Positions 1 through 47,307 of a stretch of DNA of 47,307 nucleotides are shown here, piece by piece (within the stretch, counting starts at the first letter, position 1; each line of letters begins with the position of its first letter). The DNA lies in the NCBI GenBank assembly GCA_030669415.1, contig DAOVDS010000002.1, forward strand, positions 1-47,307, read 5' to 3'. This DNA comes from a bacterium (GTDB lineage Bacteria > Planctomycetota > SKW154 > DAOVDS01). The position numbers and the translations under genes are program-made. The notes under the pieces were generated by a model. That model was not told the origin of the DNA. It worked only from the letters and a program-made list of their open reading frames with translations, and searched no databases.

Positions 1-1
1 T

Positions 2-253
2 TGTCGGCACTGTTCTTATAGGGATGTCCGCGAGAAGCAGAAGGTCTTAACCTGGAGTAGAGTAGAGAGACATTTTGAAAAGCGGCTTGCATTACGGCGG
101 GTCTGCATTATACTTATTTGCATGGACGTGGATTCGCCAGACAAAGTATTTTTCCAAGAGTTGGGGTTTTTACTTAAAGGGTACTCAGTTGCAATTCTTA
201 CAGAAAAAGTGTTGATGAGTATGCGCCAAACACATACCATAATAGTAATGTGA
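2..253 (+). CDS. C-terminal fragment of an unknown protein (truncated by window start; CxxC near the visible start)
   Basis: Frame 2 is open from the window edge to TGA at 251-253: CRHCSYRDVREKQKVLTWSRVERHFEKRLALRRVCIILICMDVDSPDKVFFQELGFLLKGYSVAILTEKVLMSMRQTHTIIVM. Absent from the ORF track because its start lies outside the window. Confidence 0.5.
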   Translation, partial: CRHCSYRDVREKQKVLTWSRVERHFEKRLALRRVCIILICMDVDSPDKVFFQELGFLLKGYSVAILTEKVLMSMRQTHTIIVM

Positions 254-283
254 AGGTGTCATTTAGCCGTAAAGGGTCTTGAC

Positions 284-1303
284 ATGAGTACGCAACAAGT
301 CATCCTGGAGCTTGAGACTAAGAGGGACTCCAACGTTATTGCTTTTATTACCTCTGACCGCCCGCCGCCCGTGGCTGCAAAAATAGCGGGCGACGTGATA
401 CGCATTTTTTACGAGCACTTGACGAGTCTTGAGGAGAAGGCAAATCTCGACCTGTTTATCCACAGCAGAGGTGGCGACACAGCAGTACCTTGGCGGCTGG
501 TGAATCTGTTGAGGGAGTTCTGTTCAAACCTCACTGTGCTGGTTCCATACAGAGCCCACAGTGCTGCAACCTTGATTGCCTTGGGCGCAAACAAAATCAT
601 CATGAGTCGTTTGGGCGAGCTTTCACCGATTGACCCAACCGTCGGCACGCCCTTCAACCCTTCTCACCCCACAAACCCCCAACAGCAAGTGGAGATAGGT
701 GTAGAAGACGTAATCGGGTTTTTCAACTTCACCAGGGAGCGTATCGGAATTACCGACCAAGGGAAGGTCCTTCGCGTGCTTGAAAAGTTTGTGGACAACC
801 TTCACCCCCTGGCAATAGGCGGGATATATAGGTCTCATTCTTTCATAAGGATGATTGCTACGGAACTCCTATCCCTTCACATGACAGGAAAGGGCGAAGA
901 GGTGAAAATCCCGCATATTGTCGAACACATGGTCGAGAAGCTCTACTATCACAACTACTCGATTCCTTGGAAAGAAGCTAAGAAGATTGGCCTAAAAGTG
1001 GTCAAAGCAGATGACGAAACAGAAAAGCTCCTGATGAACCTTCACTTCGAGTATGAAAAGGAAATGAGCCTCGGCAAGCCCTTCAACCCGGAGGAGTTCT
1101 TAGCGGGAGGCAATACGGGAGAGAAAGTAGTCAGCTTGGCGGTCGTAGAAAGCAAAGGAAAGAAGTCTAAGGTTCTCAAGAAAATCAAAGTCACAAGAAA
1201 CGCTATCCCTCCTGGTGCGCCGCCTGGGGCCATACCACCCTATTCGGTACATCAGGAGTTTCTGGGGTGGCAGACTGTGGAACCGGAAGGGAGCACATCA
1301 TGA
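284..1303 (+). CDS. SDH family Clp-fold serine proteinase (SppA/ClpP superfamily)
   Basis: LDLFIHSRGGDTAVPWRLVNLLREF...VLVPYRAHSAATLIALGANKIIMSRLGELSPIDPT is typical of the serine dehydrogenase proteinase family, with candidate nucleophile Ser in AHSAAT. Confidence 0.85.
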   Translation: MSTQQVILELETKRDSNVIAFITSDRPPPVAAKIAGDVIRIFYEHLTSLEEKANLDLFIHSRGGDTAVPWRLVNLLREFCSNLTVLVPYRAHSAATLIALGANKIIMSRLGELSPIDPTVGTPFNPSHPTNPQQQVEIGVEDVIGFFNFTRERIGITDQGKVLRVLEKFVDNLHPLAIGGIYRSHSFIRMIATELLSLHMTGKGEEVKIPHIVEHMVEKLYYHNYSIPWKEAKKIGLKVVKADDETEKLLMNLHFEYEKEMSLGKPFNPEEFLAGGNTGEKVVSLAVVESKGKKSKVLKKIKVTRNAIPPGAPPGAIPPYSVHQEFLGWQTVEPEGSTS

Positions 1304-1575
1304 AATGCACTGCGGGGGGCAACAGCCCCAATGGCTTCTTCTTGACGATACAGGCTCAAGAAACCTATCCAGCTCTTGGAGAGCAGTTCACAGCTTACGC
1401 TTCTGCCGACAGTCCTCCGCTCTTTGCTCTGTACGAGACAGAATGGCAACCTATGCCCACGGCACAAGATGTGCTGCTTATAGACGAAGAAGCGATAGCA
1501 GAGGACTTCGAGCTTGCAGAGATGGGTCTGGACGAATACTGCGATATACTGGCTCGTGAAGATGAAGAAGCCTAA
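1300..1575 (+). CDS. Small acidic protein, candidate antitoxin of the downstream MazF
   Basis: 91 aa from ATG at 1300 (ATGA overlap with upstream stop); acidic C-terminus DEEAIAEDFELAEMGLDEYCDILAREDEEA; TAATG overlap with mazF-like start. Confidence 0.65.
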   Translation: MKCTAGGNSPNGFFLTIQAQETYPALGEQFTAYASADSPPLFALYETEWQPMPTAQDVLLIDEEAIAEDFELAEMGLDEYCDILAREDEEA

Positions 1576-1910
1576 TGACGCGGCGAGAAGTCTACTATGC
1601 AAATCTCAACCCTGCTCGTGGTTCTGAACAGAAGGGACTGCGTCCAGTTGTTATTGTGCAGGCTGACTTCGTAGCATCTTTCACTCAGACTGTAGTCATC
1701 GTGCCATTCACCACCAATATGAATCGTGCCAGACTCCTTACCTGCGTTTTCGTGCCTAAAGATGAAGGAGGACTGCGGGAGGATTCTGTAGCTCTTTGCC
1801 ACCACGTAAGGGCAATAGACTCGTCAAGACTGTCTGACTACTGGGGAAAGCTCTCAGAGGAATATACGGCCCGAATTGATGCTGCATTAGCACTAACTCT
1901 CGGACATTGA
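1575..1910 (+). CDS. Type II toxin-antitoxin system PemK/MazF family toxin
   Basis: RREVYYANLNPARGSEQKGLRPVVIVQADF...VVIVPFTTN...ALCHHVRAIDSSRL matches the MazF/PemK pattern. Confidence 0.9.
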   Translation: MTRREVYYANLNPARGSEQKGLRPVVIVQADFVASFTQTVVIVPFTTNMNRARLLTCVFVPKDEGGLREDSVALCHHVRAIDSSRLSDYWGKLSEEYTARIDAALALTLGH

Positions 1911-1974
1911 GCTGCTTGGTCGAGAAATCCGAACCTGTTGCCGCAGTCAAGCCGGATTTTTCTGTCGCCGGAGC

Positions 1975-2009
1975 GTAAGCGTTCAGCCCGTGTGGTGCTG
2001 AACGCTTAC
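1975..2009. repeat. Perfect 13-bp inverted repeat (hairpin, 9-nt loop) downstream of mazF-like gene
   Basis: GTAAGCGTTCAGC (1975-1987) - CCGTGTGGT - GCTGAACGCTTAC (1997-2009). Confidence 0.85.
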
Positions 2010-2173
2010 ATTTAGCCGCCCGGTTTTTCCTTCAGGCATGGTTAGTTTTAGTCTGAATATTCCTGCTTGAGGAAGTTCTGTCTTTAGGTCATAATGGCAA
2101 GCCGTTCAAGCACGGGAAATAGCGACAACACCGCGGCGGAAGCACCCTTTGAGCGACTGTCGCGCCGGTTTTG

Positions 2174-2202
2174 TTGACAAACTGCTCTGGTCCTGATATA
2201 AT
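2174..2202 (+). promoter_or_regulatory. Consensus sigma70-type promoter
   Basis: TTGACA (2174-2179), 17-nt spacer, TATAAT (2197-2202), 32 nt ahead of the GTG start at 2234. Confidence 0.85.
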
Positions 2203-2233
2203 GCCAATCTGACAGAATCGGGAGGGGACAAGA

Positions 2234-2917
2234 GTGATTGCTGCAAACAAGTCAAGAGATGCGGCGAAACTGCTCGGGATTCTTGAGCAGCGCTACGGCA
2301 AGAAGCCGAGGCCGCCGGGCTGGAGCCTGGTCGAGACACTGCTGTTTTACGTCATTTACTACAGCTCGGGCGTCACCGCCGCCCGTCGCGCTTTCAAGGC
2401 TTTCCGGGAGGAGTACGTTAATCTCAACGAGGTCCGGGTTTCGACCCTGAGCGAGATTCGCGCCACTCTCCGGATGGCAGGCGCCAGCGACAAGACCGCT
2501 GTCCAGTTGCGCGGCATGCTCAAGCAGATTTTCGCCAGCGAGAACGTGGTTTCGCTGGCAGGGCTGCACGGCGTACCCGCGGACCAGGTGAAGCGCTATC
2601 TCTCCCGCCTGGACGTCCTGCCAGTCCACGCAATAGACTATCTTCTTCTCGTGAAGTGGGACTATCCAATCCTCCCGGTTGACAGACAGGTGGCGAGAAT
2701 GGCGTCGCGTCTGGGCCTGACCGGGGCCAATACCAGGGAGGTGCGGGCACAGAAAACGCTCATGAGAAAGGTCAACAGCAACTCATACTACGACTTCTAC
2801 ACTCTCTTTCTGGAGCACGCAAGCAAGGTATGCACAGACAAACCCCGCTGCGACCGCTGCGTCGTGGCCAAGTACTGCAAGCACGGCAGGTCTCATTCAG
2901 GCGTGAAATCCAAGTAA
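2234..2917 (+). CDS. Endonuclease III-like HhH-GPD family protein with C-terminal Fe-S cysteine cluster
   Basis: ILPVDRQVARMASRLGL resembles the Nth VDTHV region; C-terminal CTDKPRCDRCVVAKYC (C-x5-C-x2-C-x5-C). GTG start preceded by GGGAGGGG. Confidence 0.85.
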   Translation: MIAANKSRDAAKLLGILEQRYGKKPRPPGWSLVETLLFYVIYYSSGVTAARRAFKAFREEYVNLNEVRVSTLSEIRATLRMAGASDKTAVQLRGMLKQIFASENVVSLAGLHGVPADQVKRYLSRLDVLPVHAIDYLLLVKWDYPILPVDRQVARMASRLGLTGANTREVRAQKTLMRKVNSNSYYDFYTLFLEHASKVCTDKPRCDRCVVAKYCKHGRSHSGVKSK

Positions 2918-2932
2918 CTCAGAGGTATCGCG

Positions 2933-3688
2933 GTGGCGGGACATTCACACTGGGCCGGTATCAAATACAAGAAGGGCGCCGCGGATGCCAAGCGCGGCAA
3001 GCTCTTCTCGAAGCTGGCCAGCAGGATAATGCTGGCGGCGCGTGAAGGGGGCGGCGACCTGGACATGAATCTCAAGCTGCGCTACGCGGTGGAACAGGCA
3101 CGGGTCGCCAACATGCCTAAAGATAAAATCGAGCGCGCCATAAAGAAAGCCACCGGCGAGCTGCCGGGAGCCGCCCTGTCAGAAGTGATTTACGAGGGGT
3201 ACGGGCAGGGCGGGGTCGCAATTCTCGTGGAGGCACTCACCGACAACCGCAACCGAACCGTGGCGGCGCTGCGAAAGATATTCCAGACCCGCGGCGGCAA
3301 CATGGGCGCTACAGGTTGCGTTTCCTGGATGTTCACTACCAAGGGGCTTATCCACGTGGAAGACAGCAAGATAACCGAGGATAAGCTTATGGAACTCGTC
3401 CTCGATGCCGGCGCGGAAGACATCAAGCACGAAGGCTCCACCTTCGAGGTGACGGCAGAGCCGGGAGACTTCGATGCAGTCAAGCAGGCTATCGAGGCTC
3501 ACGGAATTACGCCCGCGTTCGCTCAGATAACCCGCATACCTTCAACGAACGTGCCTGTCAACGACGAGACGGCAAGAAAGGTAATATCGCTCATAAGTGC
3601 TATCGAGGACAATGACGACGTGGTAAACGTCTACGCCAACTATGACATCTCAGATGAAGTAATGACGAAGATACTCGCCGAGACATAG
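2933..3688 (+). CDS. yebC: YebC/PmpR family transcriptional/translational regulator
   Basis: AGHSHWAGIKYKKGAADAKRGKLFSKLASRIMLAAREGGGD...; GTG start. Confidence 0.95.
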   Translation: MAGHSHWAGIKYKKGAADAKRGKLFSKLASRIMLAAREGGGDLDMNLKLRYAVEQARVANMPKDKIERAIKKATGELPGAALSEVIYEGYGQGGVAILVEALTDNRNRTVAALRKIFQTRGGNMGATGCVSWMFTTKGLIHVEDSKITEDKLMELVLDAGAEDIKHEGSTFEVTAEPGDFDAVKQAIEAHGITPAFAQITRIPSTNVPVNDETARKVISLISAIEDNDDVVNVYANYDISDEVMTKILAET

Positions 3689-3719
3689 CGGCGCAGGCGG
3701 AAAACGAAGGGAGGAACTG

Positions 3720-5087
3720 ATGCGTGACAGGCTCGCCGAGGCCATAAAGCGGTCATCCGCCGATTACACGGAGATACGCATCGAGAAGAGGCAGTCCACG
3801 AGTGTTCAATACCGCGGGCGCAATCTCGAGTCGGCCGGGGCCAATACTGATACGGGAGGCATTGTCCGCTGCCTCGTGAAGAGCGGCGGGTGGGGAGTCT
3901 CGACCTTCAACAAGCTTGAGGATCTCGAAAAACACCTCGAGTTTGCCCACGAGTGCGCCAGGTCCCTCACCCGCGAGAGCATTGAGCTCGCAGAGGCGGC
4001 GCCGGTGGTTGACGATACGACGGTCCAGCTCGAAGAGGACTTCCGCGAAATCCCGCTCGCGCAGAAGAAGGAGCTTATCTCTTCCTACAACGACATACTG
4101 CTGTCCCACTCCGACCTCATTCGCGACACCATGTGCGTTTATGCCGACAGGTTCGTTGACTACTACTGCGCGAATTCCGAAGGCACCTACATCCACGAGG
4201 AGCGCCCACACATCCTGTGCAGGGTAGCCGCTATCGCACGCAAGAACGGGAATGTCCAGTCAACCGGGGAGAGCGTCGGCAAGCAGCGCGGCTTTGAAGC
4301 TGTGCGCGACATGACACAAACGGCGCACACAGTTGCCAGGCGCGCCCTTGACCTCCTGTCTGCGGAAACGGTGAAAGGTGGGAAATACACCGTCGTGTGC
4401 AATCCCAACCTTGCAGGCGTTTTCATACATGAGGCTTTCGGCCACCTCTCCGAGGCCGACCACCTCTACGAGAACCCCAAGGCGCGAGAGCTGATGGTAC
4501 TGGGCAAGGAATTCGGGAAGCCGCTTCTTAACGTTATCGACGATGGCTCAGTCCCGGGCCTGCGCGGCTCGCACAAGTATGATGACGAGGGCGTGCCTAC
4601 GCGCAAGAACTACCTGATAAGGGAGGGCAAACTGGTCGGGCGGCTTCACTCGCGCGAGACGGCGCACAAGATGGGCGAGGAGCTCACCGGCAATGCGCGC
4701 GCAATCACGTACCGCTTCGCGCCGATTGTCAGGATGACAAACACCGCCATTGAAGTGGGTGACACCTCGTTCGAGGACATGATTTCGGACATCAAGCTGG
4801 GCGTGTACGCGTGTGATTCACGCGGCGGCCAGACCATGCTCGAGAACTTTACTTTCACCTCCGGGTACGCATACATGATTCGCGACGGCAAGGTGGCCGA
4901 GATGGTAAAGGATGTCGTGCTCGGCGGCAACCTGTTCGATACGCTTGTTAGCATAGACGCCATCGGCAACGATTTCAAGTGGTTGGAAACCGCGGACGGC
5001 TGCGGCAAGGGCGGCCAGATGCCCCTGCCGGTATCCATGGGAAGCCCGCACATCCGCATACAGGATGTAATCATGGGCGGTAAATGA
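3720..5087 (+). CDS. tldD: TldD family metalloprotease
   Basis: HExxxH motif in GVFIHEAFGHLSEADH; C-terminal GKGGQMPLPVSMGSPHIRI. Confidence 0.95.
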   Translation: MRDRLAEAIKRSSADYTEIRIEKRQSTSVQYRGRNLESAGANTDTGGIVRCLVKSGGWGVSTFNKLEDLEKHLEFAHECARSLTRESIELAEAAPVVDDTTVQLEEDFREIPLAQKKELISSYNDILLSHSDLIRDTMCVYADRFVDYYCANSEGTYIHEERPHILCRVAAIARKNGNVQSTGESVGKQRGFEAVRDMTQTAHTVARRALDLLSAETVKGGKYTVVCNPNLAGVFIHEAFGHLSEADHLYENPKARELMVLGKEFGKPLLNVIDDGSVPGLRGSHKYDDEGVPTRKNYLIREGKLVGRLHSRETAHKMGEELTGNARAITYRFAPIVRMTNTAIEVGDTSFEDMISDIKLGVYACDSRGGQTMLENFTFTSGYAYMIRDGKVAEMVKDVVLGGNLFDTLVSIDAIGNDFKWLETADGCGKGGQMPLPVSMGSPHIRIQDVIMGGK

Positions 5088-5118
5088 CCGGAACAGGACA
5101 ATCGCACAGGAGAACAGC

Positions 5119-6414
5119 ATGGACCTCTTGGAAAAGGTGAAGAACCAGGTAGACTCGGCCGAGGTGTTTGCCTTGTCGGCGGAGTCGCTCGACGTCTCGT
5201 TCACCTCCGGCCAAATCAAGTCGTCCCAGCGCAAGGGAACCTTCGGAACTGCATTGAGAATTATCAAGGATGGCAGGATAGGCTTTTCAAGCTCCATAGG
5301 CGATGGAAACGAGGACCTGCTCGTAAAAAACGCGCTCGAATCCGCCCAGTTCGGCGACAAGGTGGAGTTCGACTTCGCGCCCGCGGCCCAGGCGCCAAAA
5401 GTCGAGACTTTCCACGAAAGCGTTCCGGCGCTTGCGACGGCTGAGATGATTGAGATGGGCAACAGGGTGGTTGGGGCGCTGCGCAAGGCGGAAGAGGGGC
5501 TTGAAATCAGTGTCGGCGTCTCGCGGCACCTTACCGAAGGTTCAATTGAGACAACCAATGGCGCGCGGATGACAGAAAAGAGCTCCGTCTTCTCCCTTGG
5601 CGCCAGCATAGAGCGCATTGAAGGCAATGACATACTGGGCCTCTGGCACTCCGGGCAGAGTGCGAGGGTCGAGGACTTTACGGAAGAAGTACCGGGCAAA
5701 ATCGTTGAGCGACTCGAGATTTCGAGGAACCTCACTTCGGTCGAAAGCGGGCCAATGCCTGTTATCTTCCCGCCGAGAGCCATGTTGACACTGCTCATTC
5801 CACTGCTCCAGGGGGTAAGCGGCAAGTCGCTGGCGCAGGGTTCATCGCCGCTCGAGGGCAAGGTCGGCGAGAAGATTTTCGACGAGAAGTTCACCCTCTT
5901 CGAGGACCCCACGGTGGCTCTGCGTCCTGCCAGCACGGCGTTCGACGGCGAAGGGATACCTTCGGGCAGGTTTCCCCTCGTGGAACGCGGCATTCTGAAG
6001 AACTTCCTGCTGGATTTGAAGACCGCTTCCCAGACAGGCATGCAGTCTACCGGGAGCGCCCGGCGGGGTCTGACCTCCATGCCCTCACCCGGCCCCAGTA
6101 ACCTGCTCATGGAGCCTGGCGAGACTCCGCTCGCCGAGATGCTGTCCGGGATAGGCAGGGGCCTCTGGGTGGACACCGTGCTTGGCCTGGGGATGGGGAA
6201 CATCATGAGCGGCGCGTTCTCCAACACGCTCGGCGTCGCGTTCAAGATTGAGGATGGCAAGCTGGTCGGCCGCGCCAAGAATGTGAATATCGCAGGCAAT
6301 ATCTATGAATTGCTCAAGAATATCGCGGCAATCAGCAAAGAGACAGAATGGTTCTACGGCAGAATGAGCCTGCCCTACCTTATGCTCGACTCTCTGCCCG
6401 TCGTCGCCAAGTAG
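5119..6414 (+). CDS. pmbA: TldE/PmbA family protein
   Basis: Paralogous to adjacent TldD; GLTSMPSPGPSNLLMEPG...EMLSGIGRGLWV typical of PmbA; follows tldD. Confidence 0.92.
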   Translation: MDLLEKVKNQVDSAEVFALSAESLDVSFTSGQIKSSQRKGTFGTALRIIKDGRIGFSSSIGDGNEDLLVKNALESAQFGDKVEFDFAPAAQAPKVETFHESVPALATAEMIEMGNRVVGALRKAEEGLEISVGVSRHLTEGSIETTNGARMTEKSSVFSLGASIERIEGNDILGLWHSGQSARVEDFTEEVPGKIVERLEISRNLTSVESGPMPVIFPPRAMLTLLIPLLQGVSGKSLAQGSSPLEGKVGEKIFDEKFTLFEDPTVALRPASTAFDGEGIPSGRFPLVERGILKNFLLDLKTASQTGMQSTGSARRGLTSMPSPGPSNLLMEPGETPLAEMLSGIGRGLWVDTVLGLGMGNIMSGAFSNTLGVAFKIEDGKLVGRAKNVNIAGNIYELLKNIAAISKETEWFYGRMSLPYLMLDSLPVVAK

Positions 6415-6448
6415 CGGCGCCGGCAGGGGTGTCCTGAAAGCAGGGGAG

Positions 6449-9400
6449 ATGGAGCCCAAAAAAGGCATAGACATAGCTGACTTCCCTACGATATTTCAGT
6501 CCCTCACCTCGGGCAGGCGTACGGGCAATCTGAAAGTCTCTACAGGCACCGGCTCCTTTTTCTTCTACTTCCAGGATGGTGTTATCAAGCACTTCGCCCA
6601 GCCCGCGCGCGACGACGTGCTCCTTCGCGCCATGCTGCACTGTGCCAAGATTGACCGCACCGGATATGAGAAGCTGCTCTCCCGGCACCGGCGCAGTGGC
6701 CGCTCCTATCTTTCTCTTTTTTCGGCCAAGCGCACCATCACGGACGCCGATATCACCCAGGCCATGCAATTCATGGTGCAGGAAGAAGTCTGCGACCTGT
6801 TTGTACGCTCGCGGCTCAACTGCGAGTTCTTCGAAGGCGAGCCGTTTCCTGAAGTCTTCGGCACCGAGAAAGAGCGGGTAACGCTCTCGGTATTGCCCGA
6901 GCCAGTCGTCATGGAGGCGGCACGCAGGATGGATGAAGTCAGCCTTCTTCGCGAAATTGTGCCATCCACCAGCGACGTGTACACAGTTACCGGCGTCACC
7001 GAGGAGCAGTTGGAGGCGCCTCTGCCGCCCGAAGATGCCGGCCCTCGTGAAGAGGTGCTTGACCTCATCGACGGACACCGGGACATTGAAGACCTCGCGG
7101 CACTTGCGAGAATGTCCAAGTTCGACCTGCTGCGCAGGCTCGCCCAGCTTGCCGGCGCGAGGGTCGTCGAGGCGCTTGGCGCACGCTCCCTCCTGACCCT
7201 TGCGCAGCAGTACGCCATTGAAGGAAACATACGCAAGGCTCTGAGGCTCTACGAGCGCGCGGAAGAGCTCGGCGAGGCCCGCATGGAGACCCGCATGCAT
7301 ATCGCACGCCTCTATGGCGCACTCTGCGACGAGAAGCGTGCCCTCGCCAAGTACATCTCCATATCCGAAGATGCCCTCAAGTCGAACGATACTGACGGCG
7401 CCATTACTGCGATTCGCCAGGCGCTTCACCTCGCCCCGGAGAACACAGAGGTTCGCGAGAGACTGGCCGCCCTTCTTCTGCAGAGCGACCGCTACGATGA
7501 GGCGATTAACGAGTCAATCGAACTGGCGAACCTGCTGGTCAAGGCCAAGAACCTCGACGGCGCCGTGCAGATATGGCTGTCTTTCATGGACAAGTATCCC
7601 ACCTCGACCGAATCGCACCGCCAGCTCGCGGAGCTCTACAAGGAGCGGGAGAACAGGACCGCGGCTATCCAGGTTCTGGAGAGCCTTGCCGAGCTGTATC
7701 TGACCCGCGCCCGGCGCGAGCGGGCGGTGGAAGTCTACCGCGAGGTCCTCAAGCTTGACCCCAAGCATACCGGCGTGAGACTCAAGCTGGCGTCGCTTCT
7801 CAGGCGCATAGGAAACGTGAAGGAAGCAGCCCGGGAGTACGAGAAGTTCCGCTCATCCACGCGGATGCTGCGTTTCTCGAAGCGGCCCCAGACGATTCTC
7901 AGGTCGTGGTTCGGCCTCAGACACCCCACGGTTATCGCGTCCGCACGGCTGGCACTCAGTGGGCCCGCATTGCGCGCGATAGCCATCCTTGCGCTCGGAC
8001 TGGTTCTGGCCGGCGTGCTTACGCTCATCTTCTCTGTAACAGTTGCTTCTCAAGGCAACGAGCTCGGCCCCGGGATAGGCTCTGTACTCTTTGGCGCACT
8101 GGTCATCATGCACATCGTGATGGCCATTGGCGTTCTACCGCTGCTGGCCTCGGCATCAGTGCTTCTGCACCCCCATGAAGATGACGAAAGCGTTGCAGCG
8201 CAGCTTGTAGCGCACCCGCGCGGCGCGGTGGCGGGCAAGTTCGTCGCCACACTCTCGACGTGGCTGATACTGCTGCTTGCCACGCTGCCGCTGGCTGCGA
8301 CAGTGGTGCTGCTGCGGGGCGCAAGCGGGCCGGTCGTTTCGCTCAACTTCTACCTCCAGATTCTCGTGGGCGCAGTTATCGCTGCAGCACTGACCCTGGT
8401 TTGCGCAAATGCGCCGGACAGAAAGAGCGCTATCGTTGATTCCTACCTGGTCTGCGCCGCACTGGCACTGCTGGGAGTGCTGTTCGTCAGCATGCTCTCA
8501 GACGTTGGGGGCACCGGCAGCGGGTCATTGCTGGCGAAGCCTGTCTCAATGACCGACCTGCCCGCGTTCCAGTTGCGCACATCCACGTTTGTCGGAACCG
8601 CGCTTCTGATGCCGATTGCGGCGGTGTTTGTCTGCGGTTTCATACTAATGGCTGCGGTGGCACGTCTGACGCCCGAACGCGGGTACTCCAGCCCCGCCCA
8701 GAAGCTGTTCTGGCTGATTGTCATACTCCTGGGTACGGCAATCGGCCTTGCATGGGCAAGCACGGGCGACCATGCCTCGTCGCTTTCCCAGCCGCCGGTC
8801 GCCCAACTGCTTCTCCTTATGAGCGTATTCCTGGCGCTTTCAATTGGCGCGATCGTTTTTTCCACCGAATCGGCACCCCCTGTAACCGCTGAAAATGAAA
8901 GCGTTAAAAAGCTCCTGTCGAGGTCGCGCCTGAAGCTCATGCTCGGCCCCGGGCCTTTGCGTGGCTCGCTGTTCGCGCTTGCAGGCAGTGCAATTGTGCT
9001 GTTTGTAGTGATGCTGTTCCTGGGCCTGTCGGAGAGCTCGGCAACTCCGACAAAACTGAGTGGAGGCGTGCTCACTGCAGTTTATTTCGCCATACTGGGC
9101 CATGTCACACTTGTTATTTCACTGGGACTGCTTCTCTCAACCACCCAGCTCTCCGGCAGGTGGCGCAGGCTGATTCTTATATCAGTGCTCGGTATTACGC
9201 TTGCCGGGATACCTGCAGCCATGACATACATGCAGTTTCACATACCCCGCCTGGTTGCGGATTTGAGCCCGCTCGTGCTTGCAGCCGCCGCATTCGGCAA
9301 GAGTATTACTACAGAGAAATACATATGGCGCGCTGAGGCGATAAACTGGGGCTGGGTGGTGGCTGTGTACTGGGCAGCGGCTGCAGCCATCGGGACCGCG

Positions 9401-9463
9401 GCGGTGCTGCGTCTGAGGCGAAGTACGAGAGGCTCGACGCAAAAGGGAGGCAAGTCCAAGTGA
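6449..9463 (+). CDS. DUF4388-like N-terminus, TPR repeats and C-terminal multi-TM (ABC-2 permease-like) fusion protein
   Basis: N-terminal DFPTIFQSLTSGRRTGNLKVSTGTGSFFFYFQDGVIKHFAQP; central TPRs; C-terminal ~500 aa with many hydrophobic segments. Confidence 0.8.
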   Translation: MEPKKGIDIADFPTIFQSLTSGRRTGNLKVSTGTGSFFFYFQDGVIKHFAQPARDDVLLRAMLHCAKIDRTGYEKLLSRHRRSGRSYLSLFSAKRTITDADITQAMQFMVQEEVCDLFVRSRLNCEFFEGEPFPEVFGTEKERVTLSVLPEPVVMEAARRMDEVSLLREIVPSTSDVYTVTGVTEEQLEAPLPPEDAGPREEVLDLIDGHRDIEDLAALARMSKFDLLRRLAQLAGARVVEALGARSLLTLAQQYAIEGNIRKALRLYERAEELGEARMETRMHIARLYGALCDEKRALAKYISISEDALKSNDTDGAITAIRQALHLAPENTEVRERLAALLLQSDRYDEAINESIELANLLVKAKNLDGAVQIWLSFMDKYPTSTESHRQLAELYKERENRTAAIQVLESLAELYLTRARRERAVEVYREVLKLDPKHTGVRLKLASLLRRIGNVKEAAREYEKFRSSTRMLRFSKRPQTILRSWFGLRHPTVIASARLALSGPALRAIAILALGLVLAGVLTLIFSVTVASQGNELGPGIGSVLFGALVIMHIVMAIGVLPLLASASVLLHPHEDDESVAAQLVAHPRGAVAGKFVATLSTWLILLLATLPLAATVVLLRGASGPVVSLNFYLQILVGAVIAAALTLVCANAPDRKSAIVDSYLVCAALALLGVLFVSMLSDVGGTGSGSLLAKPVSMTDLPAFQLRTSTFVGTALLMPIAAVFVCGFILMAAVARLTPERGYSSPAQKLFWLIVILLGTAIGLAWASTGDHASSLSQPPVAQLLLLMSVFLALSIGAIVFSTESAPPVTAENESVKKLLSRSRLKLMLGPGPLRGSLFALAGSAIVLFVVMLFLGLSESSATPTKLSGGVLTAVYFAILGHVTLVISLGLLLSTTQLSGRWRRLILISVLGITLAGIPAAMTYMQFHIPRLVADLSPLVLAAAAFGKSITTEKYIWRAEAINWGWVVAVYWAAAAAIGTAAVLRLRRSTRGSTQKGGKSK

Positions 9464-9876
9464 AATACAGAAAAGAAGGCGACCACTATCTCGTAGTCTT
9501 CGACAAGGGCGATGAGCTGGTGCAATCGCTGACTGAGCTTGTCGCTGCCGAGAGCATCGAGGGTGGAATCGTTCGCGGCCTGGGTGGTGTCACGAACGTC
9601 GTCCTGGGCTTCTTTGACACTGAGAAAAAGGAGTACCTGCGCAAGGAATTCGCCGGTTTCTACGAACTTGCCAACCTGGTTGGTGACATCTCCCTGGTTG
9701 ACGGAAAACCGTTCTGCCACCTGCACGCAGTTATCTCCGACGCCGAGATGCGCGCGTTCGCAGGCCACCTGTTTGCTGCGGAGGTATCAGTGACGGGTGA
9801 GCTGATTCTAACGCCGGGCGAAAAGGCCCCGAGGCAGTTCAACGACGAAATCGGGCTCAACCTGATTGACCTCTGA
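9460..9876 (+). CDS. PPC domain (DUF296) containing protein
   Basis: ESIEGGIVRGLGGVTNVVLGFFDTEKKEY...GKPFCHLHAVISDAEMRAFAGHLF; GTGA overlap with upstream stop. Confidence 0.88.
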   Translation: MKYRKEGDHYLVVFDKGDELVQSLTELVAAESIEGGIVRGLGGVTNVVLGFFDTEKKEYLRKEFAGFYELANLVGDISLVDGKPFCHLHAVISDAEMRAFAGHLFAAEVSVTGELILTPGEKAPRQFNDEIGLNLIDL

Positions 9877-9877
9877 C

Positions 9878-11383
9878 CTATCTCGCTTTCGACATCAGAA
9901 GCGACAAGCCTGATTTCAGGTAGTAGAGGAACTCACGGATACTCGTAGTGTTTCTGACAGTGCGCAGGACATAGCCGGGCGAGAAGTAGAATTTCTTGAG
10001 CATCTTGTGCTGCTTTCGGCGCAGCTCGTGCACGGCGAAGTGTCTCATGCGCCAGGGCGCGCTCTGGCGGGTGCCGCCGTACATCAGAAACTCTTCCCAG
10101 TCGGGGCGCGGTTCTATCAGCCCGTCATCCTGCATTATCTCCCACAGCGGCGTCCCGGGATAGGGCACCCCGACTGCGACAAACAGCGTCGTCGGCCGAA
10201 TCCAGGCTATCAGTTCCTGTGTAGCCTCAATGTCGTGCTCCCTCTCGGACGGGTGCACCCCGAGTATGAAATCAGCCTCGATGTTGGCTACGCCCGCCCT
10301 GCGCGCGGCGCGGAAGGCCGCCCTCACCTGGTCAAGATTGATGCCCTTGCCGATAAGCTCCAGAATCCGCGGGCTGCCCGATTCCACGCCGAACGCGACG
10401 CCCCTGCAGCCGTGCGCGACCATTGCACGCAGCAGGTCTTCATCGACGGCATCAACACGCGTGGTGCAGTTCCATGTAAGCGACAGTTCCTTGAGCGCTC
10501 TCATTATCTCGCGCAGCCTCGCTGGCTTCAGGGTAAACGTGTCATCGAGAAACACCACATGGTTCGTCCCGTATTCCCGCACCAGGTGATCGAGTTCCGC
10601 AGTCACGTTTTCAGCGCTTCGGAACCTCGCGCCTCTACCGTGCGTGACCCGTATTGCGCAGAAGATGCACGCGTTCGGGCAGCCGCGGCTCGTTGAGACC
10701 TCCGCAATGTTGAGGAAGGCGCGCGAGAACCCGCGGTACGACTGCTTTCTGTAAAGCCTCCGCCTTAGCAGGTCACGAGCCGGAAAGGGGAGCAAGTCCA
10801 GGTTCTCAATTGCCGGCCGCGGCTCGTTGCGCACAACACCGCTTTCGGTCCTGTACGCAATCCCGCGAACGCCTGAGAAATCCCATCCATTTCTACCACA
10901 GAGGCACGGAGGACACGGAGAATTTATTCCTTTTGTTTTTCTGTTTTTGTTTTTCTCTGTGCTCTCTGTGTCTCTGTGGTAAATTTCTACTATTTCTCTG
11001 AAGGTAAGCTCACCCTCGCCGAAGACTGCAATGTCGAAGCCCGGGAACTCTTCAAGTGTCTGCTCCGGAAGGGCCGAAGGGTGCGGCCCGCCAGCCACAG
11101 TCAGCACGTCGGGAAGGGCCTGCTTTGCGACCCGGGCCAGTCTGCCGCCGCGTGGCGCGGTCGGTGTCATCAGAGTTATGCCAACCACGTCAGGACGGAA
11201 CTCGAGCAGGCGCGAGCGCAGCGCCTCCTGCGAGAAGCGCTCGACATCATAGTCCCAGATTTGCACCTGCGCGCCATCCTGCCTTGCGACCGCTGCCAGG
11301 TAGCAGAGGTTGAGCGGTGTCTGGGATGACACGAACTCCACGCCTGTGGTAATCATCCTCGGCCTTATCAGCACGACCCTCAC
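9878..11383 (-). CDS. B12-binding domain radical SAM protein
   Basis: N-terminal B12-binding region then RGCPNACIFC (CxxxCxxC). GTG start at 11383 preceded by GGAGGTG (start refined from ORF start 11473). Confidence 0.9.
   Translation of the reverse strand: MRVVLIRPRMITTGVEFVSSQTPLNLCYLAAVARQDGAQVQIWDYDVERFSQEALRSRLLEFRPDVVGITLMTPTAPRGGRLARVAKQALPDVLTVAGGPHPSALPEQTLEEFPGFDIAVFGEGELTFREIVEIYHRDTESTEKNKNRKTKGINSPCPPCLCGRNGWDFSGVRGIAYRTESGVVRNEPRPAIENLDLLPFPARDLLRRRLYRKQSYRGFSRAFLNIAEVSTSRGCPNACIFCAIRVTHGRGARFRSAENVTAELDHLVREYGTNHVVFLDDTFTLKPARLREIMRALKELSLTWNCTTRVDAVDEDLLRAMVAHGCRGVAFGVESGSPRILELIGKGINLDQVRAAFRAARRAGVANIEADFILGVHPSEREHDIEATQELIAWIRPTTLFVAVGVPYPGTPLWEIMQDDGLIEPRPDWEEFLMYGGTRQSAPWRMRHFAVHELRRKQHKMLKKFYFSPGYVLRTVRNTTSIREFLYYLKSGLSLLMSKAR
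10895..10983. repeat. Palindromic repeat element embedded in the radical SAM gene
   Basis: Left arm ACCACAGAGGCACGGAGGACACGGAGAA, right arm TTCTCTGTGCTCTCTGTGTCTCTGTGGT (23/28 complementary), AT-rich centre. Encodes HRDTESTE...PCPPCLCG on the minus strand. Confidence 0.85.
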
Positions 11384-11494
11384 GACGCAACACCTCCAGT
11401 GGAAGCCATCTTGCGCCGAGCCGCATGCATGGAGTGCCGGTGAGATGTGGCCTTCACGAACGACAGAAAGCACCGGCTCATCATTGCGTATTTC

Positions 11495-11965
11495 TCATTC
11501 CTCAAAGGAGCTGCGGGGGGCGTAGGGGTCTCGCCCCTTGAAGGGGATGTGACGGTTGAGGATTGTCGAGAACACCTGGCTGCGCGCCCTGCCCTGCTTT
11601 CGCCACAGGATGGTGAGCCTCACGAATATCTCATTTTCATTCTCGTCAACAGGTATGAGCTCGAGGTCGTACTTGTATCCTTCATACCCGGGCAAATCGG
11701 CGTTGGTGCGCGCGATTCGGGTGATTTCGACACCGGCGGTGAGCTTCGATTCCACCTGGGAGAAGATACTGTCAGACATGATAGCCGCGGTGGACTGGTC
11801 TGTGGCGCGCTTGTGCATCGCGGTGGCTGCCGCGAAAAGCGCGAACGCGGACGAAAGCCCGATAAGCAAGACGAAGAGCGCTACGAGTATCTCAATAAGC
11901 GTGAACCCTTTGGGCTGTTTCGGGTTTGCGCACTTCGTTTGCGCGGCGACATTTGTTCTTCGCAC
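11495..11965 (-). CDS. PilV/GspI-like prepilin (minor pilin)
   Basis: Prepilin motif PKG^FTLIEILVALFVLLIGLSSAFALFAA. ORF extends to 12151; GTG at 11965 is a plausible start just after the 11976-12025 hairpin. Start uncertain. Confidence 0.75.
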   Translation of the reverse strand: MRRTNVAAQTKCANPKQPKGFTLIEILVALFVLLIGLSSAFALFAAATAMHKRATDQSTAAIMSDSIFSQVESKLTAGVEITRIARTNADLPGYEGYKYDLELIPVDENENEIFVRLTILWRKQGRARSQVFSTILNRHIPFKGRDPYAPRSSFEE

Positions 11966-11975
11966 AAATGGTGCG

Positions 11976-12025
11976 CGAGTTTCGAGTTTCGGGTTCCTTT
12001 CGCGCAACCCGGAACCCGGAACTCG
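11976..12025. repeat. Imperfect palindromic repeat
   Basis: CGAGTTTCGAGTTTCGGGTT (11976-11995) / AACCCGGAACCCGGAACTCG (12006-12025), 17/20 complementary, adjacent to a smaller inverted repeat ATTTGT/ACAAAT (11951-11969). Confidence 0.8.
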
Positions 12026-12042
12026 TAACTGCTCTTCTATGG

Positions 12043-13164
12043 TTATCTGGAGTTCCAGTCTTCTCTCCCGCCGGGCAGTCTCAAGATGAGGCTGAAAGTC
12101 CTGCCAGCCTGGACCAGTGCGCCACGCCTGTGCGCGGCGGGTATGCTCCACCTCGCACCCCGGCCGTACTCATCTCGAAGGACAAGCGCCCCCCGCTTCG
12201 CCTCGGCGTAGCGAATCCACTCGCCACCTATCTTAACGTACTTGTACTCTGAAGCTGCGAACACCCTGTAGTCTTCGACAGGTATGCGCGTGGATTCTTC
12301 ATCAATGTCGCTCGAGAGTTTGGATATGGCGCCGGTTTCGCCTTCGGCCACGACAAGCACCACCTGAACCGCGCGCGGGAAGATGTCGTCACTCGGGTCC
12401 AGGAGCGAGGAGCCGCTGAGGAATGTTGTGAACTCCCTGTCTTCCGGCTTGAACGGCGGTGTGCGCGAGCGTGTCGAATCCCACCAGAGCGCAGGTCCGC
12501 TCTTCTCGTCGGCAGCCGGCATTATTATCGGCAGGTGGCGCAAGTCCCATGTGTTGGTGTACTGGGTCCGGAAGTGAAATCCCAGGTAGAGCACACCCTC
12601 GGCGAACTCTATGAGACTGGAGCTGGCACCCCCGGGAGTCAGGTTCGAGTCAACGAAGAAAGTCCCCGCTCCTCCAATAGGTGCGCGCAGGCCGCGAAAG
12701 AGCTTTGTGGATGCGGGGTCGGAGTCCATGACGTAGGCGAGTTCGCAGAGGCCGCCTGTCGGGCGCAGGTCGCCCATGCGCGCCTCCGTGTAGTCCTGGT
12801 TGAGGTCGAGGTCTTTCTCCGCACCAAGCAGCGCACCCGCCTCCCTGTGGGTGAAGGAAGAAACCGCCCCCTCGACGGTACGCACAAACCGCATTCTCTG
12901 CCTCCCCTGGGCGTCGCGGTCGCAGACCAGCATGATGTTGGCAGATTGGCCTTCGAGGAATTCGTGGGTGTATATGCTGCGCAGGTCCTGTCCGATTTGT
13001 GCAAGGACAAACTGCGCGGTTTCGAGAGTCTCCCGCCTGCTCTCACCCGTGTGCCAGGTCGAGAGGCCTGTACGCAGTATCCCTATCGCGGCCGCGCCGA
13101 TAAAAACGAATATCGACATAGCCACCATGAGCTCGACCAGGGTAATGCCGCAGTTATGCCTCAG
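12043..13164 (-). CDS. PilW/GspJ-like prepilin with probable CTG start
   Basis: Upstream of the track ATG the frame continues L-R-H-N-C-G^ITLVELMVAMSIFVFIG; CTG at 13164 is preceded by GGAGGG (13171-13176). Confidence 0.75.
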   Translation of the reverse strand: MRHNCGITLVELMVAMSIFVFIGAAAIGILRTGLSTWHTGESRRETLETAQFVLAQIGQDLRSIYTHEFLEGQSANIMLVCDRDAQGRQRMRFVRTVEGAVSSFTHREAGALLGAEKDLDLNQDYTEARMGDLRPTGGLCELAYVMDSDPASTKLFRGLRAPIGGAGTFFVDSNLTPGGASSSLIEFAEGVLYLGFHFRTQYTNTWDLRHLPIIMPAADEKSGPALWWDSTRSRTPPFKPEDREFTTFLSGSSLLDPSDDIFPRAVQVVLVVAEGETGAISKLSSDIDEESTRIPVEDYRVFAASEYKYVKIGGEWIRYAEAKRGALVLRDEYGRGARWSIPAAHRRGALVQAGRTFSLILRLPGGREDWNSR

Positions 13165-13167
13165 GAA

Positions 13168-13542
13168 TTACCCTCCTTTGCGGGGCGGCTTTTCCTTGCT
13201 CTGCTTGTCTACCTCCCTTTTTACGTCCGTCGGCGTCAGGTGCTTGCCAGGCTGGTGGACATACTCGCCCTTGATTTGCAGGTCGAACATGATGTTCCTT
13301 GCACCGATGAACTCTATCAGGTTGCCCTTGTACTTGTAGCAGGCAAGCCGCTTCGCCCTGGCATCGAAGACATATACTATGTCCTCCTGCTGGTTGTTGA
13401 AGTTGGCAGCAACCGCCATCATTGACCCGCCAGGTGCCGCGCCCTGCGCGAACACGGGCCTGCCTCCCGTCCCCACCGCCAGGGCGATGAGAAGGCCTGC
13501 AATCAGACCGAGTAAACCTATCACAACATTGAGCCTCATCAA
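13168..13542 (-). CDS. Hypothetical exported/anchored protein in the pseudopilus block
   Basis: N-terminal hydrophobic segment NVVIGLLGLIAGLLIALAVG; conserved-looking YVFDARAKRLACYKYKGNLIEFIGARNIMFDLQI. Confidence 0.7.
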   Translation of the reverse strand: MMRLNVVIGLLGLIAGLLIALAVGTGGRPVFAQGAAPGGSMMAVAANFNNQQEDIVYVFDARAKRLACYKYKGNLIEFIGARNIMFDLQIKGEYVHQPGKHLTPTDVKREVDKQSKEKPPRKGG

Positions 13543-13563
13543 GTCCCTCCTTTCCAGTGCCAG

Positions 13564-16500
13564 TTACTCTTTCGGTGTCTCGTGGTGGTGCACGATGCAC
13601 GGCTGATCATATTCCAGTGTAATCGAACGGACAATCGGCGTATCTTTCCACGCGTTGCTGAGGTAGGCATCCTGTGCGTAAGTCAAATAGACCCGTATCT
13701 CCACGCGCTGGCCCATCACGCCGATGAGGTTCTCGCCATCGGGGTCGAGGAACTCGAAGATACCGCCCTTCTTATTGCTGGGCGCAGTATCCCACCCCGG
13801 CCGGCCATCTATTCTGACCTGAACCTTGGTCAGGGTGCCCTGGGGGACTGTGGCGTCCCAGGTTATTCCCCTGAAGTATGCGTAGTTGAAGTTGTTGATT
13901 GCCAGGAAATAAACGCCCTGGCGGGAATCCCTGTTGGGCTCGTACAGGTCGTGATAGCGGAAAGGCATGAAGATGCCCAGGTCGCTGGAAGAGAAACCCG
14001 TCACGGGGCTGCCGAAGGCGCCGCGGAACACTCCCTGGCCGTAGATGTCCGCATAACGCCTGAACTCCCTTCTGCGGCTGTAGCGGTACGGCACAATCTC
14101 GCCGCAGCCGTCAGTCCGGGCAACCTGGATGTAGCCCTGTCTCGGTGTTTGGCCCGGGTTGCGGCAGGGTATGGTCTCTTCGGTCAGGCCGCCGTCGAAC
14201 ACGCCTGCCCTCGGGTAGGGAATTATGTAGATTCTCGCACCCTCGGCGTGTGCGGCAGGAATGCTCCCGAGCAGGCCTCTCTTGAGCCTGCCGAACGTGG
14301 AGCTGCCGGAATCTACATCAACGACCCCGATAATCTCATCATCTATCTTTATCAGTCCCCCGTACTGGCGCAGTTGAGGCACCCCGCCGGCGCTTGACGG
14401 GCCGGGGCTGCCGCCGGGCGGCTGGTTTCCGCCGTGCGACTGGCGCACGCCGAAGACCATTGAAGTGTCGTTAGGCCCGAGGTCAACATTCGCCACAAAC
14501 CCGTAGGTTGCGTACGGCGAATGGACTGTATCGCCCGAGACGGTAATCTCGTCAATCATACCCATAACCCCGGCGCCGCCCAGGGCCGAGCCACCTATCA
14601 TTGTTATGGGCTGCACCTCGGTGGGCAGCTCGCCGCTGGGCCACTTGAGGAGGCGGCCCCACTCATTCTGGTTGAACTGCCTCGGGGCGAAATCGGTGAG
14701 CGCAACTTTCTTGCCGCTGGAGTGGTTGACCTGCATCAGGTTTTTCTGCTGGGCGTCGATGACTGTCACCATGTCGCCGCCGCCGCTGTAATCTCGCTGC
14801 ACATCGAAGACGGGAATAACCTTGGTTCCCGCCGCGTGGGAGTTCGAGACCGTACCTTCCTGACCGCGGCAGGAGTCGCTTATGGGCAAGGGTATTGGCC
14901 CGGGCGGGACAGGCTGGGGGAAGATTCCGATTCCACGCGTGATTGTGCTCTCGAATGACGTGAGCGGGTCGGGCAGGAGGATGCTGCCGGGCCGGCGCGG
15001 CCGGGGCACTGGCCTTGGTGTGAGGCCGCTTCCACCGCGCGGCGGGAGTGGAATGGGGTCACCACCGCGACCGCCACGGCCGCCACGGCGCGGGTCTATC
15101 CCCGGGCCACCACCGCCGGGGGGCGTCACGGGGCCACCACCGCCTCCGGAGCCGTAAGGCATTATGAAGTACTGCTGCTTGTAGTTGGCATCCTTGGCCT
15201 TTTCGTACTTTATCCATTCATCGTCAAGCTGTACGTAGCCTGAGTCCTTGTAGTCGGTGGTATTGGTGACTTTCAGGGAAATCAGCTTGACGAAAGCCCC
15301 GTTGCTGTGGTCGGCTGCCGTGGTATTCTCCATCCCGCGAACGCAGCCGGTGAACTTATCGACGGCGAAACCGCTGTAGTATATTTTCTCCTGGTCAATG
15401 AGTATGAAGCCTTCGGGTGGGAAGTTCGCGGTCGAGACGACCAGGACTTCCACATCAGTGGCCAGAACGCCGTTGAACGTGCCGGCCGGGTCAGCGGGGT
15501 TTCGAGGCCTGTTCACTATCGTTTGGGGCGTAGGTGAAGGCAGGTCGTAGACTGTAAGTGCGCCGCCTACACGCAGGTCTTCTTTCAGGAAGCTCGAATA
15601 CCCCAGGATTGTCACTACGGCACCGTCCTTGTGGTAGGTAGGAACAGTCCCTCTTACGGAAGCCCGTATGAGCTGAGGCGTCCAGCCCGCCGGCGGGGGT
15701 ATGGTTGTAGCCGCCTCAAGCTGGCTCAATATCGTGAGCGTGTTGCCGTTTATTTCCACAACATTCATCGCCTCTGAATCGACCTTTATCGCGGGGAACC
15801 ACCCCCTCGACGCATCTATCGGGCCCAGCGGCAAATCAGAGGCATTCTCGACAGTAATCTGGTAGACCTTGTCATCTATGTCGCCCACGAGGCGCGTGAC
15901 ATTCTCATAGGTGCCAAGCGAGCGGCCGTCCACAAACATGGCCAAATCACCGTAGCGCACGCCTTTCCAGGAACAGGCGACGTGGTACCAGGTATCCGCA
16001 TCGAACGTGTACGGGGCCCGAAGGGTATTGCCTATCTGGTCAAGTCCCGCGTCGCAGACCATGAGCACGAGGTCGCTTCCATCGTAGTAGAAGGTCACGC
16101 GGCTCTCGTACTCGCCCTTGGCGTGGTCCAGGAAGTAGTGAGCCCCGGCGCTCCAGCTCGGCTTGAACCAGAAGGCGCAATAACCCGTGCCGACTGACTG
16201 CGGGTTTCGGCCCCGCCGCTCCGGGATAATCGGGAACTGACTGGCCGTCTGCACCGGGATACCGTTCTGCGTTGACTGGCCGTCAATTGTCTGGTCGTAG
16301 TGCTCGGTGTACTTGTTGCCGTCGTTGAGCCTGCCGGCCTCGATTTTGAAGTCTCCCTCCTGCGGGTCATGACTGTGCGATGGGAACGCCCAGTTCGCAT
16401 TCAGGGAATTCGGCGTAGTCGTGAGGTGGTTGGCCTCGCGGTCGTCGAACTGCAGGACGCTCTTACGCCCGCTGTTCCTATCCAGCCACCTGACAATCCC

Positions 16501-18534
16501 GGGCGAGAAATCCTGCTGGCTGTCCATGGTCCAGGCCACAGTCATCGGCGGGGCAATCTCGACTACCTGGTGTATGGTGTGTCTGGCCAGCTCTGTGCCG
16601 ACAGGCGAGTTGATAATCCCCGTGGCTTTCAGCGAGAAGATGTTGTAAGACTTGTAGCAGAACCCCGTGGTCGAGGCCACAAGCGACGGGTCGTTCGGGT
16701 TGATGGCGTTGGTGAGCAGGGCGACCTTGTCCCTGTCGGAGATAACATCCATTCCGGCGGCGGACTCGAGGATGCCGTTGAGGTCTTCGTGACAAGTCGG
16801 CGGGCTCTCCCTTATGAGCTTCACCAGCTCCTCGGCTTCCTTGACAGTAATCCAGTCGGGTTCCCTCTTCTGTCTCTGCTGCCTGCCGCGCATGATGTAT
16901 CGTATGTCCGACTCGAACGGCTCGTGTCGCAGTCCCACCAACAGGGCCTTGAGCACCCGGTCGCTGCAGGAGTTTATGTTGACGGGGTGGCGCAGGCACG
17001 CCTGCACGCGGGCCTCTCCGGCGACATAGGAGTTGACAATATCCCTGTCGGTGACGACCCTGCCGAAGCGGTCACGCCCCGCGACGACAGCATACTCCAC
17101 GCTGTTTGCGCTGGAGATGCGAACCAGCGTGCCTCTGTTGAAGTGGCGCGTGTCTGCGATGGGCAGTCTGCGCCTGTTTGTGTAGCCGCGTGTGATTTCG
17201 GGCACATCGTCCCGGATTCGGGTAGCCCGGGACCAGTCCCTCGAGCGCCAGGAGTAGGTGGTTATGAAACCCTTGATTCTCTTATAGTCTATTGCGCCGA
17301 AAGTCTCAAGGAACAGGACCTCCTTGAGGGTCTTAATGTTCCTGAACGCCTGTGGCAGGAACTTCTTGAGCCTGTCCGTCTTCGCCTGCTCTTCCGCCTC
17401 AATCTCCTCGATGTACTCGTTGAAGGCCTGGGTCATCTGCTCGAACCACTGCCTTCTGCGCGAGTTCTCCGGCATGCTCGACGGAATTCTGCGCCCAATC
17501 CGGTCAACAACGCTGTCACCCAGCAGTCCACGGAGTTTCTCTGTGTCATATCCGTATTCCGCCAGTTTCTTATTGACATCCTTCTGGTCGGGGGTGTAGT
17601 CGGGCTTCTCCGGCTCGATAAGCCTGCCGGGGTCTATCTTGGCATCTTCTATGTCCTGCTCATCGACGCCGAGGTCCTTGAGCTTGTCGATGTAAAGCTG
17701 GCGGTAAAGCAGCGCCTCGGCGACAGCGTCGAACTTGGTCCAGCTCGATATCTCGCGAATGGACTCGGGCGTGGAAAAGAGCCTCAACTGCCTGTTCGCG
17801 TCGTGTGAGCGGTGCTCCGATACCTTGAAGGCCCGACCGTCATAGACCAGCGCCCCGCGCTTATGCTCGTCAGCCACGAGGAAGATGCCCCGCAGGCAGC
17901 CGGTGAGCGCTCCTTCGGAAATACCGCGGTAGGCGATATACTCGGTGTCTACACGCACGTAGCCGTCAATCGTGTCGGGGTCGCCGTCGGAGTAGAATAT
18001 TGACGGGTCTTCGACGGGAATAATCGTCTCATCAACCTTAATGGAGGCGGACAGCTCGGTAACTCCCAGCAGGTTGGCAATCAGCCAGGGCGTGGCGGAA
18101 TTGATGTTGACCTTGCCCTGCTCGTCCTGGGCCTCGACGGACCACATCTCGCCCCTGGGGTCGTTAAAAGACTTGCTTGTCCCGTCTGATAGGGAAACGT
18201 CCAGCGGCAGCGGCGGCACGAGAAGCTCGTCGTAATCGTCGAAATCGGGGCTGTCGAACCCGGAGAAGGTTGAGCCGGAGGCACCCCCGCCGTTGAGCAG
18301 GTTGTAGCGTTCGTTGTCGTCGTGGGTGGCATAGAGACTAACAATGGCATGGTTGAGCGCGCCGCGCGCAGCCCATTCGGCACGCTTCTTGTCCATGAAG
18401 TTCTTGGACGACTTCTCGGCAAGGCGCATTGAGGCCATGAACGGCACTGCGATTATCATGAGCGCCGCGATAACCACAACCACCATGAGCAGGGCAACCC
18501 CCTTCTCCCTATCCCGTGTCATACCTGTCTTCAT
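13564..18534 (-). CDS. Giant GspK/PilX-like minor pseudopilin with LamG domain (1656 aa)
   Basis: N-terminal EKGVALLMVVVVIAALMIIAVPFMASMRLAEKSSKNFMDKKRAEWAARGALNHA as in GspK; LamG-like GYCAFWFKPSW...VTFYYDGSDLVLMVCD...DADTWYHVACSWKG...AMFVDGRSLG; Gly/Pro-rich linker. Confidence 0.85.
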   Translation of the reverse strand: MKTGMTRDREKGVALLMVVVVIAALMIIAVPFMASMRLAEKSSKNFMDKKRAEWAARGALNHAIVSLYATHDDNERYNLLNGGGASGSTFSGFDSPDFDDYDELLVPPLPLDVSLSDGTSKSFNDPRGEMWSVEAQDEQGKVNINSATPWLIANLLGVTELSASIKVDETIIPVEDPSIFYSDGDPDTIDGYVRVDTEYIAYRGISEGALTGCLRGIFLVADEHKRGALVYDGRAFKVSEHRSHDANRQLRLFSTPESIREISSWTKFDAVAEALLYRQLYIDKLKDLGVDEQDIEDAKIDPGRLIEPEKPDYTPDQKDVNKKLAEYGYDTEKLRGLLGDSVVDRIGRRIPSSMPENSRRRQWFEQMTQAFNEYIEEIEAEEQAKTDRLKKFLPQAFRNIKTLKEVLFLETFGAIDYKRIKGFITTYSWRSRDWSRATRIRDDVPEITRGYTNRRRLPIADTRHFNRGTLVRISSANSVEYAVVAGRDRFGRVVTDRDIVNSYVAGEARVQACLRHPVNINSCSDRVLKALLVGLRHEPFESDIRYIMRGRQQRQKREPDWITVKEAEELVKLIRESPPTCHEDLNGILESAAGMDVISDRDKVALLTNAINPNDPSLVASTTGFCYKSYNIFSLKATGIINSPVGTELARHTIHQVVEIAPPMTVAWTMDSQQDFSPGIVRWLDRNSGRKSVLQFDDREANHLTTTPNSLNANWAFPSHSHDPQEGDFKIEAGRLNDGNKYTEHYDQTIDGQSTQNGIPVQTASQFPIIPERRGRNPQSVGTGYCAFWFKPSWSAGAHYFLDHAKGEYESRVTFYYDGSDLVLMVCDAGLDQIGNTLRAPYTFDADTWYHVACSWKGVRYGDLAMFVDGRSLGTYENVTRLVGDIDDKVYQITVENASDLPLGPIDASRGWFPAIKVDSEAMNVVEINGNTLTILSQLEAATTIPPPAGWTPQLIRASVRGTVPTYHKDGAVVTILGYSSFLKEDLRVGGALTVYDLPSPTPQTIVNRPRNPADPAGTFNGVLATDVEVLVVSTANFPPEGFILIDQEKIYYSGFAVDKFTGCVRGMENTTAADHSNGAFVKLISLKVTNTTDYKDSGYVQLDDEWIKYEKAKDANYKQQYFIMPYGSGGGGGPVTPPGGGGPGIDPRRGGRGGRGGDPIPLPPRGGSGLTPRPVPRPRRPGSILLPDPLTSFESTITRGIGIFPQPVPPGPIPLPISDSCRGQEGTVSNSHAAGTKVIPVFDVQRDYSGGGDMVTVIDAQQKNLMQVNHSSGKKVALTDFAPRQFNQNEWGRLLKWPSGELPTEVQPITMIGGSALGGAGVMGMIDEITVSGDTVHSPYATYGFVANVDLGPNDTSMVFGVRQSHGGNQPPGGSPGPSSAGGVPQLRQYGGLIKIDDEIIGVVDVDSGSSTFGRLKRGLLGSIPAAHAEGARIYIIPYPRAGVFDGGLTEETIPCRNPGQTPRQGYIQVARTDGCGEIVPYRYSRRREFRRYADIYGQGVFRGAFGSPVTGFSSSDLGIFMPFRYHDLYEPNRDSRQGVYFLAINNFNYAYFRGITWDATVPQGTLTKVQVRIDGRPGWDTAPSNKKGGIFEFLDPDGENLIGVMGQRVEIRVYLTYAQDAYLSNAWKDTPIVRSITLEYDQPCIVHHHETPKE

Positions 18535-20030
18535 TATTCTTCTTCCTTTTCTTCTTCCTCAACCTGTCTTAGCTTCATCTTGCCGTACCTGTTGATGGTG
18601 ATAATCGCGTGCTTGTACTTCTCGGGCGGACCGGACTGCTTCTTCTCAATTTCCTTAAGCGCCTCTTCCGAGGATATGGGCGCGGATGCCCCGCCGGAGC
18701 GGCTCACGTACTCGATTTCTTCCTCCTCCGGCTCCGGCGCTTCGTAGTCCGGGTTCTCAGTCAGCCTGATTACTACATCCCCTTCGTGGCGCTCCGGGTC
18801 CAGCCTGCCCTGCGAGTCGAAGTAAATCGTCTGCGGATATCCCATAAGAGATGCGGAATCCAGCTTCTCAACCTCGGGGTCCACAATGGCACCGATACGC
18901 ACGTCGTCAATGATACCGTAGAAGCTCTCCTCGCTGTCGCTTATGAACAGGCTCATGTCGGTCTCGACAAGGTGCTCCGGCAGCATGCCTCTCGCATCCT
19001 CAGGCGGCATGCTGGCGATGGGTTCGAGCCTGGCAAGCGAGTGACGAGCATCAACGAAGAAAATAGTCAGCGGGACATTGTTTACATACAGCCTTGCCTT
19101 GTCCGGCGGATAGTCAATCGATGCGCTGTAGTGCAGCACGATATGGTTCCACATGTTCGGGGTCACCACATTGTCGAGCGTGCGAAGCGGATAGTAGCTC
19201 TTCGGCTCTGCGAAACCGAACTCGAGGGCGTAGTTTTCCGTAAGCTTCAGGAAATAGGAACCTTCCTTGAACACAATTGCGAATCGCTCTTCCTTGTCGT
19301 ATTTCTGCTTGAAGGTTATCTCGTTTAGCGCCCGGCGCCTGGCCTGCTCTTCAAGCTCCTCCTCATCGGGAGCAGATTCCTCGTCATCGTCGTCGTCATC
19401 CTTCTGGAGCTTTCCCATAAGCTCCTTGTACACGTCACCGCGGAAGTCTCCGGGGAATATCCATGCCTCGAGCACGAGGCCGCCTGGCGGCGTGAAGGCT
19501 GGCAGGTTCCCGCAATCCACGTAAGAGTCCCTGACATCAAGCCCCTGGCCGGTGCCGAACTCCAGCCCGTTGCCTGTCTTCCCCTGCACAAGATAGGCAT
19601 TGGTGACCTTGCCCCTCATCCCGAAGGCGCCCACGACCTCGTCACCGATAATCTCCTCGAAATGCCACTGCGCGACCGTCTTCTGTCCAAGGCCGAATAT
19701 CGTGTTTTCACGAGGGATTACGTGCACCTCGGAAGATGCCTCGTTTGTGAGGGAGAAGTTGCGGGCGGCGCGGATTACAGCCTGCGTACGCAGTATGTTC
19801 GCCTCGAACCCCCACTCGCACGAGAGTCTTGAAAGCACTGTCACGCCAAGGCCCAGAAGCAAGGAGACGATAGAGATGACCACCAGCAGCTCGAAGAGAG
19901 TGAAACCGGCCTGAAGCCTGTAACCAGTATCCAGTAGCGAGTAACCAGGGACAAAACCGGATGAAATTTTCATCCTTTTCCTCCCTGGATACTGGTTGCT
20001 GGTTACTGGTTGCTGATTACCCTTTTTCAC
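18534..20030 (-). CDS. GspH-like prepilin with LamG domain
   Basis: Prepilin motif LQAG^FTLFELLVVISIVSLLLGLGVTVLSRLS; LamG-like VAQWHFEE...GNGLEFGTGQGLDVRDSYVDCGNLPAFTPPGGLVLEAWIF. GTG at 20030 overlaps the gspG stop (GTGA); ORF track start is 20042. Confidence 0.82.
   Translation of the reverse strand: MKKGNQQPVTSNQYPGRKRMKISSGFVPGYSLLDTGYRLQAGFTLFELLVVISIVSLLLGLGVTVLSRLSCEWGFEANILRTQAVIRAARNFSLTNEASSEVHVIPRENTIFGLGQKTVAQWHFEEIIGDEVVGAFGMRGKVTNAYLVQGKTGNGLEFGTGQGLDVRDSYVDCGNLPAFTPPGGLVLEAWIFPGDFRGDVYKELMGKLQKDDDDDDEESAPDEEELEEQARRRALNEITFKQKYDKEERFAIVFKEGSYFLKLTENYALEFGFAEPKSYYPLRTLDNVVTPNMWNHIVLHYSASIDYPPDKARLYVNNVPLTIFFVDARHSLARLEPIASMPPEDARGMLPEHLVETDMSLFISDSEESFYGIIDDVRIGAIVDPEVEKLDSASLMGYPQTIYFDSQGRLDPERHEGDVVIRLTENPDYEAPEPEEEEIEYVSRSGGASAPISSEEALKEIEKKQSGPPEKYKHAIITINRYGKMKLRQVEEEEKEEE
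19921..20019. repeat. Palindromic repeat element embedded in the GspH-like leader region
   Basis: TAACCAGTATCCAGTAGCGAGTAACCAGGGA pairs with TCCCTGGATACTGGTTGCTGGTTACTGGTTG (25/31), centred near the palindrome GGATGAAA-T-TTTCATCC (19959-19975). Confidence 0.85.
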
Positions 20031-20659
20031 TGCTTTCCCCACGAGCCGATATCGTCGCCTTCACCGTTCTCATTCTTGCCGTCGGGCCCTATCGACCATA
20101 TCTGATAGCGCGACCAACTGTGATAGGTGGCCGTCTTTTTCGACTTGCCCGGCTTGAAGCCGGAGAGGTTCTTGCGGCCCAGCCCCCTGTAGGTGCACAT
20201 GTAGCTCTTGGGCTTCTTGTAGTCGCGGTTGTGGAAGTAGACAAGCGGGTTGCCCCAGGAATCAACAATCTCGCGGGCCTGCCTGTCCCCGAAGAACCAG
20301 TTGAGCGGATAGCTCGCAGGGATATTGTCCTTGTCGAGATTGCTGTAATACTTCTCCTCCAGCTCGACGTACGGCGGCCCCTTGGCCTTGCTCGACAGGT
20401 GCACGACGAGCGATTCGATGCCGTCGTTGACCTTGTTGGAGTAGAATCCCTCATCCTTCAGCGAGGTGGGCGGGTAATCGCCGTAGTCGTGCTCGTATTC
20501 CTGAAGCGCCATCATCAGTTGCTTTATGAGCGTGTCCGTCTCCGTCTCCTTGGCCCTGGAGCTTACTTTTATAAGTGAAGGCAGGAGAAGCCCCATGAGC
20601 AGGCTGAGAATCGCCACCACAACCAGCATCTCGACAAGGGTGAAGCCGCCGCGCCGCAT
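20027..20659 (-). CDS. gspG: Type II secretion GspG-like major pseudopilin
   Basis: MRRGG^FTLVEMLVVVAILSLLMGLLLPSLIKVSSRAKETETDT and C-terminal SIGPDGKNENGEGDDIGSW; ATG 20659 with GAGGAAGG ahead. Confidence 0.9.
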   Translation of the reverse strand: MRRGGFTLVEMLVVVAILSLLMGLLLPSLIKVSSRAKETETDTLIKQLMMALQEYEHDYGDYPPTSLKDEGFYSNKVNDGIESLVVHLSSKAKGPPYVELEEKYYSNLDKDNIPASYPLNWFFGDRQAREIVDSWGNPLVYFHNRDYKKPKSYMCTYRGLGRKNLSGFKPGKSKKTATYHSWSRYQIWSIGPDGKNENGEGDDIGSWGKQ

Positions 20660-20673
20660 AATTCCTTCCTCTC

Positions 20674-22959
20674 CTAAAAGCCGGACCCGCTCTTCTTGAC
20701 GCCCGGTCTCTGTCTGAACACGCGCACCTTCTCCACGACCAGCGTCCATCCTATTCCCGCCTCCGCCTGGCCATACACGCCGACAACGAGCTCTTTCACA
20801 CGCGCCAGGGGCGCGCACGAGAATAGCGCTTTGCGCACACCGTCAAGGATAAGCTCGATGTTCCCCGTCTTGTAGTCCAGGCCGATTCCCAACGTGTGGC
20901 TCTCCGTGTCAAGCGGGAAACGCCCTATTGCTATGGGCATATCAACTGACTTCCATTTGCCCCTCTTCTCCGTGAAGTTGTAGGCGAGCGAGCCATCCAC
21001 GTCCTTTATCAGGATGACGGCGCCCTGGATTTCTCCCTTGCTGCCCCGCTTCTCAATTCTCAGGCCGAACCGCGCCCCCGCAGCATCCAGCCCGTTGAGA
21101 ACCGCTTCAATGCGCTTGAAGGCACTGCCGGACTCCGTGCGACGAAGGAAAGGTCTCTTGCCTCCCTCGCGCTGCGTGCCTGAGAAGCGTGCCGCGTTGG
21201 ACTCGATTTTCATCTCAATTCCGCAGGTGCCGTCATTCTCCTCCGTCCAGTCGTTCGAGACATCGTCGGAGTCGGAGCGCGTGAAGCTGTCCTCCCAGAG
21301 GTCCCAGTAGAGTATCTGATTGATCTTTGTGATAGCATCCCCGGCGTATGCGTCGTCAGGGTCAACGACCAGGACGCTCATGAACCGGGCCATGGCACCC
21401 GCGAGGTCGCCGGATGTATAGGCCAGATAGCCCAGCGCGTCGAGCGCCTCGACGTGAGCCGAATTCAGTTCCACAGCCCTCTCCAGGTGCCTGCGGGCGA
21501 GGAAGTCCAGCTTCAGCTTCACGCAGCTCATTGCCAGCAGATAGTGGGCGTCCGCATCCTTGTCATCCGCCGCAATGGAGTAGCGCAGGTTCCTGGCGGC
21601 TACATCGTAGTTCCCAAGCTCGTACTCTATGCGCCCGAGGAACTTGAATACTTCCACGGGCCTGTACCCGTTCTTCAGCGCGCGGGTGAGTTCCCTGCTC
21701 GCCGAGTCCTTGTCGTCGGCAGCGTAGTAAGCGCCCGCAAGCTTGAAGTAGGCGACTCCCGATGCCGGCTCAATCTCGATAGCCCTCATGTAGGCGCTTA
21801 TCGCATCTTCACCCTTGTTCTCGTTCTCGGCAAGATACCCGCGCGCCACCTCGGCCCGCCAGTTCCCGGGGTCAACAGTCAGCGCCTGCGCAAGCTCAGT
21901 GGCCGCTGAAGTGAACTTGCCCATGCGTGCATGCACAAGCCCGAGCGTGGTCAGCACAGCCGCGTCAGGCAGCCCGACCGCCTGTGCCCGGCCCAGCCAT
22001 ACCTGCGCATCCTGGAGTTCGCCCTTCAAATACGCAATCGAGCCCAGCAGCGCAAACGGCTTCGGGTAATAGGGGTCAATAGTAGCGGCCTGGGCGAGCG
22101 CGGCCTCCGCCTCATCGAGCTCGCCCAGCACGACCTTCGCCTCGCCCTTGCCAAGCAGGGAGCGGAAATCGTCCGGCGAGGAGGCGAGCACAGCCTCAAA
22201 CTCCTTGAGCGCTTCCTCCGGCTGCCCCAGCTCAAGAAGCATCTCGCCAATCTCGTGGCGCGACCACGTGCCTATTTCCGGGACGCCGGCGGACGCGCTC
22301 GTCTCGAGAGCCTTTCTTAAAATCGGAATCGCACCACGCAGCAGGCCTGTCTTGCGCACCGCAAGCCCGAGACGGTAGTAAATCCGCGGGTCGTTCACAC
22401 CACTGCCGATAGCGTGGCGGTACAGTTCGATCTCGTCGTTGAGCTGCTTCTCGGTCGGCGTAACAGTCTTGCGGTACTCCTCACCCAGCAGGTCTGAAAG
22501 CAGCAGGTAAGCGTCAAGAAACTTGGCGTCTATCTTGACGGCGTCTCGCAGCACCTCTTTCGTATTTTCATGCAGCTTGGGGAACTGGAGCGACCACTTC
22601 GCCAGCTCGTAGCATGCCTTGAAATCGCCGACCTGAACCCTGCTGCGCTTGATGTTGAACGCCATAAGAGGCGTGGTTCTCGCCTTGAAATCGACGACAA
22701 TTTCCTTCGGGATAGGTATTTCCACATCAGGCTGAGTAAGCGTCCTGATGTAGTAGTGAGTTTCGGTAATCCGCACGACTGTACCGATGAGAGGCTGCAT
22801 GGCATCCTTGACGAGAATCTCGTCGTACTCCCGAATCTCCGGCTCATCCTCTTTCTCCTGCGCCATGAGCACGGGCGCGGCCAAGAGAACCGCCGTCACT
22901 GCAACGATGCTGAGTATCAGTCTGTTCACGGAACCTGTCTCCTGTCTATTCCTGCACAC
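20674..22959 (-). CDS. Exported TPR-repeat protein with C-terminal jelly-roll-like domain
   Basis: Signal sequence RLILSIVAVTAVLLAAPVLMAQ; multiple TPRs; C-terminal ~200 aa (DGTCGIEMKIESNAARFSG...YNFTEKRGKWKSVDMPIAIGRFPLDTESHTLGIGLDYKTGNIELILDG) resembles concanavalin-like/DUF1080-type folds. Confidence 0.8.
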   Translation of the reverse strand: MCRNRQETGSVNRLILSIVAVTAVLLAAPVLMAQEKEDEPEIREYDEILVKDAMQPLIGTVVRITETHYYIRTLTQPDVEIPIPKEIVVDFKARTTPLMAFNIKRSRVQVGDFKACYELAKWSLQFPKLHENTKEVLRDAVKIDAKFLDAYLLLSDLLGEEYRKTVTPTEKQLNDEIELYRHAIGSGVNDPRIYYRLGLAVRKTGLLRGAIPILRKALETSASAGVPEIGTWSRHEIGEMLLELGQPEEALKEFEAVLASSPDDFRSLLGKGEAKVVLGELDEAEAALAQAATIDPYYPKPFALLGSIAYLKGELQDAQVWLGRAQAVGLPDAAVLTTLGLVHARMGKFTSAATELAQALTVDPGNWRAEVARGYLAENENKGEDAISAYMRAIEIEPASGVAYFKLAGAYYAADDKDSASRELTRALKNGYRPVEVFKFLGRIEYELGNYDVAARNLRYSIAADDKDADAHYLLAMSCVKLKLDFLARRHLERAVELNSAHVEALDALGYLAYTSGDLAGAMARFMSVLVVDPDDAYAGDAITKINQILYWDLWEDSFTRSDSDDVSNDWTEENDGTCGIEMKIESNAARFSGTQREGGKRPFLRRTESGSAFKRIEAVLNGLDAAGARFGLRIEKRGSKGEIQGAVILIKDVDGSLAYNFTEKRGKWKSVDMPIAIGRFPLDTESHTLGIGLDYKTGNIELILDGVRKALFSCAPLARVKELVVGVYGQAEAGIGWTLVVEKVRVFRQRPGVKKSGSGF

Positions 22960-22964
22960 GGGTC

Positions 22965-23420
22965 TTATTCGCTATCCCCTTCTGTACCTTCATCCGCTCC
23001 CTCTTGCGTTCCTTCGCCGGGCTGCGCCTCTTCGATTGAAGCGGGCGGCTTCAACTGCCGCAGCACGGGTCTGAGGCTCTGGCGCGGCGCGAACGGGGGA
23101 ACCGGCACGACCTTTGCCACAGCCCTGAGATTGGGCTCCTCCAGGGGAAACACATCTTCGGTCGGCTTGCTGGTCTGCTCTGGCGGTGTCCAGGGGTTGC
23201 GCACCGGGTCGGGCATTCCCGTCCCCCAGTAGAAGTCGAACGTCTTTTCGAGGAACGTCACCTTTGCAGCAGGCATGGGCGGCACAACTCCCTCAGTCTC
23301 AAGCGGAATATCCGGCACTGTACCGGAGACCCCTTCTCCCGAGAACGCGGTGGTAAGGCCGTAGAGCGCTATTACGACCGCCACCAGGATAACCACTTTT
23401 TCCTTGTTCAGATATCCCAT
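22965..23420 (-). CDS. Single-TM hypothetical protein, GspC/PilP-position
   Basis: MGYLNKEKVVILVAVVIALYGLTTAFSG anchor followed by Pro-rich periplasmic region; position within operon. Confidence 0.55.
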   Translation of the reverse strand: MGYLNKEKVVILVAVVIALYGLTTAFSGEGVSGTVPDIPLETEGVVPPMPAAKVTFLEKTFDFYWGTGMPDPVRNPWTPPEQTSKPTEDVFPLEEPNLRAVAKVVPVPPFAPRQSLRPVLRQLKPPASIEEAQPGEGTQEGADEGTEGDSE

Positions 23421-23448
23421 TCACCAGTCCTTTCGATATCCAGCCGGT

Positions 23449-24300
23449 TCAGTACCTGCGCCTTCCCGGACGCCGGCGCGGAGGGGTCCTGCCGCCACCT
23501 TCTTTTCGTACCGGAGGCAGTTCTCTTCCCTCGTCCTTGAGCTGTGAACGGTCAAGCACCCTCAAGGCGGCCAGGCGAAGCTTGGCCAGGAGAATGTCCT
23601 GACCCGGTAAGTCGTTGATTTCGCAGTCCTGCATCTCGAGGAAATCGCCTTCCTTGTGGAACGACAGCATCACGCTCGCCAGCGAGTACAAATCCCCTTC
23701 AATCTCGACAAGAAACGGCAGACGCCGCACGACTGTCGTAGTCCCTTCAACAACCTCAATAGTGACTTCCTTGTGCTGCAGCTTTCGAATGCGCCGCACC
23801 TTGCTCTCAATGCACTTGTTGACCAGGGCGGACGTCGCCGCAAGGCGAAGACGCAGCTCATTGACTTCCTGCTTCGTGTTGTTTTTCTTAATCTTGTCAC
23901 GAATGTCCCAGTTGGTTTCCGGTATGGTGATGTTCTTGCGGCGGGCCTCGTTCTTCGCGCGGCCCTGGATATTCTTGAGCTCCTGCCCGAGATGAAAGGC
24001 CGGGTCCACACCCTCAGGTGGTTGTGACAGGGTATCGGGGAACTCGAGCTTCACGTTGATGCCTGGGAAGGATTCCTTCTTGAAAACCTCATTCTTCTTT
24101 CTGGCGCTGCCCTCGAGACCGCTGAACTTGTCTATGGTGTCTTCAAGCTCTTCTATCTTGGACTGATTGTCTTCCCTTGCCTCAGCCGCTTCCTGGCGTA
24201 CCGAGGAGTCATATCCCAGCATCAGAAGGAGAATCCCGAGCGCGATTCCCACGGTCAGCAGGAACTTCTTGGTCTCGTCGATCTTCAGTGCCACCTTCAT
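23449..24300 (-). CDS. PilO/GspM-like inner membrane protein
   Basis: N-terminal TM (FLLTVGIALGILLLMLGY) then coiled coil; follows the pilM-N gene with ATGA overlap. Confidence 0.65.
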   Translation of the reverse strand: MKVALKIDETKKFLLTVGIALGILLLMLGYDSSVRQEAAEAREDNQSKIEELEDTIDKFSGLEGSARKKNEVFKKESFPGINVKLEFPDTLSQPPEGVDPAFHLGQELKNIQGRAKNEARRKNITIPETNWDIRDKIKKNNTKQEVNELRLRLAATSALVNKCIESKVRRIRKLQHKEVTIEVVEGTTTVVRRLPFLVEIEGDLYSLASVMLSFHKEGDFLEMQDCEINDLPGQDILLAKLRLAALRVLDRSQLKDEGRELPPVRKEGGGRTPPRRRPGRRRY

Positions 24301-25958
24301 TTTGCTCTCCCCGCGTAGACAGCTATCTCAAACCTGAACTCGCCCCTGACGTCGCCTGTGCGGCTCGGGTCTATTCCCGCCGATTTCACCAGCTCGGTCT
24401 TCAGCAGTTGGTCCTTGAACTGGCTCACAATGTCGTGCTGGTCGCCCGTCTGGCTGCTTACCTTACCCCGTATCAAGACACCGATGGGCCCCACACGCCC
24501 CTCCTCGACAGCCGAGGTATCTCGAAGCTCCATGTCTGTAATCTCGATTTCGCCGGGCGTAACATCCTGCCTTCGGGTAAGAAACAGAAGCTGGGCCATG
24601 AAGTTGCCCTGCTCGGTGATTTTGGTCAGACGCCCGATGGCGGAGGTCATCCTGGCGTTTTCCTTGGTAATCTCTCGCAGTGCAAACAGCCTCTGCTGCG
24701 CCTCGTCGAGCCGCGCCGCCACCTTCTCCTGCCTGGACACGGCCACACCGCGCTCCCTCCACGCAGCCGCAAGCCGCACGACCAGGAATATCAGCAACAC
24801 GGCGCCCGCCGCGTACAGGAAGACTGTGCGCTCCCTGAAGAACCGCTTTTTCTTCTCCTCGGCCGGCACAAGGTCCATGGCGTAACAGGATGGGTCAATC
24901 TGCGACAGGGCAAGTCCAATCGCTGTGCCGAACTCGCGCATACCCGCAGACGAGCCCGAGACATCACCGGGTGGCAGCGCCTCCACAAGGTGCAGTCTCC
25001 CGGCGGTTCCCCCGGCCACGCCCAGAAGCGAGTGCAGGTCGGGTGCGACGGCCTCGACATCAAACGACCGCGCAAGATGTTCGGCCAGGCCCGGCAGGTT
25101 GCTGCCCCCGCCCAGAAGCACCACTTTGTCAATCTTGATTCTCTTGAGCTTGAGCTGCCGGCCGGCGAAACCCACCGACGAGTTCAGAGTAGCGTGCAGC
25201 CTGTCCGCAGCCCCGGTCAGCGCGTCTGATATCTGCTTCTCACGTTCGGAGCGCCACCCGCTCCTCGCGATAACCCCCTCCGTGAGCTTGACCCTCTCCG
25301 CCTCGGGGAAACCGACGGCAAGTGTCTCGCTCAGGACTTCCGTGAAGTCATCGGCGCCCCGGCCGATTGACCTGGCGAAGAAAAGGTCTCTGTCGTTCAC
25401 AATTGCCACATCGATGTTGGTGGCGCCTATGTCGGCCACGAGATATGTCTTGCCCTCTTCGTAGATGCCCAGCCCGAGGAAGGTATTGTAGAGCGCAATG
25501 GGCGTGGGGAGGATATGCGCTATCCGCACCCCGGCCGAACCGAGCTCGAACATCGCTCCCCGGACGTATTCGTCCTTCGACATCGCCACCATGACGGTAA
25601 AGTCCTGCGATACCTCACGGGGAATGCTCAGAATCTTGTAGTCACTTGAAACAGCCTCGCTGCTCTTGCCAGCCAGCTCGCCAATCTCGTAGTCCATTAT
25701 CATCTTGAGGCGGTGTGCGGGCACGGGCGGCACCATGGTGTAGCGGATAATCGCCCCGCGGCCGGAAACGCCCATCACGCCACCGGACGCACGCAGACCT
25801 GCCTGCCTCAAACCGGAGGCAATCTGCTCGGCCGTGTCCGACGTGGCGCGCGGTATCTTGACCAGCCGCTCCACCTCCACGTTCTGGCCCCTCCTGCGAA
25901 GCCTGGCAAACTTCACATACTGGCTGCCGAAGTCAACTCCGACTGCAACACTGCCCAA
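24297..25958 (-). CDS. PilM-PilN-like fusion protein
   Basis: PilM actin-like VGVDFGSQYVKFARLRR...YLVADIGATNIDVAIVNDRDLFFARSIGRGADDFTE...VVLLGGGSNLPGLAEHL, then TM VFLYAAGAVLLIFLVVRLAAAW and PilN-like C-terminus. TTG start at 25958 with GGAG ahead. Confidence 0.8.
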   Translation of the reverse strand: MGSVAVGVDFGSQYVKFARLRRRGQNVEVERLVKIPRATSDTAEQIASGLRQAGLRASGGVMGVSGRGAIIRYTMVPPVPAHRLKMIMDYEIGELAGKSSEAVSSDYKILSIPREVSQDFTVMVAMSKDEYVRGAMFELGSAGVRIAHILPTPIALYNTFLGLGIYEEGKTYLVADIGATNIDVAIVNDRDLFFARSIGRGADDFTEVLSETLAVGFPEAERVKLTEGVIARSGWRSEREKQISDALTGAADRLHATLNSSVGFAGRQLKLKRIKIDKVVLLGGGSNLPGLAEHLARSFDVEAVAPDLHSLLGVAGGTAGRLHLVEALPPGDVSGSSAGMREFGTAIGLALSQIDPSCYAMDLVPAEEKKKRFFRERTVFLYAAGAVLLIFLVVRLAAAWRERGVAVSRQEKVAARLDEAQQRLFALREITKENARMTSAIGRLTKITEQGNFMAQLLFLTRRQDVTPGEIEITDMELRDTSAVEEGRVGPIGVLIRGKVSSQTGDQHDIVSQFKDQLLKTELVKSAGIDPSRTGDVRGEFRFEIAVYAGRAK

Positions 25959-26002
25959 ACCTGTTCTCCTTCCCTGTAGCCACGCGGGGCCCGGCGGTGC
26001 TT

Positions 26003-28615
26003 CTACCACCGGCCCTCGTGTCGAATCTGCGCTTCCAACTGTTCCAGCTTGGCTCTTGCGTCCTTTTCCCATTCCGTTGCCGGGAAGTTGTCCCTGACAT
26101 ATTCGTAGTAGACTGCGGAAAGCCCGAGCATGCCGAGCTCCCGATAGCTGTCGCCCTTGAGCAGCATTTTTCTCGCTTTGTCCTCCAACTGGCGGTCCTT
26201 CTGAATCGCCAGTTCCCGCCGCGCCGCTGCGAGCATCGTCATTGCCGCGTGGTCCCTGTTGCCCCCTGGAAAGGCCTTACCAATGCGCTCAACCACGATG
26301 GCAAGGTTGTTCAAGAACTCCGGGTGGTGAGTCTTCTTGAAGTCCTCGAAGATGTACTGCGCCTCCTTGACAAGGACGTCGCCTTCTTCTTCTATCTCCT
26401 TTATCACCCTGTCAAGCCTCTTCTTTGCGCTCTCCTGCTCAACACCGCTGAGGCGATAGCGCTCTGCCATCTCCTTCGCCTTCTGCAATTCTCCCTGCTC
26501 GCGCAGCGATTCCAGTGTATCGAACAGCTCCCTGAGCTTATCCTGCTGCCGGCGTGATATCTCGGAGAACTCAATTGCGAACTCAGCCACCTTGCCCAGC
26601 CCGATTGGCCTGGACAGCACTACCCGGACTCCGTGCTTGGTGCGCTTGGCCGCGATATCTGCCGAACCTTCGGGGAAGGACAACGAGATACGGTTCTGGC
26701 CGGAGCCCCAGACCATCTCTTTGGCATCCTGGACCTCGAAGTCACCTTTGAAGAATTCCACTCCCCCCGTGCTGGATACTTCCACCTGTGATGCTGAGAG
26801 GATTTCAGGCCTTGCGCTGAACGTGATACCGAGCTTCCCTTCACCCTTGAAACTGCCTGAAAGCTTGTACCTGACCGAAACGCAGTCTTCCCGGATGTAG
26901 ATTTCTTGAGTAACGGGGATCCATGTCGCACCATGCGGCTCGTAGATGTGCCCGAGATAGAGCATCGAATCACCGGAGACAGCCGCCCGCCTCTGGATAC
27001 TCGAGAGAGCCTGTCGCGAGAAGGCATCGAGCCTGCCATCACTGTCGCTCAAGAAGACCTGCGCATCCCACAGTGAGAGCGCCCCGAGGCGCGAGAGATT
27101 CCAGGTTCCCCGCGGGTCAACTGTCACCTCCATCTCCGCCCCGAGAGCTACGGTCTGGGACTCGCGCGCTTCCGGTTCGAGCTCCTTCTCATAAAGCTCG
27201 GCATCGTCAAACGACGCGGTGCCGATATTGCCGAAGGCGCACAGTGAAAGCTCCATCCTCGTAGCTTTCTCGGGTGGCACAAATGTCCACCGAAGCGCCT
27301 TCCAGCTCCCGCCTTCTCCACCGCGCAGCTCAGAATACGATTCCTGCACGAAATAGGAATTCACCGGGTCGCTCCATACAACCCGCACGCCAGCCTTGCG
27401 GGCCTGGTTGGTTCTCACCTGTATCCTAACCTCGTACTGCATCTCAGGTGTTACTGTAATCGGGTCGAGGTCAACCTTGAGCATCTGGTCGGGCTCGTCG
27501 TTCACAGAGCAGTCCAGCTTCAGTGATTGCTTCCCCGTCTTCGCATTTTTCTCATCTATTGACCACCCCTGCCCCGGAGCAGTCCAGCCGGTCAGCATGC
27601 CTGAGTCCGGTCTGTCTTCTTCGAATGACCAGTTCCTCGTGATAAGGCTCTTCTCGGGGGCTGCAGTAGACCTGCGGCCAAGCAGCCCGCCGAGAACCTG
27701 GAACGCGAAGTAAACGCCGCCCACAACAAGGAATATCACCGCGACTGCATACAGGAAGGTGAGCAGCGCATTGGAGCCTCTCTTGCGCATTACTCTGTGC
27801 ACGTCAATGCGCGCGAAGTCCGCATCTGAGGGAAGACCCCGCGGCTCGGCGAACTCGAGTGATTGCACCGACGGGCCTTCGGCAGGCCGGTGCTGCTCGA
27901 CATCCACGAATTGGAAAGTGCAGCTCCCGACAGTGAAGGCTGCCCCGTGTTCGAGTATCTCGCGCCTTACCCTGCGCCCTGCGACAATTGTGCCGTTGGT
28001 GGAACCCAGGTCAGTCAGGACCCACAGGCTCCCCTCCCGCGAAATCTGGGCGTGATTGCCCGAGACCCGCTCGTCATCGAGAGGAAGAGTGTTGTTACCT
28101 TTCCTGCCCATCGTAAACACGTCTCTGCCGAGCGGATAGGTCGAGCCAAGGTTGGGGCCCTTGACTATCCGCAGCGAGTATCTCGCTCCGCCAATACCAG
28201 CATGCACCGAATCGAGCTTCCCCGGAGCTGCCGGTCGTTGCGGCGGCGCCGGCGGCGGTGTCTCCGGCTCCTCGACCACCTCTGCGACGTATGCCGACTC
28301 TTCCATGGGCTTCGTGGCCGGCTTCTCCTCAATCACCCGCTCAAAGTGTATCTCTGTACCGCCAATCGCAATCACGTCACCAAGCGCAAGAAGATCTTTC
28401 TTAACCATCTTCCCATTTAGAAGCGTCCCGTTGCTCGAGCCGAGGTCCACCACGAACCACCCCTGCTCCGTCTTCTGTATCGCGCAGTGCGCGCGCGATG
28501 CCTTGGCGTCGTTAATTGGCACCACGTTGGCTTTGGAACGCCCGATAGTGACTTTGTCCAGGTCAATCTCAACCACACGCTCGCGACCCATTTCTCTGAT
28601 AATCAACCGCGGCAT
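26003..28615 (-). CDS. Double FHA domain protein with TM, CBM-like and coiled-coil/TPR-like regions
   Basis: Two FHA signatures (VTIGRSKANVVPINDAKASRAHC...DLGSSNGTLLNG; FTMGRKGNNTLPLDDERVSGNHAQI...DLGSTNGTIVAG); TM LLTFLYAVAVIFLVVGGVYFAFQVLGG; CBM4_9-like NWSFEEDRPDSGMLTGWTAPGQGWSIDEKNAKTGKQSLKLD. ATG 28615 with GGGGGAG ahead. Confidence 0.85.
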   Translation of the reverse strand: MPRLIIREMGRERVVEIDLDKVTIGRSKANVVPINDAKASRAHCAIQKTEQGWFVVDLGSSNGTLLNGKMVKKDLLALGDVIAIGGTEIHFERVIEEKPATKPMEESAYVAEVVEEPETPPPAPPQRPAAPGKLDSVHAGIGGARYSLRIVKGPNLGSTYPLGRDVFTMGRKGNNTLPLDDERVSGNHAQISREGSLWVLTDLGSTNGTIVAGRRVRREILEHGAAFTVGSCTFQFVDVEQHRPAEGPSVQSLEFAEPRGLPSDADFARIDVHRVMRKRGSNALLTFLYAVAVIFLVVGGVYFAFQVLGGLLGRRSTAAPEKSLITRNWSFEEDRPDSGMLTGWTAPGQGWSIDEKNAKTGKQSLKLDCSVNDEPDQMLKVDLDPITVTPEMQYEVRIQVRTNQARKAGVRVVWSDPVNSYFVQESYSELRGGEGGSWKALRWTFVPPEKATRMELSLCAFGNIGTASFDDAELYEKELEPEARESQTVALGAEMEVTVDPRGTWNLSRLGALSLWDAQVFLSDSDGRLDAFSRQALSSIQRRAAVSGDSMLYLGHIYEPHGATWIPVTQEIYIREDCVSVRYKLSGSFKGEGKLGITFSARPEILSASQVEVSSTGGVEFFKGDFEVQDAKEMVWGSGQNRISLSFPEGSADIAAKRTKHGVRVVLSRPIGLGKVAEFAIEFSEISRRQQDKLRELFDTLESLREQGELQKAKEMAERYRLSGVEQESAKKRLDRVIKEIEEEGDVLVKEAQYIFEDFKKTHHPEFLNNLAIVVERIGKAFPGGNRDHAAMTMLAAARRELAIQKDRQLEDKARKMLLKGDSYRELGMLGLSAVYYEYVRDNFPATEWEKDARAKLEQLEAQIRHEGRW

Positions 28616-28678
28616 ATTCAACTCCCCCAGAAGTCGAATCAGTTCAGGAGTCTTTGTTGCGCAAATACCATACCAAAA

Positions 28679-28827
28679 GGCTGACAATTCGGCTCGGCGT
28701 AACTTCCGATGAGTACACGTGTTACGCTACACATTCCAGCCCCCTCGGCTGCCGGGGGCAACGTGTTAAGCGAGCTTTACACAACCCCCTTGTATTTGCC
28801 GATAATTGTCAGCCATGCAGGCTGACA
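28679..28827. promoter_or_regulatory. Three GGCTGACA boxes in the divergent intergenic region (putative operator)
   Basis: GGCTGACAATT (28679-28689), AATTGTCAGCC (28804-28814) and GGCTGACA (28820-28827); the last two form TGTCAGCC-ATGCA-GGCTGACA. Confidence 0.5.
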
Positions 28828-28997
28828 TGATACCACACCTGGACCCACTTGCAAGGCAAATCCGCCGCACACGACAATCACGCTCGACTGTCTCGGGACT
28901 GCCGGGAATCCATTGAATTTTCTTGAAACCGCCGCGTTCTCTATAGAATAGTGAAGTGTGAGTCCGCTTGATTCTGTTGTTGAAAGAAAGGGGTCGG

Positions 28998-31652
28998 ATG
29001 ATGCGGGTCAGAGCGTTTGTCCTGTTTGTGTTTTTGTGCATAGTGGCTGTCTCGTGCACATCCTGTACAGATACCGAGGATAAGGTCATCCCGCCGCCAC
29101 CCAAATCGGCGATAAGGAATATTGATGGCACCCCACACCTCGTTATTGAAGGCAAGCAAGTGCCCATGCTCGGGTTTTTCAGCTACAGATGCCCTTACCA
29201 CACGGGTTACGACAATGTGGCGCACATCAAGAAATACATAGACCTCGCCCAGGAATACGGTTTCACCTTCGTCGCGTTCATGATGTTCTGGCAGTCTATG
29301 GATGCAGATATTGCAAAGCCTGCGACACCACAGGAGGCGGCAAGCCGGATTGACTGGACAGTCCTTGATGAGATTTTCGACTACGCGCAGGGCAAAGGCG
29401 TCTACCTCATGCCGTTCTTCAGTTACTTCCACGCCACGTGGTGGTGGCACCTCGACCCCGAACTGACAGAGCTGACTATGCGCAACCAGGATGGCGAGCA
29501 GCACCCGACGAATTTGATGGACAGGGTACCCTGCTTCTGCAACCCAACCTGGTGGGAATACCGCGATGCGATGCTCACATTCATGGTGAAAAGATACAGG
29601 GACCATCCCGCGCTGCTCGGCTGGCTGCTTGCACACGGGATAAGCGGGGAGAACAACTACCCCGGCTCAAGCGATGGGAGCTCGAACTACGCCACGGTCA
29701 AGATGTACGATTACTCCGACTTCGCACTCGGCAGATTCAGGGAATGGTTGCGCAGTCGTTACAACAGCGATGTGAATGCGCTTAGAACCGCGTGGGGTGA
29801 GCCGGCGGTAACATTCGAAGACGCTCAGGCACCCCCGCCGGAGCCGAAGCAGTCAGACCTGCTGCAGCTCTACACATTCTCAAACAGCCCGGGCGATACG
29901 AGGAGGAAGTTCCTTGACTGGCAGCAGTTCCGTCTCGAGGAAAAGAAGAAGGAACGTGACCACGCCGCGCGGCTGATAAAGAGCCTCGACCCCCAGCACA
30001 TCCTGCTTGCCGACCCGGGCGGCACACCGTTCATCTGCGGCTTTGGTGATGCGGCTGCATACTCACTTCCTGTTGATTATTACAATTACGCATCCAGCCC
30101 CGACATAGATGGTGTGTATGTCTGCCCGGGAATAACGAACACATCGTGGGAAGATAAGAATTTCTCATCCATTCTGCATCTTTTCGTCCGGTATTTTCAT
30201 TCCCGCGGCAAGGCGGCCTTCGTGCAACTGGAGAACTGGGACCTGCAGGGCGATGATACCCGTCAGTTGATTACGGAATTGTGGAACTACCACGCCTGGG
30301 CGTATTTCTTCGCGTCACTTGGATGTGGAGTCACCTGGGCGACGGGGGTGCCAGATATGGTGGTCGGTCAGGACTGGCTGCAGGCTGAGTACGACCCTGT
30401 AGAACTTGCCGAAATTGCAAGAAGCGCCTACCTTGTGCAGTCCCTGCCGCGGCAGACCGCGCCAAAGCCGAAAATCGCCATCATCGATTCACCCGGCCTT
30501 TCCATGATTGACTATCATGAGCTTGTGCCGGTGGATAGTGTTGATGTCGTGCCGAAAGGGATAGACCTCCTTTATGGTGCTATGTCACTTTCCTCCCGCG
30601 GGCTGCACTTCGACATCCTGACAGATAACGACATTATGGCAAATCCCGGAGTCCTGAACCAGTACAACGCAGTCGCACTGCTTGACACCTTCAGGGTGAG
30701 CACGCAACTGAAGGATGCACTTGCCCAGTTCAGACAACAGGGTGGCGGTCTTGTTTTGCTCGGCAAGACAGGTATGTTCGACGAGTTCGGCAACCAAGAC
30801 TTCTCCATTCTCAAGGACCTGCTTGGCATATCAAGTGATGTCACCCTCGTGTCCAACTTGCTGACAATAGGCGCATGGACATTCGAATCAGGTGATGCGA
30901 GCGGGCTTGTTGACGGACTTGAAAGCATACAGGCTGATACGTGGAATACGTTCTACATCCCGAAATTCGACTACACCGCAGAAGGATATACAGTTCTGGC
31001 AAAACTCGATTCTGACCCATCCACTGCAACTATTGGCTACAAAGACGACATTGTATTCTGGTTCCCCAAACTGTTTATTGAAGACACAACGATTATGCCG
31101 AAGTTCTTCGCCAATCTGTATGACTACTTCGACATCGGGCACGACACCGTTCCGTCCGATGTGTTCTGCTCAGGAACGAACTACAAGTTCCTGTTCAGCA
31201 GCGTGGCCTGCAGCAGTGATATTGAGTTCGACCTCGAGTCAAACGGCTGTGCGCCGACACCCGACTACGCCGTTTTTGACATCAGCACCCTGACCAAGCT
31301 CCTGGATGTAACGCCGTCGGCAGGCAAACTGACTGTGAACATTTCGCTTGCGGCCAACGAGCCGAGACTCTTGTCCTTTGTGAGGCGCCTCGGCCATCCC
31401 TTCTTCCTTGGCGGCGAATGGTGTGTCCTCTCTTCCACCACATGGAATGGCTCGCAGTTGCAGCTCCAGTTGCGCGCACGGGTCGGCGCTGACGCGAAAC
31501 TTGTGGTTGACCTCGCCGGAAAAACCTACGACTCCGTGTCTGTTGAGGGAGCTGTCGTCACAGATGAGCAGGTCAACGGAGTACAGGGTGTAGTTGTTGT
31601 TTCTTTTCAGCCGACGGCAAAGAATGTTTCTGTGAATCTCAACTTCAATTGA
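28998..31652 (+). CDS. GH42-like glycoside hydrolase (beta-galactosidase-like) lipoprotein
   Basis: Signal with lipobox-like VAVSC; TIM-barrel style YIDLAQEYGFTFVAFMMFWQSMD...LLGWLLAHGISGENNYPG and C-terminal GATase-like region. Confidence 0.7.
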   Translation: MMRVRAFVLFVFLCIVAVSCTSCTDTEDKVIPPPPKSAIRNIDGTPHLVIEGKQVPMLGFFSYRCPYHTGYDNVAHIKKYIDLAQEYGFTFVAFMMFWQSMDADIAKPATPQEAASRIDWTVLDEIFDYAQGKGVYLMPFFSYFHATWWWHLDPELTELTMRNQDGEQHPTNLMDRVPCFCNPTWWEYRDAMLTFMVKRYRDHPALLGWLLAHGISGENNYPGSSDGSSNYATVKMYDYSDFALGRFREWLRSRYNSDVNALRTAWGEPAVTFEDAQAPPPEPKQSDLLQLYTFSNSPGDTRRKFLDWQQFRLEEKKKERDHAARLIKSLDPQHILLADPGGTPFICGFGDAAAYSLPVDYYNYASSPDIDGVYVCPGITNTSWEDKNFSSILHLFVRYFHSRGKAAFVQLENWDLQGDDTRQLITELWNYHAWAYFFASLGCGVTWATGVPDMVVGQDWLQAEYDPVELAEIARSAYLVQSLPRQTAPKPKIAIIDSPGLSMIDYHELVPVDSVDVVPKGIDLLYGAMSLSSRGLHFDILTDNDIMANPGVLNQYNAVALLDTFRVSTQLKDALAQFRQQGGGLVLLGKTGMFDEFGNQDFSILKDLLGISSDVTLVSNLLTIGAWTFESGDASGLVDGLESIQADTWNTFYIPKFDYTAEGYTVLAKLDSDPSTATIGYKDDIVFWFPKLFIEDTTIMPKFFANLYDYFDIGHDTVPSDVFCSGTNYKFLFSSVACSSDIEFDLESNGCAPTPDYAVFDISTLTKLLDVTPSAGKLTVNISLAANEPRLLSFVRRLGHPFFLGGEWCVLSSTTWNGSQLQLQLRARVGADAKLVVDLAGKTYDSVSVEGAVVTDEQVNGVQGVVVVSFQPTAKNVSVNLNFN

Positions 31653-31825
31653 CCACCCGTGACAGCCTGATTTGTGGAGAAGGTGTTCGGCACCCAGTCG
31701 CGCATCATCTGCCGCCATGCGCGTTGGAGTACATCACTGGTAGAGCCCCATGGATTTAGGGGTTGATGTCACACCACAGTGGCGGTAATATTGGCGTCTT
31801 GCTAAAAACCCGGGAGGAATGCACC

Positions 31826-32977
31826 ATGTTCGAACTGACTGAAGAAGAAAAGCTTATCAGAGACACGGCACGCGAGTTTGCCGAAACCAAGCTAACTGAC
31901 AGGGCTGTCGAGTATGACAAGAGAGAGGAGTTTCCCTCGGAGAACTACACCGAGCTTGGAGAACTCGGTTTCATGGGCATACTTGTGCCTGAAGCATACG
32001 GCGGCAGCGAACTCGGCGATTTCGTGCTCGCGATGGTGGTCGAGCAGGTAAGCAGGGTTTGCGCCTCGACCGCCGTGGCACTGTCTGTTCACAGCTCTCT
32101 CGTCTGCCGCCTTATTGTCATGTTCGGCACTGACCAGCAGAAGGCCAAGTACCTGCCGAAGCTGGCGACCGGTGAGTACATCGGCGCATACGTCATCACC
32201 GAGCCGGACACAGGCTCAGATGCCGCCAGCATCCAGGCTTCAGCCATGCGAGATGGTAACTACTACATCCTGAACGGACAGAAATCCTGGATTAGCACCG
32301 GCGCCCAGTCGAAATGCATGATTGCCTTCGCAAGGACAAGCAAGGAAGGCAAGCCCAAGGATGGTATCACCGCTTTCATAATCGAGCCCGGGTTCGAAGG
32401 CTTCTCCGTGGGCAAGCAGGAGAAGAAGATGGGCATCCGGGCATCCGGCACATGCCAGCTTATTTTCGAGGACATGAAGGTTCCTGTCGAGAACGTGCTC
32501 GGCGAGGTCAACGGCGGGTTCAAGGTCATGATGATAGGTCTTGACGGCGGGCGCATAGGTATTGCGGCCCAGGCGCTCGGAATCGCGCAGGCGGCATTTG
32601 AAGCGGCAGTCAAGTACTCACAGGAGCGAAAACAGTTCGGGAAATTCATCGGCGAGTTCCAGGGAATAAAGGTCAAAATCGCCAATATGGCGACCCGCGT
32701 GGCAGCCGCGCGCCTGCTGGTCTACGACGCTGCGAAGCTCAAGGACCAGGGCAGACCTCACTGTGTCGAGGCATCCATGGCAAAGCTATTCGCCTCGGAG
32801 ACTGCAAACTACTGCGCGACCGAGGCGGTGCAGATTCACGGCGGCGTGGGCTATACCAAGGAGTTCCCGGTCGAGCGCTATTTCCGCGACGCCAAGGTCA
32901 CGGAGATTTACGAGGGCACCTCCGAAATCCAGCGCCTCGTGATTGCAAGGCATTTTCTGACTGAGCTGAATAGATAG
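31826..32977 (+). CDS. Acyl-CoA dehydrogenase
   Basis: MFELTEEEKLIRDTAREFAE...AYVITEPDTGSDAASIQ...[44 protein letters not shown] 31826 with GGGAGGA ahead. Confidence 0.96.
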   Translation: MFELTEEEKLIRDTAREFAETKLTDRAVEYDKREEFPSENYTELGELGFMGILVPEAYGGSELGDFVLAMVVEQVSRVCASTAVALSVHSSLVCRLIVMFGTDQQKAKYLPKLATGEYIGAYVITEPDTGSDAASIQASAMRDGNYYILNGQKSWISTGAQSKCMIAFARTSKEGKPKDGITAFIIEPGFEGFSVGKQEKKMGIRASGTCQLIFEDMKVPVENVLGEVNGGFKVMMIGLDGGRIGIAAQALGIAQAAFEAAVKYSQERKQFGKFIGEFQGIKVKIANMATRVAAARLLVYDAAKLKDQGRPHCVEASMAKLFASETANYCATEAVQIHGGVGYTKEFPVERYFRDAKVTEIYEGTSEIQRLVIARHFLTELNR

Positions 32978-32996
32978 GCGGGCTGCGGCCACCTGT

Positions 32997-33977
32997 ATGA
33001 AAGAATGTAGAAAGACTATGACGAAGCTTGCCGAACAGATTTTCTCCGGCGACAGGCGCGCCGTCGCCAAGATGATAACTGCAGTCGAAAATAACCCGGA
33101 AGGCGTGCTCAAGGAGATGGAAAGCATCTACCGGCGCACAGGAAGTGCCTACCGTATCGGGGTGACAGGGCCGTCGGGCAGCGGGAAATCAACGCTGGTA
33201 GACTCTCTCGCACTCAAGCTGCGCGAGAAGGGGCTCACTGTCGGCATTATTGCCATCGACCCGACCTCACCGTTTACGGGCGGCGCGCTCCTCGGTGACC
33301 GGATTCGCATGCAGCACATTGGGCTTGACCCGGGCGTGTTTATTCGCTCCATGGCCACACGCGGAAGCATGGGCGGCTTGTGCGCCGCCGCCGGCGATGC
33401 CGCCGACATTCTCGACGCTTCCGGGAAAGATGTCGTAATTACCGAGACGGTCGGTGTCGGGCAGTCCGAAGTGGCGATAGCCAGCGTGGCCTACACAACA
33501 CTCGTGGTGCTGTCGCCGGAGGCGGGCGACGCGGTTCAGACGCTTAAGGCCGGCCTCATGGAGATTGCCGACATCTTTGTCATCAACAAGTGCGACCGCG
33601 ACGGAGCCCAGAGGCTCTCGGCCGATGTGCTAAGCATGCTCGAACTGAAGACCTTTGACGAGGGAACCTGGCGGCCTCTCGTTGTCGAGACATCCGCCAC
33701 CAAGGGCACAGGTATTGAAGACCTGGGCGAAGCCATCCAGCAGCACAGGGCGTACCTCGAGCAGGAAGGCCGGCTGCACGGCAAACGGCTCACCGCCGCC
33801 GTGAAGAAGATTCAGGACCTCGTTGTCTCGCATCTCGAGCGGGAAGCCGAGTCTGGTGCCGGCACAGATGCGCTGCGCAAGCTGGGAGAGAAGGTCCTTG
33901 GCGGCAAGCTCACCCCGCAGGCGGCGGCGTGCAAGGTGCTGGACAATCTCAGGAAACGTAAGCAGAGCAAGAGTTAG
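32997..33977 (+). CDS. meaB: Methylmalonyl-CoA mutase-associated GTPase MeaB (ArgK family)
   Basis: [51 protein letters not shown]...[12 protein letters not shown]. Confidence 0.95.
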
Positions 33978-34003
33978 GCAACAGCAAGACCGGGAGGCGA
34001 AAC

Positions 34004-35665
34004 GTGGAAAACGACCCCGAGAAAATCAGCCGGGAGCGGGAGAAGTACGAGAAGGCACTCAATTCGTGCAACAGCCGCGACGAGGTCGCGTTCACCACCA
34101 CCTCGTCCGAGCCGGTTGATGTTCTCAACACGCCGGCTGACCTCGAAGGCTTCGATTACCTCAGAGACCTGGGCTTTCCCGGCGAGTACCCGTATACCCG
34201 CGGCGTTCACCCCGACATGTACAGGGGCAGACTCTGGACGATGCGGCAGTTCGCGGGTTTCGGTACTGCCACAGACACCAACAAGAGATACAAGTACCTG
34301 CTCGAACACGGCCAGACCGGGCTCTCCGTCGCGTTCGATTTCCCGACCCTGTACGGGTACGATTCCGACCACGAGCGCTCCGAGGGTGAAGTGGGGCGCT
34401 GCGGCGTGGCCATATCCAGCCCCGAAGACATGGAGACTCTCTTCGACGGCATACCGCTGGACGAGGTGTCCACCTCGATGACGATAAACGGGCCTGCCAG
34501 CGTGCTGTTCGCATTCTACATCCACGTCGCCGAGAAGCAGGGCGTCCCTCCGGAGAAGCTCCGGGGCACAATCCAGAATGACATTCTGAAGGAATACATC
34601 GCCCAGAAATCCTGGATATTCCCGCCCGAACCCTCCATGAGAATAATTACCGACATAATGGCCTTCGCCGCCGACCACGTACCACAGTGGAATACCATCT
34701 CAATAAGTGGCTACCACATCCGCGAGGCAGGTTCCACCGCCGTGCAGGAGCTCGCCTTCACTCTTGCCGACGGTTTCGCGTACGTCGAGGCGGGAATAGC
34801 CGCGGGGCTCGATGTGGACAGGTTTGCGCCCAGGCTTTCCTTCTTCTTCAACGCGCACAACGGCCTGTTTGAGGAAATCGCCAAGTACCGGGCCGCCCGG
34901 CGAATCTGGGCCCGCCGCATGAAGGAGAAATACGGCGCCAAGGACCCGCGCTCATGGCTGCTGCGGTTCCACACGCAGACTGCCGGCTGCTCGCTCACCG
35001 CACCACAGCCGGAGAACAACATAGTCCGCACCGCGCTCCAGGGTCTCGCGGCAGTGCTTGGCGGTACCCAGTCGCTTCACACAAATTCCATGGACGAGAC
35101 GTTCGCCCTGCCGACCGAAAAGGCCGCGAAGATTGCGCTGCGCACACAGCAAATCATAGCCTACGAAAGCGGGGTGCCCAACACAATCGACCCGCTTGCC
35201 GGTTCCTACTTCATCGAGAAGCTCACCAACAAGATGGAGGCGCAGGCCCAGAAGTACTTCGAGAGAATAGAGAAACTCGGCGGCGTGGTCGCGGCGATTG
35301 AAAAAGGCTTTTTCCAGCGGGATATCACCGATGCCGCCTACCGCTACCAGCGTGAGATTGAGCAGCACAAGCGCATTATCGTCGGCATTAACGACTACGT
35401 AGAGGAGGAAATGCCCGACATCGAAACGCTCAAAATCAAGCCGGAGGTGGAACCCGAGCAGCGCAGGCGACTGAAAGCCCTGCGCGAAAGACGCGACAGC
35501 GGGGCATGCAAAGAACGTATCCAAGACCTCAAGGCCGCCTGCAGCGGCACAGACAACGTAATGCCGAGAATACTCGAATGCTGCCGCGCATACTGCACGC
35601 TCGGCGAAATAGTGGAGGCAATGAAAGACGTGTTCGGCGTGTACACCGAGCCACCGATATTCTGA
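34004..35665 (+). CDS. Acyl-CoA mutase large subunit (methylmalonyl/isobutyryl-CoA mutase family; ICM-type residues)
   Basis: [44 protein letters not shown]...[27 protein letters not shown]...[11 protein letters not shown]...[17 protein letters not shown] start. Confidence 0.95.
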
Positions 35666-35686
35666 GAAAAAAACGGGAGTGTTCTT

Positions 35687-38600
35687 ATGGGTAGTGCAGA
35701 TAAAAGCCCCGATTTGGCCTTAGCGCTGCAAGAGCCTTTACAGCAGGTTGCACATAAACTTGTTTCTGCCACATCCCACCTGATGCGCAGTGCAATAACT
35801 GAAGAGGATTTGCGAATCGGATTTGAAAAAATACTGTCTCCACTTTTTCGCGCATTAGGGATTAAATCAGAACCGAGATACGAGAAAACAACTGTCCTGG
35901 GCGGCCGTTCTGATGCGCTGCACGGACAGGTGATTATTGAATACGAATCTCCAAAGGCTTTTCAATCTAAAAGCCGAATACATCATGCCTACGGTCAACT
36001 TGTCGGTTATATCCAGGGAGAAGCCAAAAACAAAAAAGAGACTCTATTCCTATTTGCTCCGAAACTTGTAGGTGTCGGGTTTGACGGCCAGCAAATCTTC
36101 TTTGTCCATTACAGAGGAAGCAAGACGAAGCCAAAAACTGAATTAGACAAAAAGGATTTTGTCCGCATCGGTCCTTATCCTTTTCACGCAGAAAGCGCCT
36201 GCACCTTTCTCACATATCTGCGCGCCCTTGACCGCCTGCCACTCACGGCAGAGCATCTTGCCGATAAGTTCGGGCCAAAAAGCGAAGTTGCCAGAGACGC
36301 CGTCTCAGCCTTTGCGGATGCACTCAAAAACTGGGGGAAAGAAAGGGTACCCGTCTTTTTCAACGAATGGAAACGACTTTTCGGCATCGTCTATGGAGAG
36401 GAATTTGGCACTCGTCAGGCACAGGAGACAAAAGCACTTTCCCGTGTCTATGGTGTAAGCAAAGACACAAACTTTCAGGAATTGCTCTTTTCGGTTCACA
36501 CCTATTTTGCGTTTCTGATGAAGCTTATCGCTGCCGAGCTTGTTACTCTTAAAGAAAGCGCTTTTACCGCCTCGTTTTCCCATCAACTTACGCATACTCT
36601 AAAGGATGAGTTGCAGACACAACTGACTGACATTGAAAACGGCGGAATATATGCCAAACGCGGCATCGCAAACTTTCTTGAAGGAGATTTTTTCCGGTGG
36701 TATCTGGACGCCTTCTCGCCGCGTCTTGAAGAAGCAATCAGGGAAATAGCCAGAGCACTTTCTGAATTCGAGCCAGCGACGACCACGATTGATCCGGAAT
36801 CTGCCCGCGACCTTCTCAAAAAACTTTATCAATATCTGGTGCCGCAAGAAGTGCGGCATAACCTCGGCGAATACTATACACCTGATTGGCTTGCCGAGTT
36901 ACTTCTGAATGAAGTCGGCTATAAAGGCAACACTCTGAAACGAGTGCTTGACCCCGCCTGTGGTTCAGGAACTTTTTTGGTTCTTACCATTCAACGGGCG
37001 AAGGAGTATGGGCTGAGCCACAAAGAGCCGCCACTTGAGACGGCAAAAAGAATTGCTGCCAATATCTGGGGTTTTGACCTCAATCCCCTGGCAGTTATCG
37101 CTGCCCGCACCAACTACCTTTTCGCGCTCGGTGATATAGCGCAGGAGTTATCTTCTTTTGAGATTCCTATCTATCTTGCTGACTCTGTCCTCTGGCCTGA
37201 AAAAGCGGGAGACAAGGAGTTAAACTTTGCTGGCGGCGAGCATATAAAGATTCAGACCTCCGGCGGGCGATTTCACGTCCCCTATATCTGGGTAGCAAAC
37301 AAAGGGTTCCTTATGCGCAAAGCCGCGCCACTTGTAGAAGAGATGACAAAACAGGGCTATTCACCTGCCGAAGCGATGGAGCGGTTCAAAAAAGAAGGAC
37401 TGGTTTTCACTCCCCACGAAAAGATTGTTCAGAACTTCTACAGCGAGATTCTGGAACTTGAGAAAGAGGGTAAGAACGGTATCTGGGCGAGATTTCTCAA
37501 AAACATCTTCGCGCCGCTGAACGCTAAAAATTTTGATTTCGTCGTCGGAAATCCTCCCTGGGTGCGGTGGGATTATCTCTCAGATGAATATCGCAAGGAA
37601 ACACTCCAGTTGTGGAAAGATTTCGGTCTCTTTTCCCTGAAAGGATTTGAGACACGACTGGGCGGCGGCAAGAAAGACTTCTCGATGCTTTTTACCTATG
37701 CCGCCTCCGACTACTACCTGAAAGATGGCGGCAAACTCGGGTTTCTTATTACGCAGGAAGTCTTCAAGTCAAAAGGCGCTGGCGAGGGATTTCGCCGCTT
37801 CAAACTTGGCAAAGAAGGTAAATCTCTTAAGGTTTTGAAGGCTCATGACTTGGCCACTGTTCAGCCCTTTGAAGGCGCAGCAAACAAGACAGCAGCAATA
37901 ATCCTCAGAAGGGGGGGGGAAACTACTTATCCTGTCCCTTATTATGTCTGGAAGAGAAAAAAAGGAGTCGGGAGAATTGCAACCGATAAGAAGTTGAAAG
38001 ATGCCCTGCCTTTCCTTCAGAAAAGAAAATTGTTCGCCCGACCAATCGGCTCAAAAGTGGGCCCGTGGCAGACTCTCGCGGCAGACCAAAAGTGGCTAAC
38101 TGCGCTTCAAGGTGAAAACTCTTACAATGCGCACTCCGGAGCCTATATTTCTCCCTACGGCGTTTTCTGGTTGAAGATAGAACAAGTCCTATCTGAAGGC
38201 GAACTTCTTGTCAGTAATCTTGTGGCAAAGGGAAAGACGAAGATTCAACAAGTAAGAGAAGTTGTTGAGCCAGAACTCGTCTACCCGGCATTGCGAGGCT
38301 CCGATATCCAAAGATGGCAGGCAAATCCCGACATTTTTGTCTTACTTGTGCAATATCCTGAGAAAAGGGAACCTTACCCTGAAAGTCAAATGAAAAAAGA
38401 GTGGCCAAGAACCTACGGCTACTTGACAAGATTTAGAGAAACCTTACTCTCACGGAAGTCAAAACCCCTGAAACAGCTCGCAGAAAGAACAGCGTTTTAT
38501 GCAGTCTTCGGCGTAGGAGATTATACAGTTGCCAACTACAAGGTTGTATGGAAACGGATGACAAACGACATAATTGCAGCAGTTGTGTCCCAATCCAAGA

Positions 38601-38947
38601 CACCGTTCGGCCATAAAATCGTCATCCCACTCGAGACTACCGCCTTGATCGCTGCGAAAAATGAATCCGAGGCGCACTACCTCTGCGCTATTGTCAATTC
38701 GACTCCCGTCCGCGAATTCATCAAATCATTCTCTTCTGCCGGGCGCGGGTTCGGCACTCCTTCGGTGATGAAATATGTCGGTATTCCACAATTCGACTCT
38801 AATAACAAACTACACCAGAAGCTCTCGAAACTATCAAAAGACCTTCACAATCATAAGGCAAAGGACGGAATCCTTGACAATATCGCTCCACTGGAAAAGG
38901 AAGTAGATTCGTCTGTTCGTAAGTTATTCGGCATAAGAGAGGCCTAA
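35687..38947 (+). CDS. Single-polypeptide type IIG-like restriction-modification enzyme (N6-adenine methyltransferase)
   Basis: Motif I VLDPACGSGTFLVLTIQRAK, motif IV FDFVVGNPPWVRW, N-terminal nuclease-like GGRSDALHGQVIIEYESPK, C-terminal recognition-domain-like region. Confidence 0.85.
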   Translation: MGSADKSPDLALALQEPLQQVAHKLVSATSHLMRSAITEEDLRIGFEKILSPLFRALGIKSEPRYEKTTVLGGRSDALHGQVIIEYESPKAFQSKSRIHHAYGQLVGYIQGEAKNKKETLFLFAPKLVGVGFDGQQIFFVHYRGSKTKPKTELDKKDFVRIGPYPFHAESACTFLTYLRALDRLPLTAEHLADKFGPKSEVARDAVSAFADALKNWGKERVPVFFNEWKRLFGIVYGEEFGTRQAQETKALSRVYGVSKDTNFQELLFSVHTYFAFLMKLIAAELVTLKESAFTASFSHQLTHTLKDELQTQLTDIENGGIYAKRGIANFLEGDFFRWYLDAFSPRLEEAIREIARALSEFEPATTTIDPESARDLLKKLYQYLVPQEVRHNLGEYYTPDWLAELLLNEVGYKGNTLKRVLDPACGSGTFLVLTIQRAKEYGLSHKEPPLETAKRIAANIWGFDLNPLAVIAARTNYLFALGDIAQELSSFEIPIYLADSVLWPEKAGDKELNFAGGEHIKIQTSGGRFHVPYIWVANKGFLMRKAAPLVEEMTKQGYSPAEAMERFKKEGLVFTPHEKIVQNFYSEILELEKEGKNGIWARFLKNIFAPLNAKNFDFVVGNPPWVRWDYLSDEYRKETLQLWKDFGLFSLKGFETRLGGGKKDFSMLFTYAASDYYLKDGGKLGFLITQEVFKSKGAGEGFRRFKLGKEGKSLKVLKAHDLATVQPFEGAANKTAAIILRRGGETTYPVPYYVWKRKKGVGRIATDKKLKDALPFLQKRKLFARPIGSKVGPWQTLAADQKWLTALQGENSYNAHSGAYISPYGVFWLKIEQVLSEGELLVSNLVAKGKTKIQQVREVVEPELVYPALRGSDIQRWQANPDIFVLLVQYPEKREPYPESQMKKEWPRTYGYLTRFRETLLSRKSKPLKQLAERTAFYAVFGVGDYTVANYKVVWKRMTNDIIAAVVSQSKTPFGHKIVIPLETTALIAAKNESEAHYLCAIVNSTPVREFIKSFSSAGRGFGTPSVMKYVGIPQFDSNNKLHQKLSKLSKDLHNHKAKDGILDNIAPLEKEVDSSVRKLFGIREA
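37911..37919 (+). repeat. Homopolymeric G9 tract in the R-M coding sequence
   Basis: AGAA-GGGGGGGGG-AAACT, translated R-R-G-G-E-T in frame. Confidence 0.9.
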
Positions 38948-38976
38948 ATTAGTCCTGACCAAGAGGGAGCAGGTCT

Positions 38977-39378
38977 ATGGCTAAGAGAATAAGAGTACTT
39001 ATCGCCAAGCCGGGGCTTGACGGCCATGACCGGGGTGCGAAGGTCGTCGCGGCCGGGCTGCGCGACGCGGGAATGGAGGTTATCTACACCGGCCTGCACC
39101 AGAGCGCGGAGGCAATCGTCGAGAGCGCCATCCAGGAAGATGTGGACGTAGTCGGGCTCTCCATGCTCTCCGGGGCGCACATGACGTTTTTCCCCAAGGT
39201 TCGCAAGCTCCTTGATGAGAAAGGCGCCAGTGACATCATGCTTATGGGCGGCGGAATCATCCCGCGGGACGACCAGAAAACGCTCATAAGGGAAGGCTAC
39301 GCAACGGCGCTCTTCGAGCCCGGTACGGTACTGGGTGCAATCGCCGAGTTCATCAAGGAAAACGTAAAGAAGGACTGA
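38977..39378 (+). CDS. Cobalamin B12-binding small subunit of acyl-CoA mutase
   Basis: [66 protein letters not shown] (DxHxxG motif). Confidence 0.95.
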
Positions 39379-39380
39379 CT

Positions 39381-40292
39381 GTGGCAGGGAAACTGAAACT
39401 CTACCTGCTCGAGCTGCGCGCGCCGTTCCTCGCCGCCAGCTTGCTGCCCGCGGGGCTGGGTGCGGCAGTCGCCCTGTTTCACATCGGCGCTTTCGACTGG
39501 CTCCACTTCGCCTTCACGCTCCTCGGTGTCGCCGCGCTGCATGCAGGCTCCAACGTCGCCAACGACTATTTCGACCACAAGTCCGGCTGCGATGAAGCCA
39601 ACACCGACTACGCCCGCCCCTTCACCGGCGGTAGCCGCCTGATACAGGAAGGACTGCTGACACCACGGCAGGTGCTTACAGAATCAATTCTACTGTACGC
39701 CCTCGGCCTGGGCTGCGGGATATATCTGACCATCACGGTCGGCTGGTGGGTTCTTGTCCTTGGCGCAACCGGTGCGGCATGCGGGTTCTTCTACACCGCA
39801 CCCCCGCTTCGACTGTGCGCGCGCGGCGTAGGCGAGCTGGTTGTCGGTGTGAACTTCGGTACGCTCATCACCCTCGGCAGCTACTACGTCCAGACCGGGA
39901 CACTGGCGTGGGCGCCTGTCGTCGCCTCTGTACCGGTTGCAGTTCTCATCTGTGCTGTACTCTACATTAACCAGTTCCAGGATGCCCGCGCGGACGAGGC
40001 GGCACGCAAACGTCACTGGGTCGTGCGCCTGGGAAGAAGGCGTGCTGCTGCTCTCTTCCCGGTAATGATGTGCCTGCCCTATGCGGCAATCGCGACATCC
40101 GTTGCTGCGCGGGCAATGCCTGCATGGTCACTTCTCGCGTTGCTCACGCTGCCGCTGGCGCTCAGGGCGGTCCTGATTACAATGAAGTTCCATTCAGACT
40201 CTCAGCGGCTCGTACCGGCCAACGCGCTGACAGTTCTCACGCACAGCGCGTTCGCCCTGCTGCTGGGGGCGGGTTATCTGCTGGCAACTTAG
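39381..40292 (+). CDS. UbiA family prenyltransferase (MenA-like)
   Basis: NVANDYFDHKSGCDEANTDYARPFTGGSRLIQEGLLTP, multi-TM; GTG start. Confidence 0.88.
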   Translation: MAGKLKLYLLELRAPFLAASLLPAGLGAAVALFHIGAFDWLHFAFTLLGVAALHAGSNVANDYFDHKSGCDEANTDYARPFTGGSRLIQEGLLTPRQVLTESILLYALGLGCGIYLTITVGWWVLVLGATGAACGFFYTAPPLRLCARGVGELVVGVNFGTLITLGSYYVQTGTLAWAPVVASVPVAVLICAVLYINQFQDARADEAARKRHWVVRLGRRRAAALFPVMMCLPYAAIATSVAARAMPAWSLLALLTLPLALRAVLITMKFHSDSQRLVPANALTVLTHSAFALLLGAGYLLAT

Positions 40293-40310
40293 AGGGATGG
40301 GGGCTTTCCT

Positions 40311-41453
40311 ATGGAACTGACTGAAGAGCAGACAATGGTCCGCGACATGGTGCGCGAGTTCGCCCTCAAGGAGGTCGAGCCTATCGCCGCCGAGATTGAT
40401 GAAATCCAGAGATTCCCCGAAGAGACTGTCAAGCGAATGGCCGAGCTGGGGCTTATGGGCATTCCAATCCCCGAGGAATACGAGGGCGCCGGCGGCGACT
40501 ACGTCTCCTATATACTCGCGGTCGAAGAGCTCTCGCGCGTCTGCGGCTCCACCGGGATAACGCTCGCCGCACACTACTCGCTGGGCCTCTCGCCCATCTG
40601 GTATTTCGGCACTGAGGGGCAGAAGCGCAAGTACGTGCCTGACCTCGCCTCGGGCAGGAAGATAGGCACCTTCGGCCTGACCGAGCCCAACGCGGGCTCA
40701 GACGCGGCGGGAACACAGACAACCGCCGTGCGTGACGGGGACCACTGGATAATAAACGGGGCCAAGCAGTTCATCACCAACGCGAACTACACCGGCACCT
40801 GCGTGATTACCGCCATGATTGACAGGAGCAAGGGCGCACGCGGCATCGGCTCGTTCATCCTCGAGAAAAGTATGCCCGGCTTTCGAGCAGGCAAGAAAGA
40901 GGACAAGCTGGGCCTTCGCGGCTCAAACACCGCGGAACTCATTATGGAGGATGTCCGCGTCCCCGCCGAGAACCAGCTCGGCAACCTCGAAAGCGGATTC
41001 AAGTACTTCATGAAGACGCTCGACTCCGGGCGAATATCAATCGGCGCGCTCGCACTCGGAATCGCCCAGGGCGCACTCGACAAGGCGCTTGCCTACGCCC
41101 AGGAGCGCAAGCAGTTCGGCAAGTTCCTCTACAAGCACCAGCAAATCCAGTTCATGCTCGCAGACATGGCCACAGAAATACAGGCTGCGCGCCACCTCGT
41201 CTACCATGCCGCAAGGCTCAAGCAAAGGAAAGAACCCCACTCGATGGAAGGCGCAATGGGCAAGCTCTATGCCTCCGAGGCCGCATATCGCGCTACCAAG
41301 AACGCTGTCCAGATTCTCGGCGCCAACGGCTACTCGCGCGAGTACCCTGTCGAGCGCTACATGCGCGATGCGAAGCTCTGCGAAATCGGTGAAGGAACTT
41401 CAGAGATTCAGCGCATGGTAATCGCAAGAAGACTTATCGGCGGGAATATGTAG
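40311..41453 (+). CDS. Acyl-CoA dehydrogenase
   Basis: [26 protein letters not shown]...[17 protein letters not shown]...[36 protein letters not shown]. Confidence 0.96.
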
Positions 41454-41473
41454 CCCCGGACGATTGCCGTGGT

Positions 41474-41704
41474 TCAGCTTGAGTCTGGAGAAGACGAGAT
41501 TCTCGTCTCGACCTTTGTCCACGCATCGGAGCACGGAGAGAGGTCTGTAACGAGACCCGCGAGGCGGGTTATCTTCCTGTGGGCGTCGAGCATCCTCGCG
41601 CACTCGGGACACGAGTCCAGATGAGCCTGAATCGACTCAGGGTCTTCGACCTCGCCGTGAAGAAACGCCGCAAGGCGCGGCCTGATTTTCTCGCATTCTG
41701 ACAA
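41474..41704 (-). CDS. Putative anti-sigma factor-type zinc-finger protein
   Basis: CEKIRPRLAAFLHGEVEDPESIQAHLDSCPECARMLDAH (HxxxCxxC); TTG 41704 directly follows the sigma factor stop. Confidence 0.65.
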   Translation of the reverse strand: MSECEKIRPRLAAFLHGEVEDPESIQAHLDSCPECARMLDAHRKITRLAGLVTDLSPCSDAWTKVETRISSSPDSS

Positions 41705-41706
41705 GA

Positions 41707-42270
41707 CTAATTCTCCTTCAGGTTGGCAAGCTTCTTTCCGAGAAACTCGAAAGCCCGCGCCATTCTCCACTCGACAGTCCGCGGACTGATTTTCAGAATT
41801 CCGGCAATATCCTTGTACTTGAAGTTGTTGTACCTGCTCAGGATAAACGGCACGCGCAAACTCTCAGGCAGCGAGTCAATCGCCTTCCTGACAACCTCCT
41901 CAATCTCCCTTTCCTCTACCTCCTCGTCAGGCCCGGGTACACTGTCCCAGTCCTCTCTCTTGAGCTCTTCTTTCTTGGTGTCGATGAACTGCTGGTACCG
42001 TTTCTTTCTGCGAAGGTGGTTTACCCAGTGGTTCTTGGCAATCTGGAACAGGTAGGTCGAGAACTTCCCGGTGCCCCTGTACGACCTGCGCTTTCTCCAC
42101 AGTTTCAGGAAAACATCCTGGGCAAGCTCCTGGGCTTTCGCGTGGTCCCAAACAAGCCTCCAGAAAAAGTTCAGCACTCCTGGATAGTACTTGCCAAAAA
42201 CTTCCGCAAACGCGGCCCTGTTGCCTTTGGCCGCCTCGTGCATCAGTTTCTTGTCAGACTGTTCACCCAT
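41707..42270 (-). CDS. ECF-type RNA polymerase sigma factor
   Basis: FWRLVWDHAKAQELAQDVFLKLWRKRRSYRGTGKFSTYLFQIAKNHWVNHLRRKKR...LPESLRVPFILSRYNNFKYKDIAGILKISPRTVEWRMARA. Confidence 0.93.
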   Translation of the reverse strand: MGEQSDKKLMHEAAKGNRAAFAEVFGKYYPGVLNFFWRLVWDHAKAQELAQDVFLKLWRKRRSYRGTGKFSTYLFQIAKNHWVNHLRRKKRYQQFIDTKKEELKREDWDSVPGPDEEVEEREIEEVVRKAIDSLPESLRVPFILSRYNNFKYKDIAGILKISPRTVEWRMARAFEFLGKKLANLKEN

Positions 42271-42341
42271 AGGCGGGTCATTCTACCTATTAGCACAACT
42301 CAAAAAGGCCATCCCCGGAGAAAAAAACGCCGCATTACCGG

Positions 42342-44828
42342 TCATTTCTTCCTCCCTTTCTTACCCCAGTTGGATGGGTCTATCTCCCAGTTGTAGCCTT
42401 TCTTGTGCGGCTTGGTGAACAACACCCTTTCCTTCAAATCGTATACCACCTGCTCTTCGCGAATGACAACGGCGCGCTGGTTCACAACGACAGGCTTGCC
42501 GGTAAGCGAGACCTGCGCCTTCTCGACCTCGTAGACCGCGCGCTCGCCGTCGGCTGTCGTCTTACCTTCCTTCTCGCCCTCCACCTCTATATGCACCGCA
42601 TCCTCGAAGTACACTTCCTTCATGGCTCCTGTCGGCATGTCATACAGCGCAATCATCTTCGAACAGCCTGCCGTCATGGCAGCGCCCTTGCCGTCGTCGA
42701 ATCCGCCTCTCACTTTGTCCATGAAGACAATCCGGCCGTGTGTGAGGTACACCAGTATCTTCTGCGCCGAGAGCTTGTTTTTCCCGGAAACGAGCTGCGG
42801 CCTCTTTTCGCCCTCGAAGACTACGCTGTCTCCCCTCACGTAGCGCGCACGCTCACACTCCAGCATCATGCCGCCTGAGCTGCCTGTAAACGTGACCGAA
42901 CCTTCCGCCAGCGCGCTCTTCGCATCATACTGGTCGTCAAACCGCAGTGTCAGTTTCTCAGACATCAGCTCAAACGGCGGCTCAGCCTTCTTCTCCCAGC
43001 CTTCGGAGGCACCTTCTTTGCGTGCTACTTCCTCCAGGTGCGCCCGCACCGTACCCTCGAACAACGCCTTCTTCCCCTCCGGCTCAAAAGTTATCTTGCG
43101 CGCAACCATCCAGTCTTTGCCGTGTTCGAGTTTCTGTAGCCGCGCTTCGTCTTGCGAATCCAGCAGGGCAACCTGGGTTTTCGCATCCCACGAAACCCGG
43201 TCACTGTGCAGCGCGACCCGGGCACCCTTGCGGCCTGTATAGTCGATGCGCACCCGGCCGGCGGTGTCTGTCAGGACAAGCCCGGTTATCACGGGACTCT
43301 TGCCTTTTTGCGCCTCGAAGCTGGCAACCATCCTGCCGGCATGGAACTTCCACGCCGCTTGGCCCGCCTTGAAGCTGGCAACCACCTTGCCCTCGAACAC
43401 TATCACGCCATCGTTGAGACGCACCGAGATACTGTCCGAGCGCACCCATTCGGCATCCCCGCGGGCCAGCTCCGGTTTCTGACGAATCGCCACCGTCTTT
43501 CGCAGCACATCCCACACCACCGAACCGCCGCTGATTTCGTAGGCGCCATCCGCGCTGCGCACCAGCACTTTCTTGCCCGCTGCCGGGTACAGCAGTACCT
43601 GCTCAGGCTTCATGCTGCCGCCTTCGTTGGCGAGATGCACCTCTGCCTTGTTGCAGGAGATATTCCAATTGCGCGGGAGAGAGTGTTTTCCCCTGCCCTG
43701 CTTCTCCTGCGCAACCGCGCCTTCAAGCTGCGCTGTCACCCCGCCCTCGAGAAGCAGCCTCTTGCGGTCCGCCATGAGAGTCGCTTTTTTCGCCCTCAGC
43801 GTATTGGGGCCATCGACGAACCTGACCCCCTGTTTCCCTGTAACCACTGTCATGGCGCTCCGGGCATCCCATTTCGCCTCATCGCCAAAGAGATGCGCCT
43901 CGCCGGCCTGGCGCACAACGATATTGCCGATTGCCGAGGCCCTTTCGACCCTCCTGCTCTGCCCAATCGCCACCACGAGTTTGTCGCTGTGGACGGTGAT
44001 ATCGCCGTCAGTTACAGTCGTGCCGTCCGACACTGACATAATAAATATATTCTGCTCGGGCACCCGCTCCACAAGGAGCCGGCCGTTGCCCGTTACATCC
44101 ACGCGCCGCTCCTCCCCGCTGCGCCCGGTCCTTTTACCGAAAAACACCCCCTCTTCCCTGGTGACCAGGTGCATCGTTATCGGCGGTGCAAGTATCATTC
44201 TGTTGAGCTGGGTTGCGCCGCGCATCCCGCCTTTGCCGAAAAGCTCGAAGCTCGGGCCTGTCACGTGAACGAGGCTTTTGCTCCAGAACTCCGCGGCAGG
44301 CACTTCCTTGCCGTGGCGCCGGTTGGCGGCGCGGATGTTGAACTCGTCGGTTCGCAGCTTCATCTCGGTCAGGCCGTGCGGCGTGAAGAGCTCAATGCTG
44401 CTTACTACCACCCCGCCTCTGAGAAAGGAGAACACCTGTTCCTGGCCGAACTTTATTACTCCACTGCCGGCATTGAGCTTTGTCAGCGTTTTCTTGAGCA
44501 GCGGCGTGGTGGTCGTGAATGAGGAGAAGAGCACCTCCGGATTCTTCACCTCGTAGTCATTCTCGCCGCTCGGAATCGCCTCCGTCCCGCGCGCAAACCA
44601 GTCGAACACACCCAACTGCGGGTCGAAGTGCCTGTACTCCCAGTTCAGTATCTTCTGGCGAACCAGCGAGTCAGCCCGGCCCACAACCGGTTCCGGCGGC
44701 GGTGTCTCATCCCCGGGAGAAATCCGGGGCAGCTCGCCGGGCTCAGAGAGGCTCAAATCCCCCCCTATCGCAAGCAGTGCCAGTGCCGCAGGCACACCGA
44801 ATCCCAGAAGTATGATAAGCTGTCTCAC
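42342..44828 (-). CDS. Large OstA/LptA-LptC-like protein (828 aa)
   Basis: N-terminal TM; repeated OstA-like strands (e.g. VVTGKQGVRFVDGPNTLRAKKATLMADRKRLLLEGGVTAQLEG; LTLRFDDQYDAKSALAEGSVTFTGSSGGMMLECERARYVRGDSVVFEG); next to kdsC; GTG start. Confidence 0.75.
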   Translation of the reverse strand: MRQLIILLGFGVPAALALLAIGGDLSLSEPGELPRISPGDETPPPEPVVGRADSLVRQKILNWEYRHFDPQLGVFDWFARGTEAIPSGENDYEVKNPEVLFSSFTTTTPLLKKTLTKLNAGSGVIKFGQEQVFSFLRGGVVVSSIELFTPHGLTEMKLRTDEFNIRAANRRHGKEVPAAEFWSKSLVHVTGPSFELFGKGGMRGATQLNRMILAPPITMHLVTREEGVFFGKRTGRSGEERRVDVTGNGRLLVERVPEQNIFIMSVSDGTTVTDGDITVHSDKLVVAIGQSRRVERASAIGNIVVRQAGEAHLFGDEAKWDARSAMTVVTGKQGVRFVDGPNTLRAKKATLMADRKRLLLEGGVTAQLEGAVAQEKQGRGKHSLPRNWNISCNKAEVHLANEGGSMKPEQVLLYPAAGKKVLVRSADGAYEISGGSVVWDVLRKTVAIRQKPELARGDAEWVRSDSISVRLNDGVIVFEGKVVASFKAGQAAWKFHAGRMVASFEAQKGKSPVITGLVLTDTAGRVRIDYTGRKGARVALHSDRVSWDAKTQVALLDSQDEARLQKLEHGKDWMVARKITFEPEGKKALFEGTVRAHLEEVARKEGASEGWEKKAEPPFELMSEKLTLRFDDQYDAKSALAEGSVTFTGSSGGMMLECERARYVRGDSVVFEGEKRPQLVSGKNKLSAQKILVYLTHGRIVFMDKVRGGFDDGKGAAMTAGCSKMIALYDMPTGAMKEVYFEDAVHIEVEGEKEGKTTADGERAVYEVEKAQVSLTGKPVVVNQRAVVIREEQVVYDLKERVLFTKPHKKGYNWEIDPSNWGKKGRKK

Positions 44829-45371
44829 TTACGAAAACTCCGCGATAATTCCTTCCCACTTGCCCTGGGCCTTGAGTATCCTCTCTGCGACCTCGCGCAC
44901 CGCGCCGCGTCCGCCAGCCCACTCCGACACAAACCCGCGGAAGCCGCACACAGTCAGTACCTCAGGCACCGCATCCGCAGGGCATGCAGGCAGCCCGACC
45001 AGTTTGAGGAGCGCAATGTCGTTCACGTCGTCACCCATGAAGCATGCCTCGCCGGCGTCAATCTCGTACTTGGCGAGCAGCTTCTCAAAAGGCTCCGATT
45101 TCTTCAGCACCTTCTGATACACATCTTCTATACCGAGGTTCTCGCACCTGCGTTTCACAACTTCCGACTCGCGCCCGCTGATTACCGCCACCCTGATTCC
45201 GCTCAGAAGCAGTGCGCGTATCCCGAACCCGTCCTTCACGTTGAAATTTCGGAATTCTCTGCCTTCATCCCCCAGCATCAGCCGGCCATCCGTCAGAACA
45301 CCGTCAACATCAAGCACCAGGAGCTTGATTGCCTTCAACCTCGATTGCAGCTCAGATTCACTCAGCGCCAT
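44829..45371 (-). CDS. kdsC: KdsC-like HAD-family 3-deoxy-D-manno-octulosonate 8-phosphate phosphatase
   Basis: IKLLVLDVDGVLTDGRLMLGDEGREFRNFNVKDGFGIRALLLSGIRVAVISGRES...CFMGDDVNDIALLKLVGLPACPADA. Confidence 0.93.
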   Translation of the reverse strand: MALSESELQSRLKAIKLLVLDVDGVLTDGRLMLGDEGREFRNFNVKDGFGIRALLLSGIRVAVISGRESEVVKRRCENLGIEDVYQKVLKKSEPFEKLLAKYEIDAGEACFMGDDVNDIALLKLVGLPACPADAVPEVLTVCGFRGFVSEWAGGRGAVREVAERILKAQGKWEGIIAEFS

Positions 45372-45525
45372 GCCCGTCTCCTTTCCGCGCCGATTCTAAC
45401 ACCACCCGCATCCCGCGTCAAACCGAAACACCTTTCAGAAAATTCGCGCATATCTGAAACCGGCTCCCGCCGCAGCTTGTAGTTAAGTTCGGAGACAGGG
45501 TTCGCAAGAGTAAAGGAGGTGCAGT

Positions 45526-45948
45526 ATGAAGAAGTTGGCAGTGATTTGCCTGCTCGTTGTGTTCGCCGGCGTGGCCATGGGCGCGACCTTCAAGGCCGCA
45601 AACCCGTTCGGAAACATGGACCAGATCGAGAAGATAGTCAAGGCCGTGGCCGCGTTCTACAAGGGCTGCGAAAGCGAGAAGGCTTCCGTCATAATGGCCG
45701 AGCTCGCCATCGTGGACCTGGCCAAGAAGAACGACATGAACGCCATCCCCCGCCTCGAAGACGCACTCGAAGAGCTCGAAGAGCCGGGCCTTCGCAACTT
45801 CACCAAGTTCCTCATCGCCAACTGCCACAAGGAAAACGGCGATGTCGAACGGGCAATGGACGTGCTCCAGTCTGTTATCACCGGCGAGGAGTACGCCAAC
45901 GACGATGTTGAAGAGGAACAGGAGGACGTGGAAGAACAAGAGGATTAG
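45526..45948 (+). CDS. Small secreted helical protein with acidic C-terminus
   Basis: Signal peptide MKKLAVICLLVVFAGVAMGA; AAGGAGGTG ahead of ATG; acidic tail DDVEEEQEDVEEQED. Confidence 0.8.
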   Translation: MKKLAVICLLVVFAGVAMGATFKAANPFGNMDQIEKIVKAVAAFYKGCESEKASVIMAELAIVDLAKKNDMNAIPRLEDALEELEEPGLRNFTKFLIANCHKENGDVERAMDVLQSVITGEEYANDDVEEEQEDVEEQED

Positions 45949-45974
45949 CACGCAGCACAACCGCAATCCCAAAG

Positions 45975-46006
45975 CCCCGCCGCTTGCCGGCGGGGTTGTT
46001 TTTTTT
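45975..46006 (+). terminator. Rho-independent terminator
   Basis: CCCCGCCG - CTTGC - CGGCGGGG followed by TTGTTTTTTTT, 26 nt after the preceding stop. Confidence 0.92.
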
Positions 46007-46040
46007 CGCACCGCGCCTTTGCCAACTCGCGAATTCTGAT

Positions 46041-46069
46041 TTGCCGACGCTCCAAAAGTGTGTTATAAT
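46041..46069 (+). promoter_or_regulatory. Sigma70-like promoter
   Basis: TTGCCG (46041-46046), 17-nt spacer, TATAAT (46064-46069), 19 nt before the ATG at 46089. Confidence 0.65.
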
Positions 46070-46088
46070 AAAGCCGGGAGGGAATACC

Positions 46089-47307
46089 ATGAGCATCAAG
46101 CCTTGTCCTGAATGTGGCAGAATAGCACCCGCAGACACGCCCGCCTGCCGGCACTGCGGCTTTCGTTTTCAGACCAGAGAGAAGCCGCCGGCCGGGCCGC
46201 AGTTTGAAGCGTCCACCCAGCCGGCATCAACCGTCTGGCAGGTGATTTCCACCATTCTGCTTATCGTTTTCGCCGGTGCGATAGTTCTCGCCGCAGTCCT
46301 GATTGCACCCGAATCGAAAACACAACGGTCCTCGGCGCCTGAGAAAGAAACACCCGCAGCGCAGCCGCAAGTCACGCCCAGGCCGCCCCCGCATCCCCCC
46401 GAGAAGGTCGCCGACGTACCACAGGAGAAGCCGGAAGAGCCCAAACCTCCCGAACCCGCCGAGCAGCCGCCTGAGCCGCCGGACACTCAGGAAGAAGCCA
46501 AAAAGCCCGAAGAGCCTGTTAGGTCGCTGGAAGAAGAGAAGATTGACAAGCTCTTCGCCCAGGCGAAGGAAGCCTGCCGCAACGAGCAGTGGCAGGCCGC
46601 CATTGACATCTGCCAGAAACTTGCCAATGAGCTGAGCGACGAGGGCCCGGCAGCGCGGGAAATAAACGGCCTCCTGCACCTCGCAAGGACGGAACTCCTG
46701 CTCTCGCGTGCCTCTGGAACGCAAGAGAACATTCTCCGCGGCCTGCTCTGGCTGCATTTCCACCAGGACAAGGATGGTAAATGGGACCAGGATGGTTTCC
46801 AGAAAAACTGCCCCGACCCCGATGCAGCCTGCGACGGCCAGGGCATATCCCAGTATGATGCGGCCGTTACCGGCCTGGCACTTCTTGCGTTCCTGGGAAG
46901 CGGCCACACCCACCGCTCGGGCGGCCCGTTCAGAAAGACAGTCAAGGACGGCCTCGACTGGCTCGTTGGCCAGCAGCAGGATGATGGCTCATTCGGACCC
47001 CGCGAAGCCGAGTCCTGGATTTACAACACCGCAATCGGCACATACGCACTCTGCGAAGCTTACGCCGTAACACGCGACTACAGGCTGAAAGAACCGGCGC
47101 AGAAAGCGGTTGACTTCATCCGCGGCGCGCAGAACCCCGGTCTCGGCTGGAAGTACGAGTCCCAGAGCGGGCGAAACGATACCTCAGTTACAGGCTGGAT
47201 AGTCATGGCGCTCAAGGCCGCCAAAACCGCGGGCCTCAGTGTTGACAAGTCAATGTTCGACGGCGCCGTCAACTGGTTCGACCGCGCCACCAACACGGCC
47301 GGCAAGA
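46089..47307 (+). CDS. Zinc-ribbon, TM and prenyltransferase/squalene-oxidase-repeat-like protein (truncated by window end)
   Basis: MSIKPCPECGRIAPADTPACRHCGFRFQ zinc ribbon, TM, Pro/Glu-rich linker, then GLLWLHFHQDKDGKWDQDGF...GLDWLVGQQQDDGSFGP...AVDFIRGAQNPGLGWKYE. Open to window edge, so absent from the ORF track. Confidence 0.8.
   Translation, partial: MSIKPCPECGRIAPADTPACRHCGFRFQTREKPPAGPQFEASTQPASTVWQVISTILLIVFAGAIVLAAVLIAPESKTQRSSAPEKETPAAQPQVTPRPPPHPPEKVADVPQEKPEEPKPPEPAEQPPEPPDTQEEAKKPEEPVRSLEEEKIDKLFAQAKEACRNEQWQAAIDICQKLANELSDEGPAAREINGLLHLARTELLLSRASGTQENILRGLLWLHFHQDKDGKWDQDGFQKNCPDPDAACDGQGISQYDAAVTGLALLAFLGSGHTHRSGGPFRKTVKDGLDWLVGQQQDDGSFGPREAESWIYNTAIGTYALCEAYAVTRDYRLKEPAQKAVDFIRGAQNPGLGWKYESQSGRNDTSVTGWIVMALKAAKTAGLSVDKSMFDGAVNWFDRATNTAGK

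What the first reader, a model, noticed from the sequence alone, without database searches (positions are those of the whole stretch)
284..1910. Coupled SDH-type protease, acidic small protein and MazF toxin module
The three genes overlap (ATGA at 1300-1303, TAATG at 1573-1577). The protease has the Clp-fold SDH signature, the middle protein has an acidic C-terminus like an antitoxin but no recognisable AbrB or RHH domain, and the last is MazF-like. A dedicated protease encoded with the TA pair suggests a protease-controlled toxin, possibly a defence system. I do not know of a described system of this form.
Basis: partly seen in the sequence, partly recalled or inferred. Interest (0 to 1): 0.8.

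Follow-up and report, generated by a model that had tools for sequence, protein, structure and literature searches.

The report
Toxin–antitoxin operon with its own protease
Three overlapping genes appear to encode a cell-stopping toxin (MazF), the small protein that holds it in check, and a protease that seems made to act on that small protein; the same plug-in design recurs with different toxins in bacteria, archaea and phages, and I found no description of it.

Summary
In detail: an SDH-type Clp-fold protease (284-1303), a 91-aa acidic protein (1300-1575) and a MazF-family toxin (1575-1910) overlap exactly as stated. The pairing is not unique to this genome. Around 144 protease homologues, seven of eight MazF/PemK-type genes lie directly behind the protease and one small gene; other homologues carry PIN, Doc, RelE-like or Panacea-linked genes there, and many have only the small partner. 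The middle protein is two-part. Its C-terminal acidic helix tracks the toxin: the same MazF tail occurs in four protease operons and in an ordinary MazEF pair with no protease within 7 kb. In related systems its N-terminal part tracks the protease: toxin-free partners share it with partners that precede MazF, PemK or Doc. The protease tree needs at least 21 changes of third gene, so toxins have been swapped repeatedly. Best reading: a three-part toxin–antitoxin family in which the antitoxin carries a protease-coupled N-terminus and the co-encoded protease controls its level, releasing the toxin when it acts. Membership of the recurrent family is well supported; that the protease cleaves the antitoxin, and any defence role, are inferred.

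The parts
284..1303 (+). SDH-type Clp-fold serine protease, 339 aa (P0001)
   Evidence: PF01972 at 55.1 bits, cut-off 31.3; phrog_11747 E 7.8e-43; AF2 pLDDT 93 with ClpP/SppA/1510-N fold
470..475 (+). Invariant Gly63-Gly64, presumed oxyanion-hole motif
   Evidence: invariant in 37 homologues; role from knowledge of the Clp fold
560..562 (+). Ser93 codon (AGT), presumed nucleophile
   Evidence: invariant in 37 homologues
632..634 (+). Asp117 codon (GAC), presumed triad residue
   Evidence: invariant in 37 homologues
950..952 (+). His223 codon (CAC), presumed triad residue
   Evidence: invariant in 37 homologues
1115..1279 (+). C-terminal beta-strand extension of the protease (residues 278-332); possible docking part for the partner (inference)
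   Evidence: AF2 secondary structure, strands 278-290, 293-305, 320-332
1300..1303 (+). ATGA overlap of protease stop and middle-gene start (translational coupling, inferred)
   Evidence: sequence
1300..1575 (+). Middle protein, 91 aa (P0002): proposed antitoxin
   Evidence: no family match; position and tail homology
1300..1461 (+). Middle protein N-terminal part (residues 1-54): proposed protease-coupled segment
   Evidence: AF2 pLDDT below 50 over most of 1-50; equivalent segments track the protease in other loci; not tested directly for this one
1471..1572 (+). Middle protein acidic helical tail (residues 58-91): MazF-antitoxin tail
   Evidence: leave-one-out profile E 3.3e-3, best hit outside the training set among 19,587 ORFs; helix 55-90 with pLDDT about 86-91 at its core
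1573..1577 (+). TAATG overlap of middle-gene stop and toxin start
   Evidence: sequence
1575..1910 (+). MazF/PemK-family toxin, 111 aa (P0003); Arg23 (1641-1643) and Thr46 (1710-1712) line up with the known catalytic Arg and Thr
   Evidence: PF02452 at 94.2 bits; PDB MazF matches down to E 3.9e-20; both residues invariant in A3; catalytic role from knowledge of MazF

Best explanation
It is a three-gene protease-antitoxin-toxin operon, a member of a widespread modular family. The MazF toxin (an mRNA-cutting enzyme) is bound and blocked by the acidic helical tail of the middle protein. The rest of the middle protein is mostly disordered and is coupled to the SDH protease encoded just upstream. 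The protease controls how much intact antitoxin exists: when it is activated, or out-competes synthesis, it degrades the middle protein and frees MazF, which stops translation. Toxins are exchanged in evolution by attaching a new toxin-specific tail to a protease-specific N-terminus. Shown by sequence: operon layout, recurrence, tail homology, N-terminal module sharing in related systems, toxin exchange on the protease tree, intact catalytic residues. Inferred: neutralisation, proteolysis of the middle protein, the trigger, and the benefit (phage defence or stress arrest).
For: Recurrence and position: 8 of 9 MazF-type ORFs around 145 SDH genes lie directly downstream. Same three-gene order with MazF in L127, L204 and L102. 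Other third genes: PemK-like L106, L148, L181, L203; PIN L066, L157, L192; Doc L191; Panacea fused into the middle protein in L156. Tail: leave-one-out E 3.3e-3 (window), 2e-8, 4e-10, 4e-6; the same tail in an ordinary antitoxin next to MazF with no SDH within 7 kb. N-terminal module: toxin-free partners retrieve MazF-linked L102 (2.2e-6) and L204 (5e-4), and models of the GLTS group retrieve Doc-linked L191 (2.5e-9) and PemK-linked L203 (4.5e-7). Swapping: at least 21 changes of third-gene type on a 133-protease tree; MazF in three separate clades; L156 and L157 proteases 84% identical with different third genes. A disordered substrate suits a Clp-fold protease with no ATPase gene seen beside it, and the fold relative 1510-N cleaves its operon partner.
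Against: No experiment. The window's own middle-protein N-terminus matches no other N-terminal module, even that of L127, so its coupling to the protease is by analogy. Its tail match alone is modest (E 3.3e-3). Many SDH loci have no toxin, so the protease-partner pair has some function without one. The direction of control (destroying antitoxin, or delivering toxin to the protease) is not settled by sequence.
Confidence: 0.58

Rival explanations
1. Adaptor model: the middle protein tethers the toxin to the protease, which degrades the toxin; loss of protease activity frees the toxin.
For: Precedent: SocA (a Panacea protein) is a proteolytic adaptor that brings SocB to ClpXP, as described in PMC8832971; one SDH operon has a Panacea domain inside its middle protein (L156). 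The two-part middle protein also fits a tether.
Against: Folded toxins would need an unfoldase, and no ATPase gene is conserved directly behind the protease. Toxin-free loci keep the partner, where an adaptor would have no toxin to carry.
Confidence: 0.17
2. Guard model: protease plus N-terminal partner is itself the working unit (for example a protease acting on phage proteins), and the antitoxin is stabilised by binding the protease; if an invader removes or blocks the protease, the toxin is freed.
For: Toxin-free protease-partner pairs exist, including in 47 of 5426 E. coli genomes, in a prophage cargo position in the one looked at, and R-M genes lie near some loci. TAC modules give a precedent for dependence on a third protein.
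Against: No known target; the invariant catalytic residues are explained as well by acting on the partner.
Confidence: 0.15
3. An ordinary MazEF pair that happens to sit behind an unrelated SDH protease.
For: Both families are common; an ordinary MazEF pair shares the tail.
Against: Recurrent placement, overlapping reading frames, N-terminal modules shared with toxin-free partners in related loci and repeated toxin swaps at one position.
Confidence: 0.05

Closest known systems
Type II MazEF toxin-antitoxin
   Same: MazF-family toxin and small acidic antitoxin in overlapping genes; the C-terminal tail is shared with an ordinary MazEF antitoxin (L260)
   Different: No AbrB or RHH domain in the antitoxin; a protease gene is added in front; antitoxin N-terminus of another kind
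TAC modules (toxin-antitoxin-SecB chaperone; PMC6377645)
   Same: A third co-encoded protein controls the fate of the antitoxin through an added antitoxin segment
   Different: Protease in place of chaperone; in related SDH loci the added segment is N-terminal; the effect is presumably destabilising
COG2856 (ImmA-like) zinc protease-Xre modules with RelE or PIN toxins (predicted three-component TA, PMC2701414)
   Same: Protease encoded with a TA pair and proposed to cut the repressor or antitoxin
   Different: Unrelated metalloprotease, often fused to an HTH antitoxin; here a Clp-fold serine protease, no HTH, and many interchangeable toxins
STOPP/1510-N protease with stomatin (PMC3795559)
   Same: Clp-fold protease that cleaves its probable operon partner; structural match
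   Different: Ser-Lys dyad and membrane partner; no toxin
SocAB (Panacea antitoxin as ClpXP adaptor; described in PMC8832971)
   Same: A protease takes part in a TA system
   Different: Housekeeping protease that degrades the toxin
phrog_11747 phage proteins of unknown function
   Same: P0001 matches it strongly
   Different: Only a sequence cluster; the partner gene matches nothing in that library

Membership tests
PF01972 SDH_protease (Clp fold) | Profile score over the curated cut-off | tested here: met
   55.1 bits against 31.3
PF01972 SDH_protease (Clp fold) | Conserved Ser-Asp-His catalytic residues | tested here: met
   S93, D117 and H223 invariant in 37 sequences; geometry not measured
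PF01972 SDH_protease (Clp fold) | Proteolytic activity | not testable with these tools
   needs purified protein
NCBIfam NF047768 SDH family Clp fold serine proteinase (equivalog) | Score over 250 bits | tested here: not met
   60.3 bits: same superfamily, not this equivalog
MazF/PemK toxins (PF02452) | Profile score over cut-off, catalytic Arg and Thr kept | tested here: met
   94.2 bits against 23.1; R23 and T46 line up with PDB MazFs
MazF/PemK toxins (PF02452) | mRNA cleavage and toxicity | not testable with these tools
   needs expression
MazE-type antitoxins | DNA-binding AbrB or RHH domain | tested here: not met
   no family match
MazE-type antitoxins | Toxin-binding C-terminal tail | tested here: met
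   tail homology by leave-one-out profile, with an ordinary MazEF antitoxin carrying the same tail; binding itself not tested
SDH-protease TA family proposed here | SDH protease, overlapping or adjacent small gene, toxin-family gene third | tested here: met
   window and some 20 further loci
SDH-protease TA family proposed here | Middle-protein N-terminus shared with toxin-free SDH partners | tested here: inconclusive
   shown for L102, L204, L191, L203; no match found for the window's own N-terminus
TAC modules | SecB-like chaperone gene | tested here: not met
   the third component is a protease
Anti-phage defence system | Known defence families or defence-island setting | tested here: inconclusive
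   no PADLOC hit for the three proteins; mixed neighbourhoods

The most novel reading that the evidence does not exclude
A general plug-in platform of protease-gated toxins: a Clp-fold protease and a matched disordered partner form a sensor-switch used on its own in prophages, and any toxin can be put under its control by adding that toxin's antitoxin tail to the partner; the unassigned third genes (103-aa family, QGDI family, aspartyl-protease family, the AAA/PD-(D/E)XK protein in L034) would then be further effectors.
Probability: 0.4. Interest if true: 0.9.

Novelty: new variant of a known kind. Interest (0 to 1): 0.78.

Why it matters
Type II antitoxins are generally thought to be removed by housekeeping proteases such as Lon and ClpP, and what triggers toxins is long debated. 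A family in which the protease is part of the operon makes the question of what frees the toxin directly testable in one cloned unit. The same position carries MazF, PIN, Doc, RelE-like and unassigned genes, so it is also a way to find new toxins. Toxin-free versions in E. coli prophages give an easy laboratory entry.

Tried and rejected
Chance neighbour: rejected by placement statistics. A pairing special to this genome: rejected. Plasmid relatives of P0002: none; viral relatives of P0002: none; 58 other genomes of the phylum: none. The first alignment (A1) was too diverse for the genome scan, so a tighter one (A2) was used. PDB sequence search with P0001 found nothing, so the fold comparison was used. 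The L064-type third gene was called PIN from motifs, but neither Pfam nor a PDB profile search confirmed it: left as PIN-like; it scores with a joint profile of the third-position PIN genes, but it was in that profile's training set. L179 was called HEPN-like by eye; no database supports it. Defence-island test: mixed. Literature: searches for SDH proteases with TA systems, protease-activated TA and three-gene TA found no description, but only open-licence PMC papers are held.

Full report
What is there. The window is the whole of contig 400 of its assembly, so what lies before the protease is unknown. The protease passes the PF01972 cut-off (55.1 against 31.3 bits) and the toxin passes PF02452 (94.2 against 23.1); the middle protein matches nothing in Pfam, NCBIfam, PADLOC or PHROGs. 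The protease does not pass the NCBIfam equivalog for SDH proteinases (60 against 250 bits), so it belongs to the superfamily, not to that equivalog.

Protease. In an alignment of 37 homologues the fully invariant columns include G63, G64, S93, D117 and H223, in the Ser-Asp-His order. [quoted passage not shown] 1510-N is a useful precedent: a Clp-fold protease that cleaves the protein of its probable operon partner (PMC3795559). The geometry of the triad was not measured.

Toxin. P0003 aligns over nearly its whole length with solved MazF structures (E down to 3.9e-20); the residues that line up with the catalytic Arg and Thr of known MazFs (role from general knowledge) are R23 and T46.

Recurrence. 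A scan of viral contigs gave 64 loci and a scan of about 85,000 species genomes gave 80. Behind the protease there is in most loci a small gene, often overlapping the protease stop. With MazF as third gene: L127 (Nitrospirae MAG, protease 47% identical), L204 (Anaerolineae), L102 (viral contig). With more distant PemK-like genes: L106, L148, L181, L203. With Pfam-confirmed PIN: L066, L157, L192; close relatives or PIN-like: L099, L167, L064, L137, L140, L151. With Doc: L191 (TIGR01550, 73.5 bits against a cut-off of 38.65). With a Panacea domain inside the middle protein and a weak ParE-like third gene: L156. With DUF5678 in the middle protein and a clan AA aspartyl protease third: L139 and four relatives. 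Several third-gene families are unassigned (L070/L096/L196; L171/L188; L179).

Statistics of placement. A MazF profile built from 65 MazFs found outside these operons finds nine MazF-type ORFs in 1.40 Mb around 145 SDH genes; eight are on the same strand within 600 bp behind the protease, a zone that makes up 6% of the sequence. Excluding the window it is seven of eight.

The middle protein is two-part. Tail: the last 42 residues of the four MazF-linked middle proteins retrieve each other in leave-one-out profile searches (window 3.3e-3, L127 2e-8, L204 4e-10, L102 4e-6; 19,587 ORFs). The nearest MazF outside the group (L231/L260, drawn from the phylum of the Anaerolineae genome; its MazF frame has an in-frame TAG) has an upstream antitoxin with the same tail (1e-7) on a different N-terminus and no SDH gene within 7 kb. 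Likewise the tail of the PemK-linked partners occurs on an antitoxin-like ORF next to a MazF-type gene in a locus where no SDH gene was seen (L219, 1.1e-4). So the tail goes with the toxin. N-terminus: toxin-free partners of one phage group retrieve the middle protein of MazF-linked L102 (2.2e-6); toxin-free partners of another group retrieve MazF-linked L204 (5e-4); and the N-terminus of toxin-free L194 and L201 is shared with Doc-linked L191 (2.5e-9) and PemK-linked L203 (4.5e-7). So in those groups the N-terminus goes with the protease. For the window itself this last point could not be shown: its N-terminal part matches none of these. AlphaFold2 gives it a confident tail helix (55-90) and little order before residue 50 (only four sequences).

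Swapping. On a tree of 133 proteases the third-gene label needs at least 21 changes, and MazF occurs in three separate clades (quick method, many weak deep branches). L156 and L157 have proteases 84% identical but different third genes; a clade of L192, L196 and L199 has three different ones at about 50% identity.

Toxin-free form. 47 of 5426 complete E. coli genomes hold the protease and a 59-aa partner at 99% identity or more; in the plasmid-borne prophage that was looked at, it lies between the antiterminator and lysis genes, and the partner gene is not in its annotation table.

Mechanism. Most likely the middle protein is the antitoxin, its tail blocks MazF, and the co-encoded protease sets its level, so that activation of the protease, or a stop in synthesis while the protease persists, frees MazF. 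For this: the two-part design, the disordered N-terminal part as a suitable substrate for a Clp-fold peptidase without a neighbouring unfoldase gene, and the 1510-N precedent. The adaptor model (toxin delivered to the protease, as SocA does for ClpXP) and the guard model (protease binding stabilises the antitoxin, compare TAC modules) remain open. The trigger and the benefit are unknown; neighbourhoods are mixed.

Known or new. Three-part TA systems are known (TAC, paaR-paaA-parE), and a protease-containing one was predicted for COG2856 zinc proteases (PMC2701414). Kurata et al. mention proteases among rare accessory third genes of Panacea loci. I found no description of SDH-type protease operons with exchangeable toxins, within open-licence papers only. 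I file it as a new variant of a known kind: type II TA with a dedicated Clp-fold protease and a chimeric antitoxin.

Noticed in passing
L139:6450-6848, L150, L153, L164, L168: SDH protease operons whose middle protein carries DUF5678 and whose third gene is a clan AA aspartyl protease: a second protease in the toxin position.
   Followed up: partly
L171:6311-6619 and L188:4419-4727: A 103-aa family with no significant Pfam match in the third-gene position; candidate new toxin.
   Followed up: partly
L070:7358-8089, L096:2580-3002, L196:6202-6756: An unassigned family with a QGDI-like motif, and a TQTCD motif in L070 and L196, in the third-gene position.
   Followed up: partly
L156:1218-1937: Middle protein with a C-terminal Panacea antitoxin domain (PF13274, 69 bits), followed by a weak ParE-like gene.
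   Followed up: partly
L033:5959-6138: 59-aa partner gene, absent from the annotation table, overlapping the E. coli prophage SDH protease; the pair is in 47 of 5426 E. coli genomes.
   Followed up: partly
L034:6115-10412: SDH protease, 74-aa partner and then a 1326-aa protein with AAA helicase and PD-(D/E)XK domains on a Chlorohelix plasmid; possible defence effector.
   Followed up: no
L186:6337-6619 and L199:3975-4121: Third genes that look broken: PIN-like gene split over two frames; short RelE-like ORF of 48 aa.
   Followed up: no
L128, L130, L132, L136, L160 and relatives: Clostridial and allied SDH genes with a 50-60 aa partner, mostly of the pattern YY.LT..SG.PSA, and no third toxin gene seen; possibly a housekeeping form.
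   Followed up: no
L260:6778-7322: Ordinary MazEF pair with the same antitoxin tail; its MazF frame ends at an in-frame TAG before the usual C-terminus.
   Followed up: partly

What the first reader, a model, noticed from the sequence alone, without database searches (positions are those of the whole stretch)
37911..37919. In-frame G9 tract predicts phase variation of the R-M enzyme
G9 sits at about residue 742 of 1086. Reading by hand, G10 leads to TAA at 37987-37989 and G8 to TGA at 37995-37997, so either one-base slippage truncates the protein after the methyltransferase motifs. PolyG tracts in type IIG/mod genes drive phase variation in Helicobacter and Campylobacter; extension to this lineage is inference.
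Basis: partly seen in the sequence, partly recalled or inferred. Interest (0 to 1): 0.8.

Follow-up and report, generated by a model that had tools for sequence, protein, structure and literature searches.

The report
G9 run in a restriction-modification gene
A run of nine G's really does sit in a bacterial restriction enzyme gene where a one-base slip would cut the protein short, but runs like it are common in this genome, also in likely essential genes, so an evolved on/off switch is possible but not shown.

Summary
G9 lies at 37911-37919, inside a 1086-aa fused restriction-methylation enzyme (type IIG, TspDTI-like; 35687-38947). G8 stops at TGA 37995 (769 aa) and G10 at TAA 37987 (767 aa). 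Both lose the target-recognition domain. The model puts the tract in the turn of the last beta-hairpin of the methyltransferase.

Phase variation is plausible by analogy: Campylobacter cj0031 also has G9 about 69% along the gene (ON=G9, OFF=G10). The evidence available here does not support it:
(1) G-run counts in the host MAG (Planctomycetota) are 134 (>=7), 33 (>=8) and 10 (>=9), a chance-like decay.
(2) In-frame G9 also occurs in signal peptidase, KdsB-like cytidylyltransferase and PTS EIIA genes.
(3) MutS and MutL are present.
(4) None of 89 homologues (28-66% identity) has a G run above 6 at this site or above 8 anywhere.

Switching is not excluded: cj0031 homologues also mostly lack the tract, and no same-species genome or raw reads were available.

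The gene is a foreign single-gene insertion (GC3 0.49) between the two methylmalonyl-CoA mutase subunit genes. A better contingency candidate elsewhere in this genome is a G13 run just after TTGACA, upstream of a lipoprotein-like gene.

The parts
37911..37919 (+). G9 homopolymer, codons 742-745 (AGG GGG GGG GAA, R-G-G-E)
   Evidence: turn of beta-hairpin 735-742/750-757 in the model
35687..38947 (+). type IIG fused nuclease-methyltransferase-specificity gene, 1086 aa, TspDTI-like
   Evidence: PADLOC REase_MTase_IIG 1.6e-283 over residues 29-1085; Pfam N6_Mtase and Eco57I
35912..35947 (+). predicted nuclease active site D76-x8-E85-x-E87 (atypical D-EXE)
   Evidence: homologue motif table; same pattern and spacing as TspDTI D66/E75/E77 in PMC3384240
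36950..36970 (+). methyltransferase motif I DPACGSG, residues 422-428
37550..37561 (+). methyltransferase motif IV NPPW, residues 622-625
37889..37957 (+). last beta-hairpin of the methyltransferase domain (residues 735-757); its turn is encoded by the G9 tract and the codons after it
   Evidence: AlphaFold2 model, mean pLDDT 86
38054..38944 (+). approximate target-recognition (specificity) domain, residues ~790-1086, lost in G8/G10 forms
   Evidence: domain limits of TspDTI in PMC3384240 transferred by near-identical motif numbering; model
37957..37963 (+). A7 run between the tract and the out-of-frame stops; a compensating slip (G10+A6 or G8+A8) restores the frame
37987..37989 (+). TAA reached in the G10 (and G7) frame
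37995..37997 (+). TGA reached in the G8 (and G11) frame
34004..35665 (+). methylmalonyl-CoA mutase large subunit, 5' neighbour split from its partner
   Evidence: Pfam MM_CoA_mutase 4.6e-228
38977..39378 (+). mutase B12-binding small subunit, 3' neighbour; follows the large-subunit gene within about 160 bases in 16 of 29 relatives' loci fetched
   Evidence: Pfam B12-binding

Best explanation
The gene is a horizontally acquired, single-gene type IIG restriction-modification enzyme of the TspDTI subfamily, with its intact (ON) frame in the assembly. The G9 run is a lineage-specific homopolymer made by chance codon choices (AGG GGG GGG) for a tolerant beta-hairpin turn. It does not change protein length relative to most homologues. 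A one-base slip would remove the target-recognition domain and so should abolish cutting and methylation together, but with MutS and MutL present slips are expected to be rare. The tract is therefore a mutable site, not an evolved switch. Shown: tract, frames, domain placement, homologue comparison, genome base rate, repair genes. Inferred: slip rate, loss of activity, absence of selection for switching.
For: Run-length decay in the host genome is chance-like (134, 33, 10 for >=7, >=8, >=9). In-frame G9 occurs in signal peptidase, KdsB-like cytidylyltransferase and PTS EIIA genes, and G8 in phosphoglycerate kinase. MutS (domains II-V) and MutL are present. In 89 homologues covering the site the usual motif is (K/R)-(K/R)-G-x, mostly without indel, and the longest G run at the site is 6. 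Synonymous-codon shuffles reach G9 in 1.6%. mutS loss raised indel rates 102- to 142-fold in two Vibrio species (PMC5854121), so working repair matters.
Against: cj0031 has nearly the same tract length and relative position and does switch, and its homologues also mostly lack the tract. Vibrio cholerae, which has mismatch repair, shows frequent poly-G frameshifts in tcpH during infection. The host genome has a G13 run placed like a promoter-spacer switch, so slippage-based variation may exist in this lineage. No read or strain data were seen.
Confidence: 0.7

Rival explanations
1. A true contingency locus: slipped-strand changes at G9 switch the enzyme ON (G9) and OFF (G8/G10), giving cells with and without restriction and methylation, as in cj0031.
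For: Same length and relative position as cj0031 (PMC4889913); loss of the shared specificity domain would switch off both activities together, avoiding self-cutting; tract rare within the gene by codon shuffling (1.6%); only G/C run of 8 or more in the window; G13 promoter-like tract elsewhere in the genome.
Against: Same-length in-frame runs in likely essential genes; chance-like run-length decay; MutS and MutL present; no homologue has it; no length variant seen.
Confidence: 0.2
2. The tract length in the assembly is wrong, or is a consensus hiding a mixture, because short-read errors rise at poly-G of 8 or more.
For: Errors in poly-G/C tracts of 8 or more reported for Illumina meningococcal genomes (PMC4235727); the genome is a fragmented 448-contig assembly.
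Against: G9 gives an intact frame with no length change against most of 89 homologues, which an erroneous length would do only by chance or by a change of three bases.
Confidence: 0.05
3. The G9 and the A7 38 bases downstream act at RNA or ribosome level, giving a fixed fraction of truncated or frame-restored protein.
For: A slip at A7 can restore frame after a slip at G9, because A7 lies before both out-of-frame stops.
Against: The G9 run is not conserved in homologues; the frame is open without any slip.
Confidence: 0.05

Closest known systems
Campylobacter jejuni Cj0031 (phase-variable type IIG enzyme, PMC4889913)
   Same: Fused type IIG enzyme; G9 in frame, ON=G9, OFF=G10; tract about 69% along the gene; most homologues lack the tract
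   Different: Cj0031 has measured tract-length variants and a matching methylome change; C. jejuni lacks functional mismatch repair (PMC8355987); here no variant is known and MutS/MutL are present
TspDTI / Tth111II / TsoI subfamily of type IIG (IIC) enzymes (PMC3384240)
   Same: Nuclease, helical, methyltransferase and specificity domains in one chain; atypical D-x8-E-x-E site; DPACGSG at 422; NPPW at about the same residue
   Different: Host is a Planctomycetota MAG, target sequence unknown, G9 tract present; a direct alignment to TspDTI itself was not run, the nearest being homologues that include a Thermus scotoductus locus (L174, 37-38%)
Phase-variable type III mod genes (phasevarions)
   Same: Repeat-tract frameshift would switch a DNA methyltransferase
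   Different: Type III mod is separate from res; here one chain carries both activities

Membership tests
TspDTI subfamily of type IIG enzymes | R-helical-methyltransferase-specificity order in a ~1100-aa chain | tested here: met
   PADLOC IIG model over residues 29-1085; model with mean pLDDT 86; structural matches to CamA, M.BseCI, MmeI, BpuSI, DrdV
TspDTI subfamily of type IIG enzymes | atypical D-EXE nuclease site | tested here: met
   D76-x8-E85-x-E87; most homologues of 56% identity or more also EYE, many more distant ones EYK
TspDTI subfamily of type IIG enzymes | DPACGSG and NPPW methyltransferase motifs | tested here: met
   residues 422-428 and 622-625
[quoted passage not shown]
   biochemical
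Phase-variable (contingency) gene | in-frame repeat tract whose one-unit change truncates the protein | tested here: met
Phase-variable (contingency) gene | tract longer than expected from the genome background | tested here: not met
   10 runs of G9 or longer, smooth decay 134/33/10, in-frame G9 in likely essential genes; 1.6% within-gene codon shuffle
Phase-variable (contingency) gene | length polymorphism between strains or within a population | not testable with these tools
   no same-species genome (only one other genome of the class is held); no reads
Phase-variable (contingency) gene | tract present in orthologues of the lineage | tested here: inconclusive
   absent in 89 homologues of 28-66% identity, but all are distant, and cj0031 homologues also mostly lack it

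The most novel reading that the evidence does not exclude
A slipped-strand, poly-G phase-variable type IIG enzyme in a Planctomycetota lineage with mismatch repair genes present, in a genome that also carries a G13 promoter-spacer-like tract upstream of a lipoprotein-like gene; switching OFF could also reduce downstream mutase small-subunit expression by polarity.
Probability: 0.15. Interest if true: 0.6.

Novelty: new member of a known kind. Interest (0 to 1): 0.3.

Why it matters
If the tract switches, poly-G control of restriction-modification would extend from the host-adapted pathogens where it is documented to Planctomycetota. If it does not, the case shows why a G9 run alone is not enough: the same genome offers same-length control tracts in likely essential genes, which makes the question directly testable from the source reads.

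Tried and rejected
Searched for same-species or same-class copies to compare tract length: only one other genome of the class is held, and it has no match. Searched the remaining contigs of genomes with partial close homologues: one covers the site (L214) and has no tract; the 74% homologue's contig ends before the site and the fragment found in that genome starts after it. Phage records gave one distant match covering most of the query and the listed plasmid records only relatives at about 26-31% identity; neither was used for the tract. A paper search for phase variation and simple sequence repeats in Planctomycetes gave three hits; one was read for other points, none was pursued to a Planctomycetota case.

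Full report
Observation. The window has one G/C homopolymer of 8 or more, G9 at 37911-37919. It lies in a 1086-codon ORF, 35687-38947. The reading frame places it at codons 742-745, AGG GGG GGG GAA, encoding R-G-G-E. Simulated lengths: G8 ends at TGA 37995-37997 after 769 aa, G10 at TAA 37987-37989 after 767 aa, G6 and G12 stay open.

The gene. The protein matches a PADLOC type IIG model over nearly its whole length (E 1.6e-283) and Pfam N6_Mtase and Eco57I. It carries D76-x8-E85-x-E87, DPACGSG at 422 and NPPW at 622. The paper on TspDTI gives D66/E75/E77 (atypical D-EXE), D422, D464 and NPPW626, with the methyltransferase fold at about 360-790 and the specificity domain from about 790 (PMC3384240). 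Pattern, spacing and numbering agree, so I file it as a TspDTI-subfamily enzyme; its own target is unknown. An AlphaFold2 model from 42 sequences (mean pLDDT 86, pTM 0.82) puts the tract in the turn between strands 735-742 and 750-757, after methyltransferase motif VIII. Foldseek finds CamA, M.BseCI, BrxX, MmeI, BpuSI and DrdV. G8 and G10 products therefore keep the nuclease and most of the methyltransferase but lose its last strand and the specificity domain. Loss of both activities is inferred, not shown.

Where it sits. The gene is 47% GC with GC3 0.49, against GC 0.50-0.63 and GC3 0.59-0.78 for 17 other window genes. It lies between the mutase large subunit gene (34004-35665) and its B12-binding small subunit gene (38977-39378). 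In 16 of 29 loci fetched from genomes of the same phylum the large-subunit gene is followed within about 160 bases by the small-subunit gene, and the junctions of seven of these were read. The one other genome of the order has the small subunit without the large one beside it. This reads as a clean insertion of one foreign gene into an operon. The phylum is Planctomycetota: a genome called 'same phylum' (G137) is identical over the compared stretch to JAHFOV010000043.1, titled Planctomycetota.

Is the tract special? In the host genome (4.15 Mb, 448 contigs) I count 134 runs of G7 or more, 33 of G8 or more and 10 of G9 or more. The ratios 0.25 and 0.30 are what chance decay gives at this base composition. 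One run of G9 or more per 415 kb means about 11% of 47-kb windows and about 0.8% of 3.3-kb stretches hold one. Within this gene, synonymous-codon shuffles reach G9 in 1.6%. Other in-frame G9 runs lie in a signal peptidase S26 (L055), a KdsB-like cytidylyltransferase (L027) and a PTS EIIA gene (L030), and G8 lies in phosphoglycerate kinase. I call these likely essential from general knowledge of the families; essentiality was not tested, and EIIA is the weakest case. MutS (domains II-V) and MutL are present.

Homologues. 89 homologues at 28-66% identity cover the site. Most keep the length exactly and a minority have insertions beside it. The usual residues are (K/R)-(K/R)-G-x-x-T-x-YPV, and the longest G run at the site is 6 (L157). 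The longest G run anywhere in their aligned stretches is 8 (L078). So the tract is private to this lineage at the divergence available.

For and against a switch. For: cj0031 has G9 at bp 2573 of 3732, ON at G9 and OFF at G10; here G9 starts at bp 2225 of 3261. A single chain carrying both activities can be switched off without self-damage. PhasomeIt uses G7 or more as its Campylobacter cut-off and notes that such loci may still mutate below 1e-5 (PMC6321876). Against: C. jejuni lacks functional mismatch repair and shows rates of 1e-4 to 1.6e-3 (PMC8355987), whereas here repair genes are present, and loss of mutS raised indels 102- to 142-fold in Vibrio (PMC5854121). Repair does not exclude switching: meningococcus and V. 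cholerae show poly-G variation.

Verdict. The tract and its frame consequences are confirmed. The phase-variation reading is a fair hypothesis, at about 0.2, not a prediction that the sequence supports by itself. The most likely reading, at about 0.7, is an ordinary homopolymer in an intact, horizontally acquired type IIG gene.

Side finding. The longest G run of the genome (G13, C410:7932-7944) begins two bases after a perfect TTGACA and is followed by TAGAAT at a 15-base spacing, about 150 bases upstream of a 407-aa lipoprotein-like gene with a tandem relative (no Pfam match). The scanner's 16-18 spacer rule does not call it, and a TTGAC-plus-G7 pattern occurs twice in the genome against one for the reversed control, so it is suggestive only. 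It is a better contingency candidate than the finding itself.

Noticed in passing
L062:2033-2045 (own genome C410:7932-7944): G13 run two bases after TTGACA and before TAGAAT (15-base spacing), about 150 bases upstream of a 407-aa lipoprotein-like gene with a tandem relative at 3453; looks like a promoter-spacer phase-variation tract.
   Followed up: partly
L025 (own genome C152, TTGACA at 9799, G8 at 9810-9817): TTGACA followed by a G8 run and a weak -10-like TAACAT at 17 bases, upstream of a 476-aa open frame with N-terminal membrane-like segments.
   Followed up: partly
window 34004-39378: A single low-GC type IIG gene splits the methylmalonyl-CoA mutase large and small subunit genes, which are adjacent in many genomes of the phylum; premature stops in it could be polar on the small subunit. 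Two small-subunit paralogues exist elsewhere (C38, C118).
   Followed up: partly
window 35912-35947 and homologues: The nuclease site is EYE in most homologues of 56% identity or more and EYK in many more distant ones, so the D-EXE variant is common in a large clade beyond Thermus.
   Followed up: partly
L129 (MFGW01000110.1) 7911-8894: The homologue breaks into N runs and unrelated sequence within the methyltransferase; its C-terminal part lies on another contig, so the scaffold is probably misjoined.
   Followed up: partly
L012:1501-1511 (own genome C84): C11/G11 run about 114 bases upstream of a response-regulator gene, in a low-complexity stretch.
   Followed up: partly
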